DNA of 64,000 bases from Chitinophagales bacterium (GTDB lineage: Bacteria; Bacteroidota; Bacteroidia; Chitinophagales; Chitinophagaceae). The notes under the pieces are model-generated. The model ran no database searches. It saw only the letters and a program-made list of their open reading frames with translations, and was not told where the DNA came from. The DNA is taken from contig JAFLBI010000001.1 of NCBI GenBank assembly GCA_017303835.1, forward strand, positions 1,798,001 to 1,862,000, in the 5' to 3' direction. A program made the translations under genes and the position numbers. Shown here in pieces: positions 1-64,000 of this stretch (positions are counted from its first letter, which is position 1; each line of letters starts with the position of its first letter).

Positions 1-527
1 GCTTTCTGGTGACTCTGATACGCAAACTGATCCTGGTCTTCTCTGTTTACATTGTATTCCTTGGCAACTGCTTCAGCCGTTAAGCCCATGCTCAAATAAT
101 AATCGGGTTCATCTTTGGCAATGCTATAAGCAGGTACGGTTTTCCAACCTGCGGTTGGTACCAGACTCATGCTTTCTGTACCACCGGCAATGATACAATC
201 TGCCATACCGGTACGAATGCGTGCAGTGGCCATGGCAATGGTTTCCAAACCACTGGCGCAATAACGGTTTACGGTTACACCCGGTGCATCAAAACCTACC
301 GCACGTGCAGCAATGATTCTTGCCACCTGCAAACCTTGTTCTGCTTCGGGCACGGCATTACCCACAATCACATCATCCACACGCTTGGGATCTAGCTGTG
401 GCACAGATGCCAACAAACCTTTGATCACATCAATGGCCAGATCATCGGGGCGTACAAAACGAAAACCGCCGCGCTTGCTCTTGGCTACTGCGGTTCTGAA
501 ACCAGCTACGATATATGCTTCCTGCAT
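1..527 (-). CDS. acetyl-CoA acetyltransferase (thiolase), N-terminal part
   Basis: This is the N-terminal ~175 residues of a thiolase; the rest lies beyond the left edge. The reading frame begins MQEAYIVAGFRTAVAKSKRG, a typical thiolase start, and carries the nucleophile motif NRYCASGLE, whose Cys accepts the acyl group, followed by IIAGGTESMS. Thiolases join or cleave acetyl and acyl units on CoA in fatty-acid beta-oxidation or acetoacetyl-CoA synthesis; the biosynthetic and degradative types cannot be separated from this piece. It is transcribed divergently from pyrD across 94 bp, and a TACATTTG -7 box lies 17 nt before the ATG. Confidence 0.88.
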   Translation of the reverse strand, partial: MQEAYIVAGFRTAVAKSKRGGFRFVRPDDLAIDVIKGLLASVPQLDPKRVDDVIVGNAVPEAEQGLQVARIIAARAVGFDAPGVTVNRYCASGLETIAMATARIRTGMADCIIAGGTESMSLVPTAGWKTVPAYSIAKDEPDYYLSMGLTAEAVAKEYNVNREDQDQFAYQSHQK

Positions 528-544
528 GGCAAACAGATTTTCTC

Positions 545-552
545 CAAATGTA
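545..552 (-). promoter_or_regulatory. -7 box (TACATTTG) of the thiolase gene
   Basis: On the minus strand TACATTTG fits the Bacteroidota -7 consensus TANNTTTG exactly and lies 17 nt upstream of the thiolase ATG at 527. No clear TTTG -33 element was found at the expected spacing. Confidence 0.5.
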
Positions 553-609
553 GGGGAATTCACCAATAAAAGTTGTTTATGCAACCAATTTTCACAAACC
601 GGGCTGTTG

Positions 610-617
610 TACCTTCG
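610..617 (+). promoter_or_regulatory. -7 box (TACCTTCG) of pyrD, abutting the start
   Basis: TACCTTCG resembles the Bacteroidota -7 consensus and is followed by only four bases (CGCC) before the pyrD ATG at 622. Transcription would therefore start at or beside the start codon. Confidence 0.5.
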
Positions 618-621
618 CGCC

Positions 622-1662
622 ATGTTGTACCCCTTAATCCGCAACCTGCTGTTCCGCTTTGATCCTGAAGCAGTTCACCATTTTTCTATGAACCTGCTGC
701 GCGGGGTCTGCGATTTTGGCCCGGGCAAAAGCCTGATCAGCGGGCTCTATCAATACCGCAAACAAAACCTGGCCAAAGAAGTGTTTGGGCTCAAGTTTAC
801 CAATCCCGTTGGTTTGGGTGCCGGCTTTGATAAGAACGCCCTCTACCTGAGCGAACTGGAAGCTTTGGGTTTTGGCTTTGTGGAAATTGGTACGGTTACA
901 CCCAAACCTCAGCCGGGTAATGAGCAACCCAGGTTGTTTCGCCTGCCGGCGGATAAGGCCCTGATTAACCGCATGGGCTTTAACAACAATGGTGTGGAAG
1001 CAGTGAAAGCCCGATTAGAAGCTTGGCGCAGACAACACCCCAATAGCCAAATGATTGTTGGCGGTAATATTGGCAAGAATAAAGTAACCGAGAACGAAGA
1101 TGCCTGGAAGGATTATGTGATTTGCTTCGACCGCTTGTTTGACACCGCCGATTATTTTGTGGTGAATGTGAGCAGTCCCAACACACCCGGCCTGCGCGCC
1201 TTGCAAGAAAAACCGGCTTTGGAAAAAATCTTCGGTGAACTGCAGCAAATCAATCAGGGTAAACCCAAACCAAAACCTTTGCTGCTGAAAATTGCTCCTG
1301 ATTTAACCAATGAACAATTGGATGATATCATTGCCTTAACCAAAGACATGCAACTCGCTGGTTTGGTGGCTACCAATACCACCATCAGCAGAGCCGGATT
1401 GCGCACAGCACCCGTAGCAGTGGAAGCCATTGGTATGGGCGGACTCAGCGGTAAGCCCGTACAACAAAAGAGCAATGAAGTTTTGCAATACTTGGTGAAA
1501 GGATTGGAGGGCAACACCCCTGTTATAGCGAGTGGTGGAATTTTCACCGGCGCAGATGCACAGGAAAAAATGGATCTTGGCGCATCATTGATTCAGGTTT
1601 GGACAGGCTTTGTGTACCAAGGCCCGGCCATCGCCAAAAATATTTGTAAGGAACTACGCTAA
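622..1662 (+). CDS. pyrD: dihydroorotate dehydrogenase (quinone), class 2
   Basis: This 346-residue enzyme oxidises dihydroorotate to orotate in pyrimidine synthesis, using FMN and passing electrons to quinone at the inner membrane. The N-terminal helix region (MLYPLIRNLLFRFDPEAVHHF) is the class 2 membrane-association segment. NPVGLGAGFDKN is the FMN/substrate region, NVSSPNTPGLR holds the class 2 catalytic Ser, and the end has the phosphate-binding IASGGIFTGADA and GASLIQVWTGF. The frame is open upstream to 313, but homology begins at the ATG at 622, right after the -7 box, so the longer version is rejected. The gene stands alone, divergent from the thiolase. Confidence 0.95.
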   Translation: MLYPLIRNLLFRFDPEAVHHFSMNLLRGVCDFGPGKSLISGLYQYRKQNLAKEVFGLKFTNPVGLGAGFDKNALYLSELEALGFGFVEIGTVTPKPQPGNEQPRLFRLPADKALINRMGFNNNGVEAVKARLEAWRRQHPNSQMIVGGNIGKNKVTENEDAWKDYVICFDRLFDTADYFVVNVSSPNTPGLRALQEKPALEKIFGELQQINQGKPKPKPLLLKIAPDLTNEQLDDIIALTKDMQLAGLVATNTTISRAGLRTAPVAVEAIGMGGLSGKPVQQKSNEVLQYLVKGLEGNTPVIASGGIFTGADAQEKMDLGASLIQVWTGFVYQGPAIAKNICKELR

Positions 1663-1703
1663 ACAACTACTCATAATCGCATCACTGAAACAATAAGAAA
1701 TTT

Positions 1704-2486
1704 ATGGAGCACCTGCTTACATTAGACGCATTCGTTAGCTTACTCACCCTGGCTATTCTGGAAATTGTACTCGGCATTGATAATGTCATCTTCGTGTCCA
1801 TCATCATGGGCAAACTCAAAGATGCCAAAGACAAGGCCAAGGCCCGCCGCATCTGGATGTTTGCAGGTATTGCTGTGCGTATTGCTTTATTGATGGCATT
1901 AAGCTGGTTGGTACAGAATGGCAATAAGGAATTGTTTGGTTTCGATTGGAAAGATGCTCACTATGCATTCAACCTGCGCAACTGTATCATGTTGGCCGGT
2001 GGTCTGTTCCTGCTCTATAAAACCGTAAAAGAAATTCACCACAAGTTAGAAGGCGATGATCCTGGTTTTGAATCCAAGAGCAAAGCCGCATCCTTTGGTG
2101 CAGTGATGGCACAGATCATCATTGTGGACATGGTCTTCTCATTCGATAGCATCATCACCGCTGTGGGTTTGGCCAATCATGTAGAGATCATGATGATTGC
2201 CGTGAGCATTGCCATGGTGATCATGTTCTTGTTTGCAGAACGGATTTCGAATTTCATCCATAAGCATCCTACTTTAAAAATGTTGGCCCTCTCCTTCTTA
2301 TTGATGGTGGGTTTCAGCTTATTCTTTGAAGGTGTTGAGCCCCTGCATGGCAGCCATATTGATAAGGGTTATATCTATTTTGCCATGGCCTTCTCCTTTG
2401 GTGTGGAACTGCTGAATATGCGCATGCGCAAGAAGCAAACCAAAGTGGTGGAACTGATGGGCCCAAAAGTGGAAGAGACCAAGTAA
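1704..2486 (+). CDS. TerC family integral membrane protein
   Basis: This 260-residue polytopic membrane protein belongs to the TerC/YkoY family, whose members are linked to tellurite resistance and, in other bacteria, to manganese export. The family's acidic intramembrane motifs are present: EIVLGIDNVIFVSII near residues 20-35 and VDMVFSFDSIITAVGL near 145-160. Between them is a charged loop, KEIHHKLEGDDPGFESKS. It starts 41 bp after pyrD and may be cotranscribed. Its TAA stop directly abuts the stop of the convergent DUF5686 gene, leaving no terminator between them. Mn transport is inferred from the family only. Confidence 0.88.
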   Translation: MEHLLTLDAFVSLLTLAILEIVLGIDNVIFVSIIMGKLKDAKDKAKARRIWMFAGIAVRIALLMALSWLVQNGNKELFGFDWKDAHYAFNLRNCIMLAGGLFLLYKTVKEIHHKLEGDDPGFESKSKAASFGAVMAQIIIVDMVFSFDSIITAVGLANHVEIMMIAVSIAMVIMFLFAERISNFIHKHPTLKMLALSFLLMVGFSLFFEGVEPLHGSHIDKGYIYFAMAFSFGVELLNMRMRKKQTKVVELMGPKVEETK

Positions 2487-4976
2487 TCAAAACGCTACAC
2501 GGAAACCAAAGAAGATACCAAATTTCTCCTGATTGATTTTGGGTTGCAAGCCTGTGTTCAATCGCCACACAAAATCTACACGGAAGAATTTGAAGATATT
2601 GTCTACACCCGTACCAATCTCCGTGTACATTTTTCCATCCAGTGTTTTGAAAGGATGATTGCCCACGAAATTGAGTTGCTGATTGGCGGGCGACAAATCA
2701 CCAATCACAGATTTCAATGTCCAGAACTGACGGAGTTTTAATTTTCTTGTGGGCGATAGCAAACGGAAAATACCACTGCCAATATTGTGCTCTATCATAA
2801 AGCCGGCATAACGATCGGTGAGGTATTCAAAACGATTCATGAGGTTGAAAGAGTAGCGACTGTAATAACGCCATTCATTACCCGGTTGTAAATCCAATAG
2901 CTGATACGGTAATGTGCCATAGGTTTTGCCCGCAAAGAGTACGGTGTACAAACTGCCATAGGGCGCCAGCTTGGTATACTCCGTTAAGGAGAAATCCAGC
3001 TTATGGTAATCGTAGCTGCTATTGAGTACACCTGCAATACCCTTGGTGAGTTTCAGTTGCACAATGGGCAATTCACTGCCGAGACTAATGCGCTCAAAAT
3101 TGTCTTCAATTGTATGTTCCTGATAAGCGTAGCGCAAACGGAGACTTGCTTCAAATGTATTCAGTGGTTCACCATTGGCAACAGGGAATAATTGCTTCTC
3201 CGGTAAATTGAGCAAGGGCTTGAAGAACTTACTGTTGAAATCAAGGCCGAAAGAAAATCCCTTATTGGTCTCCGCAAAAAAGCTGAGTTTCTTTTCTGTG
3301 ATCTGCTGAAACTTGAAAGGCACGCCCGGCTTTCTCGCAAACAAAGCAAAAAGGTTATCGCTGCCAAGCTGATCATAATAGACTTGTCCGTTATCCAGAT
3401 CAGACTTATATGATAGTGATACATAGGTCCAGGGTTGTCTGCTAAACAAGTATTTCAGTTCAGCTCTACCCTTCCACATGGCATCGCGAAAACCATAAGC
3501 TGCATACCCTTTGATATGCCAGTGATGACTAAAGCCTCTGTTGGTAGCCAGATCAAAACGAAGCCTTGTTCCTTCCCACACATTACCTGTGAGCCAGTAA
3601 TACCAGGGACCAATGCGGATATTGCCCACATCTTTAGTGCCGGTTGTAAGCACTTCTGTGATGGTTCTATAGCGTACATAAGTGGGGTTGTGGATGAGGG
3701 TATCCAACAATTGATAGACTGCCTGCTCTGTTTTGTTCAGTGGTTCATGTCTGGTTTGCTGCCAGAAAGAATCCGGTTTATTGTCAACCGGTCTTACCAA
3801 TACAATGTCTTCTGAGAGCTTACTCTTCGCAAGTTCTTGATCAATCAAACTATCGTTGAGTATCACATTGCGGTAAGTGCTTGTTTTTCTACCCTTGAAG
3901 CTCAGTCTTTGTTCGCCGAGTGGGGCCAGATCGGCTACAAACTTGTCTTTATACAGAAACCACACAGAATCTTGCACCAAACGAAATTCCTGAATCATGC
4001 TCAGGCCGGTAACGAAATTGATATTCGCATCCAACTGCGGACGAAGCGTTATTTTTTGTACGGCGAAGCTGGTATCGTTTATCCATGCATCACCTTCAAA
4101 TGTGTCTTCACCTTTGCGCTTGGGCCTGAATGAAAGATGCACCAACCGTTTTTTATTTAGGTATTGCGTATCTAATAATTTAAAATGATAATAATTATCA
4201 GCGTTTACATGAAACGGACTGATAAAGGTTTTATCAAACACAGGAACGGTGTTATCGTAGATATTGATGTTTTGATAAGTGCCGCCTAATTGTTTGATAA
4301 AACTTTCATTTTCCAATCCATTGGTTTGGGTGGCTTTGATGACTTCTCGTGTTCTTCTGGGTTTGTTCTGCCAGTAATAATCGCTCAATGTCTCCGTGAT
4401 ATACACGGGCAGGATTGGCTTGGTATCTGAAGTGGAATCAATAAAGTTGAAAACGAAATTGAGTGGTTTGAGCAGTGGATTTTTACTCAGCTTGTCTTTG
4501 TTCACATTATCAATATCGAGTTCCAGCTTATTGTAAATTTCATAACTCAGGTTATCCCATCGCTTTTTATCATGCTTGTATTTATTCGCCATGATTTTAC
4601 GCCAAAACCACAAAGCCCTGTTGTATTTCACTTTCACCACGGCTTCGGTTGATGGTGGCAGCACTTCAATTAAAACAGTAAAGGGAATAGAATCTTTGAT
4701 TAACGAAAAGGGAATACGTGCTGGTTGATAGCCGATGGCCCTGATCTCAACAGTATCCAATACTTTGATGGATGCAACCTGAAAAGCAAATTTGCCTGAA
4801 GAATCTGTCAGGGCACCAATGCCCTGCCTGATGCAGACAGCAGAGGCAAAGGGTATGGGTTCATCGCTCTGCTTGTCTTTGACTATGCCTTTAATCCATG
4901 CGGTTTGTGCTTTTGCGCTTAGGATGGATAAAAGCATAACCAGTAAGACAATCAGTCTTCTGTTGGTTGCTTGCAC
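2487..4976 (-). CDS. DUF5686 / carboxypeptidase-regulatory-like outer-membrane protein
   Basis: This 829-residue exported protein has a signal peptide (LIVLLVMLLSILSAKAQ). It is followed by a carboxypeptidase-regulatory-like beta-sandwich (about 27-115, IKGIVKDKQSDEPIPFASAV) and a long C-terminal region rich in aromatic strands that ends in Phe, as outer-membrane barrels do. This is the usual DUF5686 architecture of Bacteroidota; its function is unknown. The start is a GTG at 4976: TATCTTTG lies four bases upstream, and the next in-frame ATG (codon 14) would leave only a very short signal peptide. The neighbouring 5070-8465 gene on the same strand also encodes a surface protein. Confidence 0.82.
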   Translation of the reverse strand: MQATNRRLIVLLVMLLSILSAKAQTAWIKGIVKDKQSDEPIPFASAVCIRQGIGALTDSSGKFAFQVASIKVLDTVEIRAIGYQPARIPFSLIKDSIPFTVLIEVLPPSTEAVVKVKYNRALWFWRKIMANKYKHDKKRWDNLSYEIYNKLELDIDNVNKDKLSKNPLLKPLNFVFNFIDSTSDTKPILPVYITETLSDYYWQNKPRRTREVIKATQTNGLENESFIKQLGGTYQNINIYDNTVPVFDKTFISPFHVNADNYYHFKLLDTQYLNKKRLVHLSFRPKRKGEDTFEGDAWINDTSFAVQKITLRPQLDANINFVTGLSMIQEFRLVQDSVWFLYKDKFVADLAPLGEQRLSFKGRKTSTYRNVILNDSLIDQELAKSKLSEDIVLVRPVDNKPDSFWQQTRHEPLNKTEQAVYQLLDTLIHNPTYVRYRTITEVLTTGTKDVGNIRIGPWYYWLTGNVWEGTRLRFDLATNRGFSHHWHIKGYAAYGFRDAMWKGRAELKYLFSRQPWTYVSLSYKSDLDNGQVYYDQLGSDNLFALFARKPGVPFKFQQITEKKLSFFAETNKGFSFGLDFNSKFFKPLLNLPEKQLFPVANGEPLNTFEASLRLRYAYQEHTIEDNFERISLGSELPIVQLKLTKGIAGVLNSSYDYHKLDFSLTEYTKLAPYGSLYTVLFAGKTYGTLPYQLLDLQPGNEWRYYSRYSFNLMNRFEYLTDRYAGFMIEHNIGSGIFRLLSPTRKLKLRQFWTLKSVIGDLSPANQQLNFVGNHPFKTLDGKMYTEIGTGVDNIFKFFRVDFVWRLNTGLQPKINQEKFGIFFGFRVAF

Positions 4977-4980
4977 GTTA

Positions 4981-5010
4981 CAAAGATAACCCCGGGCAGC
5001 ACAGTGCTGC
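4981..5010 (-). promoter_or_regulatory. -7 box TATCTTTG with adjacent 7-bp palindrome
   Basis: On the minus strand TATCTTTG (4988-4981) matches TANNTTTG and is separated by TAAC from the GTG start of the DUF5686 gene. Just upstream, at 4996-5010, GCAGCAC-A-GTGCTGC forms a perfect 7-bp inverted repeat between the expected -33 and -7 positions. It may be an operator, or a weak hairpin ending the 5070-8465 transcript. Confidence 0.4.
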
Positions 5011-5069
5011 TTCCTTTCATCACAAGCAGTGATAAAATTTGGTGAAACTTTTCGGAAACTGCCAGCGAC

Positions 5070-8000
5070 TTAGAAATCAAGTCCCAAAGCAAAATACCAA
5101 ACAGGTGATCCTTTGAAAACACCCTTCATTGGCCAGGCTGCATCCACTTTCATGAAATAACCGAGGAGTGTGCTACGCAAACCAAAACCATAACCACCGG
5201 CAAAAGGACCGAGTCCGCCCGCATCCAAGCGTACCACAATTGGTGAACCTGGTGTAGACACCACTTCACCCGGACGCTTAATGCCATTGTATTTACCGTT
5301 CCATGCAGTACCAAGATCAATGAACTGAATCAATTGCAGGTTACGCAGGAAGGCATTATTGATGGGTCTGTTGAAGAAAGTAGTAATAATAGGCAGTCTG
5401 AATTCGCTGTTGATCACAAATGCATTGTTACCATTGGCAACGTTCTGCTGATAGCCACGCATGTTCACTGCTAATGATTGGAATGCATATTCCTGATCAG
5501 GTGCTGGTCTGTTTTGATTATTGAACTTAGGGCCTAACCAACCATCCACACCGCCGAGGTAATAGATGATTTTTCTGCCGCCCCAGGAGATATCAGCAGC
5601 AGCACGACCTGCCCAGATAAAATTGCGATAGATCTTGTGGTAGTATCTGCCATCAAATCCTAAGTTGAACGTACTTCTTCCCTTGGCAGAGGTTTTCTCA
5701 CCTACCGGCATATTTACATCCAAATACACTTTCCAGCGCAATCCGTTCCAGATATTCATGGTTGGGTTGATGCTGTTATCATGTACATATTCAATTCTTG
5801 CCAAGCCGTATTTAGAAACACTATCTTTTGTGGAAAGACCAAATTGATCAGGTGCGCCAATGGCATTATTCATTGGCCTGATTACACCACGATCTGTTCT
5901 TAAACCTGCTGTTACACGAAGACTCTTTGTTTCATTGAAAGGATAGCTGATATTACCCTGATAAATATTGGTAAACAGCATGGAGCTGTACTGTGATAAT
6001 GCACCTTGGAAGAAACCGGCGAAATTGGTCACATTACTGCGGTAATAAGTAAAGCCCCAATCCAAACGCTTGCGGTAATTCTGATAAGAAAGGAACACAT
6101 CTTTATCGCGCAGATCAAAACCAAAGCGCAGACCACCAACAAACTTGACGTCTTCCATCAAATCGCTAACACCAACGCGGAATGTCCAGTTGAAGTCATT
6201 ACCATTATTCAATTGTATTGGGCCGGAGCCGCCGCCATAAGCCTGATAACGGTTGATCAGCACATTATTCGTAAATCCACTCAGAATATAGTCTGCGCTA
6301 AATTTCATTCGGTAGTTGAACAACTTTGTCTTGGTTAAGACCGAAGCCAGTTTTTGTTCCGGGTTCACGCGATTGGCTGCAGCAAGACTGTCTTCATTTT
6401 CTTCTTCAAACTCTGATTGAAACACGGCATCCTTCTTCGTGTCTTTATTTGTATTGTTTAATGCGTTTGCATTATAGTTTATCGCCTTGCCCTCAGCAGC
6501 TCTTTTCGCATCCATCTGACGCTTCATAAAATCTGTTGGTCTGGCATTCACATTTCTTCTGTCCAACACTTGCTCATCCACTCTCAGCTTGTAGAGAAAC
6601 TTCAGGTCGCCTTCTCTGCGCAATTCACTCACTTGACCATTATTACCTGCTATACGTGTTTCCAGCAAAGAGCTTTGATAATTGGTTAGTGGGAATGTAT
6701 AAGTAGAATCCTTGAACACCTGTACATAGCCAATACTATCCGGCTCTTGCTTCTGCCAGGCATTCAATGTTGAGTCCAGTTCCTTAATACCCGGATTACG
6801 CAGCATATCTTCTCCAACAAAGAAGAGGGTATCTACTCCATTACGTTTGGTAGAGAAAAATCCGGCCCATCTGTTGCCAATACCATTTTCATCCGACACA
6901 AAAGTGAAGTGTGTGGTATTGTATTGCATGGGATAGCGTGCATTACCCAGTTTGGCATCCGTAAGCTTGGTGATTTGTCTTTGCTTACTTGTATTAAGTG
7001 CATCTACCAGAAAAATATTGAAACGATTTCTGCTTGGCAAAACCGTATCACTGTTCACAGCATCTGATGATGGTCTGTTTGAAGCGTAAATAATGCCTGA
7101 GCGATCTGCGAAAGAAACAAATGTTGGGTCCAGATCATCGTACACATCATCTGTAATCTGGGTAAGCTTTTGCTCTTCAATTTTATAGGTGAAGATATCT
7201 GTGTGTCCATTCTTCACGGCACTCATCACGATGGTATTCGCATCAAGCATAAAGCTTGCATCGGTAATCTGATCCAACTCTTCCGGCAAATCCTGCTTGT
7301 AGCGTTTGTACTTGGCAATCACATCGTACACAAACATCTTCAGGCGCTTGCCCTCTTTGTAAATCACCAAGAGTCTTTGTCCTTTTCCATCCCATGCCAT
7401 GATGGGGTAATTGGGATTGATATCGCCCAAGTTGGTTCTTACACCATACTTGTACAATACTTTGGCATCGTAACTATTATAGTAGAGGTTGATACGATAA
7501 ATGCCTTTCTTGAATTCTACCACAGCATAAGAGCCATTGCGTGGGTTGGGATTTACCTGGAAACGTACGTATTCATTCTTGCTCACATCTTCAGACACCA
7601 CTACCTGCCCCTTTGGTTGATTACGTCTTTGGCGAATATCTCTTGAATACTTCTCGCTCTGATATTCCATAAACTCAGCCAATACTTCTTTGAAACGCTT
7701 TTTGGTAATACGCTGAGATGCTGCATTGAGGTTCTTATACATTCTGGCGAGATACAGAAAATACGATACGCTTTCAGGCTTGTAGCGCTCTGCCATGAAA
7801 TGCCAGAAAGAATGACCAGCCAGCAAAGGCTTTTCAAATGCAAACTGATAGAACGTATTGTAACTGCCACCGAGAATCGCACTCTTGAGTTCATCATCCT
7901 TGGCTGTGCTCCAGTTTTCTGCATTATAGGCTACATAGCCATCCGTTAACCATTTGGGCAGATCAAGCAAAGCCTGGTTACTGGCAAACTCACCAATATC

Positions 8001-8465
8001 ATCACCAAAGAGCATATTATCGGTTAAGACACGTGCAATACCCTCTCTGATCTGACGCTTTAAATTACTGTGGTTACCATCGAAATAAATCACCAGTTTG
8101 TTGTTCACCAATTTGGTGAGTCCGCCTGCACTTTGCCAATCAACACCCAAGCCAACATTGCTGGCTTTATAATCATTGTAATCGTTATAAATGATGATAT
8201 TGGCTCTTCGCTGAAGTGAGTATTCAATCGTATTTTCCAGTGAGCTCAATTCTTCTTCTGCTACTTGTGCAGCAAACTTGCCCAGCTCGGTTCCATTTTG
8301 TGCTACATAAGTGTTAAAGTTGGGAGATTGATAAAATTTCCACTTTAGTTTTTTATGCTGCACCCTGCTTTTGCCAAACTCCACTGTATTTACCTGAGCT
8401 TCCACACCTGCACCCAAGCCTACCAGTACAACAAACAACAACAATATTCTTTTGATCAAATCCAT
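5070..8465 (-). CDS. secreted TolB-like propeller protein with C-terminal Omp85-like barrel
   Basis: This 1131-residue exported protein has a signal peptide ending GAGVEAQ. Three parts can be seen. Residues ~25-290 resemble the peptidase-MA region (FYQSPNFNTYV..., LPKWLTDGYVAY) but without an HExxH zinc motif. Residues ~300-560 are TolB-like propeller repeats (ITDASFMLDANTIVMSAVKNGHTDIFTY, DPTFVSFADRSGIIYASNRPSSD). From about 720 to the end is an outer-membrane barrel with Omp85-type strands (FVINSEFRLPI..., LQLIQFIDLGTAW, LGPFAGGYGFGLRS) and a terminal Phe. The family is common in Bacteroidota, usually labelled TolB or BamA-like; the substrate is unknown. Insertion into or translocation across the outer membrane is inferred. 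No promoter box was recognised upstream. Confidence 0.75.
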   Translation of the reverse strand: MDLIKRILLLFVVLVGLGAGVEAQVNTVEFGKSRVQHKKLKWKFYQSPNFNTYVAQNGTELGKFAAQVAEEELSSLENTIEYSLQRRANIIIYNDYNDYKASNVGLGVDWQSAGGLTKLVNNKLVIYFDGNHSNLKRQIREGIARVLTDNMLFGDDIGEFASNQALLDLPKWLTDGYVAYNAENWSTAKDDELKSAILGGSYNTFYQFAFEKPLLAGHSFWHFMAERYKPESVSYFLYLARMYKNLNAASQRITKKRFKEVLAEFMEYQSEKYSRDIRQRRNQPKGQVVVSEDVSKNEYVRFQVNPNPRNGSYAVVEFKKGIYRINLYYNSYDAKVLYKYGVRTNLGDINPNYPIMAWDGKGQRLLVIYKEGKRLKMFVYDVIAKYKRYKQDLPEELDQITDASFMLDANTIVMSAVKNGHTDIFTYKIEEQKLTQITDDVYDDLDPTFVSFADRSGIIYASNRPSSDAVNSDTVLPSRNRFNIFLVDALNTSKQRQITKLTDAKLGNARYPMQYNTTHFTFVSDENGIGNRWAGFFSTKRNGVDTLFFVGEDMLRNPGIKELDSTLNAWQKQEPDSIGYVQVFKDSTYTFPLTNYQSSLLETRIAGNNGQVSELRREGDLKFLYKLRVDEQVLDRRNVNARPTDFMKRQMDAKRAAEGKAINYNANALNNTNKDTKKDAVFQSEFEEENEDSLAAANRVNPEQKLASVLTKTKLFNYRMKFSADYILSGFTNNVLINRYQAYGGGSGPIQLNNGNDFNWTFRVGVSDLMEDVKFVGGLRFGFDLRDKDVFLSYQNYRKRLDWGFTYYRSNVTNFAGFFQGALSQYSSMLFTNIYQGNISYPFNETKSLRVTAGLRTDRGVIRPMNNAIGAPDQFGLSTKDSVSKYGLARIEYVHDNSINPTMNIWNGLRWKVYLDVNMPVGEKTSAKGRSTFNLGFDGRYYHKIYRNFIWAGRAAADISWGGRKIIYYLGGVDGWLGPKFNNQNRPAPDQEYAFQSLAVNMRGYQQNVANGNNAFVINSEFRLPIITTFFNRPINNAFLRNLQLIQFIDLGTAWNGKYNGIKRPGEVVSTPGSPIVVRLDAGGLGPFAGGYGFGLRSTLLGYFMKVDAAWPMKGVFKGSPVWYFALGLDF

Positions 8466-8582
8466 ATCCCGGTTACATTGTATTACTTCATGATGATACC
8501 GGCAGATAAATCGCTGCCTAAGGCATCATATGGTTGATTTTAAAGTTAGGTATTTACCTTTAAAGCCTGTAAAATTAACATT

Positions 8583-9224
8583 ATGCTGCAAGTGAAGGTG
8601 TTTGTGTTCAGTCCGATTCAGGAGAATACTTACGTAGTGTATAATGAAACCGGTGAGGCGCTGATTATTGACCCGGGCTGCTATTTTGGTGCCGAGCAAG
8701 AGCAATTACAGCAGTTTTGTACAGACAAATCACTCACCCCGGTACAACTGCTCAATACACATTGTCATTTAGACCATGTTTTTGGCAATAAATGGGTAGC
8801 CAAAACCTTTGGGTTGGAATTGCACATACACCCCAATGAGCAAAAAGTGCTGGAGTACGCCCCTACGTCTGGCCAGAAATGGGGGTTACCTTTTGAGAAC
8901 TACCAAGGGCCGCTGCATTTTCTGCGCGAAGGCGATACCATCAAACTTGGTCAGGATGTATTACAGGTACTGGAAGCGCCGGGCCACTCTCCGGGCAGTA
9001 TCTGCTTTTATTGTGCCGAACAAAACTTCATTATCTGCGGCGATGTACTCTTCAGGGAAAGTATTGGAAGAACAGATTTGCCCGGAGGTGATTATGAAAC
9101 TTTGCTGAACAGCATCCGCAAAAAATTATATACCCTGCCAGATGAAACCATCGTCTATAACGGACATGGAATGCCAACCCGCATCGGGCATGAGAAAACA
9201 CATAACCCTTTTATTCAGGGCTGA
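8583..9224 (+). CDS. metallo-beta-lactamase-fold hydrolase (glyoxalase II-like)
   Basis: This 213-residue cytoplasmic hydrolase of the metallo-beta-lactamase superfamily has the dinuclear metal site motif THCHLDH (His60, His62, Asp64, His65), a further His in APGHSPGS (about 134), a bridging Asp in ICGDVLFRESIGRTDLPGGD (about 153) and a last His in NGHG (about 196). The short form without the C-terminal helical domain is the YcbL/GloB-like type acting on thioesters; the real substrate is not known. A TACCTTTA box lies about 20 nt before the ATG. The 3' end overlaps the convergent 9215-11407 gene by 10 bp. Confidence 0.87.
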   Translation: MLQVKVFVFSPIQENTYVVYNETGEALIIDPGCYFGAEQEQLQQFCTDKSLTPVQLLNTHCHLDHVFGNKWVAKTFGLELHIHPNEQKVLEYAPTSGQKWGLPFENYQGPLHFLREGDTIKLGQDVLQVLEAPGHSPGSICFYCAEQNFIICGDVLFRESIGRTDLPGGDYETLLNSIRKKLYTLPDETIVYNGHGMPTRIGHEKTHNPFIQG

Positions 9225-11407
9225 AGCAAAGCTTTCTGATAAGCCATGATAAAGATGGCACCAAGGTTTTTCTGAGGAGGGATATAATCTTCAAAACGCT
9301 CTCTGGTCTGACCCACAAATCGTTTCTCTAACTGTGCCCATAATTGTGGCCAATAGAGATCTTTATCCTGACGTATTTGCTCAGCAATAGCAGTGATCAG
9401 CATCTGATTCACTACGCCTGCACCAATTTGTTTTGATGCGATGATATGCGCGTTGGGACAGATATCCAGCACTTCACTTAAACGCTGGTAGCCACCACAA
9501 CTACCCAATAAAACCACTTTGGAGCTGGGCATTAAATTTTCAATGGTGGCAGAAACATTGTAACTATGTCCACGATGTATGGTTACTGCAGGTTGCAGAT
9601 CATTGTACTCTAAAAAAGCAATCAGGTTTTGCTGAGCTTGTGCATCTAAGTCTTGCAACTCATCTAATGGCCGGTTTGCATAAATGATCACCGGAACACC
9701 TTTTACACTGGATACTTCCACCCACTCAGGCTTCAGCTCAATACGCCAATTAGGATTTCGGAAACTATTGAGGAAGGCATTGAAGATAACCGGACCATCC
9801 TTATCGCCATAAAAGAACTGATGCATCACCACTCTGCCTGCAGTGTCTTTCAAATTATCAACCGGCATATTAAAAACCGGCGGTATACCCAAAGCAGCAG
9901 TAAGATCAATATGCTTGGTGGTATCCAGCGAGAGAAATATGTTTTCGAGCAAACGATAAATGGTAGCACCACGCTGTTGTCTTTTCTTTTCAGCAAAAGC
10001 CCTGTTGGCTCCCACTTGCGCCAATACTAGATTCCGGATTTCAGCATCTTTAATACTTGCATAAGCATCCGCTACATCTACGGCATCTTCCAAAGAGCGG
10101 CTCTTCTCTAATCCTGTTGCAAAACTGCGCATCAAATCACGGGCATAGGATCTATCCATTCTTCGTAAGAAATCATCCAGTGTATTGTATGCTGCACAAA
10201 TGCGAATAAAACGTCTGTAAAAATCAAATGCAACATTGCTTAACAAACTATCTGCTCTTGGTATCAGCATTCGTTGAAAGATGCGCGGATAAATACCTTC
10301 TACAAATGAGGATGTGTACATCTCTTTCTCGCCTGCAACTGCGAGATAGTACAACTCGGTATGATTGAGTTTATCCAGTTTGCGAAAACGAATAGCTGGA
10401 TTTCTTTCATCATGCAAGGCGTTGATGTCTGCAATAAAGTCTTCGGTAGCTTTTCGCTCCAGCCAGGTATCCAAAGCTTGCACAGCCAGTGGTGTATCTG
10501 CACGGCGCATTCTCTCCGCATAATCAATCTTGGTTTGCACCAATAATTTGTAATAAGCGATACTGTCTTTTACAGCAGCTTCAATGCGCTCGATTGACAA
10601 TTTGCCATTCATCACCTGATCCAGAAAAGGGAAAAAGAGTCTGCCGCTTTTCATTGCAGAGAATGCCGAAATTGTTTTAATCAATGGCTCCTTACTCGTT
10701 TGAATTCTTTTACCCAAAAGATCTGATGCTGCTGCATAATTGTATAAATCTTCCGGTGATCTTTTAGCTGCTTCCATCAGTAAGCTATCTGCCATACTGG
10801 CTTCGGGCGTCCTGCTTAAAAATTTCAATATTCTGTCTGGATAGCGCTCACAACTTTTCAAAAGCAATCGTTCATTCAGTAATGCTTTATCCTCCAATGA
10901 TTGCAATGCAAAGTTTTGCATGATAAGATTACCTACTTCCACATCATAGGCATCAATCACTGGTGCAATTGATTTTTGCTGAAGTGTGAGCAACATGGCC
11001 TGCTCATATCCTTCTAATGTTTCCTGCAAGAGGCTGCCCATGATAGCTCCAGACTTGTATGCTGTGGTGAAGCGTTCCAGCAAATCCCGGATGCCTCTCA
11101 GCCACATAAACCGCTGATTGTCTGTTATACTGGTATCTGTTTCTACAATAGCTCTAAGGTTATGCAAATACCTGCTCAAGGAATAATTCAACTGCGCATT
11201 CAGCTCTTCATTTCTTGTTGGGGAAAAGAGGGAATCATTTCGTTTGTCTGCTTTCAACAAGGCCAATCGGGCATCTTCGATATACTGATGAAATGTGGCA
11301 CGTTGTATGGGGATTGTGGGTAGCTGGCGCCACAATTGCGCCGAAACACTTGTATGAAACAAGATGAAAGCCAGTAGAATAGCACCATATCGAACAATGA
11401 CAGACAC
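9215..11407 (-). CDS. secreted protein of unknown function, possible caspase-like (clan CD) C-terminal domain
   Basis: This 730-residue exported protein has a signal peptide (VIVRYGAILLAFILFHTSVSA) and a long helical middle part that I do not recognise. The last ~170 residues look like an alpha/beta fold: VPVIIYANRP, then TIHRGHSYNV (His611/His614), then KVVLLGSCGGYQ (Cys637), then AHIIASKQIGAG. A His-Gly motif followed by a hydrophobic strand ending in Cys-Gly is the arrangement of clan CD cysteine peptidases (caspase, gingipain, CHAT). The His-Cys distance of 23-26 residues is shorter than usual, so the assignment is a hypothesis. The start is GTG, four bases after a TACATTTG box. Convergent overlap with the hydrolase gene. 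Confidence 0.6.
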   Translation of the reverse strand: MSVIVRYGAILLAFILFHTSVSAQLWRQLPTIPIQRATFHQYIEDARLALLKADKRNDSLFSPTRNEELNAQLNYSLSRYLHNLRAIVETDTSITDNQRFMWLRGIRDLLERFTTAYKSGAIMGSLLQETLEGYEQAMLLTLQQKSIAPVIDAYDVEVGNLIMQNFALQSLEDKALLNERLLLKSCERYPDRILKFLSRTPEASMADSLLMEAAKRSPEDLYNYAAASDLLGKRIQTSKEPLIKTISAFSAMKSGRLFFPFLDQVMNGKLSIERIEAAVKDSIAYYKLLVQTKIDYAERMRRADTPLAVQALDTWLERKATEDFIADINALHDERNPAIRFRKLDKLNHTELYYLAVAGEKEMYTSSFVEGIYPRIFQRMLIPRADSLLSNVAFDFYRRFIRICAAYNTLDDFLRRMDRSYARDLMRSFATGLEKSRSLEDAVDVADAYASIKDAEIRNLVLAQVGANRAFAEKKRQQRGATIYRLLENIFLSLDTTKHIDLTAALGIPPVFNMPVDNLKDTAGRVVMHQFFYGDKDGPVIFNAFLNSFRNPNWRIELKPEWVEVSSVKGVPVIIYANRPLDELQDLDAQAQQNLIAFLEYNDLQPAVTIHRGHSYNVSATIENLMPSSKVVLLGSCGGYQRLSEVLDICPNAHIIASKQIGAGVVNQMLITAIAEQIRQDKDLYWPQLWAQLEKRFVGQTRERFEDYIPPQKNLGAIFIMAYQKALLQP

Positions 11408-11411
11408 TTTG

Positions 11412-11419
11412 CAAATGTA
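11412..11419 (-). promoter_or_regulatory. -7 box TACATTTG four bases before a GTG start
   Basis: On the minus strand TACATTTG exactly matches TANNTTTG and is followed by CAAA and the GTG at 11407. This supports the GTG as the true, probably leaderless, start of the 730-residue secreted protein. Confidence 0.5.
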
Positions 11420-11460
11420 ATGGCAATCCCTTTCTTCTTAACAATTAGATAATCCATTTA

Positions 11461-11492
11461 TGATGGCAGATTGCGCCATCAAATTAAATTTG
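11461..11492 (+). promoter_or_regulatory. -7 box and inverted repeat upstream of the OmpR-type regulator
   Basis: TAAATTTG at 11485-11492 is an exact TANNTTTG match, 18 nt before the ATG. Directly upstream, TGATGGC (11461-11467) and GCCATCA (11475-11481) form a perfect 7-bp inverted repeat with a 7-nt spacer between the -33 and -7 regions, where an operator would act. Autoregulation is possible but not shown. Confidence 0.45.
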
Positions 11493-11510
11493 TGCTAAGA
11501 TTGTGTTAAC

Positions 11511-12197
11511 ATGGCACCAAAAAGGAAGAAGATATTAATTGCAGACGACGAGCCGGATATTCTTGAGATCATCAGTTACAATCTTGCCAACACAGCTGTG
11601 GAAGATTATGAGGTGATCACGGCTAAGAATGGAAGTGAGGCGATTGACAAAGCAAAGGAGCACAATCCGGATCTGATTATCCTGGATGTTATGATGCCGG
11701 GTAAAACAGGTGTGGAAGTTTGCCAAATTCTTCGCAGCCAGGAAGCTTTCAAAAAAACCTTGATCATTTTTCTAACCGCCCTGAATGATGAAAGTTCGCA
11801 CATCAAGGGTTTAGAAACAGGTGCTGATGATTATATCAGCAAGCCCATCAGTCCGAGAGTACTGATCAGCCGCGTTAACGCACTCTTCAGAAGAGTAGAC
11901 AAGGAAGAAGGAAAAAGTATCGTTATCGGCGGATTTACAATTGACCCTGCAAGATTCTTAGTGAATACAGCAACTGAAGAAATTATACTAGCTAAGAAAG
12001 AATTCGAACTATTGTACTTACTGGCTTCCAAACCAGGCAGGGTTTTTCTTCGCAATGAAATTTTATCTCAGGTTTGGGGCACTGATGTAATCGTTGGCGA
12101 CAGAACCATCGATGTACACATCCGCAAGATTCGCCAGAAAATGGGCGTTGACTGCATTACCACTGTTAAAGGTGTTGGCTACAAGTTTGAGCTGTAA
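11511..12197 (+). CDS. response regulator, OmpR/PhoB family
   Basis: This 228-residue DNA-binding response regulator has a receiver domain at residues ~7-125, with acidic residues in IADDEPD, phosphoacceptor Asp in LIILDVMMPGKTG, Thr in IIFLTALND and Lys in YISKPIS. The winged-helix effector follows at ~135-228 (KKEFELLYLLASKPGRVFLRNEIL, VWGTD, RTIDVHIRKIRQKMG, VKGVGYKF). It is followed after 47 bp by its likely kinase. Because DUF47/PiT and a TonB receptor lie a few kb downstream, a PhoB-like phosphate role is possible, but the sequence alone does not prove it. Confidence 0.93.
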   Translation: MAPKRKKILIADDEPDILEIISYNLANTAVEDYEVITAKNGSEAIDKAKEHNPDLIILDVMMPGKTGVEVCQILRSQEAFKKTLIIFLTALNDESSHIKGLETGADDYISKPISPRVLISRVNALFRRVDKEEGKSIVIGGFTIDPARFLVNTATEEIILAKKEFELLYLLASKPGRVFLRNEILSQVWGTDVIVGDRTIDVHIRKIRQKMGVDCITTVKGVGYKFEL

Positions 12198-12227
12198 ATC
12201 TTCTATGGGTTTCTGCCTTTAGCTGTG

Positions 12228-12235
12228 TAGATTTG
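12228..12235 (+). promoter_or_regulatory. possible -7 box TAGATTTG before the histidine kinase
   Basis: TAGATTTG lies in the 47-bp gap between the regulator and kinase genes, nine bases before the kinase ATG at 12245. It could give the kinase a second promoter. The in-frame TTG at 12233 lies inside this box and is therefore unlikely to be the start. Confidence 0.35.
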
Positions 12236-12244
12236 TCTAACACC

Positions 12245-13300
12245 ATGTTTAAAAACAAAAACCTTTCTCCGCAGCAACTTTCAGCCTTAACTGCTTTGAT
12301 CATATCATTGCCCGTAGGCTTTGCGCTGGCAATTGTAGAACAGAAATGGTGGTATGGACTTATTGCACTTTTGCTAAACTTTATTGGCAGCTATTACCTG
12401 ATTCATTTTGTACTGGAATCTTTCATTTACAGAAAGATTAAGCTCATTTATAAGTTCATTTATCAAACCAAAGCCAGTAAAAGAGAAGAGACTTATTATA
12501 AGTATATCTTACCACAGAAAGGTATTGATGAGGTAAGAGAAGATGTAGAGAAATGGGCCGAACAAAAAAGCGCAGAGATAGAAGTGCTCAGAAACAATGA
12601 ACAGTACAGAAGAGAGTTCTTACAAAATCTGGCGCATGAATTTAAAACACCCATTTTCGCTATTCAGAGCTATATAGACACCCTGCTGGAAGGCGCCATG
12701 CACAATCCTGAAATACAAAAGCGCTTTCTGGAAAAAGCTTCCAGTAATGTGGTACGCATGGTGAACTTAGTGAAAGACCTGGATGAAATTACCCGACTGG
12801 AAAGTGGAGAACAACCACTGAACAAAGAGAAATTCGTTATTCAGGATTTAGTTAAAGATGTTTTCGAAAGCTTATCCATTAAAACGGAAAGAAAAAAGAT
12901 TCGCTGCGAGATTAAGAAAGGTTGTGAGTTGCCTGCAATTCATGTATTCGCAGATAAGGAAAAGATCAGACAGGTTGTGATCAATCTTGTTCAAAATGCA
13001 ACCAAGTATGGTAAAGAAGGCGGAAGCATTGTGGCCAGTATCTACCAAACAGATGGCAGACATGTACTGATTGAGATCAGTGATGATGGCATTGGTATTG
13101 CCGATGAACATATTACCAGGGTATTCGAGCGTTTCTATAGAACCGACAGAGGCCGCAGCCGTGATGTAGGCGGTACGGGACTTGGTCTGGCTATCTGTAA
13201 GCACATCATTGAAGCGCACGGACAAACCATTCATATTCGCAGTAAGCTGGATGTAGGCACTACCGTTGGATTTACCCTAGAAACCAAGCGAGAGGTTTGA
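12245..13300 (+). CDS. sensor histidine kinase, PhoR-like
   Basis: This 351-residue membrane histidine kinase has two N-terminal transmembrane helices (about 9-30 and 35-58), a short linker, then HisKA with NLAHEFKTPIFAIQSYIDTL (phosphorylated His) and the HATPase domain with N box (VINLVQNATKYGKEGG), G1 (SDDGIGI), F box (FERFYRTD) and G2 (GGTGLGLAICKHI). There is no periplasmic sensor domain of note. It pairs with the upstream OmpR-type regulator in one operon. Confidence 0.93.
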   Translation: MFKNKNLSPQQLSALTALIISLPVGFALAIVEQKWWYGLIALLLNFIGSYYLIHFVLESFIYRKIKLIYKFIYQTKASKREETYYKYILPQKGIDEVREDVEKWAEQKSAEIEVLRNNEQYRREFLQNLAHEFKTPIFAIQSYIDTLLEGAMHNPEIQKRFLEKASSNVVRMVNLVKDLDEITRLESGEQPLNKEKFVIQDLVKDVFESLSIKTERKKIRCEIKKGCELPAIHVFADKEKIRQVVINLVQNATKYGKEGGSIVASIYQTDGRHVLIEISDDGIGIADEHITRVFERFYRTDRGRSRDVGGTGLGLAICKHIIEAHGQTIHIRSKLDVGTTVGFTLETKREV

Positions 13301-13343
13301 GCATGAATGGCTAATCATCCTCAATTACAACTTGCTGCTTCTC

Positions 13344-13380
13344 ACTTTTTGCTTTTGACTTAACTTTTTGCTTTTGACTT
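13344..13380. repeat. two tandem copies of an 18-bp pyrimidine-rich unit
   Basis: ACTTTTTGCTTTTGACTT occurs at 13344-13361 and again at 13363-13380, one base apart, followed by a partial third copy (CACTTTTA). It lies between the histidine kinase stop and the minus-strand terminator. Such CTTTTTGACTTTTG runs look like slippage-prone spacer DNA; no function is apparent. Confidence 0.7.
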
Positions 13381-13394
13381 TTCACTTTTACCTT

Positions 13395-13422
13395 AAAAAA
13401 AAGCCCTCATGAAAATGAAGGC
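13395..13422 (-). terminator. intrinsic terminator after the small lipoprotein gene
   Basis: Read on the minus strand, GCCTTCAT-TTTC-ATGAGGGC forms an 8-bp stem (one G-T wobble) followed by eight T residues. It lies about 100 bp beyond the stop of the 13525-13983 gene and ends the minus-strand series. Confidence 0.75.
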
Positions 13423-13524
13423 CGGTGTGTTGAGAAAATAAACTGCTATGAATGCACTACTTGCTAACCATGCAAATATGTTGGTCGTTTATTACCCGCA
13501 TGTGAGCATATCATTAAGTTTATA

Positions 13525-13983
13525 TTAATCCAGTTTAAAGCTTTTTTGCGACTGACGAATAAAGGCTAAAGTGGCTTCACTGATTGGATAATAATAATTA
13601 ACTCCGCCATTTCCTGTAAAAGCAATGAAATTGCAATCTCCTTTTGTAGCTGCGTAAACAGTTTTAATCAGGTTACCATCTTTATCAAAACAGAACAATC
13701 TGGTATCCATCTGGCAAGCCGCGTCTGTACTGGCTCCTGTGCGAAAATTGCTGGTGAGTTCCCGAATGAAAGCGGTATCAGTAATGGCGAGGTCTCTGTT
13801 ATATTTTTGATTTCCAGGCTCTGGATAATAGACCAGCTGTATGCTATCTGTTTCCTGCAGTTTCTCCGGCACCAGCACTGTATCAGCTACCGTCTTTTTA
13901 ATCTCTTGCACAGTTGGTTGCTCTGCAGGTGCGTTTTGGCAAGCTATTGCAATGATTGTCAACAAAAGAAAAATTACGCGCAT
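13525..13983 (-). CDS. small lipoprotein of unknown function
   Basis: This protein of about 152 residues has a lipoprotein signal (MRVIFLLLTIIAIAC, lipobox AIAC). The mature part is unrecognised; it has two Cys in DAACQMDTRLFCFDKDGNLI and one in GDCNFIAF, so a disulphide is likely. An upstream in-frame ATG at 14004 sits directly against the T-tract of a terminator, so 13983 is the preferred start. It follows the beta-helix lipoprotein gene on the same strand and may be expressed by read-through. Confidence 0.7.
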   Translation of the reverse strand: MRVIFLLLTIIAIACQNAPAEQPTVQEIKKTVADTVLVPEKLQETDSIQLVYYPEPGNQKYNRDLAITDTAFIRELTSNFRTGASTDAACQMDTRLFCFDKDGNLIKTVYAATKGDCNFIAFTGNGGVNYYYPISEATLAFIRQSQKSFKLD

Positions 13984-14004
13984 AACTCTTGAATTTTTGA
14001 ACAT

Positions 14005-14033
14005 AAAAAAGCCACTGCAAGTTAAGCAGTGGC
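14005..14033 (-). terminator. intrinsic terminator between the two lipoprotein genes
   Basis: On the minus strand GCCACTGC-TTAACTT-GCAGTGGC is a perfect 8-bp stem followed by TTTTTT. The last T is immediately before an ATG (14004), so the terminator lies in the 5' end of the next gene and could act as an attenuator. Confidence 0.85.
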
Positions 14034-14053
14034 TGAATAGTATTGCGGTAAAA

Positions 14054-15418
14054 TTAGTTACCCTTAGTATAGAATCTTGTCCAACCCTGCATCCAGTTAG
14101 TAGTACCGAAAGCACCACGGAATGTAGTTGAAGTAAAGAAGCTATTACCTGACAGGTCAGTGAAATTAGCACCAGTCAAAGCAGGTGAACCTGTGTTAGG
14201 CAGCAGATTAGGCGCTGTAAGGTTGAAAGGTGCAGTCAGATTGATATCATTTGCACTTGCATACTTTACGTTAGCGTTTGTAGTATTAGTCAACAGTGTT
14301 TCTACATCAGCGTTAGCAGCAAAAGCGGCTGTAGCATCAGAACCACGACGGAATGGATCCGCAACAGCATGTACCAGGTTGTATCTGAAACGAGTGCTAC
14401 CAGACTTCAGTGAGTCAGCAGTACCCATACTTTCTACAGAGAAACCACCTTTCTGCCAACCCATCATGATAGAGTTGAATACGCGGAACTTAGTTGCTCT
14501 TCTCCAACGCATACCGAAGTTGTGGTTTGCAGCTGTACCTGAAGCGTTGTTTGGACCAACCCAAGTGAAGTTAGAGATAACTGGCTCTGTGAAAGGAGAT
14601 GCAGTAGTACCAGTACCATCGTTATCACACTCAACACCATTACCTGCATCACCAGCATCAACAAAAGCTGGGTCTCTCAAAGCAACACCATATTGCAGGT
14701 TACCTCTGTAACCAAAGTCGAAATCGAAATCATCATCGGCTGTATAAGCAGCAACCAGGTATTTAGCATTTACTGTACCACCGAAAAATTCAAATGCATC
14801 ATCGTTACCATAAGAAACCTGTACATACTCGATAGTAGTACCACTACCTACACCACCCAGTGTAAGACCATTGATCTCAGAACCAGGGAAAGCCGCGATA
14901 CCAGCATACTCAATACGTACATATCTCAGTGTGCCAGAATTATCCGCATCGTTTGTACCGCCGTATACACGGTCAACACCACCTTCAATTACCGGAGGCG
15001 TAGAACGGTTGGTACGCGCATTACCCAACAGGATAATACCACCCCAGTCGCCAGGCTCTCTTGAACCAGCTGCTTTACCAGAAGTAAATACAATTGGACG
15101 ATCTACAGTACCCGCAGCTTCAAGCTTACCACCACGCTCAACAATCAATGCACCTTTCTGGCTAATGTCACTCTTAATGGTTGTACCAGGCTGAATTGTC
15201 AGGGTAATACCATTTGGCACATATACATAACCTTTCAAGATCCAGGTTCTGTCAGAAGTCAAAGTTTTGTTTGCAGACAATGTACCTGTAACCACCGTAT
15301 CTACTGAAGGTGGAACAACCACAGTATCATCTTCATTCTTGCTGGAACAGCTGCTCATCACGATAACCGTTGAAGCAACTAAGGTGAAAAGCTGAAATGC
15401 TTTTTTCTGGAAATTCAT
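14054..15418 (-). CDS. beta-helix lipoprotein, partner of the TonB receptor
   Basis: This 454-residue predicted lipoprotein has a signal peptide ending VMSSC (lipobox SSC). The mature protein opens with a Thr/Val-rich linker, then strand repeats typical of a right-handed beta-helix (GYVYVPNGITLTIQPGTTIK, GALIVERGGKLEAAGT, PIVFTSG). Further on are Asp-rich stretches such as GNDDAFEFFGGTV and TADDDFDFDFGY that could bind calcium. The family is commonly found behind TonB-dependent receptors in Bacteroidota. It follows the TonB receptor gene after a terminator. Proximity to DUF47/PiT suggests phosphate or phospho-compound capture, which is inference only. Confidence 0.7.
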   Translation of the reverse strand: MNFQKKAFQLFTLVASTVIVMSSCSSKNEDDTVVVPPSVDTVVTGTLSANKTLTSDRTWILKGYVYVPNGITLTIQPGTTIKSDISQKGALIVERGGKLEAAGTVDRPIVFTSGKAAGSREPGDWGGIILLGNARTNRSTPPVIEGGVDRVYGGTNDADNSGTLRYVRIEYAGIAAFPGSEINGLTLGGVGSGTTIEYVQVSYGNDDAFEFFGGTVNAKYLVAAYTADDDFDFDFGYRGNLQYGVALRDPAFVDAGDAGNGVECDNDGTGTTASPFTEPVISNFTWVGPNNASGTAANHNFGMRWRRATKFRVFNSIMMGWQKGGFSVESMGTADSLKSGSTRFRYNLVHAVADPFRRGSDATAAFAANADVETLLTNTTNANVKYASANDINLTAPFNLTAPNLLPNTGSPALTGANFTDLSGNSFFTSTTFRGAFGTTNWMQGWTRFYTKGN

Positions 15419-15438
15419 AACAGTAATTTTAGTGATGC

Positions 15439-15466
15439 AAAAAAAGCCATCAGATATGATGGCTTT
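15439..15466 (-). terminator. intrinsic terminator between TonB receptor and lipoprotein genes
   Basis: On the minus strand GCCATCA-TATC-TGATGGC (stem extended by AAA/TTT) is followed by seven T residues. It sits 31 bp after the TonB receptor stop and 21 bp before the lipoprotein ATG. Confidence 0.85.
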
Positions 15467-15496
15467 GTTAAGCGAAGATTATTGAATTGTTAAGCC

Positions 15497-18313
15497 CTAG
15501 CGGCCGAAATTGTAGTTGAAAGAAAGACCGAAAGTTGTACCAAAAACATTCGACCATTGAATACGGTCTGTGCTTGCATTGTAAGCGCGCTTAGTCTGCT
15601 GACCTTGCACGTTGTTATAGAAAATCTGCTTGGCGTTCAGGATATTACCAATATTCAGTTTTATTTCACCCTGCTTGCGTAATACTTTCTTAGACAATTG
15701 GAAATCCAGAATGCTTCTGCCATTCTCATACACGTCTGGAATATCATTCTTACCTACTGTCTCAATTCTGTGTCCAATTCTGTTGAATAAGATTGTTCCA
15801 CCCCAGTCTGTAACTGGATCAGCATAAGTGAAGCCGAAGTTTATGAGGTAAGGCGACTGTCCTTGCATGGGTCTGTCTTTATCCCAGCTGCCAGCCTCAT
15901 TCAAATCAACTCGTGATTGCATCAGTGCGGCGTTGGCGCTGAATACAGTGTTCTCTAAGAATCTACCTTCACCCAGGAATGATAATTTCTTGCGCAAATC
16001 CAACTCCAGACCATAGGTGTATGCAAATGCAGGATTAAAGAAGGTGATTACCTGATATTCAAAAGTTGATTCACCAGACATCTGCTGTTCGATAGGATTC
16101 TGGAAATGCTTGAAGAATGCAGATACAGAGAAGATTTCACCTGAAGAAGGATAAGTTTCGAAACGTAAATCGACGTTGGTGTTCTGACTACGTTCCAGTT
16201 TTGAGTTACCGCGAATGATTGCTGCACGCACAAAATCGAAGTAAGAGAAATTCGCTACTTCTCTGAAATCAGGACGAGATACAGTTCTCGAAGCTGAGAA
16301 ACGAATATTGTTTTTCTGGTTCAGGCTGTAAATCAAGTTCAGTGAAGGAAGGATATCCAGATAATCTTTTTTAATCACTTCACGTGTACCGCTTACGTTG
16401 CCAGTATTCACTTCATAGTTAAATGTTTCTACACGAACACCCCAGATCATTTTCAATTGATTCCATTTATTCTCCAGCATGGCATAAGAACCAGTCAGCA
16501 TAGAGTTGGCATCGTAACGGTCTGTGTTGTTGGTAATTTCATTCAAGTAGAAGCCTTCGTTGTACATATAGGCATCACTGAATACTTTCTCGGGTTTAGC
16601 AGATAATAATGATGTATTGAATACAGGACCTGCTTGTTCGTAACGAAAAGCTCTTGCATCAAATTCACGTGTTTTGTACTGCGCCAAAGTACCCGCTTTA
16701 AACTGCGCTTTAGGACTAAGGAAATTCAGCTGGGTATTGTAATCGAGCTTACCTCCAAAAGTGTGCTCATTCAAGGTACTCCAGAATCTGTATGTATTTC
16801 TTAAGGCCACTGTAGGTAATACAGACTTATCATTGATTTGTGATAAACTTTTCTGATAAGGTAATGATTTATAATCAGGCTGATCTTTCTGCGTAAATGT
16901 GTAGTTAAGGTTCCACTTCAACTTACTATTCTTAGCACCTACACTATGTTCGCCCTCTAGCTGAGAACTGATGATGGACTTCTGCATCACGATGCTGATC
17001 TGTCCCTTATTAATGTACTGAAGGTCATTAAAGTTGCTTCCCTCACGCAGTGTGTTCGTATTTTCAAACACGCGGTTAAAGAGGTTCTTGAAAACTATTT
17101 TAGACTTCCCTTTTTTATATCCCAGGTTCAGTAAACCACCAATACTGCTGGTAAAAGCGTAGGATGAGTCGTTATAATCAAATAAGTAGTTATTGGTGCT
17201 GGTAATATCGTTGTACTGATTACGCTTTGTGTACTGAATCGTCTGGCTATTGCGATAAGTAACAGAAGCCAGAATTCCGAAAGTGGCACCATTATCCGTA
17301 TTGAATTTCTGTGCCCAGTTCAATTGTAAATTACTTGCAGGAAAAGCTGCTCCATCATAACGATCGCCATAAGTATTGTTCATCAGCCTTGAATAACCAA
17401 TCTGCTGATCCCTGCTGGAAACACGCCATCTTGATGTTGAAGGGAACTTAGTAGGAAACTTTCTGGAACCATCATCAAACCCCAGGAAATCCATGGAACC
17501 CATATAACCGATATTGAAATCCTTACCTGTTGAAATGGTATTATAGGATAAACCCATACCAATACCAAAACTGTTCTTGAAAGGGATATCTTTTGTTGTT
17601 ACCTGTATAATACCACCGGAAAATTCACCAGGCATATCAGGCGTAGCCGTTTTATTGATCAGCACATTGTCGATCATATTTGAAGGAACCACATCAAAAG
17701 AAAACGTTCTTCTATCAGGCTCAGTGCTGGGCATTACCGCACCATTGATGGTAGCAACATTGTAACGGTCGTTCAAGCCACGTACAATAACATATTTATC
17801 ATCCTGCACACTGGTGCCTGTTACACGCTTTAATACTTCACCCACATTATTATCAGGAGACTTTTTGATGATCTCTGAAGAAATACCATCAGAAACGCTG
17901 ATATTGCTTTTCTGAATACTCAGCAATGAAGCCGCTGTTTCTCTGCGAGCTGAATTGGCAGATACCACTACTTCAGTCAAATTAGAAGCTGCTTCCTCCA
18001 ATACAATATTGAGTTCGGTCGTTTTACCGGCCTCAATCACCACATCTGAGATATTCTTTGTCTTAAAACCAGTATAGGCAAAACGAAGTTTGTAAGTGCC
18101 GGGAGCCAGCTTGGCAGAAAACCTACCTTCAACATCTGAAGTACGGAAATTGCCTTTTTCACCGCTGATGACCACGCCTACCAGAACTTCATTGTTGGCA
18201 GCATTGGTGATTTTACCGGTTAGCGTTCCAACTGACTGTCCGAAAATGACCGTTGGAAGAGTTAAGCATATGATAATCAAATACTTAATAGGTGCTTGTA
18301 TTTTCCTCAACAT
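15497..18313 (-). CDS. TonB-dependent outer-membrane receptor
   Basis: This 938-residue receptor has a signal peptide ending TVIFGQ, a carboxypeptidase-regulatory-like domain (about 30-110, GTLTGKITNAANNEVLVGVVISGE), a plug domain (about 130-260, SDGISSEIIKKSPDNNVGEVLKRVTGTSVQDDKYVIVRGL) and a 22-strand-type barrel up to the terminal GLSFNYNFGR. It would import a ligand across the outer membrane with energy from TonB. The ATG at 18313 is chosen because the upstream frame runs into the TAGTTTTG promoter box. The gene heads a three-gene minus-strand series with terminators between members and is divergent from DUF47/PiT. The ligand is not evident; phosphate-containing compounds are a guess from context. 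Confidence 0.9.
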   Translation of the reverse strand: MLRKIQAPIKYLIIICLTLPTVIFGQSVGTLTGKITNAANNEVLVGVVISGEKGNFRTSDVEGRFSAKLAPGTYKLRFAYTGFKTKNISDVVIEAGKTTELNIVLEEAASNLTEVVVSANSARRETAASLLSIQKSNISVSDGISSEIIKKSPDNNVGEVLKRVTGTSVQDDKYVIVRGLNDRYNVATINGAVMPSTEPDRRTFSFDVVPSNMIDNVLINKTATPDMPGEFSGGIIQVTTKDIPFKNSFGIGMGLSYNTISTGKDFNIGYMGSMDFLGFDDGSRKFPTKFPSTSRWRVSSRDQQIGYSRLMNNTYGDRYDGAAFPASNLQLNWAQKFNTDNGATFGILASVTYRNSQTIQYTKRNQYNDITSTNNYLFDYNDSSYAFTSSIGGLLNLGYKKGKSKIVFKNLFNRVFENTNTLREGSNFNDLQYINKGQISIVMQKSIISSQLEGEHSVGAKNSKLKWNLNYTFTQKDQPDYKSLPYQKSLSQINDKSVLPTVALRNTYRFWSTLNEHTFGGKLDYNTQLNFLSPKAQFKAGTLAQYKTREFDARAFRYEQAGPVFNTSLLSAKPEKVFSDAYMYNEGFYLNEITNNTDRYDANSMLTGSYAMLENKWNQLKMIWGVRVETFNYEVNTGNVSGTREVIKKDYLDILPSLNLIYSLNQKNNIRFSASRTVSRPDFREVANFSYFDFVRAAIIRGNSKLERSQNTNVDLRFETYPSSGEIFSVSAFFKHFQNPIEQQMSGESTFEYQVITFFNPAFAYTYGLELDLRKKLSFLGEGRFLENTVFSANAALMQSRVDLNEAGSWDKDRPMQGQSPYLINFGFTYADPVTDWGGTILFNRIGHRIETVGKNDIPDVYENGRSILDFQLSKKVLRKQGEIKLNIGNILNAKQIFYNNVQGQQTKRAYNASTDRIQWSNVFGTTFGLSFNYNFGR

Positions 18314-18334
18314 GAGCGGGGCGTTTTGATTCGG

Positions 18335-18342
18335 CAAAACTA
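18335..18342 (-). promoter_or_regulatory. -7 box TAGTTTTG of the TonB receptor gene
   Basis: On the minus strand TAGTTTTG matches TANNTTTG, 21 nt before the ATG at 18313. Confidence 0.5.
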
Positions 18343-18476
18343 TCCGGCATGTATTACTGTAATGTTACCATAGTGTTACGGGAATATTAAGCAGAGAAAA
18401 ACAAGTTCTTCCGGTTAACTTATTATTATCAAATTATTAATTGTCTGTACAATGCCCCCACAGACAGGCATAATGC

Positions 18477-18484
18477 TATTTTTG
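18477..18484 (+). promoter_or_regulatory. -7 box TATTTTTG of the DUF47-PiT operon
   Basis: TATTTTTG matches TANNTTTG, 17 nt before the DUF47 ATG at 18502. No -33 TTTG is seen at standard spacing, so an activator may be needed. Confidence 0.45.
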
Positions 18485-18501
18485 CGGCAAATTATTGATG
18501 C

Positions 18502-19149
18502 ATGGGAATCAACACATTCGGCCGTTTATTTATGCCTAAGAATAAGGTATTCTATGAGCTTTTCGAAACAGTTGCCGACAGAGTATACGATATGGGTATC
18601 AAGCTGAAAGAGCTGGTACATGAGCATGATTACGACAAACGCAGCGGCATCATTGCCCAGATTGAAGACCTGGAGCATAAGAATGATGACACCACGCATC
18701 AGATTTTTACAGAATTAGGCAGAAACTTTATTACCCCATTCGACCGCGAAGACATCCACTATTTGGCCAGTGCCCTGGATGATATTGCCGACTATATTTT
18801 CGCCTCTGCCAAAAAAATTAATTTTTACAAGGTTAACCCAAACGATAGCGGTATTCAGAAGATGACAGAACTCATCTTACAAGGTTCTATCGAAATCCGC
18901 AAAGCGGTGAAGGGCTTGCGCGATATGAAAAACCTGCGTGAAATGACAGAGTCCATGGTTAAAGTAAATAGCATTGAAAACCAGGCTGACGATGTGTTCG
19001 ACATGAGTATTGAAATGCTTTTCCAGCAGGAAAACGATTTCAAGGAAGTGATTAAGAAGCGAGAAATTTATCAGGTATTGGAAATTGCTACTGATAAATG
19101 TGAGGATGCAGCCAACGTGATTGAATCAATCATCATTAAGTACGCTTAA
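18502..19149 (+). CDS. DUF47 (PhoU-like) family protein, phosphate transport accessory
   Basis: This 215-residue, all-helical cytoplasmic protein is of the DUF47/PhoU-like family. It has acidic metal-binding-type clusters such as IEDLEHKNDDTTHQIFTEL and LASALDDIADYIF, and a second repeat with VNSIENQADDVFDMSI and LEIATDKCEDAANVIESIIIKY. Members are typically encoded beside PiT transporters and are thought to regulate phosphate uptake. It is followed after 25 bp by a PiT gene in the same orientation. Confidence 0.9.
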   Translation: MGINTFGRLFMPKNKVFYELFETVADRVYDMGIKLKELVHEHDYDKRSGIIAQIEDLEHKNDDTTHQIFTELGRNFITPFDREDIHYLASALDDIADYIFASAKKINFYKVNPNDSGIQKMTELILQGSIEIRKAVKGLRDMKNLREMTESMVKVNSIENQADDVFDMSIEMLFQQENDFKEVIKKREIYQVLEIATDKCEDAANVIESIIIKYA

Positions 19150-19174
19150 GTTCTTTCTGCCCAAACTCAACCGC

Positions 19175-20239
19175 ATGTTTACGATTCTGGTTATCATTAT
19201 CATTCTGGCATTTGTTTTCGACTATATCAATGGCTTCCATGATGCCGCCAACTCCATTGCCACCATTGTATCTACCAAGGTATTAACCCCTTTCCAGGCT
19301 GTACTTTGGGCAGCTGTGTTCAACTTCGCTGCATTCTTTATCTCGAAGTTTATCATTGGTGAATTTAAGATTGGTAATACCGTATCAAAGTGGGTAAACG
19401 CTGAGTTTATTACACTCGAAGTAATATTGGCAGGTATCATCGCAGCCATTAGCTGGAACCTTTTAACCTGGTGGTTTGGTATTCCATCCAGTTCATCGCA
19501 CACCCTGATGGGTGGTTTTGTTGGTGCCGCACTGGCGCATGCAGGCGGTTTGAATAATGGTGAGATTGATGTAATTAACTACGCCAAAGTAATCCCTACT
19601 TTCCTGTTTATCTTTTTTGCACCAATGATCGGTATGTTCATTGCGTTCTTTATTACCATACTGATTGTGCACTTGTGCAAGCGATCGAATCCATACAAAG
19701 CGGAAAACTGGTTTAAGAAATTACAGCTTGTATCATCAGCAGCTTTCAGTTTAGGACACGGTGGTAACGACGCGCAGAAGGTAATGGGCATTATTGGTGC
19801 TGCTGTGATCTTTTACGAAGTACAAACCGGCAATTCAGCATATCTCTCCTTAGACTCAAAAGAACGCTTCTCACATTTCGTAGTTGATTATTGGTGGGTA
19901 CCATTCACCAGCTTCTTAGCAATTGGCCTGGGTACATTGAGCGGCGGTTGGAAGATCGTTAAAACAATGGGTACACGTATTACCAAAGTAACCCCATTAG
20001 AAGGCGTAAGTGCTGAAACAGCAGGTGCAATTACCTTATACCTCACTGAACACTTTGGTATTCCTGTGAGTACTACCCATACCATTACCGGTTCAATCAT
20101 TGGTGTAGGCGCCACCAAGCGACTCTCTGCAGTTCGCTGGGGTGTTACAGTTAACCTGCTCTGGGCTTGGATTCTGACCATCCCCGTTTCTGCAGCACTC
20201 GCAGCCATTATCTACTTTTTACTGAAACTGATCTTGTAA
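19175..20239 (+). CDS. inorganic phosphate transporter, PiT family
   Basis: This protein of about 354 residues is a polytopic membrane protein of the PiT family, which brings in metal-phosphate with protons or sodium. The two family signature repeats are present: DYINGFHDAANSIATIVSTKVLTP at the N-terminus and LGHGGNDAQKVMGII in the middle, with GIPSSSSHTLMGGFVGA and GIPVSTTHTITGSIIGVG. The ATG at 19175 (MFTILVII) starts the first membrane helix; the frame reaches back to 19121 inside DUF47 but that extension has no homologous look. Cotranscribed with DUF47. Confidence 0.93.
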   Translation: MFTILVIIIILAFVFDYINGFHDAANSIATIVSTKVLTPFQAVLWAAVFNFAAFFISKFIIGEFKIGNTVSKWVNAEFITLEVILAGIIAAISWNLLTWWFGIPSSSSHTLMGGFVGAALAHAGGLNNGEIDVINYAKVIPTFLFIFFAPMIGMFIAFFITILIVHLCKRSNPYKAENWFKKLQLVSSAAFSLGHGGNDAQKVMGIIGAAVIFYEVQTGNSAYLSLDSKERFSHFVVDYWWVPFTSFLAIGLGTLSGGWKIVKTMGTRITKVTPLEGVSAETAGAITLYLTEHFGIPVSTTHTITGSIIGVGATKRLSAVRWGVTVNLLWAWILTIPVSAALAAIIYFLLKLIL

Positions 20240-20285
20240 AAAATTCAGCATCATACCCTATCTTGCCTGAAATAGTTACAGGTAA

Positions 20286-21311
20286 ATGGCAAAGATTCTG
20301 GTTACTGGTGGATGCGGTTATATTGGTACACATACCATCGTTGATCTTATTGAAAACGGATTTGAAGTTGTTTCTATCGACAACCTCAGCCGCTCAGATA
20401 TTCGTGCATTAAAAGCTGTTGAAACACTTACCGGAAAAAGCATCAAAAACTACCAAGTAGACCTGTGCAACTTTGATGATACCTATGCGGTGTTTCAGGA
20501 GCATACTGATATCACAGGTATCATACACTTTGCAGCCTATAAAGCAGTGGGCGAGTCTTGCGAAAAGCCTTTGCTATACTACGAAAACAACCTCAACTCA
20601 TTGGTCAACTTACTCAAGTGTGCTGATGAATTTGGTATTCCACATATTGTTTTCTCATCTTCCTGCACTGTTTATGGCAATCCTGACAGCACACCTGTTA
20701 CAGAAGATTTTCCCATTAAACAGGCCGAATCTCCTTATGGTGCTACTAAGCAGATGGGAGAAGTGATCGTACGCGACTTCACCAAGAGTACTGCAGCATC
20801 AGCCATTCTCTTGCGCTATTTTAATCCGGTTGGTGCACACCCTAGCGCAACAATTGGCGAATTGCCCATCGGCCGCCCAATGAATCTGGTGCCAGCTATT
20901 ACACAAACTGCTATCGGTAAACTGCCACAGATGACAGTGCATGGTACTGACTATCCAACCAGGGATGGTTCCTGCATTCGTGACTATATCCATGTATGTG
21001 ATATTGCCAGCGCACACACATTAGCATTGCAATACTTACTGGGAAACAAGAACACTGCTGATTGCGAAGTATTTAATCTGGGTACAGGCAATGGTATTTC
21101 TGTGTTAGAAGCAATTCATACGTTTGAAAAAGTAAGCGGCGTGAAACTAAACTATACGACAGGACCAAGAAGATCTGGTGATGTTGTTGCCACATATGCC
21201 AATAACACCGCTGCAGTAGAAAAACTTGGCTGGAAAATCAAATACAATCTGGAAGATATGATGCGCACAGCCTGGGCATGGGAGCAGAAACTCAAAGAAA
21301 CGACTCTTTAG
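20286..21311 (+). CDS. galE: UDP-glucose 4-epimerase
   Basis: This 341-residue short-chain dehydrogenase-type epimerase interconverts UDP-glucose and UDP-galactose. It has the NAD-binding VTGGCGYIGTHT at residues 6-17, the Ser of FSSSCTVYGN, the catalytic YGATK (Tyr-x-x-x-Lys) and the substrate-binding RYFNPVGAHPSA with the RDGSCIRDYIHVCD region typical of GalE. It starts 46 bp after the PiT stop and overlaps the convergent 21308-21958 gene by 4 bp. Confidence 0.93.
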   Translation: MAKILVTGGCGYIGTHTIVDLIENGFEVVSIDNLSRSDIRALKAVETLTGKSIKNYQVDLCNFDDTYAVFQEHTDITGIIHFAAYKAVGESCEKPLLYYENNLNSLVNLLKCADEFGIPHIVFSSSCTVYGNPDSTPVTEDFPIKQAESPYGATKQMGEVIVRDFTKSTAASAILLRYFNPVGAHPSATIGELPIGRPMNLVPAITQTAIGKLPQMTVHGTDYPTRDGSCIRDYIHVCDIASAHTLALQYLLGNKNTADCEVFNLGTGNGISVLEAIHTFEKVSGVKLNYTTGPRRSGDVVATYANNTAAVEKLGWKIKYNLEDMMRTAWAWEQKLKETTL

Positions 21312-21958
21312 TTCAGGCTGTTGTAAAACACAACTACCGCACGAAAGTCTTTCTCTTTCCTAAAACGCAATTCATTCTGTGCAATAAACTTACTGATTGC
21401 CTGCTGCTGATCATCCATGGCTGCAATCACTGAGGCTTCATTGGTTAATACTTGCATCGAATCTTGCTTTCTTAATACAAATGTTTCCCTTGCAGCAAAC
21501 TTTCTGGTTACAGTATTACTGGAATAGCCTTTTGAATCAACGTAGGTAATCTCAGCATATTTAAGCAAAGACGCTTTACCATGTTCGAGTACTTCGTAAT
21601 AAGCAGTTGCTGGTATTTTACCCAATGCAGGATAGCCGGTTTCAAATACCACACTATCTTCAAATAAAATCTTTTTAACAGGCAGGATCATCAGGAATTC
21701 ATTTTCCTCTTCACGAAACAGCAATCGCCGCTGCAAAAGATCTATTCGAACTTGCAAATTGAGGATAAACCTACCATCAGGCAGATACACGGTAGCCTTC
21801 TTATATGCTGACGCTGGATAATAAGGGGAGCCCTCTGATTCAAATGTCTCAGTGGTAATATTTAGTTTTCGTCCGGTACCATCCGATAAATAAAACTGTT
21901 GTGCCTGAGCAATACTCAAAGAGAAACAACAAAGCAGCAATAAGAATGATAGCTTCAT
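21308..21958 (-). CDS. exported protein of unknown function
   Basis: This 216-residue protein has an N-terminal signal peptide (LSFLLLLCCFSLSIAQAQ). The mature part is mostly predicted beta-strand with many Tyr and Phe residues; no domain is recognised. It lies 12 bp downstream of prfA on the same strand, so it may be cotranscribed with it, and its 3' end overlaps galE by 4 bp. Confidence 0.65.
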   Translation of the reverse strand: MKLSFLLLLCCFSLSIAQAQQFYLSDGTGRKLNITTETFESEGSPYYPASAYKKATVYLPDGRFILNLQVRIDLLQRRLLFREEENEFLMILPVKKILFEDSVVFETGYPALGKIPATAYYEVLEHGKASLLKYAEITYVDSKGYSSNTVTRKFAARETFVLRKQDSMQVLTNEASVIAAMDDQQQAISKFIAQNELRFRKEKDFRAVVVFYNSLN

Positions 21959-21970
21959 ACCAGTAAGTTA

Positions 21971-23032
21971 CTACTGATTCGCCATCTTCTCCGTATTTTC
22001 TGCAACCTGTAAGGCTTCAATGAATTCATCTATTTCACCATTCACCACTGCATCCAGATTATAAGAAGTTAATCCAATACGATGATCTGTTACCCTACCC
22101 TGTGGCCAGTTATAGGTTCTGATCTTGGCACTTCTATCACCCGTACTCACCAAGGTCTTACGCTGACGAGAAATCTCTTCTTCCTGCTTACGTACCTGCT
22201 CTTCATATAATTTGGTACGCAACATATGCATAGCTTTCTCGCGGTTACCCAACTGCGTACGTTCAGTCTGACAAATCACCACAGTACCGGTTGGAATATG
22301 CGTCAGCATCACTTTGGTTTCTACCTTGTTTACGTTCTGTCCGCCCGCACCACCGCTTCGTGCTGTTTCCATCTTCACATCGCTATCCTTCAACTCAAAA
22401 TCAATTTCTTCGGCCTCTGGCATCACCGCAATAGTTGCCGCTGAAGTATGCACACGACCCTGAGTTTCAGTTGCTGGTACACGCTGTACACGATGCACCC
22501 CACTTTCAAACTTCAAAGTGCCATACACATCTTCGCCAGTAACTTCCAGAAATACTTCTTTGTAACCACCAACTGTTCCTTCACTTTCACTCAACACGGC
22601 TGTCTTCCAACCTTTCTTAGAACAATAGCGCAAGTACATATTCAACAAATCACCTGCAAACAAACTGGCTTCATCACCACCAGTACCTGCACGAATTTCC
22701 AGAATCGCATTACGATCATCCTGCGGATCTTTCGGAATCAGTAATTGAGTGAGTTGCTTTTCCAACATTTCTTTCTGCTCTTCCAGTCCGGGCAACTCCA
22801 TCTTAGCCAGCTCACGCATATCCTCATCATTGCCGTGCAGACTTTCCTTGGCAAAAGCATGATCTGCCAAAACCCGCTTATACTGCTCAAATGGCTGTAC
22901 AATCTTCTCCAACTGGCGGTATTCCTTACTCAGCCTACCAAACTCCTTCTGATTATTAATAATCTCCGGATTGGTAAGGGCTACCCCAATCTGCTCAAAT
23001 CTTGCTTTAATGGCTTCCAGTTTATCAATCAT
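21971..23032 (-). CDS. prfA: peptide chain release factor 1
   Basis: This 353-residue factor recognises UAA and UAG stop codons and releases the polypeptide. The GGQ motif is in [16 protein letters not shown] near residue 230, preceded by the PCRF domain with [38 protein letters not shown] marks the RF-1 domain, and the RF1-type codon-recognition loop region is present. A TAAATTTG -7 box (23060-23053) lies 20 nt before the ATG. Confidence 0.96.
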
Positions 23033-23052
23033 GCTTGTCTACTTAAAGAGCG

Positions 23053-23060
23053 CAAATTTA
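23053..23060 (-). promoter_or_regulatory. -7 box TAAATTTG of prfA
   Basis: On the minus strand TAAATTTG matches TANNTTTG, 20 nt before the prfA start. Confidence 0.45.
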
Positions 23061-23110
23061 AGGTTTGGGGCCGGACTATCCCGAAGCTTCAGAAATCTGT
23101 CAGGAATGGC

Positions 23111-23118
23111 TAACTTTC
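23111..23118 (+). promoter_or_regulatory. -7 box TAACTTTC four bases before the D-aminoacylase start
   Basis: TAACTTTC is a near match to TANNTTTG and is followed by TGCT and the ATG at 23123, the same four-base spacing as at pyrD. Confidence 0.4.
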
Positions 23119-23122
23119 TGCT

Positions 23123-24697
23123 ATGATGAAACCCTTTCTAGGCCTAATGGCCCTATGCTTGGGCAGCTTGGCCCTGAATGCACAACAGGCAGATGTCCTG
23201 ATCAGGAACGGTAAGATTCTCGATGGCACGGGTAATTCCTGGTATTACGGAGACATTGCGGTAAAACAAGGCCGCATTTTGGCTATTGGCAAGTTGGGCA
23301 ACTATACAGCAGCCAAAACCATTGATGCAAAAAACCTGATTGTCGCGCCAGGCTTTATCGACGTACATACCCATATTGAGGATGATGAACGCCGCAATCC
23401 TGCAGCTACCAATTTCATCTACGATGGTGTTACCACCGTGATAACAGGTAACTGTGGTTTATCCAGACCAGATATTGGTGCTTACCTGAAGATGATTGAT
23501 TCACTGAAACCTTCAGTGAACGTAGCGAGTTTAATTGGCCATAACGATGTACGCAAAGCTGTGATGGGTAGTGCGCGCAGAGATCCTGATCCAACAGAAA
23601 TGCAGCGTATGGAAGCCATTGTGGCTAAAGCCATGCAGGATGGTGCAGTGGGATTGTCAACCGGATTGATTTATATACCTGGCACTTATTCCAAAACAGA
23701 AGAGGTAGTCAGACTCGCGAAAGTAGTTGGCCAATACAATGGTGTTTATGCCACGCATATGCGCGATGAGGGCGATAGTGTAACACAAGCGATTGAAGAA
23801 GCATTAACGATTGGCAAAGAAGCCGGCATGCCAGTAGAGATTTCACACTTCAAATTAAGCGGACAACAAAACTGGGGCAGAAGTAAGCAAACCATTCAGA
23901 TGATCATTGATGCCCGCAAAGCGGGGATGGATGTAACCATTGACCAGTATCCCTACACTGCTAGCAGTACTTCGCTGAGCACATTGATTCCTGATTGGAT
24001 TTTAGCTGATGGAAGTGATTCTGTAAAAGCAAGACTATCGAGACCCGAAGTACAAAAAGAAGTAGAAAAATACATGCTAAACCGACTAAGGAAAAGAGGG
24101 CTCAAGCATTTCACCTATCCTGTTGTAGCCAGCTTTCGTGCAGACAGCAGCTATAATGGTAAAAGCATTGAAGCCGTAAACCTGATGAAGGGCAGAAAGC
24201 ACAAAGCCAGCGAAGAAGTAAAGACGGTGATTGATATGATGATGGAAGGCGGTGCCAGCATGGTCTTTCATGGCATGGGCGATGAGGATGTAGAACGCAT
24301 CATGCGTTATCCATTCAATATGTTTGCCTCGGATGCCAGTATTCGTGTGTACAATCAAGGCGTGCCACATCCACGTGGCTACGGCACCAATGCAAGGGTA
24401 TTGGGTAGATATGTGCGTGAAAAACAAGTGATCAGTTTAGAAGAAGCCATTCGCAGAATGACTTCCTTACCTGCAGCAAAATTTCAACTGAAAGATCGCG
24501 GCTTATTGAAAGAAGGGTTAGCAGCTGACATTGTAATCTTCGATCCTGAAACGGTGATGGATGCTTCCACCTATGAGCAACCGCACCAGTTTTCGAGAGG
24601 TTTTCAATATGTACTCGTTAACGGACAAGTGACGATAGACAATGGCGTACATATCGGTACCAGAGCTGGTATGGCTATCAGAAAAAATGTGCAATAA
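23123..24697 (+). CDS. N-acyl-D-amino-acid deacylase family amidohydrolase (exported)
   Basis: This 524-residue protein has a signal peptide (MMKPFLGLMALCLGSLALNAQ), so it is periplasmic or secreted. It is an amidohydrolase of the D-aminoacylase subfamily: GFIDVHTHIEDDE holds the first metal His pair, TTVITGNCGLS the Cys region seen in D-aminoacylases, then YATHMRDEGD, VEISHFKLSG and FASDASIRVYNQGVPHPRGYGTNAR near residues 415-440. It would remove acyl groups from N-acyl-D-amino acids. It is followed 14 bp later by a serine hydrolase gene; the two likely form an operon for handling cell-wall-type or D-amino-acid amides (inference). Confidence 0.87.
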   Translation: MMKPFLGLMALCLGSLALNAQQADVLIRNGKILDGTGNSWYYGDIAVKQGRILAIGKLGNYTAAKTIDAKNLIVAPGFIDVHTHIEDDERRNPAATNFIYDGVTTVITGNCGLSRPDIGAYLKMIDSLKPSVNVASLIGHNDVRKAVMGSARRDPDPTEMQRMEAIVAKAMQDGAVGLSTGLIYIPGTYSKTEEVVRLAKVVGQYNGVYATHMRDEGDSVTQAIEEALTIGKEAGMPVEISHFKLSGQQNWGRSKQTIQMIIDARKAGMDVTIDQYPYTASSTSLSTLIPDWILADGSDSVKARLSRPEVQKEVEKYMLNRLRKRGLKHFTYPVVASFRADSSYNGKSIEAVNLMKGRKHKASEEVKTVIDMMMEGGASMVFHGMGDEDVERIMRYPFNMFASDASIRVYNQGVPHPRGYGTNARVLGRYVREKQVISLEEAIRRMTSLPAAKFQLKDRGLLKEGLAADIVIFDPETVMDASTYEQPHQFSRGFQYVLVNGQVTIDNGVHIGTRAGMAIRKNVQ

Positions 24698-24711
24698 CTA
24701 TTCAACCACTG

Positions 24712-25824
24712 ATGATGAAAAAAATACTCCTGCTGTTTGTACTGATTAGCTTGGGCAATCTTGCAGATGCGCAAAATAAGTTTCAGGAATCTGTCACGCA
24801 AATCATCCAAACAGCTGATGAACAAATCCCTTTCAGTGGTACAGTCCTGATTGCAGAGAAAGGTCGGATACGCTATCATCAGGCTTTTGGTTATCGGCTT
24901 TTTGCAGACAGTGTTGCAATGGAAGCGAATGATGTATTTGAACTGGCTTCTGTATCCAAACAGTTTACAGCCATGATCATTATCATGCTCAAAGAAAAAG
25001 GATTGTTACAGTTTGATGATGCCATTGATAAATATGTATCCGTTCCCTACAAAGGAATTACTATTCGCCATTTGCTCACACATACTTCCGGCTTACCGGA
25101 TTATCAGGCCATCATGGATAAATATTGGGACAAATCCAAAGTAGCTGGCAATCAGGATATCATCGCTTACCTCAATCAATATGCACCGCCTGCTAAGTTT
25201 ACTCCTGGTGAAAAATATGATTACAGCAATACAGGCTATGTACTACTCGCTAGTATTGCAGAAAAAGCATCCGGCAAAGATTTTATTCAACTCAGTAGAG
25301 AATGGATTTTTCAGCCACTCAAAATGCGCGAAACCAATATTCGCACTGCAGCAGAAAAAGCCGTACTCAGCAATTTTGCCTTAGGCCATATTTATGTGCC
25401 TTTCAGAAAAGCATTTATTCGTGCTGATTCATTTCCATCCAGCAACTATACCATTTGGCTGGGTAATCGAAAAGGTCCTGGCCGTATCAGTTCAACAGCT
25501 ACAGATTTATTAAAGTGGGATCAGGCATTGTACAGTAATAAGCTCATTAGCGCAGCATCCCTGGCAGAAGCATTTCAACCCATGCGTTTGAATAATGGGC
25601 AACTATCACAATATGGTTTTGGCTGGGATCTTGATGCAGATAGCACACTGGGCAAAATTGTTGCACACAATGGCGACAACCCGGGTTATAAAACAATGAT
25701 CGTCCGTTTTATAGATACACAACAGACGATCATTGTACTTTGCAATAATGCACATCCTCAATTCAACAATATCATTGCTCAATTACAGCGCTTATTGGCA
25801 TCTTATAAACTCGCAAAGCTATAG
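24712..25824 (+). CDS. exported class-C beta-lactamase-like serine hydrolase
   Basis: This protein of about 370 residues has a signal peptide (MMKKILLLFVLISLGNLADAQ). The beta-lactamase/penicillin-binding fold is shown by the SxxK motif in LASVSKQFTAM, the YxN motif in YDYSNTGYVLLA and a HNGDNPGYKT segment in place of KTG. Such proteins are D-Ala-D-Ala peptidases, esterases or amidases; the actual substrate cannot be told. The start may be 24712 or 24715, since two ATGs are adjacent. It follows the D-aminoacylase gene by 14 bp and overlaps the convergent molybdenum hydroxylase gene by 22 bp. Confidence 0.85.
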   Translation: MMKKILLLFVLISLGNLADAQNKFQESVTQIIQTADEQIPFSGTVLIAEKGRIRYHQAFGYRLFADSVAMEANDVFELASVSKQFTAMIIIMLKEKGLLQFDDAIDKYVSVPYKGITIRHLLTHTSGLPDYQAIMDKYWDKSKVAGNQDIIAYLNQYAPPAKFTPGEKYDYSNTGYVLLASIAEKASGKDFIQLSREWIFQPLKMRETNIRTAAEKAVLSNFALGHIYVPFRKAFIRADSFPSSNYTIWLGNRKGPGRISSTATDLLKWDQALYSNKLISAASLAEAFQPMRLNNGQLSQYGFGWDLDADSTLGKIVAHNGDNPGYKTMIVRFIDTQQTIIVLCNNAHPQFNNIIAQLQRLLASYKLAKL

Positions 25825-28019
25825 CCCAAGCGCTTCAGCGGCATTTCTCTAACACGCACATTTGTTGCAGCAGCAATGGCATTCATCATTGCAGGCATGG
25901 CAGATGGCACACTGGTTTCACCAGCACCACCAGGTTCTTCCGTACTCTGCACAATGGTAATATCAATCGGTGGCAGGTCATTCATACGCACCACTTCAAA
26001 ATCGAAGAAACTACTTTGCTGCACTGCACCATTCAACACCGTGATTTCACTTTTCATCAAAGCACTCATGGCCCATACATAACTACCCTGTACCTGATTG
26101 GTTAATCCATCCGGATCAATCACCGTACCGATATCTGTTACCACAATCGCTTTGTGAATCTTCACCTGTTTCTCTTTGTTCACGCTTACTTCAAACGCAT
26201 GTGCGGTATAGGCTTTGGCATGATTGTAAAAACAACAAGCAATACCCACTCCTCTTCCAACCGCACGCTTTTTATTCCAACCAATCTTCTCTGCACATTG
26301 CTTCAATACATTTTCCATTCTGCGCGGATCATACACAGAACCTCCCTTGATTGGCCCTTTCTGTAATCCAGCCAGCAGATTGAGTCTGTAAGAAAGGCCA
26401 TCCATTCCTGCTTTCTTAGCCAGCTCATCCACAAAACATTCTATCACCACATTGTTATAGGTGAAGTTGACTGAACGCCACCAGCCCAAAGACACAGGCG
26501 GCATCGTACGCGTCATGGGTGCCCGCAATTGTGGGATATCATAATACATATCACCATAAGCACCACCTCCAGCTTCTGCACTAAACCAACCAGGATTGCC
26601 TTTATTCCCCTGGAAGAAATCCATCACCGGTGAAATCACAATATGGTGTTGCCATTGATCTGGTTTTTTACTGGCGCTGATCTTAGCACTCAGCTGGTGT
26701 GTAGAACAAGGTCTGTACACATCAAAACGAATATCATCTGCGCGTGTAAAAATCAACTGTACAGATTTGCCTTCCATCACTTTGGCAATCTGCATGGCTT
26801 CCGCACCATAATCTGCACTGAGCTTTCTGCCAAAACCACCACCCATTGGTTGCAGGTTGATGAATACATCAGCAGCTTTCAGGTTAAAATATTTTGCACC
26901 TGCACTCGCTACTTTGCCGGGATTCTGAAAACCACCCCAGAGTTCAAACTTACCATCCTTGAACTGGGCAGTACAGTTGGGCGGCTCCATTGTAGCATGC
27001 GCCACAAAAGGAATGCGATACACCGCTTTCACTATACCGGCTGCATTCGCATCATAGCTATCTGTAACAACATCACCCTTCTCGTTATAAATAAGATCAG
27101 CTTTTTCTTTCAGCTTTGATTCCTGCAGTTTGTAATAAGAAGCCGTAGAAACCGTAGCATCTGCTTTGGACAAATCCCATTCTACTTTTAATCTTTGTTG
27201 TGCTTTCAATGCGCTCCAGCGATTGTTGGCTACAATAGCCACACCACTTCTGTTTTCAATCTGATCACCCATTTCCTTCATCTCAAACAGCTGTACAATA
27301 CCATCTACTTTGCTGATAGAGGCAGGATCCCAACTCTTCACTTTACCATTTAAAACAGGGCAACGTACAATCACCGCATACAACATGCCCGGCAGTTTGA
27401 GATCGATGCCATATTTCATCTTACCGCTCACAATCTCTTTAAGATTGGTTTTCTTCTGCCCTTGCTTACCAATCACACGGAAGTCTTTGTAATTCTTCAG
27501 TGCAGGATCTTTGGGCACAGGCATTTTGCTGGCCTTCTCGATCAAGTCTTTATAAGCAAATTCTTGTCCTGTTACAGAGTTAACAACCTTACTTCTTTCT
27601 GCTTTGCAAGTCTCAATAGACACATTCCATTCCTTGGCCGCAGCAGCAATCAGCATCTCACGCGCCGTAGCACCTGCTTTGCGCAATGGCTGATATTGTC
27701 GGATGGTACTGGTACTACCGCCTGTTGAATAATCCCCACTCTTGGCTGCATCATATGGCATGGCTTCCACCACAATATCTTTCAGATCGGCTTCCAACTC
27801 TTCTGCCATAATCATGGGCAAAGAAGTTTGTACACCCTGACCTGATTCCTGCTTCACCACATAGACAATGATTTTTCCATCGGGGCATAAACGCACCAAG
27901 GGACTAGGCTGCCAACATTCAAGTGCATTGGCTGCAAGACCTTTTACAGGTAAAAGTTGTGCGAGTGTCCACCCGCCAACTGTCATAGAGCTGATTTTGA
28001 TAAAATCTCTTCTGCGCAT
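25803..28019 (-). CDS. molybdopterin-dependent oxidoreductase large subunit (isoquinoline 1-oxidoreductase beta-like)
   Basis: This 738-residue protein of the xanthine oxidase family has a Tat signal (MRRRDFIKISSMTVGGWTLAQL), so it is exported folded with its cofactor. The molybdopterin-binding domain shows QESGQGVQTSLPMIMAEEL, GGGFGRKLSADYGAEAM and the C-terminal EPGGAGETSVPSAMPA, where the Glu of GGAGETS is the usual catalytic base. The family hydroxylates N-heterocycles and aldehydes. It is encoded directly downstream of its iron-sulphur subunit with a 9-bp gap. No FAD subunit is present, as expected for the isoquinoline-oxidoreductase type, which passes electrons to a cytochrome or other acceptor. 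Confidence 0.88.
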   Translation of the reverse strand: MRRRDFIKISSMTVGGWTLAQLLPVKGLAANALECWQPSPLVRLCPDGKIIVYVVKQESGQGVQTSLPMIMAEELEADLKDIVVEAMPYDAAKSGDYSTGGSTSTIRQYQPLRKAGATAREMLIAAAAKEWNVSIETCKAERSKVVNSVTGQEFAYKDLIEKASKMPVPKDPALKNYKDFRVIGKQGQKKTNLKEIVSGKMKYGIDLKLPGMLYAVIVRCPVLNGKVKSWDPASISKVDGIVQLFEMKEMGDQIENRSGVAIVANNRWSALKAQQRLKVEWDLSKADATVSTASYYKLQESKLKEKADLIYNEKGDVVTDSYDANAAGIVKAVYRIPFVAHATMEPPNCTAQFKDGKFELWGGFQNPGKVASAGAKYFNLKAADVFINLQPMGGGFGRKLSADYGAEAMQIAKVMEGKSVQLIFTRADDIRFDVYRPCSTHQLSAKISASKKPDQWQHHIVISPVMDFFQGNKGNPGWFSAEAGGGAYGDMYYDIPQLRAPMTRTMPPVSLGWWRSVNFTYNNVVIECFVDELAKKAGMDGLSYRLNLLAGLQKGPIKGGSVYDPRRMENVLKQCAEKIGWNKKRAVGRGVGIACCFYNHAKAYTAHAFEVSVNKEKQVKIHKAIVVTDIGTVIDPDGLTNQVQGSYVWAMSALMKSEITVLNGAVQQSSFFDFEVVRMNDLPPIDITIVQSTEEPGGAGETSVPSAMPAMMNAIAAATNVRVREMPLKRLGYSFASL

Positions 28020-28028
28020 AGCAAGTGT

Positions 28029-28496
28029 TTATGATTTGGCGGATAATTCTGCTGCTTTATGAATGGCTTTACGGATACGCTCATACGTACCACATCTGCA
28101 TACCACCTGACTCATCACTTCGTTGATTTGTGCATCGGTGGGTTTGGGATATTGCTTCAGTAAAGCAACAGTGCTCATGATTTGTCCCGACTGACAATAA
28201 CCGCACTGTGGCACATTCATGTCGATCCATGCCTGTTGTACAGGATGTGTTGCATCTGCTGACAAACCTTCGATGGTGGTAACCTGTTTTCCCACGCAGG
28301 CTGATGCAGGATACTGGCAGGATTTTACTGCCTTACCATCAATCAACACAGTGCAGGAACCGCAGGAACCCACACCGCAACCATATTTGGTACCGGTAAG
28401 GTCCAGCACATCGCGCAGCGCCCATAATAACGGCATATCGGCAGGCACGTCAACAGTTTGTGGTTGTCCGTTTACCTGAAGCGAATACTGAGGCAT
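28029..28496 (-). CDS. [2Fe-2S] subunit of the molybdenum hydroxylase (isoquinoline 1-oxidoreductase alpha-like)
   Basis: This 155-residue electron-transfer subunit has a plant-type ferredoxin domain with [21 protein letters not shown] (first cluster) and a helical domain with CGYCQSGQ and [13 protein letters not shown] (second cluster). It has no signal peptide and would be exported with the Tat-bearing large subunit. A TACCTTTC box lies five bases before the ATG. Confidence 0.93.
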
Positions 28497-28501
28497 AATC
28501 A

Positions 28502-28509
28502 GAAAGGTA
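28502..28509 (-). promoter_or_regulatory. -7 box TACCTTTC of the molybdenum hydroxylase operon
   Basis: On the minus strand TACCTTTC is followed by five bases and the ATG at 28496, another near-leaderless arrangement. Confidence 0.4.
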
Positions 28510-28526
28510 TTTGGTGTAAAAAAGCG

Positions 28527-28555
28527 TTGTCGAACTTACAATTTATTTAGCTTCG
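28527..28555 (+). promoter_or_regulatory. promoter of the dipeptidase-acylase operon
   Basis: TTG (28527-28529) and TAGCTTCG (28548-28555) are separated by 18 bases, close to the Bacteroidota -33/-7 layout. The dipeptidase ATG follows 15 bases after the -7 box. Confidence 0.45.
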
Positions 28556-28570
28556 GTTCAAAGCAAATAC

Positions 28571-29740
28571 ATGAAACAGCTGCTTTGGACGATTGTTTGT
28601 TGTACCGCACTACAGGTATCTGCACAAAAATACCAGCGCATTCACCGCAAAGCGGTGATGGTAGATACCCACAATGATTTGCTGACAGCTGTGATTGAGA
28701 AAAAATTGCAATTAGATAGCGATCTAAAAGGTAAGACCCACTCCGACCTGAATCGCTTTTTACAAGCTGGTGTTGATCTGCAATTGTTTTCTGTTTGGTG
28801 TGATGGTGAAAAACAAAACCCATTTGCTTGGGCTAATCGCGAAATGGATACACTATTGGCTGTTGCACAGCGCAATCCGGATAAACTAATCATCACAGAT
28901 AATCTTGCTTCGATGGAGACTGCATGGAAGCAAGGTAAACTGGTGGGACTATTTGGCGTGGAAGGCGGACACATGATCGAGAATGACTTGACTAAGTTGG
29001 ATCAACTCTATGCTAAGGGTGCACGCTATATGACACTCACATGGAACAATTCTACATCCTGGGCTAGTTCAGCTTGGGATGAAACCATGCAGCCGGAAAA
29101 GTTGACACAAAAGGGATTAACTGCTTTTGGTAAGCAGGTGATACAACGCATGAATCAATTGGGGATGTTGGTGGATTTATCGCATGTGGGTGTACAAACA
29201 TTTTGGGATGCGATGAATACAACGACCAAACCAGTTTTAGTGTCGCATAGTAATTGCCATGCCATTTGTCCGGTACCACGCAACCTCACCGACGAACAGA
29301 TTAAAGCCATTGGTAAAAATGGTGGCGTGATACACTTGAATTTTTATTCTGGCTTTGTAGATAGCAGCTTCAAACAAAAAGAAACTGCATTTCTGCAGGC
29401 GCATGCGCGTGAATTGGACTCGTTGAAGCAGACAGGTATGCAGCAAGAATATGCGATGAGCATCTTAACCAACAAGTATGCTGATGAAGTCTATAACATC
29501 AGACCAACATTGGATCAGCTGCTCAATCACCTCGATCATATTGTTCGCCTCATTGGCGTAGACTATGTGGGCATGGGTTCTGATTTCGACGGCATCACAT
29601 CTGCACCCAAAGAGTTGAATGATGTCACCGACTACCCTTTGATCACCAAAGCCCTACTCGAAAGAGGTTATTCCAAGAAAGACATTGAAAAAATATTAGG
29701 TAAAAATTTCCTTCGCATTCTCAAAGCCAATCAGCTATGA
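28571..29740 (+). CDS. membrane-dipeptidase family peptidase (M19), exported
   Basis: This 389-residue zinc dipeptidase has a short signal peptide (LLWTIVCCTALQVSAQ). Metal ligands are visible in MVDTHNDLL (His-x-Asp), LFGVEGGHMIEND (bridging Glu), VDLSHVG and SHSNCHA (His pair), and the active-site Asp in GMGSDFDGI. M19 enzymes cleave dipeptides, including those with a D-residue at the C-terminus, and can open beta-lactams. It overlaps the following acylase gene by 4 bp (ATGA), a sign of translational coupling. Confidence 0.92.
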   Translation: MKQLLWTIVCCTALQVSAQKYQRIHRKAVMVDTHNDLLTAVIEKKLQLDSDLKGKTHSDLNRFLQAGVDLQLFSVWCDGEKQNPFAWANREMDTLLAVAQRNPDKLIITDNLASMETAWKQGKLVGLFGVEGGHMIENDLTKLDQLYAKGARYMTLTWNNSTSWASSAWDETMQPEKLTQKGLTAFGKQVIQRMNQLGMLVDLSHVGVQTFWDAMNTTTKPVLVSHSNCHAICPVPRNLTDEQIKAIGKNGGVIHLNFYSGFVDSSFKQKETAFLQAHARELDSLKQTGMQQEYAMSILTNKYADEVYNIRPTLDQLLNHLDHIVRLIGVDYVGMGSDFDGITSAPKELNDVTDYPLITKALLERGYSKKDIEKILGKNFLRILKANQL

Positions 29741-31908
29741 AAGTATTTTTCGCTTCGCTACTGCTATTGCCATTATTCCTGCAAGCCCAATTCTCTTCAG
29801 CCGATAAAGCACGTTGGCAACAGCACGCCAAGAACACCACCATTATTCGCGACAATTGGGGTGTACCGCATATCTATGGCAAGACAGACGCAGATGCAGT
29901 CTTTGGTTTAATCTACGCACAATGCGAAGACGATTTTGCTCGAGTAGAGATGAACTATATCAATATTCTTGGGAGAAGCAGTGAAGTAAAAGGTGCGCAA
30001 AATATTTATGAAGACCTCTATACCCGTATGGTGATTGATTCTGCAGCAGCTGTGAAGGATTATCAACAAGCACCACAATGGTTGAAGAAATTGTTACAAG
30101 CTTGGTCGGATGGGATTCATTATTATCTCTCCAAAAATCCCAACGTGAAACCACTGCGCATACAAACATTCAAACCTTGGTATCCATTGATGTGGACCGA
30201 CGGCAGTATCTCTGCTATCAGCACGGGCTTTCTCGCATCAAGAGATGTGAAGAATTTCTATGAACAAAAAGATGCGGTGGCGCAGGTAGAAAGTCGCCAT
30301 TTCAATGAAGCACAAACCGGCTCAAACGGTTTTGCCATAGCACCAGCTAAATCAGCTACAGGTAATGCTATGCTGTACATCAATCCGCACACTAGTTTTT
30401 ATTTCCGTCCGGAAGTGCATATGGTGAGTGAAGAAGGATTGAATGCCTATGGTGCAGTTACTTGGGGACAGTTTTTCATCTATCAAGGCTTCAATGAATA
30501 CTGCGGCTGGATGCACACCAGTAGCAATGCAGATGTAAGTGATGTATATAAAGAGACCATCCAGCAAGTGAATGGCAAATATGTCTATCGCTATGATGGC
30601 AAGGACTTACCCGTTCAAACAAAACAAGAAAGCATCACTTACGTGAAGGATGGCCAATACGCACACCAAAACTTTACTGTGTACAGCACAGGACATGGAC
30701 CGGTAATGGGCAAGCAAGGACAGCATTGGTTGAGTGTGAAAAGTTTTAATCGCTCTATAGACGGACTCATGCAATCATGGTTACGCACCAAAGCAAAAGG
30801 CTTGGCCGACATGCGCAAAGTGATGGAGTATCGCGCCAATACTTCAAACAATACGGTGTATGCAGATGCGCAGGGAAATATTGGCTATTGGCATGGCAAT
30901 TTCATGCCCATACGTGATACTGCTTATGATTGGGGCAAAGCAGTAGATGGCACCACTTCCAAAACTGAATGGAAAGGATTGCATCCTGCAACGGCAACTA
31001 TTCAAGTCATCAACCCCAACAATGGTTGGTTACAAAACTGTAACTCTACACCATTTACAGTTGCAGGCAGCAATAGTCCCAAGCGCAATGCTTATCCGCC
31101 CTATATGGCGCCTGATGGAGAGAATTTCCGCGGACTGAATGCCGTGCGCGTATTAAGCAAACAAGACAAGTTTCATCTGGAAGAAATGATTGCAGCCGGT
31201 TACGACACTTACTTAACAGCCTTTGAAATATTGGTTCCTGCACTGGCAAAAGCATATGATGATGCAGATGAAGCCACCAAACAAGCCTTGGCAGAACCGA
31301 TGAAAGTAATGCGTACATGGGATTATCGCAGCAATGAAAATTCTGTAGCCACCACATTAGCTGTCGAGTGGGCGCAGTTTCAATTATCTCGTGCCATACA
31401 ACAAGTGTACATTGAGCAGGGTGATGATGATCAAGTAGCGAGAACCAGAAAATTTGCTGCAACAGTTGCACCACAAGAATTGCTCAAGACTTTTCAGAAT
31501 ACGATTAATCAATTGGTAAAGCAGCATGGTACGTGGAATATGCCATGGGGCGAACTCAATCGCTTTCAACGTTTGAATGGTGCTATTGATTTACAGTACG
31601 ATGATAACGCAGCTAGCTTACCTGTAGGCTTTGTTTCATCTACTTGGGGTTCGCTGCCTTCGTTTAATAGTCGCTACGCCAACAATACGAAAAAACGTTA
31701 TGGCTTTAATGGCAATAGCTTTATTGCTGCTGTAGAGTTTGGTAAAAAAGTTCGTGCAAAGTCCGTTTTAGCAGGTGGCAATAGTAGCGATCCTGCATCG
31801 CCTTATTTTACCAATCAGGCAGCTATGTATACGAAGGGACAATTCAAAGATGTGTTGTTCTACAAGGCAGATGTATTGAAAAATGCGGTGAAGACCTATC
31901 ATCCATAG
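29737..31908 (+). CDS. penicillin-acylase-like Ntn hydrolase (exported)
   Basis: This 723-residue precursor has a signal peptide (VFFASLLLLPLFLQAQ). It belongs to the penicillin amidase/acyl-homoserine-lactone acylase superfamily: the alpha chain part begins TTIIRDNWGVPHIYGKTDADAVFG, the autocatalytic cut falls before the nucleophile Ser in TGSNGFAIAPAKSATGNAML (about residue 195), and the beta chain follows with YINPHTSFYF. Substrates may be N-acyl amino acids, lactones or beta-lactams. It is coupled to the M19 dipeptidase gene. An 8-bp hairpin overlaps its stop codon. Confidence 0.88.
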   Translation: MKVFFASLLLLPLFLQAQFSSADKARWQQHAKNTTIIRDNWGVPHIYGKTDADAVFGLIYAQCEDDFARVEMNYINILGRSSEVKGAQNIYEDLYTRMVIDSAAAVKDYQQAPQWLKKLLQAWSDGIHYYLSKNPNVKPLRIQTFKPWYPLMWTDGSISAISTGFLASRDVKNFYEQKDAVAQVESRHFNEAQTGSNGFAIAPAKSATGNAMLYINPHTSFYFRPEVHMVSEEGLNAYGAVTWGQFFIYQGFNEYCGWMHTSSNADVSDVYKETIQQVNGKYVYRYDGKDLPVQTKQESITYVKDGQYAHQNFTVYSTGHGPVMGKQGQHWLSVKSFNRSIDGLMQSWLRTKAKGLADMRKVMEYRANTSNNTVYADAQGNIGYWHGNFMPIRDTAYDWGKAVDGTTSKTEWKGLHPATATIQVINPNNGWLQNCNSTPFTVAGSNSPKRNAYPPYMAPDGENFRGLNAVRVLSKQDKFHLEEMIAAGYDTYLTAFEILVPALAKAYDDADEATKQALAEPMKVMRTWDYRSNENSVATTLAVEWAQFQLSRAIQQVYIEQGDDDQVARTRKFAATVAPQELLKTFQNTINQLVKQHGTWNMPWGELNRFQRLNGAIDLQYDDNAASLPVGFVSSTWGSLPSFNSRYANNTKKRYGFNGNSFIAAVEFGKKVRAKSVLAGGNSSDPASPYFTNQAAMYTKGQFKDVLFYKADVLKNAVKTYHP

Positions 31909-31924
31909 AGAAATACTTCTCTAT
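31905..31924 (+). other. hairpin overlapping the acylase stop codon
   Basis: ATAGAGAA-ATAC-TTCTCTAT is a perfect 8-bp stem with a 4-nt loop that includes the TAG stop codon. No T-tract follows directly, so it may stabilise the mRNA 3' end or terminate weakly. Confidence 0.4.
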
Positions 31925-32023
31925 AAAGCTTTATATTATTATTCATTATTTAGATAATGAGTAATGATTTTAGTCATCTTATGACCACAAAAATTAAATC
32001 AATTTTGTAGTTGAAAGAGTTTT

Positions 32024-32845
32024 ATGCTTTATCAACAAATCAAGAAAAAAAATAAATTCAAACTTTATTATTCTTTCTTACTTCTTCTTATAGCAGTATC
32101 AAGCAGTTGTAGAAAAAATATCCCGCCAAAACCTGTAGATGCTTCTTTCGTGATATCTGAAGTGATTTCATACGGTCCTTATGCAGATAAATTTGAGCCC
32201 TACGATACCGATAGCGCAACATCATGTGTGGTGAGATTTACAGCTAATCAAGTACAAGAAACAGGCATTGAATACGAATGGAATATAGGTACTGATCCAA
32301 CCTCCTTTAATAAAAACTCATTTGTTGTTGATTTCTGTGGCACACCAGCCAGAACTATCAACATCAAACTTTTGGTAAGAAAACGAAACCAAACTGATGG
32401 ATCAATAAAGGAAGAAATAAGCACAACTAGAAAACTATATCTTAAAAAGAATACGACTATATACGGTAGCTACATCGGAAAATATGAAGGTGATAACAAC
32501 AATTATGTCCTAAAAATAGAGCCCAATATCAATATTCCAGTGGAAAATGAAATGGGTATTCAAAACTATACCGGTATACTCATCTCTTCAAATTCGCCAA
32601 AAAACGATACCGTTTATCTTCCTAATGATTGGGGCAGTTCAGCAATTGTTTTATTATCTAGAAGTCTTTACTTATATCATTTCGAACCTATTCCAACAAT
32701 ACCTCAGGTTAATAAAACGATTACACCTAGAAAAATAACATCTGTTTTAAATAAAAATAATAAAGACATTGATCTACTGGTCGAAGGGTGGGACCCTAAA
32801 ACACATTTATCCAAGAACGTTCACTTTAAAGGGAACAGAATATAA
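32024..32845 (+). CDS. lipoprotein of unknown function, paralogue 1
   Basis: This 273-residue predicted lipoprotein has a basic N-terminus and hydrophobic helix leading to the lipobox SSSC (Cys29). The mature part may be PKD-like at residues ~75-135 (IEYEWNIGTDPTSF, then ARTINIKLLVRKR) and carries a MGIQNYTGILISS segment. No family is recognised. It is followed 123 bp later by a close paralogue in the same orientation, with which it shares DASF, YDTDS, SCVVRF/SCIVRF, TTIYG and SRSLYLYHFEPIP. The DNA is much more AT-rich than the neighbourhood, suggesting recent acquisition. Confidence 0.65.
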   Translation: MLYQQIKKKNKFKLYYSFLLLLIAVSSSCRKNIPPKPVDASFVISEVISYGPYADKFEPYDTDSATSCVVRFTANQVQETGIEYEWNIGTDPTSFNKNSFVVDFCGTPARTINIKLLVRKRNQTDGSIKEEISTTRKLYLKKNTTIYGSYIGKYEGDNNNYVLKIEPNINIPVENEMGIQNYTGILISSNSPKNDTVYLPNDWGSSAIVLLSRSLYLYHFEPIPTIPQVNKTITPRKITSVLNKNNKDIDLLVEGWDPKTHLSKNVHFKGNRI

Positions 32846-32968
32846 AAACGAGATCAATAACTTATCATGCATCACAATGAAATAAAGTGGCAAAAGGAGT
32901 CTGATAAAGGAACAATTACTTTCTATGCATAAGACAATTTTCAAAATAATGAATTATATATTCCGCAA

Positions 32969-33790
32969 ATGAAAGGATTTATAGTAAAGAAAAAACAAAA
33001 TTACTACCGGCTTATGTACTGGGCACTTTACATAGCATTAATTATTGCTTTTTTTAGCTGTAAAAAGAATACCCAAACAAGACCACTAGATGCATCCTTT
33101 ATTGTTTCTGAGGTAATTGAATATGCTCCTTATGCAGCAAAGTTTGAAGAATATGACACAGATAGTATTACATCATGTATAGTAAGATTCAAGGCTAAAG
33201 AGATTGAGAACTCAAATATAAAATACGAATGGGCTATAGGATCAGATCCAAATGTTTTTACTACCCAAAGCTTTCTGATAAATTTTTGTAACTCACCTGC
33301 AAGAGTTATTGAAGTAGCATTAAAAGTAAAAAAGACAAGCTCTATTGATGGCACTATTATAGAAGAAGCGATCTGTAGACGAAAGATTTTTTTAAAAAAG
33401 ACAACAACTATTTATGGAGAGTATATTGGCAATTTTAATAACGAGATAAATAAAAGTACTTTATCCATTCAACCTAATATTAATTTGAGTAGACAAAGCG
33501 TCATGGGAATTCAAAATTATACAGGAATATTAATTGTATCTGATAATAGAAATTACGACACACTCTATTTACCAAATCATTGGGGTGCTTCAATTGCAAC
33601 ATTATCAAGAAGTTTATATCTATACCATTTCGAACCAATTCCAAATAATCCAATAAACAAACAAATCTTACCAATAAAGCTTACTGCCCTTGTTGATAAA
33701 ACAAATAAAGAAATTAAACTGTCTGTAGAAGGTTTTGAATCTAACTCCTACACTAAAAAATTTTATTCATTTACTGGCACTAGACAATAA
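32969..33790 (+). CDS. lipoprotein of unknown function, paralogue 2
   Basis: This 273-residue protein is the same length as the preceding one and clearly a tandem duplicate. A basic leader and hydrophobic helix end at FFSC (Cys31, lipobox). Residues such as YEWAIGSDPNVF, SVMGIQNYTGILIVSDN and LYLPNHWGASIATLSRSLYLYHFEPIP align with paralogue 1 without gaps over long stretches, while the linker regions differ. The gene is very AT-rich. Function unknown; a surface-exposed lipoprotein is inferred from the signal. Confidence 0.65.
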   Translation: MKGFIVKKKQNYYRLMYWALYIALIIAFFSCKKNTQTRPLDASFIVSEVIEYAPYAAKFEEYDTDSITSCIVRFKAKEIENSNIKYEWAIGSDPNVFTTQSFLINFCNSPARVIEVALKVKKTSSIDGTIIEEAICRRKIFLKKTTTIYGEYIGNFNNEINKSTLSIQPNINLSRQSVMGIQNYTGILIVSDNRNYDTLYLPNHWGASIATLSRSLYLYHFEPIPNNPINKQILPIKLTALVDKTNKEIKLSVEGFESNSYTKKFYSFTGTRQ

Positions 33791-33857
33791 AATAGAGACT
33801 GAAAAATTGAAAAGCTATTAATAAGCACCTAAGTTAATATGCGCACGTTTTTATTAA

Positions 33858-34247
33858 CTATACCAACACATTGAGGATAGCTTCATCAATCCGCTTGGGC
33901 TTGCCTGTTTGTTGATCAATCAATATCCATACGCTGGTTGCAGTCAGTATGGTTTGATTATCCGCCACGCGTGTGATGGTAAAATGTCTGTCCCAAGTAA
34001 CAGCACTATGCGCACCCGTCCAAGTATCGATGCGCAATGCATCACCAGGAAAAGCCTGTGCTTTGTATTCGATTTCCCACTTACGCAACATCCACACAAC
34101 AGATGCATTAATATCAGCAGGCACTTTGCTGTTCCAATGCGCTGCAGCAATATCCTGCAACCATTGCACATAGACCACATTGTTCACGTGCTGCAAGGCA
34201 TCGCAATGTGCTTCTGTAACAGTGATCAATTGTTCAAAGCGGCCCAT
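33858..34247 (-). CDS. acyl-CoA thioesterase, 4HBT hotdog family
   Basis: This 129-residue single-hotdog protein has the 4-hydroxybenzoyl-CoA-type active-site helix TEAHCDALQHVNNVVYVQWLQDIA, where the Asp of HCDALQHVN is the usual catalytic acid. YbgC/FadM-like enzymes hydrolyse acyl-CoAs. Its ATG follows immediately on the stop codon of the E1 gene (TAG then ATG), so the two are cotranscribed and perhaps translationally coupled, suggesting a role with the branched-chain or other acyl-CoA product of that dehydrogenase. Confidence 0.88.
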   Translation of the reverse strand: MGRFEQLITVTEAHCDALQHVNNVVYVQWLQDIAAAHWNSKVPADINASVVWMLRKWEIEYKAQAFPGDALRIDTWTGAHSAVTWDRHFTITRVADNQTILTATSVWILIDQQTGKPKRIDEAILNVLV

Positions 34248-36233
34248 CTAATATTGCATCAATTGCTGCACGGTTGCGTGCAAGCGTGATTTAGCCAAGA
34301 AGTTTTTCTCCAAATCCATATTAAATGGAATAGGCGTATCCAAAGAAGCGCAACGCAACACAGGTGCATCCAATAATTCAAAACAATGCTCACTAATCCA
34401 TGCACTGATTTCTCCGCCAATGCCACCAAACAAATTGTCTTCATGCAGAATCAGCACCTTACCAGTTGATTGCACGGCAGTGCGGATTGCGTCATAATCC
34501 AATGGTACCAAACTGCGCAGATCGAGAATTGTTGCACTGATTTCCGGATGAGTAGCCACATATTCTTTCGCCCAATGCACAGCTGCACCATAGGTAATGA
34601 TGGTAATATCAGATCCTGTTTGTATAGTCGCTGCTTTGCCGATGGGTACTTCATAGTATTGCTCGGGCACCAATCCGCTCACACTTCTGTACAAAGCTTT
34701 GTGCTCGAAGTAGAGCACGGGATTGGGATCATTGAATGCAGCAATCAGTAAACCTTTTGCATCATGCGGATTGGAAGGATACACAATCTTTAGACCAGGC
34801 ACATGTGCAAACCATGCTTCATTGCTTTGTGAATGAAATGGACCCGCACCAACGCCTGCGCCTGTTGGCATACGCACAACAACATCTGCGTTTTGTCCCC
34901 AGCGGTAATGAATCTTCGCCAGATTATTCACGATCTGGTTAAAGCCTACGCTCACAAAATCAGCAAACTGCATTTCCACCATACTCTTGAATCCTTTCAG
35001 GCTCAGTCCTAATGCGGATCCAATAATGGCACTCTCACACAAGGGTGTATTGCGTACACGCGCTTTACCAAATTCTTGCACAAAGCCTTCGGTGATTTTG
35101 AATGCACCACCGTACTCAGCAATGTCTTGTCCCATCAACACCAATTCAGGATGTTGCTGCATGCTTTGTCGCATCGCTTCTTGAATCGCATCAACAAAAC
35201 GCAATTCTCTTCCTTCGCTATTTGCTTGATCACGCAGCATGGCTGCGGTATTCGGCACCACAGGTGCAAACACATCAGCTACTTCTTCTGCAGTATCAGG
35301 TGTTAATGCTTGTGCTTGATAAGCAGTCTCCAATTCAGTTTCAATGTAGATACGCAGTTCATTGCGGATATCGGCAATCTGCATTTCAGTGAGTACACCA
35401 CCGGTGACAAGTTCTTGTTCATAGTTTTTCACCGGATCTCTTCTACCCCATTCTTCAAACAATTCTTTGGGTACATATTTCGTACCACTGGCTTCTTCAT
35501 GTCCGCGCATGCGGAAAGTCATGCACTCAATCAAGTAAGGCTTTTGTTCGCGTATGCAATAATCGCGTACACCGCGAATCGTATCAAACACAGTCAGCAA
35601 ATCATTCCCATCAATGCGAATACCATCCATGCCATAACCCTTTGCTCTCTCCACCAGGCTTTCGCATTTGTATTGTTCATTCACGGGCGTACTCAAACCA
35701 TAGCCATTATTCTCAATGATGAAGATCACCGGCAAGCCCCAGACAGCAGCCACATTCAGCGCTTCATGAAAATCGCCTTCGCTGGTGCCGCCATCGCCTG
35801 TAAAGGCCAAGGATACTTTTTGTTCTTGTCTTAGTTGATGTGCCAATGCAACACCATCGGCAATCGCCAACTGAGGACCTAGATGCGAAATCATGCCACA
35901 GATATGATGCGCTTTCGTACCGAAGTGAAAACTTCTTTCGCGGCCCTTGCTATAACCGTCTTTATTACCCTGCCATTGCATGAAGAGTTTGTGCAGCGGC
36001 ATTTGACGAGATGTAAACACCCCAAGGTTTCTGTGCAGCGGCATGATCCATTCATCGGGCTCAAGTGCGAGTGTAGCGCCAACAGCAATCGCTTCCTGAC
36101 CAATACCGCTGAACCATTTACTAATCTTTCCTTGACGCAGTAATACGAGCATTTTCTCCTCAATCATGCGAGGCAGCAAAATGGCTTTGTACAAATTGAT
36201 GAGTTCTGCGTTGCTAAGTCCCTTCCTGTCCAT
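34248..36233 (-). CDS. 2-oxoacid dehydrogenase E1, alpha and beta subunits fused
   Basis: This 661-residue thiamine-diphosphate enzyme, probably of the branched-chain 2-oxoacid dehydrogenase type, has the alpha and beta chains fused in one chain. The alpha half (about 1-320) has FTGDGGTSEGDFHEALNVAAVWGLPVIFIIENNGYGLSTP, the TPP/Mg motif. The beta half (about 340-661) starts LRFVDAIQEAMRQSMQQHPELVLMGQDIAEYGGAFKITEG and contains the PTGAGVGAGPFHSQSNEAWF loop. The open frame runs back to 36362 into repeat DNA; the ATG at 36233 (MDRKGLSNAEL) is chosen because homology begins there. E2 and E3 are not in the window. Cotranscribed with the thioesterase. Confidence 0.93.
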   Translation of the reverse strand: MDRKGLSNAELINLYKAILLPRMIEEKMLVLLRQGKISKWFSGIGQEAIAVGATLALEPDEWIMPLHRNLGVFTSRQMPLHKLFMQWQGNKDGYSKGRERSFHFGTKAHHICGMISHLGPQLAIADGVALAHQLRQEQKVSLAFTGDGGTSEGDFHEALNVAAVWGLPVIFIIENNGYGLSTPVNEQYKCESLVERAKGYGMDGIRIDGNDLLTVFDTIRGVRDYCIREQKPYLIECMTFRMRGHEEASGTKYVPKELFEEWGRRDPVKNYEQELVTGGVLTEMQIADIRNELRIYIETELETAYQAQALTPDTAEEVADVFAPVVPNTAAMLRDQANSEGRELRFVDAIQEAMRQSMQQHPELVLMGQDIAEYGGAFKITEGFVQEFGKARVRNTPLCESAIIGSALGLSLKGFKSMVEMQFADFVSVGFNQIVNNLAKIHYRWGQNADVVVRMPTGAGVGAGPFHSQSNEAWFAHVPGLKIVYPSNPHDAKGLLIAAFNDPNPVLYFEHKALYRSVSGLVPEQYYEVPIGKAATIQTGSDITIITYGAAVHWAKEYVATHPEISATILDLRSLVPLDYDAIRTAVQSTGKVLILHEDNLFGGIGGEISAWISEHCFELLDAPVLRCASLDTPIPFNMDLEKNFLAKSRLHATVQQLMQY

Positions 36234-36311
36234 ACCCTTGAATTGAATGTGTCTAAGATAGTATGTTTTGCGGGGAGGATGTGCTGAACCACCCGTACAA
36301 CTCCTGAATAC

Positions 36312-36504
36312 ATATGGTTCAACCCCTTCGGGGTTGGTCACCACCCTCTCATACAGCCGCAAGTTGCACTAGCGGTTATATTTATTGAAGCCCTTCAGGC
36401 TTGTAAAAGAGACAAAAAACTACAACGTGTGACGAACCCCGAAGGGGTTCAATATGAATAGCAGATAGAAATAAAGGTAGCTTCACAACCACGAAGTGGT
36501 TGAA
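36312..36504 (+). repeat. REP-like multi-hairpin repeat, left copy
   Basis: About 190 bp with five successive hairpins, in order: CAACCCCTTCGGGGTTG, a degenerate AGCCGCAAG...CTAGCGGTT stem, AAGCCCTTCAGGCTT, GAACCCCGAAGGGGTTC, and CAACCACGAAGTGGTTG. It is collinear with a second copy at 37068-37250 on the other side of the transposase gene, in the same orientation. Both copies share the flank TTCAATATGAATAG right after the fourth hairpin. The copy fills the gap between the transposase and the E1 gene. Confidence 0.85.
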
Positions 36505-36506
36505 CC

Positions 36507-36953
36507 TTATATCAGATACTGCTCCTCAAATGCAATACCTTGCTCATTGAGTAGATCGAGATATTCTTCCCGAAATGATTTTGTATGATGATGTATTTCT
36601 TGTTGCTGAACATAATCGATTAATCGATCCCGCTCTTTTATGCTATACGTGAATGCACCATATCCGTCCTGCCAACCTTCAAAATTTTTAAATAATTGTT
36701 GCTCCTTAATGTAAGCGGAGCTAGCCACTTTGATATCCTTCACCAAAGAAGCCAAAGCAATGGATGGATGTAAATGCGTTACGATATGCAGATGATCTTC
36801 CACCCCATTAATCTTATAAACATGACATTGTTTATTCTTCAGCAAACCACCAATGTATTGAAACAAGATTGGTCTGCCTGCCTTTGTTAATGTACATGCT
36901 CGGTACTTTGTGCTGAAAATAATCTGATACAGTATTTGCGTATAGGTGCTCAT
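36507..36953 (-). CDS. REP-associated tyrosine transposase (IS200-like, Y1 HUH family)
   Basis: This 148-residue protein of the Transposase_17/IS200 family has the HUH metal motif (His54-Leu-His56 in VEDHLHIVTHL) and the probable nucleophile Tyr114 in LIDYVQQQEIHHHTKSFREEYLDLL, the region typical of REP-associated transposases (RAYTs). These single-copy enzymes cut single-stranded REP hairpins and are thought to spread them. Multi-hairpin repeats flank it on both sides here. The ATG at 36953 is preferred to an in-frame GTG at 36971. There is no TnpB partner. Confidence 0.88.
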   Translation of the reverse strand: MSTYTQILYQIIFSTKYRACTLTKAGRPILFQYIGGLLKNKQCHVYKINGVEDHLHIVTHLHPSIALASLVKDIKVASSAYIKEQQLFKNFEGWQDGYGAFTYSIKERDRLIDYVQQQEIHHHTKSFREEYLDLLNEQGIAFEEQYLI

Positions 36954-37067
36954 AACAAATGATTTTTTCACCTATTGGGGGGATAGGATTTGAAATTAAG
37001 TATGATCTATTTATTGAATTTAATGGTTATTCATACTGGTTTTTCGTTAAAACAGATTTGTATTTTT

Positions 37068-37250
37068 TGTTCAACCCCTTCAGGGTTGGTTGCCACCTAT
37101 CAATATAGCCGCAAGTTGCACTTGCGGCTACGCCTGTTCAAGCCCTTCGGGCTTGTGAAAAGTCTTATTCGATCAGAACCCCAAAGGGGTTCAATATGAA
37201 TAGAAAAGCAAGTTTAATAAGACACACAACCACGAAATGGTTTAATACTG
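37068..37250 (+). repeat. REP-like multi-hairpin repeat, right copy
   Basis: The same series of hairpins as the left copy: CAACCCCTTCAGGGTTG, a perfect AGCCGCAAG-TTGCA-CTTGCGGCT stem, CAAGCCCTTCGGGCTTG, GAACCCCAAAGGGGTTC followed by AATATGAATAG, and a decayed AACCACGAAATGGTT. Direct orientation relative to the left copy. The 340-bp stretch 36972-37312 holds only this repeat, the BI-1 terminator and an AT-rich piece just upstream of the transposase gene. Confidence 0.85.
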
Positions 37251-37251
37251 G

Positions 37252-37285
37252 AAAAAACCAAGGCCACCCCCGTAGAGATGGCCTT
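37252..37285 (-). terminator. intrinsic terminator of the BI-1 gene
   Basis: On the minus strand AAGGCCA and TGGCCTT form a 7-bp stem around a 12-nt loop, followed by GGTTTTTT. It lies 27 bp beyond the BI-1 stop codon. Confidence 0.7.
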
Positions 37286-37312
37286 ATTTGATCCTTCAGT
37301 GGGGTGAAGTAT

Positions 37313-38086
37313 TTAATCCCTGCTGGCCAGACGGCTCAACAGTTTCAGAATTTCTACATACAACCAAACAATGGTTACCAGCAAACCAAACGCACCATAC
37401 CATTCCATGAACTTAGGTGCACCGGCTTCAGCACCACGCTCAATCATGTCAAAGTCCAGAATAAGGTTCAGCGCAGCAATCGCTACAACGAACAAGCTGA
37501 TACCAATGCCCAGCATACCACCATTGGTTATGCTCATGAAAGGCATGTTCACGCCAAACAGGCTAACAATCCATGTAATCAAATAAAACAGGGCAATACC
37601 CAAAGTAGCAGTCATTACCACAGCTTTGAACTTCTGCGTAGCCTGAATAACACGGAAATTATAGAGCAGGAACATCGCAATCGCTACACCAAAAGTGAGG
37701 CCTACGGCCTGCATCACGATACCGGGATACTTTTCTGCAAACATGCTATTGATCACCACAGAAATGGCACCAATAAACAAACCTTGCAGAATGCCATAAG
37801 CAGGTGCCAGATAGCCAGCCCAATTGGGTTTAAAGCTGATGATCAAACCCGTGATCAATCCGCCAATTGCACCTACAATCATCAGGGTCATAGCCGTTTG
37901 AGGCTTCTCCTGCATGTAGAGGTTCCAGGTATACGCTGCACCAGCTACCACCATCAGCATCAGAAAACCGAACTTATTGATGGTACCGCGGATGCTCATC
38001 ACACCGGCATTGTCAGCACTTGCCTGCTGTGCACGGTCAAACATTTTCTCTGTTAAAGTGGGGTTGCCCGACTTAAATAATGCCAT
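37313..38086 (-). CDS. Bax inhibitor-1/YccA family membrane protein
   Basis: This 257-residue polytopic inner-membrane protein has a soluble N-terminus (MALFKSGNPTLTEKMFDRAQ) followed by about seven transmembrane helices, matching the YccA/BI-1 group of Bacteroidota (DUF4870-free form). Known BI-1 relatives are proton/calcium leak channels or inhibitors of FtsH; which applies here is unknown. The ATG at 38086 is preferred to upstream starts because a TACATTTG -7 box lies 18 nt before it. Single gene with its own terminator. Confidence 0.88.
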   Translation of the reverse strand: MALFKSGNPTLTEKMFDRAQQASADNAGVMSIRGTINKFGFLMLMVVAGAAYTWNLYMQEKPQTAMTLMIVGAIGGLITGLIISFKPNWAGYLAPAYGILQGLFIGAISVVINSMFAEKYPGIVMQAVGLTFGVAIAMFLLYNFRVIQATQKFKAVVMTATLGIALFYLITWIVSLFGVNMPFMSITNGGMLGIGISLFVVAIAALNLILDFDMIERGAEAGAPKFMEWYGAFGLLVTIVWLYVEILKLLSRLASRD

Positions 38087-38104
38087 ACAATCGAATTTTG
38101 CACT

Positions 38105-38112
38105 CAAATGTA
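38105..38112 (-). promoter_or_regulatory. -7 box TACATTTG of the BI-1 gene
   Basis: On the minus strand TACATTTG matches TANNTTTG, 18 nt before the ATG at 38086. The rest of the 274-bp gap to korA (38087-38360) shows no gene, only AC-rich spacer with AAACCAAAAACCAAAAG runs. Confidence 0.45.
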
Positions 38113-38360
38113 AGGAAACCGAGTATTCAAAGATGTTAAAGGCGGGTCTTTGGACTTTGGATGCTGGTTTTAATGGATTGAACAATGAATTAGCACCGTT
38201 TTGCCCAATTCGAGCCCGAACAAATCGGCAAACTGCAACCCCAAACAAGCAACTATGCACCATAAACCAAAAACCAAAAGCCACCTGAGAAAAATCATCT
38301 TTTACACGGCAAAACTTATATTAAATTCGTTCGATTCTAGTACAGAAAACAGTAAGTCAC

Positions 38361-40208
38361 ATGGCCATTAAGGAAGAAGTTCTACAGAATGTCGTGATCA
38401 AGTTCGCCGGCGATAGCGGCGATGGTATGCAGTTGACAGGACAACAGTTCACCAACAATACAGCCCTCCTGGGTATTGATCTGGCTACTTTCCCCGATTT
38501 CCCCGCAGAAATTCGTGCCCCACAGGGAACATTACCCGGTGTATCGGGATTTCAGATCCATTTCTCCAGCGAAAAAGTATTTACCCCCGGTGATCTTTGC
38601 GATGTGCTGGTGGCTATGAATGCTGCTGCGCTGAAAGTAAACCTGAAAAGCCTGAAAGCAGGTGGTAAAATCATTGCCAACACCGATGGCTTTGATGGCA
38701 AGAACCTACGACTGGCCAACTACCCTGAAGGCGTAAATCCTTTGGAAGATGGCAGCCTCGATGGCTATCTGGTTACCAAGATTGATGTGACCAAACTTAC
38801 CCGCGAAGCACTAAAGGATTTTCCTGAGCTGGGCGTGAAAGAACGCGATCGTGCGAAGAACATGTTTGTTCTGGGTTTCATCTATTGGATGTACAATAGA
38901 AATCTGGACAATACCATCGACTTCCTGAAAGAGAAATTCGGTAAGAAGGATGTGATTTTGCAGAGCAATATCAAAGTATTGCAAGCCGGATATTTTTACG
39001 GCGATACGACAGAAACATTTACCACTCGTTATAAAGTTGAACGCGCCAAATTACCTCCCGGTACTTATCGTAGTATCATGGGTAACCAAGCTTTGGCTTA
39101 TGGTTTGATTGCAGCTAGCGAGAAAAGTGGCTTACCGCTATTCTTAGGAACTTATCCTATCACACCCGCTTCAGACATTCTGCACGAACTGAGTAAATAC
39201 AAGACTTTTAATATCCGCACTTTCCAGGCGGAGGATGAAATTGCCGGCGTAACATCTGCTATCGGCGCTAGCTATGGCGGTTACTTAGGTGTTACCACAA
39301 CATCTGGTCCGGGTATTGCCTTGAAGGGCGAAGCCATGGGCTTGGCGATGATGCTGGAAATTCCTTTGCTCATTATCAATATCCAGCGTGGTGGACCATC
39401 TACCGGTTTGCCTACCAAGACTGAGCAAAGTGATTTGATGCAAGCGTATTACGGCCGTAATGGTGAAGCACCCATGCCCATCGTTTCTGCATCTACCCCA
39501 AGCGATTGTTTTGATGCGGTGTATGAAGCAGTTCGCATTGCTGTGCAACACATGACACCTGTGATTTTCTTAAGTGATGGTTATATCGCCAACGGCGCCG
39601 AGCCATGGAAATTCCCTCAGTCGAAAGACTTGCAGCAAATTGAAGTGACATTCAAAAAAGCATTGGCTGAAGGCGAAGAAAAATTCCAACCCTATAAGCG
39701 TGATGAAAAACTCGCACGTCCATGGGCTATTCCTGGAACACCGGGCTTGGAACACCGCATCGGTGGTTTGGAAAAACAAGATGTAACTGGTAATGTTAGC
39801 TATGATGCAGACAACCACCAACACATGGTGAAAACACGTCAGGCTAAAGTGGACAAGATTGCTGATTATATTCCTTTGCAGACCATTGAGTGCGGACCAG
39901 AAAAAGGAAAAGTACTCGTACTCGGCTGGGGTTCTACTTTCGGTGCTATCAAGAGTGCTGTAATGGAACTGAATGCACAAGGTCATGCAGTGGCACATGC
40001 GCATCTGCGTTACCTACGTCCATTCCCTAAAAACTTAGGCGAGATCTTGAAGAACTACGATCATGTATTGGTACCTGAAATCAATAATGGTCAGCTAGTA
40101 CGCATCATACGCGATCAATACCTGGTTGATGCAAAAGCATACAATAAAATTATGGGCGTACCCATTACGAAGAGTGAGCTGGTGGATACCATCAGCAAAA
40201 TGCTGTAA
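38361..40208 (+). CDS. korA: 2-oxoacid:ferredoxin oxidoreductase, fused gamma-alpha subunit
   Basis: This 615-residue subunit has an N-terminal gamma domain (about 10-190, VVIKFAGDSGDGMQLTGQQF ... GVSGFQIHFSS) fused to an alpha domain (about 225-610, GNQALAYGLIAASEKSGLPLFLGTYPITPASDILHEL, then FQAEDEIAG and TSGPGIALKGEAMGLA). These enzymes make succinyl-CoA from 2-oxoglutarate with reduction of ferredoxin. The TPP-binding beta subunit (korB) normally follows directly, but here the next gene, after a terminator, is yjbR, so the partner must be elsewhere. Confidence 0.9.
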   Translation: MAIKEEVLQNVVIKFAGDSGDGMQLTGQQFTNNTALLGIDLATFPDFPAEIRAPQGTLPGVSGFQIHFSSEKVFTPGDLCDVLVAMNAAALKVNLKSLKAGGKIIANTDGFDGKNLRLANYPEGVNPLEDGSLDGYLVTKIDVTKLTREALKDFPELGVKERDRAKNMFVLGFIYWMYNRNLDNTIDFLKEKFGKKDVILQSNIKVLQAGYFYGDTTETFTTRYKVERAKLPPGTYRSIMGNQALAYGLIAASEKSGLPLFLGTYPITPASDILHELSKYKTFNIRTFQAEDEIAGVTSAIGASYGGYLGVTTTSGPGIALKGEAMGLAMMLEIPLLIINIQRGGPSTGLPTKTEQSDLMQAYYGRNGEAPMPIVSASTPSDCFDAVYEAVRIAVQHMTPVIFLSDGYIANGAEPWKFPQSKDLQQIEVTFKKALAEGEEKFQPYKRDEKLARPWAIPGTPGLEHRIGGLEKQDVTGNVSYDADNHQHMVKTRQAKVDKIADYIPLQTIECGPEKGKVLVLGWGSTFGAIKSAVMELNAQGHAVAHAHLRYLRPFPKNLGEILKNYDHVLVPEINNGQLVRIIRDQYLVDAKAYNKIMGVPITKSELVDTISKML

Positions 40209-40236
40209 CCCCAATAGTGAGACTCCCAATGTACAC

Positions 40237-40264
40237 GCGCAGTCAGCAATGGCTGCGCTTTTTT
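40237..40264 (+). terminator. intrinsic terminator of korA
   Basis: GCGCAGTCA-GCAA-TGGCTGCGC is a 9-bp stem (one wobble) followed by TTTTTT. It ends 14 bp before the next ATG. Confidence 0.85.
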
Positions 40265-40278
40265 GTGTAGTTTAGAAT

Positions 40279-40617
40279 ATGACCATCGACCAACTCCGAG
40301 AATATGCTTTGTCTAAGCCAGACACCGAAGAGACCCTGCCCTTTGGGCCGGATGTATTGGTGATGAAGGTTTCAGGTAAAGTGTTTTTACTGATTTCTTT
40401 GGATACAGTCCCGGTACAATTCAATGCCAAATGCGATCCTGAACGTGCCATTGAATTAAGAGAACAATATGCATCCATCCTGCCCGGCTATCACATGAAT
40501 AAGCAACATTGGAATACCATCATTCTTGATGGCAGTGTACCAATGAAACTGGTAAGAGAATTAATCGATCATTCATACGAACTGGTTGCCAAAAAGAAGA
40601 CAACAAAAAAGCGGTGA
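40279..40617 (+). CDS. MmcQ/YjbR family protein
   Basis: This 112-residue protein of the MmcQ/YjbR (CyaY-like fold) family has the sequence TIDQLREYALSKPDTEETLPFGPDVLVMKVSGKVFLLISLD, and KQHWNTIILDGSVPMKLVRELIDHSYELV at the C-terminus, as in YjbR. The biochemical role is unknown; DNA binding has been suggested for the family. The basic end KKKTTKKR is encoded by DNA that also forms the terminator of the convergent gene, whose stem includes this TGA stop. A TAGTTTAG box lies three bases before the ATG. Confidence 0.85.
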   Translation: MTIDQLREYALSKPDTEETLPFGPDVLVMKVSGKVFLLISLDTVPVQFNAKCDPERAIELREQYASILPGYHMNKQHWNTIILDGSVPMKLVRELIDHSYELVAKKKTTKKR

Positions 40618-40629
40618 AAATTTCACCGC
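40605..40629 (-). terminator. intrinsic terminator of the PNPOx-like gene, inside the yjbR coding end
   Basis: On the minus strand GCGGTGA-AATTT-TCACCGC is followed by TTTTTT. The T-tract and half the stem lie in the last codons of yjbR and include its TGA stop codon. Confidence 0.75.
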
Positions 40630-40648
40630 TTTGTATCATCAGAAAGGG

Positions 40649-41095
40649 TTAGCGTTCCCAGAGTATCTTCTTTCCTACAATTGGCGTATTGTCGGTATAC
40701 TTAATCTTGTGCACTTCTACTATCCAGATATCGCCGCGGAAAATAGTAGCTATCGGATATTTCTTTAGGTAAACAGATTTCGCTAAATCCAAAGTGCCCG
40801 AATCAGGCTGCATGAATGTGCCGGTAAACTGAATACCTTTTACCACCAGCTTGTCAATCTTATCAGGCAGGATAGTTCCTGCAACAGCTGTATTTTGCAA
40901 AGCCTGTTCAATGTGCTTGGTATCAGGATCTGATTTGAAAATAAACCAATGATGGGTTGGTTCATAAGCAAAGTACACAGAAGCGCAATAAGGTGCATCC
41001 TTAACAGATGTAGCAAAATTGAGTACACTGGCCGCATCAATGAATTTTACAATTCGCTCATCAATAGCAGGACCATCAGCAGCTGTATAAGCCAT
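40649..41095 (-). CDS. pyridoxamine 5'-phosphate oxidase-family protein
   Basis: This 148-residue split-barrel flavin-type protein starts AIDERIVKFIDAASVLNFATSVKDAPYCASVYFAYEPTHHWFIFKSDPDTKHIEQALQNTAVAGTI, the pattern of the PNPOx-like/YhbP group. It is too short for a complete PdxH, so it is probably an FMN- or haem-binding protein of unknown substrate. Single gene, convergent with yjbR. Confidence 0.75.
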   Translation of the reverse strand: MAYTAADGPAIDERIVKFIDAASVLNFATSVKDAPYCASVYFAYEPTHHWFIFKSDPDTKHIEQALQNTAVAGTILPDKIDKLVVKGIQFTGTFMQPDSGTLDLAKSVYLKKYPIATIFRGDIWIVEVHKIKYTDNTPIVGKKILWER

Positions 41096-41163
41096 AAAAC
41101 TTAGTTTAATTGATCAATATCTAAGATAGTGAAAAGCCGTGCGCAGAAAATGATATTACTCAG

Positions 41164-41811
41164 TTATTGTTTGGCTTGTTTACTGAAGTATCTGCAGGCT
41201 TGCTGTAAACCACAGGAAGCACATTTTGGCGAGCGTGCCAGACAGGTATAGCGACCATGCAGAATCAACCAATGGTGTGCTTTGTGCACCAAGTCTTCCG
41301 GAATCTCTTTGATCAGCGCTTTCTCTACCGCCAAAGGCGTAGTGGCACTTGTAGGCACCAGACCTATGCGGTGACTCACACGAAACACATGCGTATCCAC
41401 AGCCATATTGGGCTGTTGATCAATGACGCTGGTAATGACGTTTGCTGTCTTTCTACCAACACCGGGTAGTTTTACCAATTCATCCACCGTCATCGGTACT
41501 TCTCCGCCAAATTGCTCCAGCAACATATTGGCCATACCAATCAGGTGCTTGGTTTTATTATTGGGATAAGAAATGCTTTTGATGAGTGGAAACAAATCAT
41601 CAAAACTGGCTTTGGCTAATTTCTGTGGTGTAGGATATCTGCGAAAGATAGCAGGTGTGGTCATGTTCACGCGCACATCCGTACACTGTGCAGAGAGAAT
41701 GACTGCTACCAATAATTCAAAAGGATTGTCGTACAACAACTCCGTTTCCGCATTGGGTGCGTGTTGCTGGAAATAATCAATGACAAATTGATAACGTTGC
41801 TTTCTGGTCAT
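41164..41811 (-). CDS. nth: endonuclease III
   Basis: This 215-residue DNA glycosylase/AP lyase removes oxidised pyrimidines in base-excision repair. Helix-hairpin-helix LVKLPGVGRKTANVI, catalytic Lys in the preceding region (VILSAQCTDVRVN) and Asp in MAVDTHVFRVSHRIGLV are present, as is the C-terminal iron-sulphur loop C-x6-C-x2-C-x5-C (CLARSPKCASCGLQQAC). The frame extends to 41835, but the ATG at 41811 lies six bases after a TATCTTTG box and is the better start. It lies downstream of a small unknown gene. Confidence 0.95.
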   Translation of the reverse strand: MTRKQRYQFVIDYFQQHAPNAETELLYDNPFELLVAVILSAQCTDVRVNMTTPAIFRRYPTPQKLAKASFDDLFPLIKSISYPNNKTKHLIGMANMLLEQFGGEVPMTVDELVKLPGVGRKTANVITSVIDQQPNMAVDTHVFRVSHRIGLVPTSATTPLAVEKALIKEIPEDLVHKAHHWLILHGRYTCLARSPKCASCGLQQACRYFSKQAKQ

Positions 41812-41817
41812 GCTGCG

Positions 41818-41825
41818 CAAAGATA
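41818..41825 (-). promoter_or_regulatory. -7 box TATCTTTG of nth
   Basis: On the minus strand TATCTTTG matches TANNTTTG and is followed by CGCAGC and the nth ATG. Confidence 0.5.
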
Positions 41826-41835
41826 CAGCAGGCAA

Positions 41836-42078
41836 TTATCCGTGCGGCTTCTTACCCGTTTGGGCATAATCCAGTATGGCCTTGATGGATTTTTTGGAGG
41901 GACTTTTCAGCTTTAGCTTATCCAGCTGTTTGATGGTTCTTTCCAAAACCCGCATCCTGTCTTTGAGCACAATATCTTCTTCAATAGCAGCATCAATTGC
42001 TCTCGTTAATGCGGCAGCAGCGTCTTTATAGATATACAAAATCAGTTCCTCGTCCGTAAACTTTTTCATCATCTTCAT
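41836..42078 (-). CDS. small protein of unknown function
   Basis: This 80-residue, charged, probably helical protein starts MKMMKKFTDEELILYIYKDAAAALTRAI and has a Lys-rich C-terminus (KLKLKSPSKKSIKAILDYAQTGKKPHG). No family is recognised and no signal peptide or membrane segment is present. It lies between ftsB/divIC and nth on the same strand, 64 bp after the former. Three in-frame ATGs near the start leave the exact N-terminus open. Confidence 0.6.
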   Translation of the reverse strand: MKMMKKFTDEELILYIYKDAAAALTRAIDAAIEEDIVLKDRMRVLERTIKQLDKLKLKSPSKKSIKAILDYAQTGKKPHG

Positions 42079-42142
42079 CTTTTCAGGTGAGGGAATACGG
42101 ACGCAGATATAAAACGATGGCTATTGTTAGAATATTGCAGGT

Positions 42143-42442
42143 TTATTGTTTTTGGGTGGAATCTTCTATAATGTAGATGTCTTCTCCCTGTTTCTTCATG
42201 AGATAGCGTTCCCGGGCATATTTCTCCAGTGCAGCGGGATTATTTTGTAAATCTTGTAACTCCTTTCTGGCTTTCTCAATCTCCGTTTCGTAGTACTTCT
42301 TTTTAGCTTCCAGCTTTTCCAGTTTTTGGCGCTCATCGCGCTGATCGAAGTAATTGCGTTCATCGAAAAACAACATCCACACCACAAAGAATGTGATGGC
42401 CAGGAAATACTTATTGGCAATGATGGGTATGATCTTTTTCAT
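42143..42442 (-). CDS. septum formation initiator family protein (FtsB/DivIC-like)
   Basis: This 99-residue bitopic membrane protein has a short cytoplasmic start (MKKIIPIIANKY), one transmembrane helix (FLAITFFVVWMLFF), a coiled coil (about residues 30-75, EKLEAKKKYYETEIEKARKELQDL) and the conserved end ALEKYARERYLMKKQGEDIYII, as in FtsB/DivIC divisome proteins. The ATG at 42442 is preferred over the upstream frame that starts at 42517. It lies downstream of eno, a conserved pairing in bacteria, but a terminator hairpin separates them. Confidence 0.88.
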   Translation of the reverse strand: MKKIIPIIANKYFLAITFFVVWMLFFDERNYFDQRDERQKLEKLEAKKKYYETEIEKARKELQDLQNNPAALEKYARERYLMKKQGEDIYIIEDSTQKQ

Positions 42443-42478
42443 GAACAGTGGGCAAATTAGTGATTCGCCGTAAAATAA

Positions 42479-42519
42479 ACATGGTTCACAGCGGAAGGGA
42501 TATCCACCATGAACCATGT
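42479..42519 (-). terminator. hairpin/terminator between eno and ftsB/divIC
   Basis: ACATGGTTCA (42479-42488) and TGAACCATGT (42510-42519) are a perfect 10-bp inverted repeat around 21 nt; on the minus strand TTATTTTA follows. It sits just after the eno stop and before the ftsB ATG, so it may reduce read-through. Confidence 0.6.
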
Positions 42520-42540
42520 ATGAACGAAATCGGCCCTAAC

Positions 42541-43905
<1,365 letters not shown>

Positions 43906-43917
43906 TCACGGAAAGCC

Positions 43918-44823
43918 CTATGCCTGAGTAGTGAGTTGACGGAAGACTTCTTCCAAATTTAACCCGGCCGTTTGGAGGGAAGTGATGTTGAACTGCTGGG
44001 CCAATGCCAGTTCCAGCAATTCTTTGCGCAATTGATCAGGCGCATCTGTCTCAATCTGCCAGCGATGGGTATCCAGCTTATGTACATTGCGGCTATGCAC
44101 CAAACGCTGCAGCCACTCTGCTTCCAGCGCTTCAGCAAAACCTACTTGCACCACTTGTTGCTGCTGTTGTTGCAGATTGGTGAGGTAATCATCCGCAACG
44201 ATTTTGCCTTTGTTGATGATGATGATGCGGTCGCAGATCGCTTGCACTTCTTGCAGAATATGCGAAGAGAATAAGACGGTTTTATCAGCACCCTGCGTTT
44301 TGATGACCTGACGAATTTCCTGAATCTGATTGGGGTCTAATCCGGTAGTAGGCTCATCCAGAATCAATACTTCCGGCTGATGAATCAGTGCAGCGGCCAA
44401 TCCGGCTCTTTGTTTATAGCCTTTGGATAATTGTCCTAATTTTTTGTGCTGTTCTACCTGCAAACCGGTTAAAGCAATGACATCAGCGATGCGTTGTTTG
44501 GCTTGTGCCAATTGATGTACCCCTGCAATAAAAGCGAGATACTCTTTCACATACATATCGTAGTACAAGGGATTCGATTCCGGCAGATAGCCAATCTTTT
44601 TCTTGACAGCCAATGCATCCTGCACCACATCAATACCACAAACCGTTGCTGTACCAGCATCAGGTTGCAGATAGCCTGTAATCATTTTCATGGTGGTACT
44701 CTTACCTGCACCATTGGGACCCAAAAAACCAACGATCTCACCTTTTTTTAGTGAGAAGCTGATATTGTCCACTGCTTTCTGTGTACCGTAAACCTTGCTT
44801 AGCGACTGTACTGATACCGACAT
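43918..44823 (-). CDS. gldA: ABC transporter ATP-binding protein, GldA-like
   Basis: This 301-residue ATPase has Walker A GPNGAGKST (about 35-43), signature LSKGYKQRAGLAAAL, Walker B VLILDEPTTGLDP and H-loop FSSHILQE. Length and the sequence GYLPESNPLYYDMYVKEYLAFIAGVHQL match the gliding-motility ATPase GldA of Bacteroidota, which works with permeases GldF and GldG. Those are not beside it here. A run of six Gln lies near residue 190. The start is ATG at 44823, four bases after TATTTTTG. Confidence 0.8.
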   Translation of the reverse strand: MSVSVQSLSKVYGTQKAVDNISFSLKKGEIVGFLGPNGAGKSTTMKMITGYLQPDAGTATVCGIDVVQDALAVKKKIGYLPESNPLYYDMYVKEYLAFIAGVHQLAQAKQRIADVIALTGLQVEQHKKLGQLSKGYKQRAGLAAALIHQPEVLILDEPTTGLDPNQIQEIRQVIKTQGADKTVLFSSHILQEVQAICDRIIIINKGKIVADDYLTNLQQQQQQVVQVGFAEALEAEWLQRLVHSRNVHKLDTHRWQIETDAPDQLRKELLELALAQQFNITSLQTAGLNLEEVFRQLTTQA

Positions 44824-44827
44824 GCGT

Positions 44828-44835
44828 CAAAAATA
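44828..44835 (-). promoter_or_regulatory. -7 box TATTTTTG of gldA, overlapping an upstream terminator
   Basis: On the minus strand TATTTTTG matches TANNTTTG and is followed by ACGC and the gldA ATG. Its TTTTT is also the T-tract of the hairpin at 44833-44865. Confidence 0.5.
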
Positions 44836-44865
44836 GCGGAAAGCCTTGGTTTGGCTATCCGCTAT
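44829..44865 (-). terminator. intrinsic terminator of the REC-acyl-CoA synthetase gene
   Basis: On the minus strand ATAGCGGA and TCCGCTAT pair, with inner AGCC/GGCT pairs, around a small loop and are followed by TTTTT. It lies 27 bp beyond the stop codon at 44892. Confidence 0.8.
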
Positions 44866-44891
44866 ACTGTAAAAGCTTTGGTAAGAAACGA

Positions 44892-47195
44892 TCAAGCCGG
44901 TTGCGGGTCTTGAAATGCAAGACCTTGTTTACGTGCAATCATGCAAGCTTTGATCTCATCTAGTATGGAAGGATCATCAATAGTGGAAGGTACGGTATAA
45001 GGATTGCCATCAGCCATCATGCGCATGGTTTTACGTAAAATTTTCCCGCTGCGTGTTTTGGGTAATCGCTTTACGAGTAAAGCATTGCGGAAATAAGCCA
45101 CAGCACCAATCTTATCACGCACCAATTGCACCAATGCAGCTTCCAAAGATGCTTCATCAATTGACCTACCATCTTTCAACACCACGAGGCCAATGGGTCT
45201 TTGTCCGCGCAACTCATCTGCAATACCAATAACTGCGCATTCAGCTACATCCGGATGTTGCGCAATGATCTCTTCCATTTCGCCCGTGCTTAGTCTATGA
45301 CCAGATACATTGATGACATCATCGATTCTGCCCATGATATAGAAATATCCATCGCTATCGCGATAGCCACCATCACCGGTGAGATAATAGCCTGGGAACT
45401 GACTGAGATATGCTTGGTGATAGCCCGCAGCATTTTGCCACAATGTGGGCAGACAACCCGGCGGCAAAGGCAGTTTCACTGCCACTGCACCTTCCTGATT
45501 ATCCGGTACGGGCTGACCATCTTCACCCAAAATTTGTACATCAAAACCGCAGATGGGTTTACCTGCAGCACCTGCTTTAGGTGGCATCGGTTCTAATCCC
45601 ATCATGATACCCAGCATGGGCCAGCCACTTTCTGTCTGCCACCAGTGATCAATTACTGGAATTTGCAAGAGATCACTGATCCAGTGGTAAGTAGCTGGAT
45701 CGCATCGCTCACCAGCAAGGAATAAATGTTTCAATGAACGCAGATCTTTCTGCTGTAGCAATACACCATCAGGATCTTCTTTCTTGATGGCACGAATGGC
45801 TGTTGGTGCCGTGAACATCACTTTCACTTGATGATCTTGCACCACACGCCAGAACTCGCCTGCATCTGGTGTGCGCACCGGTTTGCCTTCAAACAAGACT
45901 GTGGTGCAACCGTGTAACAGCGGACCATACACGATATAACTATGCCCTACAACCCAACCCACATCACTCGCAGCCCAAAACACATCGCCGGGTTGCACAT
46001 TGTATACTTCTTGCATGCTATACTTAAGTGCTACTGCATAACTGCCATCACGTACAATTCCTTTTGGTTTACCCGTTGTTCCGGAAGTATATAACACATA
46101 CAATGGATCAGTAGATAAAACAGGTACAGGACTAACCGGATTGGCTGTTTCCATCAACTCCAGTAAATCAATATCCCTGCCCTGTTGCATGTCTGCACGC
46201 AGGCCTTCTCTTTGATACACCACTACATGCTTAGGCTGATAGGTAGATTCCTGCATAGCCTGATCTACCAATGGCTTATACGGAATCTTTTTATCGAACT
46301 CAATACCATAGGAAGCAGTGATGATGATTTTCGGTGCAGCATCTTCGATTCGGACAGCCAGTTCATGTGGCGCAAATCCGCCGAATACAACGGAATGAAT
46401 GGCACCAATGCGCGCACAAGCCAGCATCGCAAATACTGCTTGCGGAATCATGGGCATATAGATCACCACCCGATCACCTTTACCAACACCAAGTTGTTGC
46501 AAACCACCCGCGAGTTTGGCTACTTCATCGCGTAGTTCTGCATAATTATATTTACGAATGGTTTTGGTAACAGGCGAATCATAGATGAGTGCCGTTTGTT
46601 GTGCAAGTCCGTTTACAACATGCACATCCAGACAGAGATGAGAGAGGTTCAATACGCCATCTGTATACCAGCGATACAAACCGGTTTCATCCTCATCAAG
46701 AATGGTTTGTGGAAAACGAAACCAATCAATTGCCGCAGCTTGTTCTTTCCAAAATGCTGTGCTAGCGCTGATACTTTCTTGATAAGCCAGCTGATATGGT
46801 GAAGAAAGTTTGGGCGGTGTTTTCTTCAATAAATCCTGCACCTGTTGCATGAGTACACGGGTACTAAATGGCTTGGTGATGAAAAGCTCTGCACCTGCCT
46901 CATAACCTCTGCGGATATCTGCTTCCTTTGTCTTGGCTGAAAGAAATACCACACGCGCATGTTCCAATGAAGGTGTGGTCTTGATATGCTCACAAATTGC
47001 ATAGCCATCCACATCAGGCATCATGATATCCAATAAGACCAGATCAGGGTTGTATGCATGAATGGTATTCAATGCTTCTGTACCATTGCGCGCCACCAGC
47101 ACATCATACCCGCTTTTCTTCATCAGAAATTCCAGCGACATCAGGATGTAGGGATCATCATCCACTACCAATACCTTGTGTTGTACAGCAGTCAT
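44892..47195 (-). CDS. response-regulator receiver domain fused to acyl-CoA (acetyl/propionyl) synthetase
   Basis: This 767-residue chain joins two complete modules. Residues ~6-123 are a receiver domain with the acidic pocket Asp12-Asp14 (VDDDP), phosphoacceptor Asp56 (LVLLDIMMPDVDG), Ser86 and Lys108 (ITKPFS). After a linker (~124-145), residues ~146-767 form an AMP-forming short-chain acyl-CoA synthetase related to PrpE/Acs: AHSVVFGG-like ARIGAIHSVVFGGFAPHEL, P-loop YTSGTTGKPKG (369-379), WWQTESGWP, TGDGGYRDSDGYFYIMGRIDDVINVSGHRLST and the catalytic, acetylation-prone Lys718 in PKTRSGKILR. All catalytic motifs look intact. It starts 10 bp after the SLC5-histidine kinase gene, its probable phosphodonor. 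The synthetase activity makes acyl-CoA and AMP from acetate or propionate. Control of it by phosphorylation of the receiver is inference. Confidence 0.9.
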   Translation of the reverse strand: MTAVQHKVLVVDDDPYILMSLEFLMKKSGYDVLVARNGTEALNTIHAYNPDLVLLDIMMPDVDGYAICEHIKTTPSLEHARVVFLSAKTKEADIRRGYEAGAELFITKPFSTRVLMQQVQDLLKKTPPKLSSPYQLAYQESISASTAFWKEQAAAIDWFRFPQTILDEDETGLYRWYTDGVLNLSHLCLDVHVVNGLAQQTALIYDSPVTKTIRKYNYAELRDEVAKLAGGLQQLGVGKGDRVVIYMPMIPQAVFAMLACARIGAIHSVVFGGFAPHELAVRIEDAAPKIIITASYGIEFDKKIPYKPLVDQAMQESTYQPKHVVVYQREGLRADMQQGRDIDLLELMETANPVSPVPVLSTDPLYVLYTSGTTGKPKGIVRDGSYAVALKYSMQEVYNVQPGDVFWAASDVGWVVGHSYIVYGPLLHGCTTVLFEGKPVRTPDAGEFWRVVQDHQVKVMFTAPTAIRAIKKEDPDGVLLQQKDLRSLKHLFLAGERCDPATYHWISDLLQIPVIDHWWQTESGWPMLGIMMGLEPMPPKAGAAGKPICGFDVQILGEDGQPVPDNQEGAVAVKLPLPPGCLPTLWQNAAGYHQAYLSQFPGYYLTGDGGYRDSDGYFYIMGRIDDVINVSGHRLSTGEMEEIIAQHPDVAECAVIGIADELRGQRPIGLVVLKDGRSIDEASLEAALVQLVRDKIGAVAYFRNALLVKRLPKTRSGKILRKTMRMMADGNPYTVPSTIDDPSILDEIKACMIARKQGLAFQDPQPA

Positions 47196-47205
47196 AACAC
47201 TTGTT

Positions 47206-49905
47206 TTAATCGTTCAGCAATACCGGCAACTGCACATGAAAACTGGCGCCTTTGCCGGGTTCACTATCCACCCAAATTTTTCCACGATGCATTTCAGTAA
47301 TGCGTCGCGAAATGGCCAATCCTAACCCGCTGCCCTCCGGCTTTTTGAGGGTTTGATTTTTGGCCTGAAAGAATTTATCGAAAATCAATTCGTGCACTTC
47401 AGGATCAATACCTGCGCCATCATCCGTCACAACAATATGCAGCCAATCTGCTTCCTGCTTTGCGATTACATGAATATTTGTTTTGGCAAACTTGACGGCA
47501 TTACTCAGCAGATTGGTGAATACCTGTGCGAGCAAATCTCGATCGCCTTGTATCAATGCCAAAGGCGCAAGTTTTGTTTGGATCTGTATTTGTTTTTCCT
47601 GCGCAATGGGTTCGATACCAGCTATAGCATCTTGCAGCATGGTTTCAACAGAGAGCTCAGCGATATTGAGTCTAGCCCGACCACTCTCATAGCGTTCCAG
47701 ATTCAAGACCTGTGTAATCAAATGACTGAGCCTGACTGTTTCCTTCACCACAGCTTCGAGGTATTGCTGTTGATCAGCTAAGGGCAAATCAGGATTATCG
47801 TATAAAATCTCACTCAAAGCACGAATGGAGGTCAAAGGTGTTCTCAACTCATGCGTTACAGTATAGAGAAATTCATCCTTGATCGCATCCATCTGTTTCA
47901 TCTGTTCATTCGCCTGTTGTAATTCATCAGTCACTTTACGCAAAGCTTCCTGCTGCTTCTTCAATTCCTTGTTACTCTCCTTCATGACTTGTGTCTCGCG
48001 CAGAATCTTCATCACTTCATCCACACTCAGGTCTGCTTCTTTCACCACACTTCGTATCATGATGCGTGCTGAAGCAGAGCCAATAGCACCAGCCAATATC
48101 TTTTCACAAAAACCTACCAGGTGGGCATCAGCTTTGCCAGTTAACAACATTCGATGCTTACTCGCATAAGATTGTAGTATCTGTTCTGTACGTTCTGTGC
48201 CAATGAAATTATTCAACAGGTTACGCAAGTCTTTGATCTCTGCACTACCCTTCCAGAATTGTTGTGTTTCATCAAGTGGCAATGCATATTTGTATACATC
48301 CACAAAAGTTTCTGCTGCATACACTTCCTGCGGGCGTGGTTGTGTGAACAAGGATAGCCCAATAAAAAATCCGGTATTGAAAAACAAACTCCAGAATGTA
48401 CCATGACTAATCGTATCCCAGCCCACTAAGCCAAATAAAGCTTGTGGTTTCAGGAATGACCAACCGAATAAACCCTCTTCCATTAAACCGGGCTGCAATA
48501 ATCCAGCACCTGCCATAGAAGGAATCACCATAGTATAGAACCAAACGGCAAAACCAATCAACATACCGGTGATGGCAGCAGTTTTGTTGGCCTGCTTCCA
48601 ATAAATACCACCAATGACGGCCGGCGCAAATTGTGCCACTGCCGCAAAAGAGACCAAGCCAACAGAAACAAGAGAGAAACTACCTGCAATCAGTTTGTCG
48701 TATACAAGCGCTAATGCAATGATGAGCAGAATACTGATGCGTCTTGTATACAAAATGAATTTGCGGATACTTTGATCCAGCCCTTCTTTGAATGCATCAA
48801 TAGAAAACAAGCCGGGCAGAAGAATATTGTTACTCACCATGGTACTCAATGCAATGGTTTCAACAATTACCATAGAGCTGGCTGCAGAAAAACCACCAAT
48901 AAAGACCAGCATCGTGAGCCAGTCTTTACCCGCTTCTTTGGGAATTGCTAAAACATAGGTATCAGGATGAAAGGATTGTCCGTCTAACAACAATGTACCA
49001 CCAAATGAAACAGGCAAAACAAATACATTGATGAGCAATAAATACAAAGGAAATAACCACATGGCTTTCTTCAAATGTTGCTCTTTGGTATTCTCCAATA
49101 CAGCTACCTGAAATTGACGTGGTAGTAGAAAAATTGCCAGCATACTGAGCAGCATCACCATGAATAATTGCACATACGTATTGCCCGACTGAATCGTAAA
49201 GAGCTTATTCAGTTTTGGATGCACAGCCGCTTTGGAGAAAATATCTCCGAAGCCATTGAAGAGTGTATAGGTAACAAATAAACCAACTGCAGTAAATGCG
49301 ATGATTTTAATAATGCTTTCAAACGCAATAGCGGCCACCATACCCTCATGCTTCTCCGAAGCATCAACTGATCTGGTACCGAATAAAATCACAAACACCG
49401 CCAAGACAAGTGCGATGTAAACAGTGCTATCCTTCCATAAAGGCAATCCTTGTTGCGGAACTGTATCCAATAAGATGTCTAGTCCGCTACTGATGGCTTT
49501 GATCTGAATCGCGATATAGGGAATAATACCGATGATACACAAAAGTGTCACGATCATACCCAGTGTGATATTCTTTCCGTATCGTGTAGAGATAAAATCA
49601 GCAATACTATTGATGCGCTGCATTTTAACAATGCGAATCAATTTGCGGAATACCACCCAGAATAGCGGCGCCATAATGGTGGGACCGATATAGATATACA
49701 GAAACTCAATTCCATGTGTTGTAGCCCTGCCTACGCTGCCGAAGAAAGTCCAGGCAGTACAATACACAGCCAGACTCAATGCATATACATAGGGATTATT
49801 GATCAGGCTCTTACCGATGGCTGAACGCCATTCAGCATAATAGGCTACTGAAAACAGCAAAGCCAAGTAGAGTAAAGAAGACAATATGATGAGCCAGTTA
49901 TTCAT
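47206..49905 (-). CDS. sodium/solute symporter-STAC-histidine kinase fusion (CrbS/CbrA-like)
   Basis: This 899-residue membrane sensor has residues ~1-510 as an SLC5-type symporter with about 13 helices (YCTAWTFFGSVGRATTHGIEFLYIYIGP, FIGGFSAASSMVIVETIALS). Residues ~530-610 are a STAC linker (IKDLRNLLNNFIGTERTEQILQSYA, CEKILAGAIGSASARIMI). A coiled coil follows at ~620-670, then HisKA with His685 (TVTHELRTPLTS) and HATPase with Asn802, TDDGAGID and GSGLGLAISRRI. There is no PAS domain, unlike CrbS. It is likely to sense a transported carboxylate such as acetate and phosphorylate the fused receiver-synthetase encoded just downstream. It overlaps the small membrane gene upstream by 8 bp. Confidence 0.92.
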   Translation of the reverse strand: MNNWLIILSSLLYLALLFSVAYYAEWRSAIGKSLINNPYVYALSLAVYCTAWTFFGSVGRATTHGIEFLYIYIGPTIMAPLFWVVFRKLIRIVKMQRINSIADFISTRYGKNITLGMIVTLLCIIGIIPYIAIQIKAISSGLDILLDTVPQQGLPLWKDSTVYIALVLAVFVILFGTRSVDASEKHEGMVAAIAFESIIKIIAFTAVGLFVTYTLFNGFGDIFSKAAVHPKLNKLFTIQSGNTYVQLFMVMLLSMLAIFLLPRQFQVAVLENTKEQHLKKAMWLFPLYLLLINVFVLPVSFGGTLLLDGQSFHPDTYVLAIPKEAGKDWLTMLVFIGGFSAASSMVIVETIALSTMVSNNILLPGLFSIDAFKEGLDQSIRKFILYTRRISILLIIALALVYDKLIAGSFSLVSVGLVSFAAVAQFAPAVIGGIYWKQANKTAAITGMLIGFAVWFYTMVIPSMAGAGLLQPGLMEEGLFGWSFLKPQALFGLVGWDTISHGTFWSLFFNTGFFIGLSLFTQPRPQEVYAAETFVDVYKYALPLDETQQFWKGSAEIKDLRNLLNNFIGTERTEQILQSYASKHRMLLTGKADAHLVGFCEKILAGAIGSASARIMIRSVVKEADLSVDEVMKILRETQVMKESNKELKKQQEALRKVTDELQQANEQMKQMDAIKDEFLYTVTHELRTPLTSIRALSEILYDNPDLPLADQQQYLEAVVKETVRLSHLITQVLNLERYESGRARLNIAELSVETMLQDAIAGIEPIAQEKQIQIQTKLAPLALIQGDRDLLAQVFTNLLSNAVKFAKTNIHVIAKQEADWLHIVVTDDGAGIDPEVHELIFDKFFQAKNQTLKKPEGSGLGLAISRRITEMHRGKIWVDSEPGKGASFHVQLPVLLND

Positions 49906-50110
49906 ATTCCTTCTTTCGTTTATGACTGCGCATCACAAAAGCGATGGCGAGTATCAGCAATATCCACACCACAAAGAGATAGGCAAATAATTTTGGGATG
50001 CCCAGAATTAAGTCGGGGGCACTGGCCATCTGCAAAAAAGGATAGCCTGCCAGTAGCGTAAATAAAACAGCGATAAAAACCAGTTTTGGTTCCCGCTTGC
50101 GCTCTTTCAT
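49898..50110 (-). CDS. small two-helix membrane protein, probable symporter accessory subunit
   Basis: This 70-residue protein starts MKERKREPKLVFIAVLFTLLAGYPFL and has two hydrophobic segments separated by a short loop (ASAPDLILGIPK) with a basic end (RSHKRKKEYE). Many SLC5 symporters are encoded with a small protein of this shape (YhdT, DUF3311 or DUF485 types), so it is probably the partner of the symporter-kinase, whose start it overlaps by 8 bp. The ATG at 50110 is preferred over the upstream in-frame start, which would put coding sequence through the terminator at 50141-50170. Confidence 0.72.
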   Translation of the reverse strand: MKERKREPKLVFIAVLFTLLAGYPFLQMASAPDLILGIPKLFAYLFVVWILLILAIAFVMRSHKRKKEYE

Positions 50111-50140
50111 GTGGTGAAGGGTTATACAGTTAATATACGC

Positions 50141-50170
50141 AAAAAGCACGGAGTTCAAGACTCCGCGCTT
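50141..50170 (-). terminator. intrinsic terminator or attenuator inside the carboxylate operon
   Basis: On the minus strand GCGCGGAGT-CTTGA-ACTCCGTGC (one mismatch) is followed by TTTTT. It lies between the 50192-50428 gene and the 49898-50110 gene and separates porin-permease expression from the kinase-synthetase part. Confidence 0.7.
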
Positions 50171-50191
50171 TAGCATGTTCACCCAAATTGT

Positions 50192-50428
50192 TTATTCATA
50201 CAATTCACCATGATCCATATCGTACTCTCCCTTCATGGCATAGTAACCGAAGATTACAAAGCCAATGGCGATGGGTGTGAAAATGGTGATGATGATAACC
50301 CAAGGCAGGTACACATCCTGCGTGGGTTTTTCTGCAATCTTCTTGGCAGCTTCATAAATCAGGAATACAATAGCAGCAGGGCCAAGCAGCATCCAGAAAG
50401 GGCCTAATAATCTCTTAATCGCATTCAT
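50192..50428 (-). CDS. small two-helix membrane protein
   Basis: This 78-residue protein starts MNAIKRLLGPFWMLLGPAAIVFLIYEAAKK and has a second hydrophobic segment (YLPWVIIITIFTPIAIGFVIFGYYAM) and an acidic end (KGEYDMDHGELYE). The family is not recognised with certainty. It lies 26 bp downstream of the MFS permease on the same strand and may be a subunit or stabiliser of it. Confidence 0.7.
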   Translation of the reverse strand: MNAIKRLLGPFWMLLGPAAIVFLIYEAAKKIAEKPTQDVYLPWVIIITIFTPIAIGFVIFGYYAMKGEYDMDHGELYE

Positions 50429-50454
50429 ATCTTTTTATTGAGTGGTGAAGGAAT

Positions 50455-52077
50455 TTATTCGTGTACGTAAACGTTTTGCTCATCGCTTACATCGGTATCA
50501 ATCTTATTACTCAAGTAGAGTGTACCAATAACCAGACAAACTGCTGCAATTGCAATCGGATACCAGAGACCAGCCAATGGATCACCGGTTGGATTGCTTG
50601 TTGTCTTGGAATATTCGTAGATAAGTGTACCAATAAAAGGCACCAAACCGCCAAACACACCATTACCAATATGATAAGGTAAACTCATGGATGTATAGCG
50701 AATCTTGGTGGGGAACAATTCAACTAAGAAAGCAGCAATAGGGCCATAGACCATGGTTACAAATAATACCAGGATAAACATATAACCAATAATCTTCCAC
50801 TTATAGCTTTCAGCTAAAGTGATGGTTTTCTTGGTATCAGATTTAATAGCTTTTGCAGGATCGCTTACTGCAAAAGTCTCCGTCTTTATTTCCTTATACG
50901 TAGAACCATCTGTGAATGATTTATTGGTGGTAGTTACTTTCTTCAGCTTGGTTGCATCTTTGGCATCAGGTGTTTCTGTAGTTGCCACTTGTGTATTCGC
51001 AACGATCTCTGTTTTTTGTTTCACATCAGCCATATCATACATGGCGTTGAAAATAGGTCTGTAAGAAACAATAGCTACCAACATACCTACCATCATGATG
51101 ATCTTACGACCAATACGATCACTCAACGCACCAAAGACTACAAAGAAAGGTGTTGCCAGCAACAGGCCGATACCAATCCAGGTATTTACCTGCACATCAT
51201 TGATGTTACAAGTCTTGAGCAGGAAGGTCTGCGCATAGAATTGTCCGGTATACCAAACCACACCCTGACCCATGGTAGCACCAAACAATGCCAGCAATAC
51301 CATACGCAAATTGGTTTTATGACCGAAGCTTTCCTTGATGGGGTTTACAGAAGTTTTTCCTTCTTTCTTCAGTTTACTGAACATAGGTGATTCTTTCATC
51401 TTCATGCGAATCACGATAGAGACAATCACCAACAGAATGCTCAACAAGAAAGGCAGTCTCCAGCCCCAATCGCTGAATGCTTCAGACGACATAGACTGAC
51501 GAGTAATCAGGATAACACCCAGCGAGACAAACAAACCCAGTGTAGCAGTAGTTTGGATCCAGCTGGTGAAATAACCTCTTCTGTGTTCAGGCGCATGTTC
51601 TGCCACATAGGTTGCAGCACCACCATATTCACCACCCAATGCAAGGCCTTGCACCAATCTGAGTAAGAGAATCACCACCGGTGCCCAGGCAAAATTTTCA
51701 TAACTGGGTATTAAGCCAATCAGGAATGTGGAACCACCCATCAAAACTAGTGTAAGCAGGAAAGTGTATTTACGACCGATGATATCACCTAATCTACCAA
51801 ACACCAATGCGCCAAAAGGTCTTACGATAAAACCTGCAGCGAATGTGGCCAAGGTGGAAAGAAAAGCTGCTGTTGGATTGGTTTGTGGGAAGAATTTTTC
51901 AGAAATGATAATTGCGAGAGAACCGAAGATGTAAAAATCGTACCACTCAATCAGGGTACCTACAGAGGATGCGCCTATCACGCTCCAGATGCCTTTTTCC
52001 ACCGGCTTATCCGGTTTGGCACCATTACCTGCCGGTACAAAAGTGGCAGAGAAGCTATTGGTTGTTTCAGTTGGCAT
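50455..52077 (-). CDS. MFS transporter, metabolite:H+ symporter (MHS) type, with large hydrophilic insertion
   Basis: This 540-residue permease has the family motifs GTLIEWYDFYIFGSLA, RPFGALVFGRLGDIIGRKYTF and LALGGEYGGAATYVAEHAPEHRRGYFTSWIQT, and SDRIGRKIIMMVG in the second half, as in proline/betaine, citrate and alpha-ketoglutarate MHS symporters. About 75 residues (~345-420), rich in Thr, Lys and Asp (KKVTTTNKSFTDG, KSDTKKTITL), are inserted in a loop between two helices of the C-terminal half. The operon context suggests uptake of a short-chain carboxylate, but the substrate is inferred. It is 32 bp downstream of a porin gene. Confidence 0.88.
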   Translation of the reverse strand: MPTETTNSFSATFVPAGNGAKPDKPVEKGIWSVIGASSVGTLIEWYDFYIFGSLAIIISEKFFPQTNPTAAFLSTLATFAAGFIVRPFGALVFGRLGDIIGRKYTFLLTLVLMGGSTFLIGLIPSYENFAWAPVVILLLRLVQGLALGGEYGGAATYVAEHAPEHRRGYFTSWIQTTATLGLFVSLGVILITRQSMSSEAFSDWGWRLPFLLSILLVIVSIVIRMKMKESPMFSKLKKEGKTSVNPIKESFGHKTNLRMVLLALFGATMGQGVVWYTGQFYAQTFLLKTCNINDVQVNTWIGIGLLLATPFFVVFGALSDRIGRKIIMMVGMLVAIVSYRPIFNAMYDMADVKQKTEIVANTQVATTETPDAKDATKLKKVTTTNKSFTDGSTYKEIKTETFAVSDPAKAIKSDTKKTITLAESYKWKIIGYMFILVLFVTMVYGPIAAFLVELFPTKIRYTSMSLPYHIGNGVFGGLVPFIGTLIYEYSKTTSNPTGDPLAGLWYPIAIAAVCLVIGTLYLSNKIDTDVSDEQNVYVHE

Positions 52078-52109
52078 AATCGTTATTTTATGAATGAAAG
52101 GATGAGGGT

Positions 52110-53507
52110 TTATAGATAAACTTGGAATTGCAGAATCAGCTCGCCCTTGTTGGGGAGTAGTTTTTTGTTGTTGTCGTGCGTTGGTCTACTTGAATACTGG
52201 AAAGTCATTTTTGAATGATGTCCATCTAAGTAAAAATTACAACCGGCATCGAAATAGTGACAGCTATGGTCGAATGCTTCCAACTTTTTTAAAGCATAAG
52301 CTGCAAATGGTTGTACACGCACTTTATTGGTTTTGCCTTTGGGCAAGAGTAATCCGGCTTGTGTGTACCAGATATTTCCTGTACCCATAAAAACCCTTGC
52401 ATCGCCCGGACCTTCAATGGCTTTTGCAGAAGCAGGAATAGAAGGATCATCCGTACCAAGATTCATGATACCCACACTGCGCCAGTAATTAGGCCCGAAA
52501 TTGTAGTTATACAAAACTGAGTATACCGTTACGGCCATGTGCTTTTGCTTATCACCAATGGGCAAGTCTGCAAATACATCTGCACTGAGGATACTGATGT
52601 CGTGCGATTTGGTAACACCTGCTGCAGGAGAACTTTTGGTACCACGTGCATTGTGGTAAAAACCTGCACCAATATTGAATACTTTTTTGGTACCGATATA
52701 ACTACCTACACGGAAAGGCAGCACATTGGATTCCTGATCAAAGAATTGATAATCCAGATAAGCACCCGGTGCCAGTGCCGGATCACCATTGTTATCGACT
52801 GCACGATTCGCACCTGCTGTTGGCGTAAGATTGGTAGCAAATGGTTTATTCAAATGAGCCTGATAATGCAGTTTACCGATAACACCTTTTACATATAGAC
52901 CATACTGACGTGCAAACTGATCACTGTTTTCAATCAATGGCCAGTTGAAAATAGGGGCATCTACGGTAAGAAAATTCAACGTACTAGCAGAAGTCATGCG
53001 AGAGATCCCATGCCAGTAATGCAATCCTGCACCCACATACAATGTACGCTTGTTTCCTTTGCCCGTTAATGGGTCATTTGCAGGAATGACTGCATATTCA
53101 TTCCAAACATCATGGAAAAACATTTGTGGCTTTTTACCAGCGCCATAAGCACCGGTACCTGTTGTACCCGAACCACCACCATTCAGTATGGTTTGGTTAT
53201 TGATACCCCAATGTGCAAGAATGAGGTAACGCGGAGAAATTTGTGCCAAAGCCAATGCACGAATACGGCGTGCACCAACATCGAATGTGGATGATTTGGC
53301 TTCACCGTTAATTAAAGTACCTGGATTGTTTTGAACGTTGCGGGCCCACATCTGGCTCCAGAAAATGAAGCGGAGTGATTTCTGCCCGTCTTTGTCGAAG
53401 TTGATCTTCATACCACTGCCATAGTCAGTACCTCCCTGCGCAGCAGCCTGTTCAACAAGGCTTGTTACGAGGAAAAGCATGACTACTGCAGTCAGACTTT
53501 TTTTCAT
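52110..53507 (-). CDS. outer-membrane porin
   Basis: This 465-residue protein has a signal peptide (MKKSLTAVVMLFLVTSLVEQAAAQ). The mature sequence is rich in alternating beta-strands (KSLRFIFWSQMWARNVQNNPG, RRIRALALAQISPRYLILAHWG) and ends in QFQVYL. It looks like a porin of the phosphate-selective O/P-like type common in Bacteroidota. The ATG at 53507 is chosen because the signal peptide starts there. It is the first gene of the carboxylate operon and probably admits the acid through the outer membrane (inference). Confidence 0.78.
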   Translation of the reverse strand: MKKSLTAVVMLFLVTSLVEQAAAQGGTDYGSGMKINFDKDGQKSLRFIFWSQMWARNVQNNPGTLINGEAKSSTFDVGARRIRALALAQISPRYLILAHWGINNQTILNGGGSGTTGTGAYGAGKKPQMFFHDVWNEYAVIPANDPLTGKGNKRTLYVGAGLHYWHGISRMTSASTLNFLTVDAPIFNWPLIENSDQFARQYGLYVKGVIGKLHYQAHLNKPFATNLTPTAGANRAVDNNGDPALAPGAYLDYQFFDQESNVLPFRVGSYIGTKKVFNIGAGFYHNARGTKSSPAAGVTKSHDISILSADVFADLPIGDKQKHMAVTVYSVLYNYNFGPNYWRSVGIMNLGTDDPSIPASAKAIEGPGDARVFMGTGNIWYTQAGLLLPKGKTNKVRVQPFAAYALKKLEAFDHSCHYFDAGCNFYLDGHHSKMTFQYSSRPTHDNNKKLLPNKGELILQFQVYL

Positions 53508-53621
53508 GGTAAGCAATTTGGTTGTTAGAAGGGTTAAGGGTTTGCTTTCGCTTATCGAACTTACCAAGTTGCTTTCCGAAATCTTGCTTTACCGGTATAG
53601 TTTTGGTAAACAGATAGTTTT

Positions 53622-54044
53622 TTAGACTGATTTCAGTCGCTGCCATTTAATCACCATGTATTTATCGCCCAGCTCTGTAATCATCATGCCAGCGTTTTTC
53701 AAATTGGCAGCAACAGACAAAAAATCAGTGAGTTCGGTATGATTGAGCACTTTATAAGTAGGTCGGTAATCATGGTTCTCAGGGGCTTTGATTCGGTATT
53801 TCTTTACCCAGTTCATCACACTCACATGACTCACACCCAGGATGCGTTCAATCTCCCGATAACTCACCCCTTCAATATGTAATTGTAATGCCTTTATCAC
53901 ATAGTAAGGATCAATACTCTTACCTTCTTTGGCAACTGTGAAATAGTAATGACAATCCTTGCAAACATAACGCTGTCGGTCTTTTACAATACCACTTCGT
54001 GTGATGGCATTGCTATTGCATTTGGGACAATTGGGTATTTTCAT
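53622..54044 (-). CDS. InsA-like zinc-ribbon/HTH protein, probably a domesticated regulator
   Basis: This 140-residue protein has an N-terminal zinc ribbon with two Cys pairs (NCPKCNSNA, YVCKDCHYYF), a helix-turn-helix at ~50-80 (YYVIKALQLHIEGVSYREIERILGVSHVSVMNWVKKY) like IS1 InsA, and a C-terminal region (TELTDFLSVAANLKNAGMMITELGDKYMVIKWQRL) not seen in InsA. There is no InsB partner and no terminal inverted repeats, so it is probably not an active insertion sequence. It lies between the porin gene and the divergent acs gene, which suggests it regulates them. That is inference. Confidence 0.72.
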   Translation of the reverse strand: MKIPNCPKCNSNAITRSGIVKDRQRYVCKDCHYYFTVAKEGKSIDPYYVIKALQLHIEGVSYREIERILGVSHVSVMNWVKKYRIKAPENHDYRPTYKVLNHTELTDFLSVAANLKNAGMMITELGDKYMVIKWQRLKSV

Positions 54045-54060
54045 TTGGCTGTTCTAAGGC

Positions 54061-54095
54061 GTATATACTAAAATAGCATTAATATACTTATTTAG
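54061..54095. promoter_or_regulatory. AT-rich inverted repeats between the InsA-like gene and acs
   Basis: The 126-bp gap contains GTATATAC (54061-54068, itself palindromic), paired at a distance with ATATAC (54082-54087), and CTAAAATA (54068-54075) opposite TATTTAG (54089-54095). These are possible operator half-sites for the InsA-like protein or another regulator of acs. Confidence 0.35.
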
Positions 54096-54170
54096 CAAAA
54101 TATAGTTTTCATGGCTTGTTCTTACGATTTTTCTATCCGTACTTAGACCTGCCTTAAAACAACGATTGTT

Positions 54171-56108
54171 ATGTCATACCCTTATCAGATCAAGAGTCTG
54201 GATGATTACCGCCAGCAATACCAACAAAGCATTGATGACCCCGTGGGCTTCTGGGCCGGCATTGCCGAACACTTTCAGTGGAAGCAAAAATGGGAGAATG
54301 TGCTGGATTGGAATTTCAAGGAACCCAAAGTAGAATGGTTCAAAGGTGCCAAGCTGAATATCACAGAGAACTGTTTAGACAGACACCTGGAGAAATACGG
54401 AGACTATCCAGCTATTATCTGGGAACCCAATGATCCGGAAGAACATCACCGCATTCTTACGTATAAAAAACTGTACGAGAAAGTTTGTCAGTTTGCCCAT
54501 GTGCTTAAGAACAATGGTGTGCAAAAGGGCGATCGCGTTTGCATCTATATGGGTATGATTCCTGAATTGGCCATTGCTGTATTGGCTTGCGCGAGAATTG
54601 GCGCCATACATTCTGTGATCTTCGGAGGCTTTAGTGCGCAAAGCATTGCTGATCGCTTGTACGATGCACAAGCAGAATATATTGTTACCTGTGATGGTGC
54701 TTATCGCGGACAAAAAGATATTCCACTCAAGAGTGTGATCGATGATGCATTGATTGGCAACAGAACTGTGAAACGCGTAATCGTTTGTACCAGAACACGC
54801 ACGCCTGTTTCCATGATCAAAGGACGCGATGTGTGGTGGGAAGATGAACTGAAAAAAATAGAAACCCTAGGTCTGCACGATTTTGAAGCAGAACCCATGG
54901 ATGCAGAAGACCCGCTCTTCATTCTATACACTTCGGGTTCAACTGGCAAACCAAAAGGTGTGGTGCATGCATGCGCTGGATACATGATCTATACCAACTA
55001 CACATTTGTAAACGTATTTCAATACCAGCCGGGTGATATTCATTTCTGCACGGCGGATATCGGTTGGATTACAGGACACAGCTATATTTTGTACGGACCG
55101 CTTAGTGCAGGTGCTACCACTTTAATGTTTGAAGGTGTACCTACTTGGCCTGATGCGGGCAGGTTCTGGAATATTGTTGACAAATACAAAGTGAATATTC
55201 TCTACACAGCACCCACAGCCATCAGAAGTTTGATGGGTTTTGGCTTGGGCCCCGTGCATGGCCACGACCTCAGCAGTTTGAAAGTATTGGGTACGGTTGG
55301 TGAACCCATCAACGAAGAAGCCTGGCATTGGTATCATGAACATATTGGCAAGGGCAAATGCCCAATCGTTGATACCTGGTGGCAAACAGAAACAGGTGGT
55401 GTGTTGATTTCGAATCTTGCAGGTATTACACCGGATAAAGCCAGTTGGGCAACCTTGCCCTTACCGGGTGTTCAACCCATTCTCGTAGATGAAAATGGCA
55501 AAGAAGTAACTGAAATGACGGATGGTGTCATTAAGGGAAACCTCTGTATTAAACATCCCTGGCCATCAACTATCAGAACCACTTATGGTGATCATGAAAG
55601 ATGTAGAACCAATTATTTCGCAACTTATGAAGACCTATACTTCACAGGTGATGGCGCTTTAAAAGATGCCGATGGTAATTACCGCATTACTGGTCGCGTT
55701 GATGATGTATTGAACGTGAGTGGCCACCGCATCGGCACTGCAGAAGTGGAAAATGCCATCAATATGCACTCAGGTGTGGTGGAAAGTGCTGTAGTGGGCT
55801 ATCCGCATGAAGTAAAAGGACAAGGCATTTATGCTTATGTGATTTATCAAGGCTCGCATGGCGCAGATACACATGGAACAGGCGACTTAGTAAGAAAAGA
55901 TATCCTACAAACAGTAACACGTATCATCGGCCCAATCGCTAAGCCGGATAAGATTCAGTTTGTCAGTGGACTGCCAAAAACAAGGAGCGGTAAAATCATG
56001 CGTCGAATTCTGCGCAAGATTGCTGAAGGTGAAACAGAAAATCTCGGCGATATCACTACCCTGTTGGATCCAGGTGTGGTGGATGAAATCAAACGTGGCA
56101 AACTATAA
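54171..56108 (+). CDS. acs: acetyl-CoA synthetase
   Basis: This 645-residue AMP-forming acetate-CoA ligase has ARIGAIHSVIFGGFSAQSIADRL, P-loop YTSGSTGKPKGVVH (about 250-260), acetate-pocket and signature WWQTETGG, TGDGALKDADGNYRITGRVDDVLNVSGHRIGTAE and the C-terminal catalytic Lys in PKTRSGKIMRRILRKIA. It turns acetate into acetyl-CoA. It is separate from, and much closer to classical Acs than, the receiver-fused synthetase at 44892-47195. It is divergent from the InsA-like gene and followed by a strong terminator. Confidence 0.96.
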   Translation: MSYPYQIKSLDDYRQQYQQSIDDPVGFWAGIAEHFQWKQKWENVLDWNFKEPKVEWFKGAKLNITENCLDRHLEKYGDYPAIIWEPNDPEEHHRILTYKKLYEKVCQFAHVLKNNGVQKGDRVCIYMGMIPELAIAVLACARIGAIHSVIFGGFSAQSIADRLYDAQAEYIVTCDGAYRGQKDIPLKSVIDDALIGNRTVKRVIVCTRTRTPVSMIKGRDVWWEDELKKIETLGLHDFEAEPMDAEDPLFILYTSGSTGKPKGVVHACAGYMIYTNYTFVNVFQYQPGDIHFCTADIGWITGHSYILYGPLSAGATTLMFEGVPTWPDAGRFWNIVDKYKVNILYTAPTAIRSLMGFGLGPVHGHDLSSLKVLGTVGEPINEEAWHWYHEHIGKGKCPIVDTWWQTETGGVLISNLAGITPDKASWATLPLPGVQPILVDENGKEVTEMTDGVIKGNLCIKHPWPSTIRTTYGDHERCRTNYFATYEDLYFTGDGALKDADGNYRITGRVDDVLNVSGHRIGTAEVENAINMHSGVVESAVVGYPHEVKGQGIYAYVIYQGSHGADTHGTGDLVRKDILQTVTRIIGPIAKPDKIQFVSGLPKTRSGKIMRRILRKIAEGETENLGDITTLLDPGVVDEIKRGKL

Positions 56109-56114
56109 ATACAG

Positions 56115-56137
56115 AAAAGGGGCTTTCGCCCCTTTTT
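56115..56137 (+). terminator. intrinsic terminator of acs
   Basis: AAAAGGGGC-TTTC-GCCCCTTTT is a perfect 9-bp stem followed by a T, immediately after the acs stop. The A-rich and T-rich arms make it usable on both strands. Confidence 0.85.
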
Positions 56138-56171
56138 GATTCATCCTAACTAAAAAACAGACACTACTGTA

Positions 56172-56993
56172 TTAAAATCGGTACCCAAGCACTAGATCTA
56201 AACGAGTAGTCTTGTTATTATTGGTACCCATATCAATTACTCGCGTATAATCTATACCAACATTAAAGCCTTGTGAAGTCAATAATTCCAGAGATAAATG
56301 TGCCAAATGCGGTTTCTGGTATTGATCATTCTTAACAGCATCACTAACACTCACCAGCCTGTATACACCAACTGTATAGGTCGTCAGTGTCTGCAGCACT
56401 AGCTTATCTGAAATAGCGTAATCATAGAAGAAAGAGGGGCCAACACCATAGTATAAGCCTTGTGGCTCAATCGTTTTACCATTAATCAATTGTCCCAGAT
56501 TATTACGCTCAAAATTGTGCGACCCAATCACGAAATCGTTCACATTAAAACCTATTGCTGCACTACTTCTTGTTGGCTTTTTAATATTCCAACCCCAACT
56601 GCCAAAACCAAGCAAATGAGATAGGGTTGATTCTTCTTTTCGCTGCACATTTGAGGCATCTTTCAAAACTGCACCCAATAGCGAAAACATATCCCCAACA
56701 CTTTTATTTTGCCAATAGAATCTTTTCCTACCCTTTTCAAGATTATATCGCTTTGAGGATATTTTAAATGAAATAGCTGTTTTCTGATGACTTGCAGGAT
56801 AGGGCGCTCCAGGGTTTGATAAATTGGTAACCAATAAGCCAATATCGAAATGACTACCCCCATAAAAGTCTTTCTTCTTTTTTGTACCGTATTTAAAGTC
56901 GGCCAATTGCTGGGCACTTGACTCTTGCACTAAAAAGAACAAGCTAAATAAAACACAAATTGCGATTGGGTATGTTATAGCGATTTTCCTCAT
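56172..56993 (-). CDS. outer-membrane beta-barrel protein of unknown function
   Basis: This 273-residue protein has a signal peptide ending QESSAQ. The mature part has alternating beta-strand segments (GGSHFDIGLLVTNLS, HLAHLSLELLTSQGFNVGIDYTRVID) and ends KTTRLDLVLGYRF, with the terminal Phe of outer-membrane barrels. No family is recognised. It follows the 57031-58074 gene by 37 bp on the same strand, and the two probably share the promoter that contains the 58121-58140 palindrome. Confidence 0.7.
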   Translation of the reverse strand: MRKIAITYPIAICVLFSLFFLVQESSAQQLADFKYGTKKKKDFYGGSHFDIGLLVTNLSNPGAPYPASHQKTAISFKISSKRYNLEKGRKRFYWQNKSVGDMFSLLGAVLKDASNVQRKEESTLSHLLGFGSWGWNIKKPTRSSAAIGFNVNDFVIGSHNFERNNLGQLINGKTIEPQGLYYGVGPSFFYDYAISDKLVLQTLTTYTVGVYRLVSVSDAVKNDQYQKPHLAHLSLELLTSQGFNVGIDYTRVIDMGTNNNKTTRLDLVLGYRF

Positions 56994-57030
56994 GAAATAT
57001 TGATTTAATCTATCCTTGCTACGATACCAA

Positions 57031-58074
57031 CTATTTCAAATTGCTGGCAATCTCTGCCCAAACTGCATCCATGTATTTCTTCGCTGCTGCCACAACGGCT
57101 GCCTTATACTTAGAAGAATTCACTTCAACTGCATGCACTTTACTCATAAAGCGATTGTCTACATCATAGACGCGGAAGAAACCTGCGTCTGTACCCCAAT
57201 CTACTTTTGCTGTTTCTTCTGATTTGAATTTCTGCTTTGGAATGACATCTCCAATCTCAATTGGCTTTTTCAGCATCCAGTTACCCACATTGATATTGGC
57301 CATGCTCTGCTTGGCATTCAAAGCAATTAATGTTGCACCACTACTCTCAAAGCCAACAGTGCCCGATGTATTTAACCAATCATTGCCAATCTGTAACCCT
57401 GTTTCAGCCACCACTTTGGCACCACCACCCAAACGGCCCAATAATTTACTACCGCCCGATTCTGCCTCGTGAGCAAAAGGCACAGCAATATTCACCGCCA
57501 ATACGATAGCCCCCCCGAGCTGTTTGGACAGCGGCTGCGCCTTGCTCAAAAAGCCACCTTTTTCCTTGCCATCATCCCTTGTAGCTTTTACCAAATATTC
57601 ATATCCGGCAGGTGATACCGTTACATATCCATCGAACTGCGATTGGTTCAATGCACCACCGGCTTTACGCTGCCAGCCCTGCATTTCATCTGTTGCAGCT
57701 GCAGCATCTACAGACACCAATTCATACCCCGCAGCTTTAACCTTTTCTGTCAAATCTTTGTAGGCCTCATTCACGATATCTACCAAATCCTGCTCTTGCA
57801 AACCTTTCAATCCTATTGACAAATTAGCTTCCACATCACTCTTATAGCTTCTGGTATATTCACTACCACCACGGAATCCGCCCACTTTACGCTCCTTATC
57901 CAGATACAGTGTTTGAAAATTGAAACGGAACTGACTGATATAAATCTTCTTAGGCGCATCGTCTAGCTTTTTCAAGCCATAATTATTGACCGTTTTTAAG
58001 TCAACTTCTCCTATTGATTGTGCATTTGCAGCAAAGAATGAGAGCGAAATGAATAGTGCAAATATTCTACGCAT
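57031..58074 (-). CDS. exported protein of unknown function
   Basis: This 347-residue protein has a signal peptide (MRRIFALFISLSFFAANAQ). The middle part has a hydrophobic stretch (GGAIVLAVNIAVPFA) and Gly-rich KLLGRLGGGAKVVAETGLQIG. The end is helical and Lys/Ala-rich (SSKYKAAVVAAAKKYMDAVWAEIASNLK). I recognise no domain. The ATG at 58074 is chosen over 58149, since the latter frame would run through the palindrome. It lies directly downstream of the NarL-type regulator gene and its palindromic site. Confidence 0.68.
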   Translation of the reverse strand: MRRIFALFISLSFFAANAQSIGEVDLKTVNNYGLKKLDDAPKKIYISQFRFNFQTLYLDKERKVGGFRGGSEYTRSYKSDVEANLSIGLKGLQEQDLVDIVNEAYKDLTEKVKAAGYELVSVDAAAATDEMQGWQRKAGGALNQSQFDGYVTVSPAGYEYLVKATRDDGKEKGGFLSKAQPLSKQLGGAIVLAVNIAVPFAHEAESGGSKLLGRLGGGAKVVAETGLQIGNDWLNTSGTVGFESSGATLIALNAKQSMANINVGNWMLKKPIEIGDVIPKQKFKSEETAKVDWGTDAGFFRVYDVDNRFMSKVHAVEVNSSKYKAAVVAAAKKYMDAVWAEIASNLK

Positions 58075-58120
58075 AATTTTGGTTTTAAACGTGAAACTAT
58101 TATGCGAGTGGAACCTGAAC

Positions 58121-58140
58121 AATACAGCAAATGCTGTATT
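58121..58140. promoter_or_regulatory. 20-bp palindrome AATACAGCAAATGCTGTATT, copy 1
   Basis: Perfect 9-bp arms AATACAGCA and TGCTGTATT around AA. It lies 46 bp upstream of the 57031-58074 start and touches the stop codon of the regulator gene. The identical 20-mer occurs again at 58841-58860. A probable operator. Confidence 0.7.
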
Positions 58141-58805
58141 TACACCCATTTGTACTTATGGGCCAATAAGATTGCCTGTGCTTTGGAATTGATATGCAAC
58201 TTCTCGTAGATTCTACTAATATGTGTGCGTACGGTTTGCGGACTTATAAATAATTGTGTGGCGATGGCTTTATAGTCCTTACCCTCGACTAACAGCTTTA
58301 AGAGCTCCTGCTCTCGATCAGTAAGCGTATCCATCACAGAAGATTCTTTAGCAACTGCAGTGGGTTTTTGGCTGTCTTTCAGCCACTGTAAAGTTTTCCG
58401 GGCTATAGCCGGACTCATTGGCGCGCCATTAAGACTGTAGGCGTTCACAATAGCATCATGCAGCATACTGGCAGCATCATCTTTCAGTAAATAGCCACAA
58501 GCACCTGCTTTGATGGCTTCGAAAATTTTCTCATCATCATCAAATACAGTCAACACCAAAAACTTGGTAGAAGAAAAGCGAATACTCGCTACAGCAATGG
58601 TTTCAATGCCATTCATCACGGGCATATCAATATCCATTAATACCAAATCCGGATATTGCTCCTCAGCCAACCCCTGCATCTGTGCCAGAAAATCTTCGCC
58701 ATGCACAGCTTCCAGCACAATCTGTATATCAGACTCCTGCTCCAGGCTTTGCCGGATTGTCTTTCTATTGACCAATCTGTCATCTACTATTGCAACACGA
58801 ATCAT
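58140..58805 (-). CDS. response regulator, NarL/LuxR family
   Basis: This 221-residue regulator has a receiver domain with Asp8/Asp9 (AIVDDRLVN), phosphoacceptor Asp58 (VLMDIDMPVMNG), Thr in KFLVLTVFDD and Lys in GYLLKDDA. The C-terminal HTH has LTDREQELLKLLVEGKDYKAIATQLFISPQTVRTHISRIYEKLHINSKAQA. It is divergent from a propeller histidine kinase. The same 20-bp palindrome lies just downstream of its stop and in its own upstream region, so it is likely to bind both. Confidence 0.93.
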   Translation of the reverse strand: MIRVAIVDDRLVNRKTIRQSLEQESDIQIVLEAVHGEDFLAQMQGLAEEQYPDLVLMDIDMPVMNGIETIAVASIRFSSTKFLVLTVFDDDEKIFEAIKAGACGYLLKDDAASMLHDAIVNAYSLNGAPMSPAIARKTLQWLKDSQKPTAVAKESSVMDTLTDREQELLKLLVEGKDYKAIATQLFISPQTVRTHISRIYEKLHINSKAQAILLAHKYKWV

Positions 58806-58840
58806 CTGATATAAAATTCACGAAAGATGTATGGTACCGC

Positions 58841-58860
58841 AATACAGCAAATGCTGTATT
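58841..58860. promoter_or_regulatory. 20-bp palindrome AATACAGCAAATGCTGTATT, copy 2
   Basis: Identical to copy 1, with shared flanks C before and TTA-type bases after (CAATACAGC...GTATTTA). It is centred in the 92-bp divergent gap between the NarL-type regulator and the histidine kinase, 37 bp before the kinase ATG. Confidence 0.7.
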
Positions 58861-58885
58861 TATACGGTCATGATGATAAATGTAT

Positions 58886-58893
58886 TAATTTAA
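58886..58893 (+). promoter_or_regulatory. -7 box TAATTTAA of the propeller histidine kinase
   Basis: TAATTTAA is a loose match to TANNTTTG, followed by AGCC and the ATG at 58898. The palindrome copy 2 lies 25 bp upstream, where an activator would bind. Confidence 0.35.
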
Positions 58894-58897
58894 AGCC

Positions 58898-61819
58898 ATG
58901 CGTTTGTCGTGTTTATTGATTTATCTAATACTTGTTCAATGGGCTGATGCTAAGGATGCGCTGCGCGTGCTTAATACACGAAACGGGCTTTCTCAAAATG
59001 CGGTAACCTGCATTTATCAAGACAAAAAAGGGTTTCTATGGGTGGGTACACAAGATGGATTAAACAGGTACGATGGATATCAATTCAAATACTATAAATA
59101 CAATCCAGAAGATAGCAGTTCTATTAGCGACCAATTCATTACGGCTATTGCTGAAGACGGTAAGGGTGAATTATGGATAGGTACACGCCACGGGCTCAAT
59201 CGCTTTAATAGCAACACAGAAAAGTTTACACGCTATTTCCCTGACACTTCGCTAAAGCAGGCTTTTCAGTACGCATTCACTAGTCTGATAAGACTGCCTA
59301 ATGGTAACCTGATTATGTCAAGCCAAAACGACATTCTCTGCTGGGACATACAACGTCAGTCATTGTACCCAATCATGAGACCAAAAGACTTGCCTACCAA
59401 CTTTACTGTACATCGTAACAAACTAATATACGGGCATCAAAATGCGGTTGCTCAGCTACCAATTCAGCATGCCAAAGACACCAATATCTTGTTTCAGAAA
59501 AATGCTGATCTCACTACTATGTATTCAGATGGTCGTCGCATTTGGATGATAATGAAAACACCTGCAGGTAGTTACCAAGTAAAGCTTGCTGATGGCGAAG
59601 AAACTGATCGTACAATCAACAGTATTCAACTCAATCGCAGAATCAACCATATCGGTTTTGATTTGCAAAAAAATGCGTGGATTGCTACTACAAAAGGACT
59701 AATCGTTGCAGATAGTAATGGCGTGCTATTGAAAAATCAACCAGCTATTCCTGCCAATGATGAAGTGCTCTACACCTATGCATCAAAAGAGGGTATTATC
59801 TGGATTGGCTTTGCCAACAAAGGTCTTGGGCAGTACAACACCAGCTCAGGTTTGTTTGAAGTGATCAAACCCAATGGTAATGACCCTGTACTTTGTGCCC
59901 ATACAGATCAGGAAGGAAATACTTGGATTGGCTCCAGCAGCGGATTGTATGTACAACAGAAAACAAGCAAGCTGTTGAAGAAAATATCTGGAGAGAGTTA
60001 TTCCGCTATCACCAGAGATCGTAATGGTTTTCTTTGGCTGGGCTCAAAGGAATGGGGGCTTGTAAAAATGACTAAACAAGGAAATGTTCTTCAAAAATTC
60101 ACACAGCAAAACAGTCCACTCACCGCTAACACCATCTTCCATTTATATTATGATCAAAACAGCAATAGGCTTTTTATTTCAACGATAGCTGGGTTAAATA
60201 TACTTGAGCTTACAAGCAACAAATGGACAAAACTTCTCGGTAAGTCAATTTTAATACCTAACGGCCTCCTTACTGGCAACTATTTTCTGCATTGCTTCAC
60301 CGACAGTAGAAAATTCACTTGGGTAAGTAATAATAGCGGATTAAATGGTTTGGATAGCAATCTACAAGTACGCTACAGTTTTCCCAGTAATACAGATAAT
60401 GAATCTTTTATTAAAAGAACCATTGTTACCGGCACGGCTGAAGATAAACGAGGCAATATATGGATTGCCACACTGAGTAGCGGTGTGTATCGGTTCAATA
60501 ATGGAAAACACACGCAATACAATATTCAGAATGGTTTACTGAGTAATGTAGTCTATGGCGTGATGAGTGATACCATGGACAATGTCTGGATTGCCACTAG
60601 TGCAGGCCTGCATTTACTCAACAGCAAAACTGGCCATATCAGACAGTTCAATGAGGATAATGATTTAAGCGCCAGAGATTTTGTGCTAGGTAGCATGCAA
60701 AAAGAACCTAATGGTAATATTCTAATTGCTAGTCCGGAAGGACTGATTCGTATTAAGCCAAATGCCTACAAAGAACAGAAAGCCATTTACCAACCCTATC
60801 TTACTTCAGCAAGCATCAATTATTCCCCTGCCGGTATTTATGATCGTTACACATTGAGCGAGCAGGACAAATCAATTTCCTTCGAATTTGCTGCACCTGC
60901 ATTTTTACATGCGGCCCAAATAATATACCAGTACCGATTCTCGGGTGTATCTGATCAATGGATTACTGTTACAGCTGATCAACGACAAATCAGTTTTACC
61001 AATCTGCCTTACCAAGTATCTGTGCTTGAATTAAGGTGCGCAAGCGACCCTGCTCAACTAAATAGCGCCCCTGTTACACGAATTAGTATTGAACGTATTC
61101 CTCCATTCTGGAGAAGACCTGTCTTCATTTTACTGTGCATCGCTTTAACCATTATTGGTATTGTGTACTTTGTACGATTCATCACCAAACAAAAACTGGC
61201 ACAGGAACTGAAGAAGGCAGAACTGAAACAAACTATTTTAAAAGAGCGGGAAAGAATCTCTCGCGATTTGCACGATCATTTGGGTGCTTATGCTGCTGCC
61301 ATCAAAAACAATGTGGTACAACTACAGAAACAGCATGGCGATGAGCCTTCTTTATTACAATTGAAAGAAAATGCCGACGAGATGGTGCAATCACTCAGAG
61401 AAACCATCTGGGCTTTACAGCATGAACAGATTTCTATTACATCGCTAAGCGATCGCTTTAAACAATTGATCAATAAGATTGCGCCTAATTATCCCGATAA
61501 ACAAATAGCGTTGAGCGAAAAGATTGAAACAGCAAGATTATTAAGTCCGAACGAAGGCATTCAATTGTTGCGCATCATGCAGGAAGCTTTAACCAATGCG
61601 CTTCGGCATGCAGCAGCCACCGAAATCAATATCGTTATTGAGTCTGACAGCAAATTAACTGTAACTGTTACAGATAACGGACAAGGATTTGATTTACATA
61701 CCCAAACATCAGGCTATGGCCTGCACAATATGCGGGAGCGTGCAGCTGAAGCTGGATTTCAACTACTAATTAAGAGTACACCTAAACAAGGTGGCACCAG
61801 TATTCAAATCAGTAGATAA
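58898..61819 (+). CDS. two-component propeller sensor histidine kinase
   Basis: This 973-residue membrane sensor has a signal peptide (MRLSCLLIYLILVQWADA), two beta-propeller blocks of regulator repeats (about 25-640; motifs such as GFLWVGTQDGLNRYDGYQF, GELWIGTRHGLNRFN, GNTWIGSSSGLYV, GNIWIATLSSGVYRF), a Y_Y_Y domain (about 650-735, FEFAAPAFLHAAQIIYQYRFSG) and one transmembrane helix (about 745-765). The kinase is of the HisKA_3 type with His792 (ERERISRDLHDHLGAYAAAI) and HATPase (MQEALTNALRHA, TDNGQGFD, GYGLHNMRERA). The ligand is unknown; related sensors read out polysaccharides. It is divergent from the NarL-type regulator, its probable partner. Confidence 0.92.
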   Translation: MRLSCLLIYLILVQWADAKDALRVLNTRNGLSQNAVTCIYQDKKGFLWVGTQDGLNRYDGYQFKYYKYNPEDSSSISDQFITAIAEDGKGELWIGTRHGLNRFNSNTEKFTRYFPDTSLKQAFQYAFTSLIRLPNGNLIMSSQNDILCWDIQRQSLYPIMRPKDLPTNFTVHRNKLIYGHQNAVAQLPIQHAKDTNILFQKNADLTTMYSDGRRIWMIMKTPAGSYQVKLADGEETDRTINSIQLNRRINHIGFDLQKNAWIATTKGLIVADSNGVLLKNQPAIPANDEVLYTYASKEGIIWIGFANKGLGQYNTSSGLFEVIKPNGNDPVLCAHTDQEGNTWIGSSSGLYVQQKTSKLLKKISGESYSAITRDRNGFLWLGSKEWGLVKMTKQGNVLQKFTQQNSPLTANTIFHLYYDQNSNRLFISTIAGLNILELTSNKWTKLLGKSILIPNGLLTGNYFLHCFTDSRKFTWVSNNSGLNGLDSNLQVRYSFPSNTDNESFIKRTIVTGTAEDKRGNIWIATLSSGVYRFNNGKHTQYNIQNGLLSNVVYGVMSDTMDNVWIATSAGLHLLNSKTGHIRQFNEDNDLSARDFVLGSMQKEPNGNILIASPEGLIRIKPNAYKEQKAIYQPYLTSASINYSPAGIYDRYTLSEQDKSISFEFAAPAFLHAAQIIYQYRFSGVSDQWITVTADQRQISFTNLPYQVSVLELRCASDPAQLNSAPVTRISIERIPPFWRRPVFILLCIALTIIGIVYFVRFITKQKLAQELKKAELKQTILKERERISRDLHDHLGAYAAAIKNNVVQLQKQHGDEPSLLQLKENADEMVQSLRETIWALQHEQISITSLSDRFKQLINKIAPNYPDKQIALSEKIETARLLSPNEGIQLLRIMQEALTNALRHAAATEINIVIESDSKLTVTVTDNGQGFDLHTQTSGYGLHNMRERAAEAGFQLLIKSTPKQGGTSIQISR

Positions 61820-62872
61820 TTATTGTACAACGATTCCGTATTTCTTCATCTGCTTTTCCATGATATAGAAAAACAAAGGTGGAAAATGTGCCAGAATCAT
61901 CATACCCGGATAGCCTGTTGGCATCTGTGGTGCATCATCATGGTGACGAAGAATTTGGTATTTTCTACTGGCCAAATAATGATGATCGCTGTGTCTGCTC
62001 AGTTCAAAAAGCATCAGTCGGCCAATCAGGTGATTACTATTCCAGCTATGTTCAGGCATGGCCCTTTCAAACTTGCCTGGTTCTATTTCCTTTCTGCGCA
62101 GTCCATAATGCTCGATATAATTCACCGTTTCCAGTAAGCCAATACCCAGCATAGCAGCAGCCAGATAGTAGAGCATAATTGTGGTACCAAATAACCAAGC
62201 AATCATGGCGATTAGGCCAATCTGAATGATGAGAAACCAAATCATTTCATTGTAGATACTGATCACAGGCTTACCTGCTTTACGTAAATCATTGTTTTCA
62301 ATATGCCAGGCACTGAGATAAGACATACCAATAGTTCTAGGATAGAATGCAAACAGGCTTTCACGCAAACGTGCAGAACTAGGATCATCATGTGTAGCCA
62401 CCCGTTTATGATGACCTTTATTATGTTCAATAATGAAATGCATGTACTGAGAAGTGAGTAAAAGCATTTTTGCCATAGTTTGCTCTATTTTATTCACTCG
62501 ATGTCCTAACTCATGTGCCACATTGATACCAAAAGCGCCGCACAACAAACCCATAGAAAAAATTCTTCCTGTAATATCTACCCAACTCAGTTCCTCCTGC
62601 TGAAATGAAAACAGGAATAAACCAAGGGCTGCATACTGAAGAGGCACTACCGCATAGAGTATCCAATCATAGACTGCATCCTGTTTGGCAACTTCTTCTT
62701 CAGCAGCACTCATATTTTTGGAATCTGGCTGAATAAATAATTCCAACAGCGGAATAAACACATATGCATAAAGTACAGGTGCAAAACATACCCAGCCTTT
62801 GCCTGTAAAAGCAAACCATGCCAATACAAACATTAGCAGAGGCGATAAATATTTAATGGCTCTAATGGGCAT
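61820..62872 (-). CDS. alkane 1-monooxygenase (AlkB-like), membrane non-haem diiron
   Basis: This 350-residue integral membrane diiron enzyme has at least four hydrophobic segments before the His boxes. His motifs are HELGHR, EHNKGHHKRVATHDDPSSAR, a His/Glu-containing NYIEHYGLRR and the last SRHSDHHYLASRKYQILRH, the AlkB pattern. It would hydroxylate terminal carbons of alkanes or fatty acids; no rubredoxin is in the window. Its stop directly abuts the stop of the convergent histidine kinase. It is followed upstream (higher coordinates) by the OPT gene on the same strand, 10 bp away, so they may be cotranscribed. Confidence 0.88.
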   Translation of the reverse strand: MPIRAIKYLSPLLMFVLAWFAFTGKGWVCFAPVLYAYVFIPLLELFIQPDSKNMSAAEEEVAKQDAVYDWILYAVVPLQYAALGLFLFSFQQEELSWVDITGRIFSMGLLCGAFGINVAHELGHRVNKIEQTMAKMLLLTSQYMHFIIEHNKGHHKRVATHDDPSSARLRESLFAFYPRTIGMSYLSAWHIENNDLRKAGKPVISIYNEMIWFLIIQIGLIAMIAWLFGTTIMLYYLAAAMLGIGLLETVNYIEHYGLRRKEIEPGKFERAMPEHSWNSNHLIGRLMLFELSRHSDHHYLASRKYQILRHHDDAPQMPTGYPGMMILAHFPPLFFYIMEKQMKKYGIVVQ

Positions 62873-62882
62873 ATCAATTAAT

Positions 62883-64000
62883 TTATGCTTCCTGCTTCTT
62901 CATTGCAATACGGTACAATACTGTACCCATGATTGCAAAAAATCCTACCCCTAATAAGTAATAACCGTTCTCACCTAATGAATCAACCAATCCATGTTCC
63001 AGATTTACTTTCTTTAATAAATTGGTGATGGTATCATTGGCAGATAAGAAAGCGACTATCACACCGGCAACTGCACCACCTGCCACTAAACCGGTGGCGA
63101 ACAAGTTACCCTTACCCAGATCTTCTTCCTCTTCACTCATAACTTTACCAGATTTCTTTTTCTTACCATCTACAATACCTCTAATGGCACCACCAATAAA
63201 GATGGGGAGTGTGGTACTTAAAGGAAGATAGGTACCCACTGCAAAACTCAATGCTTTGATACCGCAGAGTTCCATAGTGATGGCAATGGCAGCGCCTACC
63301 AATACAAATTGCCAATCGAGGTTAAAAGAAAGAATTCCTTTTACCAAAGTAGCCATCAAGGTTCCTTGTGGTGCAGGATATTTATCTGTACCAATCGCAT
63401 GTTGAATACCCTGTGCTAATAATTCTTGTGATGGCGTATCCAGAATTTTCACGGTTGCACCAATAGCTATAGAAGAAACAATGGCACCAATAAATAAAGC
63501 AATCTGCTGATACTTAGGTGTTGCTCCTACGATATAACCCGTTTTCAAATCTTGTGATGTAGCACCTGCGTTGGCAGCAGCAATACAAATCATACCACCT
63601 ACTACGAGTGCCATGGGTTCATATACTTTACCCGTCCAGCCCACTGCAATAAAGATCAAACAAGTACCCATCAAAGTAGCGATGGTCATACCGCTGATAG
63701 GATTATTAGAGGAACCAATCAAACCAACAATGCGTGAAGAAACCGTAACGAAGAATGCACCAAATACCACTACGAGTATGCCCAACACCAATTTGCTGAG
63801 AATACTATCGCCTGGCACTTGTGGCAACACAGTCATCAATAAAATCAACACCAAACTACCGATACCCACAATCTTCACAGATAAATCTCTTTCTGTTCTG
63901 GCTACACTTGCTGAACCACTACCTTCTTTTAAAGAACCAATACTGCCTTTGAAAGAAGAGATGATGGTGGGTATTGTTTTAAACAAAGTGATGAAACCAC
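62883..64000 (-). CDS. oligopeptide transporter (OPT family), C-terminal part
   Basis: This is the C-terminal ~370 residues of an OPT family permease; the 5' part lies beyond the right edge and the frame stays open to the boundary. Hydrophobic helices and the loop KKKKSGKVMSEEEEDLGKGNLFATGLVAGGAVAG and GGAIRGIVDGKKKKS, plus NPISGMTIATLMGTCLIF, match OPT proteins, which are usually about 600-700 residues. It would take up oligopeptides or metal chelates. The apparent start at 63986 is an internal TTG. Confidence 0.82.
   Translation of the reverse strand, partial: GFITLFKTIPTIISSFKGSIGSLKEGSGSASVARTERDLSVKIVGIGSLVLILLMTVLPQVPGDSILSKLVLGILVVVFGAFFVTVSSRIVGLIGSSNNPISGMTIATLMGTCLIFIAVGWTGKVYEPMALVVGGMICIAAANAGATSQDLKTGYIVGATPKYQQIALFIGAIVSSIAIGATVKILDTPSQELLAQGIQHAIGTDKYPAPQGTLMATLVKGILSFNLDWQFVLVGAAIAITMELCGIKALSFAVGTYLPLSTTLPIFIGGAIRGIVDGKKKKSGKVMSEEEEDLGKGNLFATGLVAGGAVAGVIVAFLSANDTITNLLKKVNLEHGLVDSLGENGYYLLGVGFFAIMGTVLYRIAMKKQEA

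Follow-up and report, generated by a model that had tools for sequence, protein, structure and literature searches.

The 20-mer AATACAGCAAATGCTGTATT, which is present twice in the window (i.e., the whole stretch of 64,000 nt that was analysed), is very probably a DNA switch by which a response regulator turns on its own gene and the neighbouring gene of an exported protein. Its two copies, operator 1 at 58121-58140 and operator 2 at 58841-58860 (neither assigned to a strand), lie on either side of the regulator gene, exactly where the original prediction had placed them. With good though not full confidence, we take both copies to be operators of the regulator P0003, whose phosphorylated dimer would activate its own gene as well as the P0001/P0002 operon. 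The sites, their conservation, their phasing and their covariation, on which this reading builds, are taken from the sequence.

P0003 (58140-58805, minus strand) combines a REC domain with a GerE/LuxR helix-turn-helix (Pfam Response_reg 8.7e-20, GerE 3.4e-19) and contains the motifs LMDID, LTVF and LLKDD. With the phospho-acceptor Asp of its REC domain and its C-terminal GerE domain it is a NarL/LuxR (GerE) response regulator. Against the NCBIfam model of NarL orthologues it scores 124.3 bits, i.e., below the cut-off of 250, and the REC domain in place of an autoinducer-binding domain sets it outside the LuxR quorum-sensing regulators. Among solved structures, VraR and NarL come closest to it (closest full-length structure 5hev, E 1.9e-31). 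Its proposed partner is the divergently encoded sensor histidine kinase P0004 (58898-61819, plus strand; Reg_prop, Y_Y_Y, HisKA_3, HATPase_c). P0004 qualifies as a HisKA_3/Reg_prop kinase, with Y_Y_Y at 26.3 bits just under the cut-off of 26.6, and shows an RDLHDHLG motif with the phospho-acceptor His near residue 792.

The proposed targets other than the regulator itself are P0001 (57031-58074, minus strand, 347 aa) and P0002 (56172-56993, minus strand, 273 aa). P0002 follows 37 nt after P0001 and the two presumably form one operon. Both have signal-like N-termini. P0001 is without a family name, having no match in Pfam, NCBIfam or PDB, and no known family was found for P0002. A fold of P0001 predicted from the single sequence reached a mean pLDDT of 36, too low for use. 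P0001-family genes are also found immediately downstream of the gene of another LuxR-type regulator (L068 in G376, L069 in G203), i.e., the pairing of this family with such a regulator recurs without the present operator.

Each copy of the repeat reads AATACAGCA-AA-TGCTGTATT, that is, two fully complementary 9-bp arms around an AA/TT centre that is not self-complementary. Since the two strands disagree at 2/20 positions, the element is a 9-2-9 inverted repeat, and its earlier description as a perfect 20-bp palindrome is inexact. Copy 1 starts where the regulator's stop codon (58142-58140) ends, sharing its last base; 46 nt separate the end of this copy from the ATG at 58074 in front of which it stands. 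Copy 2 is located in the divergent region between regulator and kinase, 35 nt upstream of the regulator ATG (58805) and 37 nt upstream of the kinase ATG (58898). At up to 3 mismatches the window holds exactly these two copies, compared to a mean of 0.02 in shuffles, such that a chance origin is indeed very unlikely. A search of the whole genome (Chitinophagaceae, 3,262,235 bp) at up to 3 mismatches returned the same two copies and no others, rather than the hundreds that had been named as the mark of a repeat element.

Position and symmetry of the sites are conserved in relatives, a close one being a Chitinophagaceae metagenome assembly (JAIETM010000007.1). In a genome of the same genus, both operators are identical at 20/20 positions, as are the 35 bp from operator 2 to the regulator ATG, with the regulator coding sequence at 92%. 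In G432 (regulator ~65% identical), AATACTGCA-AA-TGCAGTATT is found 34 nt upstream of the regulator and AATACAGCA-TA-TGCTGTATT directly past the regulator stop, ahead of a P0001 homologue with 64% identity. That is, the layout is that of the window; the arms are altered yet fully complementary and the symmetry is retained. In G387 (regulator 70%), one site is again 34 nt upstream of the regulator, while the other stands 61 nt ahead of a different exported protein gene (Sortilin/BNR-like with Por_Secre_tail). For both genomes, the two sites that a genome-wide search returned as top matches lie on either side of the regulator; for G177 and G380, the top match is located ~2-3 kb away from the regulator.

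A paralogous locus of the own genome (regulator 61%, kinase 32%, P0001-like protein ~25% identical) has sites at both positions, and further sites are present in G334, G153, G177, G380 and G372. In the latter five, the site reaches into the kinase gene or directly adjoins its end, such that the regulator seems to own a promoter inside the two-gene unit. Equivalents of operator 1 were identified in G432, G334, the paralogous locus and G042. The exported-protein gene behind the second site belongs to the family of 57031-58074 in five loci and is unrelated elsewhere.

We surveyed the position of the site in 49 regulator loci, counting as a site any match to at least 14/17 consensus letters. A site 32-41 nt upstream of the regulator start codon is present in 10/11 loci with at least 53% regulator identity and in 0/8 loci under 45%. 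For G026 (regulator 55%), this survey found no recognisable site upstream of the regulator. More distant members (46-52%) often retain, in this place and phase, a sequence resembling TACTACAAATTGATTATT. In addition, TACTACAAATTGATTATTG-like DNA is seen at the 3' end of kinase genes (L039, L042, L043, L045, L046, L047, L092, L096, L098, L099), usually ~33 nt ahead of more distant regulators and overlapping the kinase stop codon; it may represent another type of operator with unchanged phase.

The sites are also fixed with respect to the promoter. Bacteroidota promoters have an upstream TTG element at -33. The box of the primary sigma factor, TAnnTTTG, was located at -12 to -5 by flavobacterial transcript mapping (PMC9723704). 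We scored such -7 boxes as matches out of 6 for each offset after the operator. Among the promoters, a list assembled after the sites had been seen, a box with at least 4/6 matches follows exactly 21 nt after the operator in all 19 cases (14/14 regulator and 5/5 P0001-family promoters), i.e., all of them look like Bacteroidota primary-sigma promoters at one and the same offset. The mean match at offset 21 is 4.79 for regulator and 4.60 for P0001-family promoters (4.7/6 overall), compared to 3.29 and 2.80, respectively, for the next best offset. The p-value of the respective shuffle test is 3e-4, which is the limit of the run.

Within the window, the regulator promoter has GAATTTTA (58812-58819, minus strand) as its predicted -7 box, 21 nt after operator 2, which puts the predicted transcript start near 58807, ~2 nt upstream of the ATG. 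For the exported-protein promoter, the predicted box is TAGTTTCA (58092-58099, minus strand), 21 nt after operator 1, with a predicted start near 58087. Both boxes are weak (4/6 matches). G334 carries the exact -7 consensus TAGCTTTG at offset 21 and G324 carries TACTTTTG. A box at the same offset is also found for the exported genes of G387, G380 and G372 and for the P0001 homologue of G142, while that of the exported gene in G177 is one base off. In relatives, most regulator -7 boxes are 3-9 nt upstream of the ATG. Given this spacing and the predicted start in the window, the regulator mRNA may be near-leaderless.

The operator sequence changes with the recognition-helix residues of the adjacent regulator. 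Where the conserved VR of this helix is followed by T, A or V, the right half-site is TGC or TGA in 12/12 cases; where K follows, a TTG, TTA or other half-site is observed in 13/14 cases (both counts uncorrected for shared ancestry). The helix of P0003 reads VRTHIS. Going by our own alignment, we take the varying positions to be those of the base-contacting V189 and K192 of the NarL-DNA structure.

Taken as a mechanism, P0004 would sense a signal and phosphorylate P0003, a dimer of which would then bind each 9-2-9 inverted repeat; this binding, its dependence on phosphorylation, and activation rather than repression are what we infer from the above. The last TT of the operator together with the next G would provide the TTG of the -33 element, with the -7 box starting 21 nt on. 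The bound dimer would thus be centred near -43.5 (as predicted from the position of the -7 box), beside RNA polymerase, which is the usual place for an activator of class-II type. The expected outcome is positive feedback on the regulator gene and activation of the P0001 and P0002 operon.

The kinase gene fits this scheme less well. On the kinase-facing side, no -7 box is found at the conserved distance in the three divergent loci (window, G432, G387; 1-2/6 matches), for which reason control of the kinase by operator 2 is improbable. On the same side, the window (58861-58897) and G432 (L131) share ATAAATGTATTAATTTAA, at a distance of 15 and 10 nt, respectively, from the operator. It is probably a promoter element of the kinase itself. 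The small regulon of the original prediction, which comprised kinase, regulator and two exported proteins, is therefore retained for the regulator and the exported proteins, where site, position and phasing are conserved and the operator type tracks the recognition helix, but not for the kinase.

The design has counterparts among known systems. The half-site of NarL follows TACYYMT, and the TACAGCA of the present operator violates both the YY and the final T. Dimeric NarL-type regulators bind a pair of inverted 7-base elements with a 2-bp gap (7-2-7), and NarL sites function at -44.5 and, in yeaR-yoaG, just upstream of -35 (PMC7419079). Compared to the E. coli NarL sites of ogt and yeaR-yoaG, the operators share the 7-2-7 geometry, the TAC start and GTA end and the place beside the upstream promoter element. 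The promoter itself is of the Bacteroidota -33/-7 kind instead of -35/-10, and kinase and targets are unrelated to nitrate. The lux box is likewise a 20-bp inverted repeat, centred at -42.5 (PMC3376562). It resembles the present operators in its distance of ~42-43 bp to the (here predicted) start and in its (here proposed) binding by a dimer with a GerE/LuxR-type helix-turn-helix; in contrast to LuxR activators, P0003 has a phosphorylation receiver and no homoserine-lactone domain, and the operator sequence differs. With VraR/LiaR-type systems, the REC plus GerE architecture and the HisKA_3 kinase class are shared, while the kinase input (here a Reg_prop propeller with Y_Y_Y), the operator sequence and the targets are not.

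The main competitor of activation is repression by the same protein, i.e., P0003 would cover the -33 element and keep both its own gene and the operon of the exported proteins silent until signalling alters its phosphorylation. Negative autoregulation is common among regulators generally, and the operator does take in the predicted -33 TTG. Repressors, however, tolerate shifts of their sites, whereas a distance to the -7 box that is fixed in 19/19 promoters suits activators that contact polymerase. Furthermore, the -7 boxes are imperfect, like those of activator-dependent promoters, and single-site NarL-type promoters of the same layout are activated (PMC7419079). We thus consider repression unlikely, yet it takes the largest share of what activation leaves. 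Distinctly less probable is that P0003 is the wrong protein and that another regulator of the same family binds the operators, e.g., the 61% identical paralogue. The genome does contain this paralogous system with related sites, but across genera the sites follow the adjacent regulator gene and the operator type shifts with the recognition helix of that regulator.

The explanations that dispense with a DNA-binding protein fare worse. As RNA, the transcribed strands fold into hairpins of 7-8 bp, more favourably than do most of their shuffled versions (z -2.0 to -3.1), and the arms co-vary in relatives, as would be expected of an attenuator, a processing signal or a terminator between regulator and downstream gene. 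On the other hand, operator 2 comes before the point where the regulator transcript is predicted to start, and more distant relatives retain position and phase with unpaired arms, e.g., CCTACTACAATTTGATTATT. A terminator in particular was rejected, since neither repeat has a T-run or is reported by the terminator scan. A role as RNA hairpins is accordingly highly improbable, and we give still less credence to a mobile or dispersed repeat or to chance or a recent duplication without function. The two copies share 25/26 bases, as a duplication would have it; this last group of readings is refuted by the copy number of two genome-wide together with a position that is conserved in other genera with changed arms. 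Activation by P0003 from both operators stays the preferred reading.

A larger regulon of P0003 in its own genome was considered and rejected. Only 8 sites are within 2 mismatches of AATACNGCANNTGCNGTATT. Beyond the operator pair, two of the remaining six are terminator-like, two fall inside long ORFs, C1:313272 is 16 nt ahead of an ORF, and the last is C1:2043999. The latter site, AATACCACAACTGCGGTATT (L135:9000-9019, i.e., G000:C1:2043999-2044018), stands between divergent genes, 47 nt ahead of the gene of a MORN/TPR exported protein; with a -7 match of only 3/6, it is a possible further target of P0003 or of the paralogue. A reversed-pattern control was biased by CpG and thus left out as null. 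Hairpins of the form AATCCCGCA-NN-TGCGGGATT (L123, L125; G380:C86:24125) recur in several genomes and resemble intrinsic terminators. These inflate palindrome counts; several weak genome matches of this shape were set aside as terminator-like.

Searching by title and abstract in a library with few subscription journals, we found nothing relevant on a Reg_prop/LuxR system of Bacteroidota or its operator, and no described DNA target of a Reg_prop/HisKA_3-partnered NarL-type regulator in this phylum. The element is a real one of an ordinary kind, probably an operator of autoregulation by a NarL-type response regulator, and belongs to a system that we did not find described. Since site, promoter phase and helix-to-operator relation could be derived without experiment, the targets of an uncharacterised two-component system are reduced to a simple binding or reporter assay, and exported proteins without a family name gain functional context as its outputs. 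Regulators of the present kind are abundant in the family (dozens of candidates per genome), and the fixed promoter geometry may be general in Chitinophagaceae. We see about an even chance that one design is shared throughout the family. NarL-type regulators with a HisKA_3 partner would then have their own class-II promoter at a fixed phase (20-bp operator, G, N20, -7 box, near-leaderless ATG), in many cases inside the kinase gene upstream, at its 3' end. The operator would be readable from two helix residues, and the cargo of the second operator would be swapped between genera. If so, regulons would be predictable from sequence via these two recognition-helix residues.

A composite pattern was also searched across the genomes of the family. 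Among the matches listed, those with 0 mismatches are found only at the present regulator locus (G000, G001, G387). G321 and G281 (e.g., L159, L160) show several TACGGGA-AT-TCCCGTATTG-N20-ATTTT sites per genome with differing N20, which suggests that a different regulator controls larger regulons there, with operator and -7 box in the same geometry. G401 (L165) holds nine copies of TACCGAATTTGAGGTATTGTTTC that continue in near-identical downstream sequence, which would fit a promoter present in several copies as well as a dispersed element.
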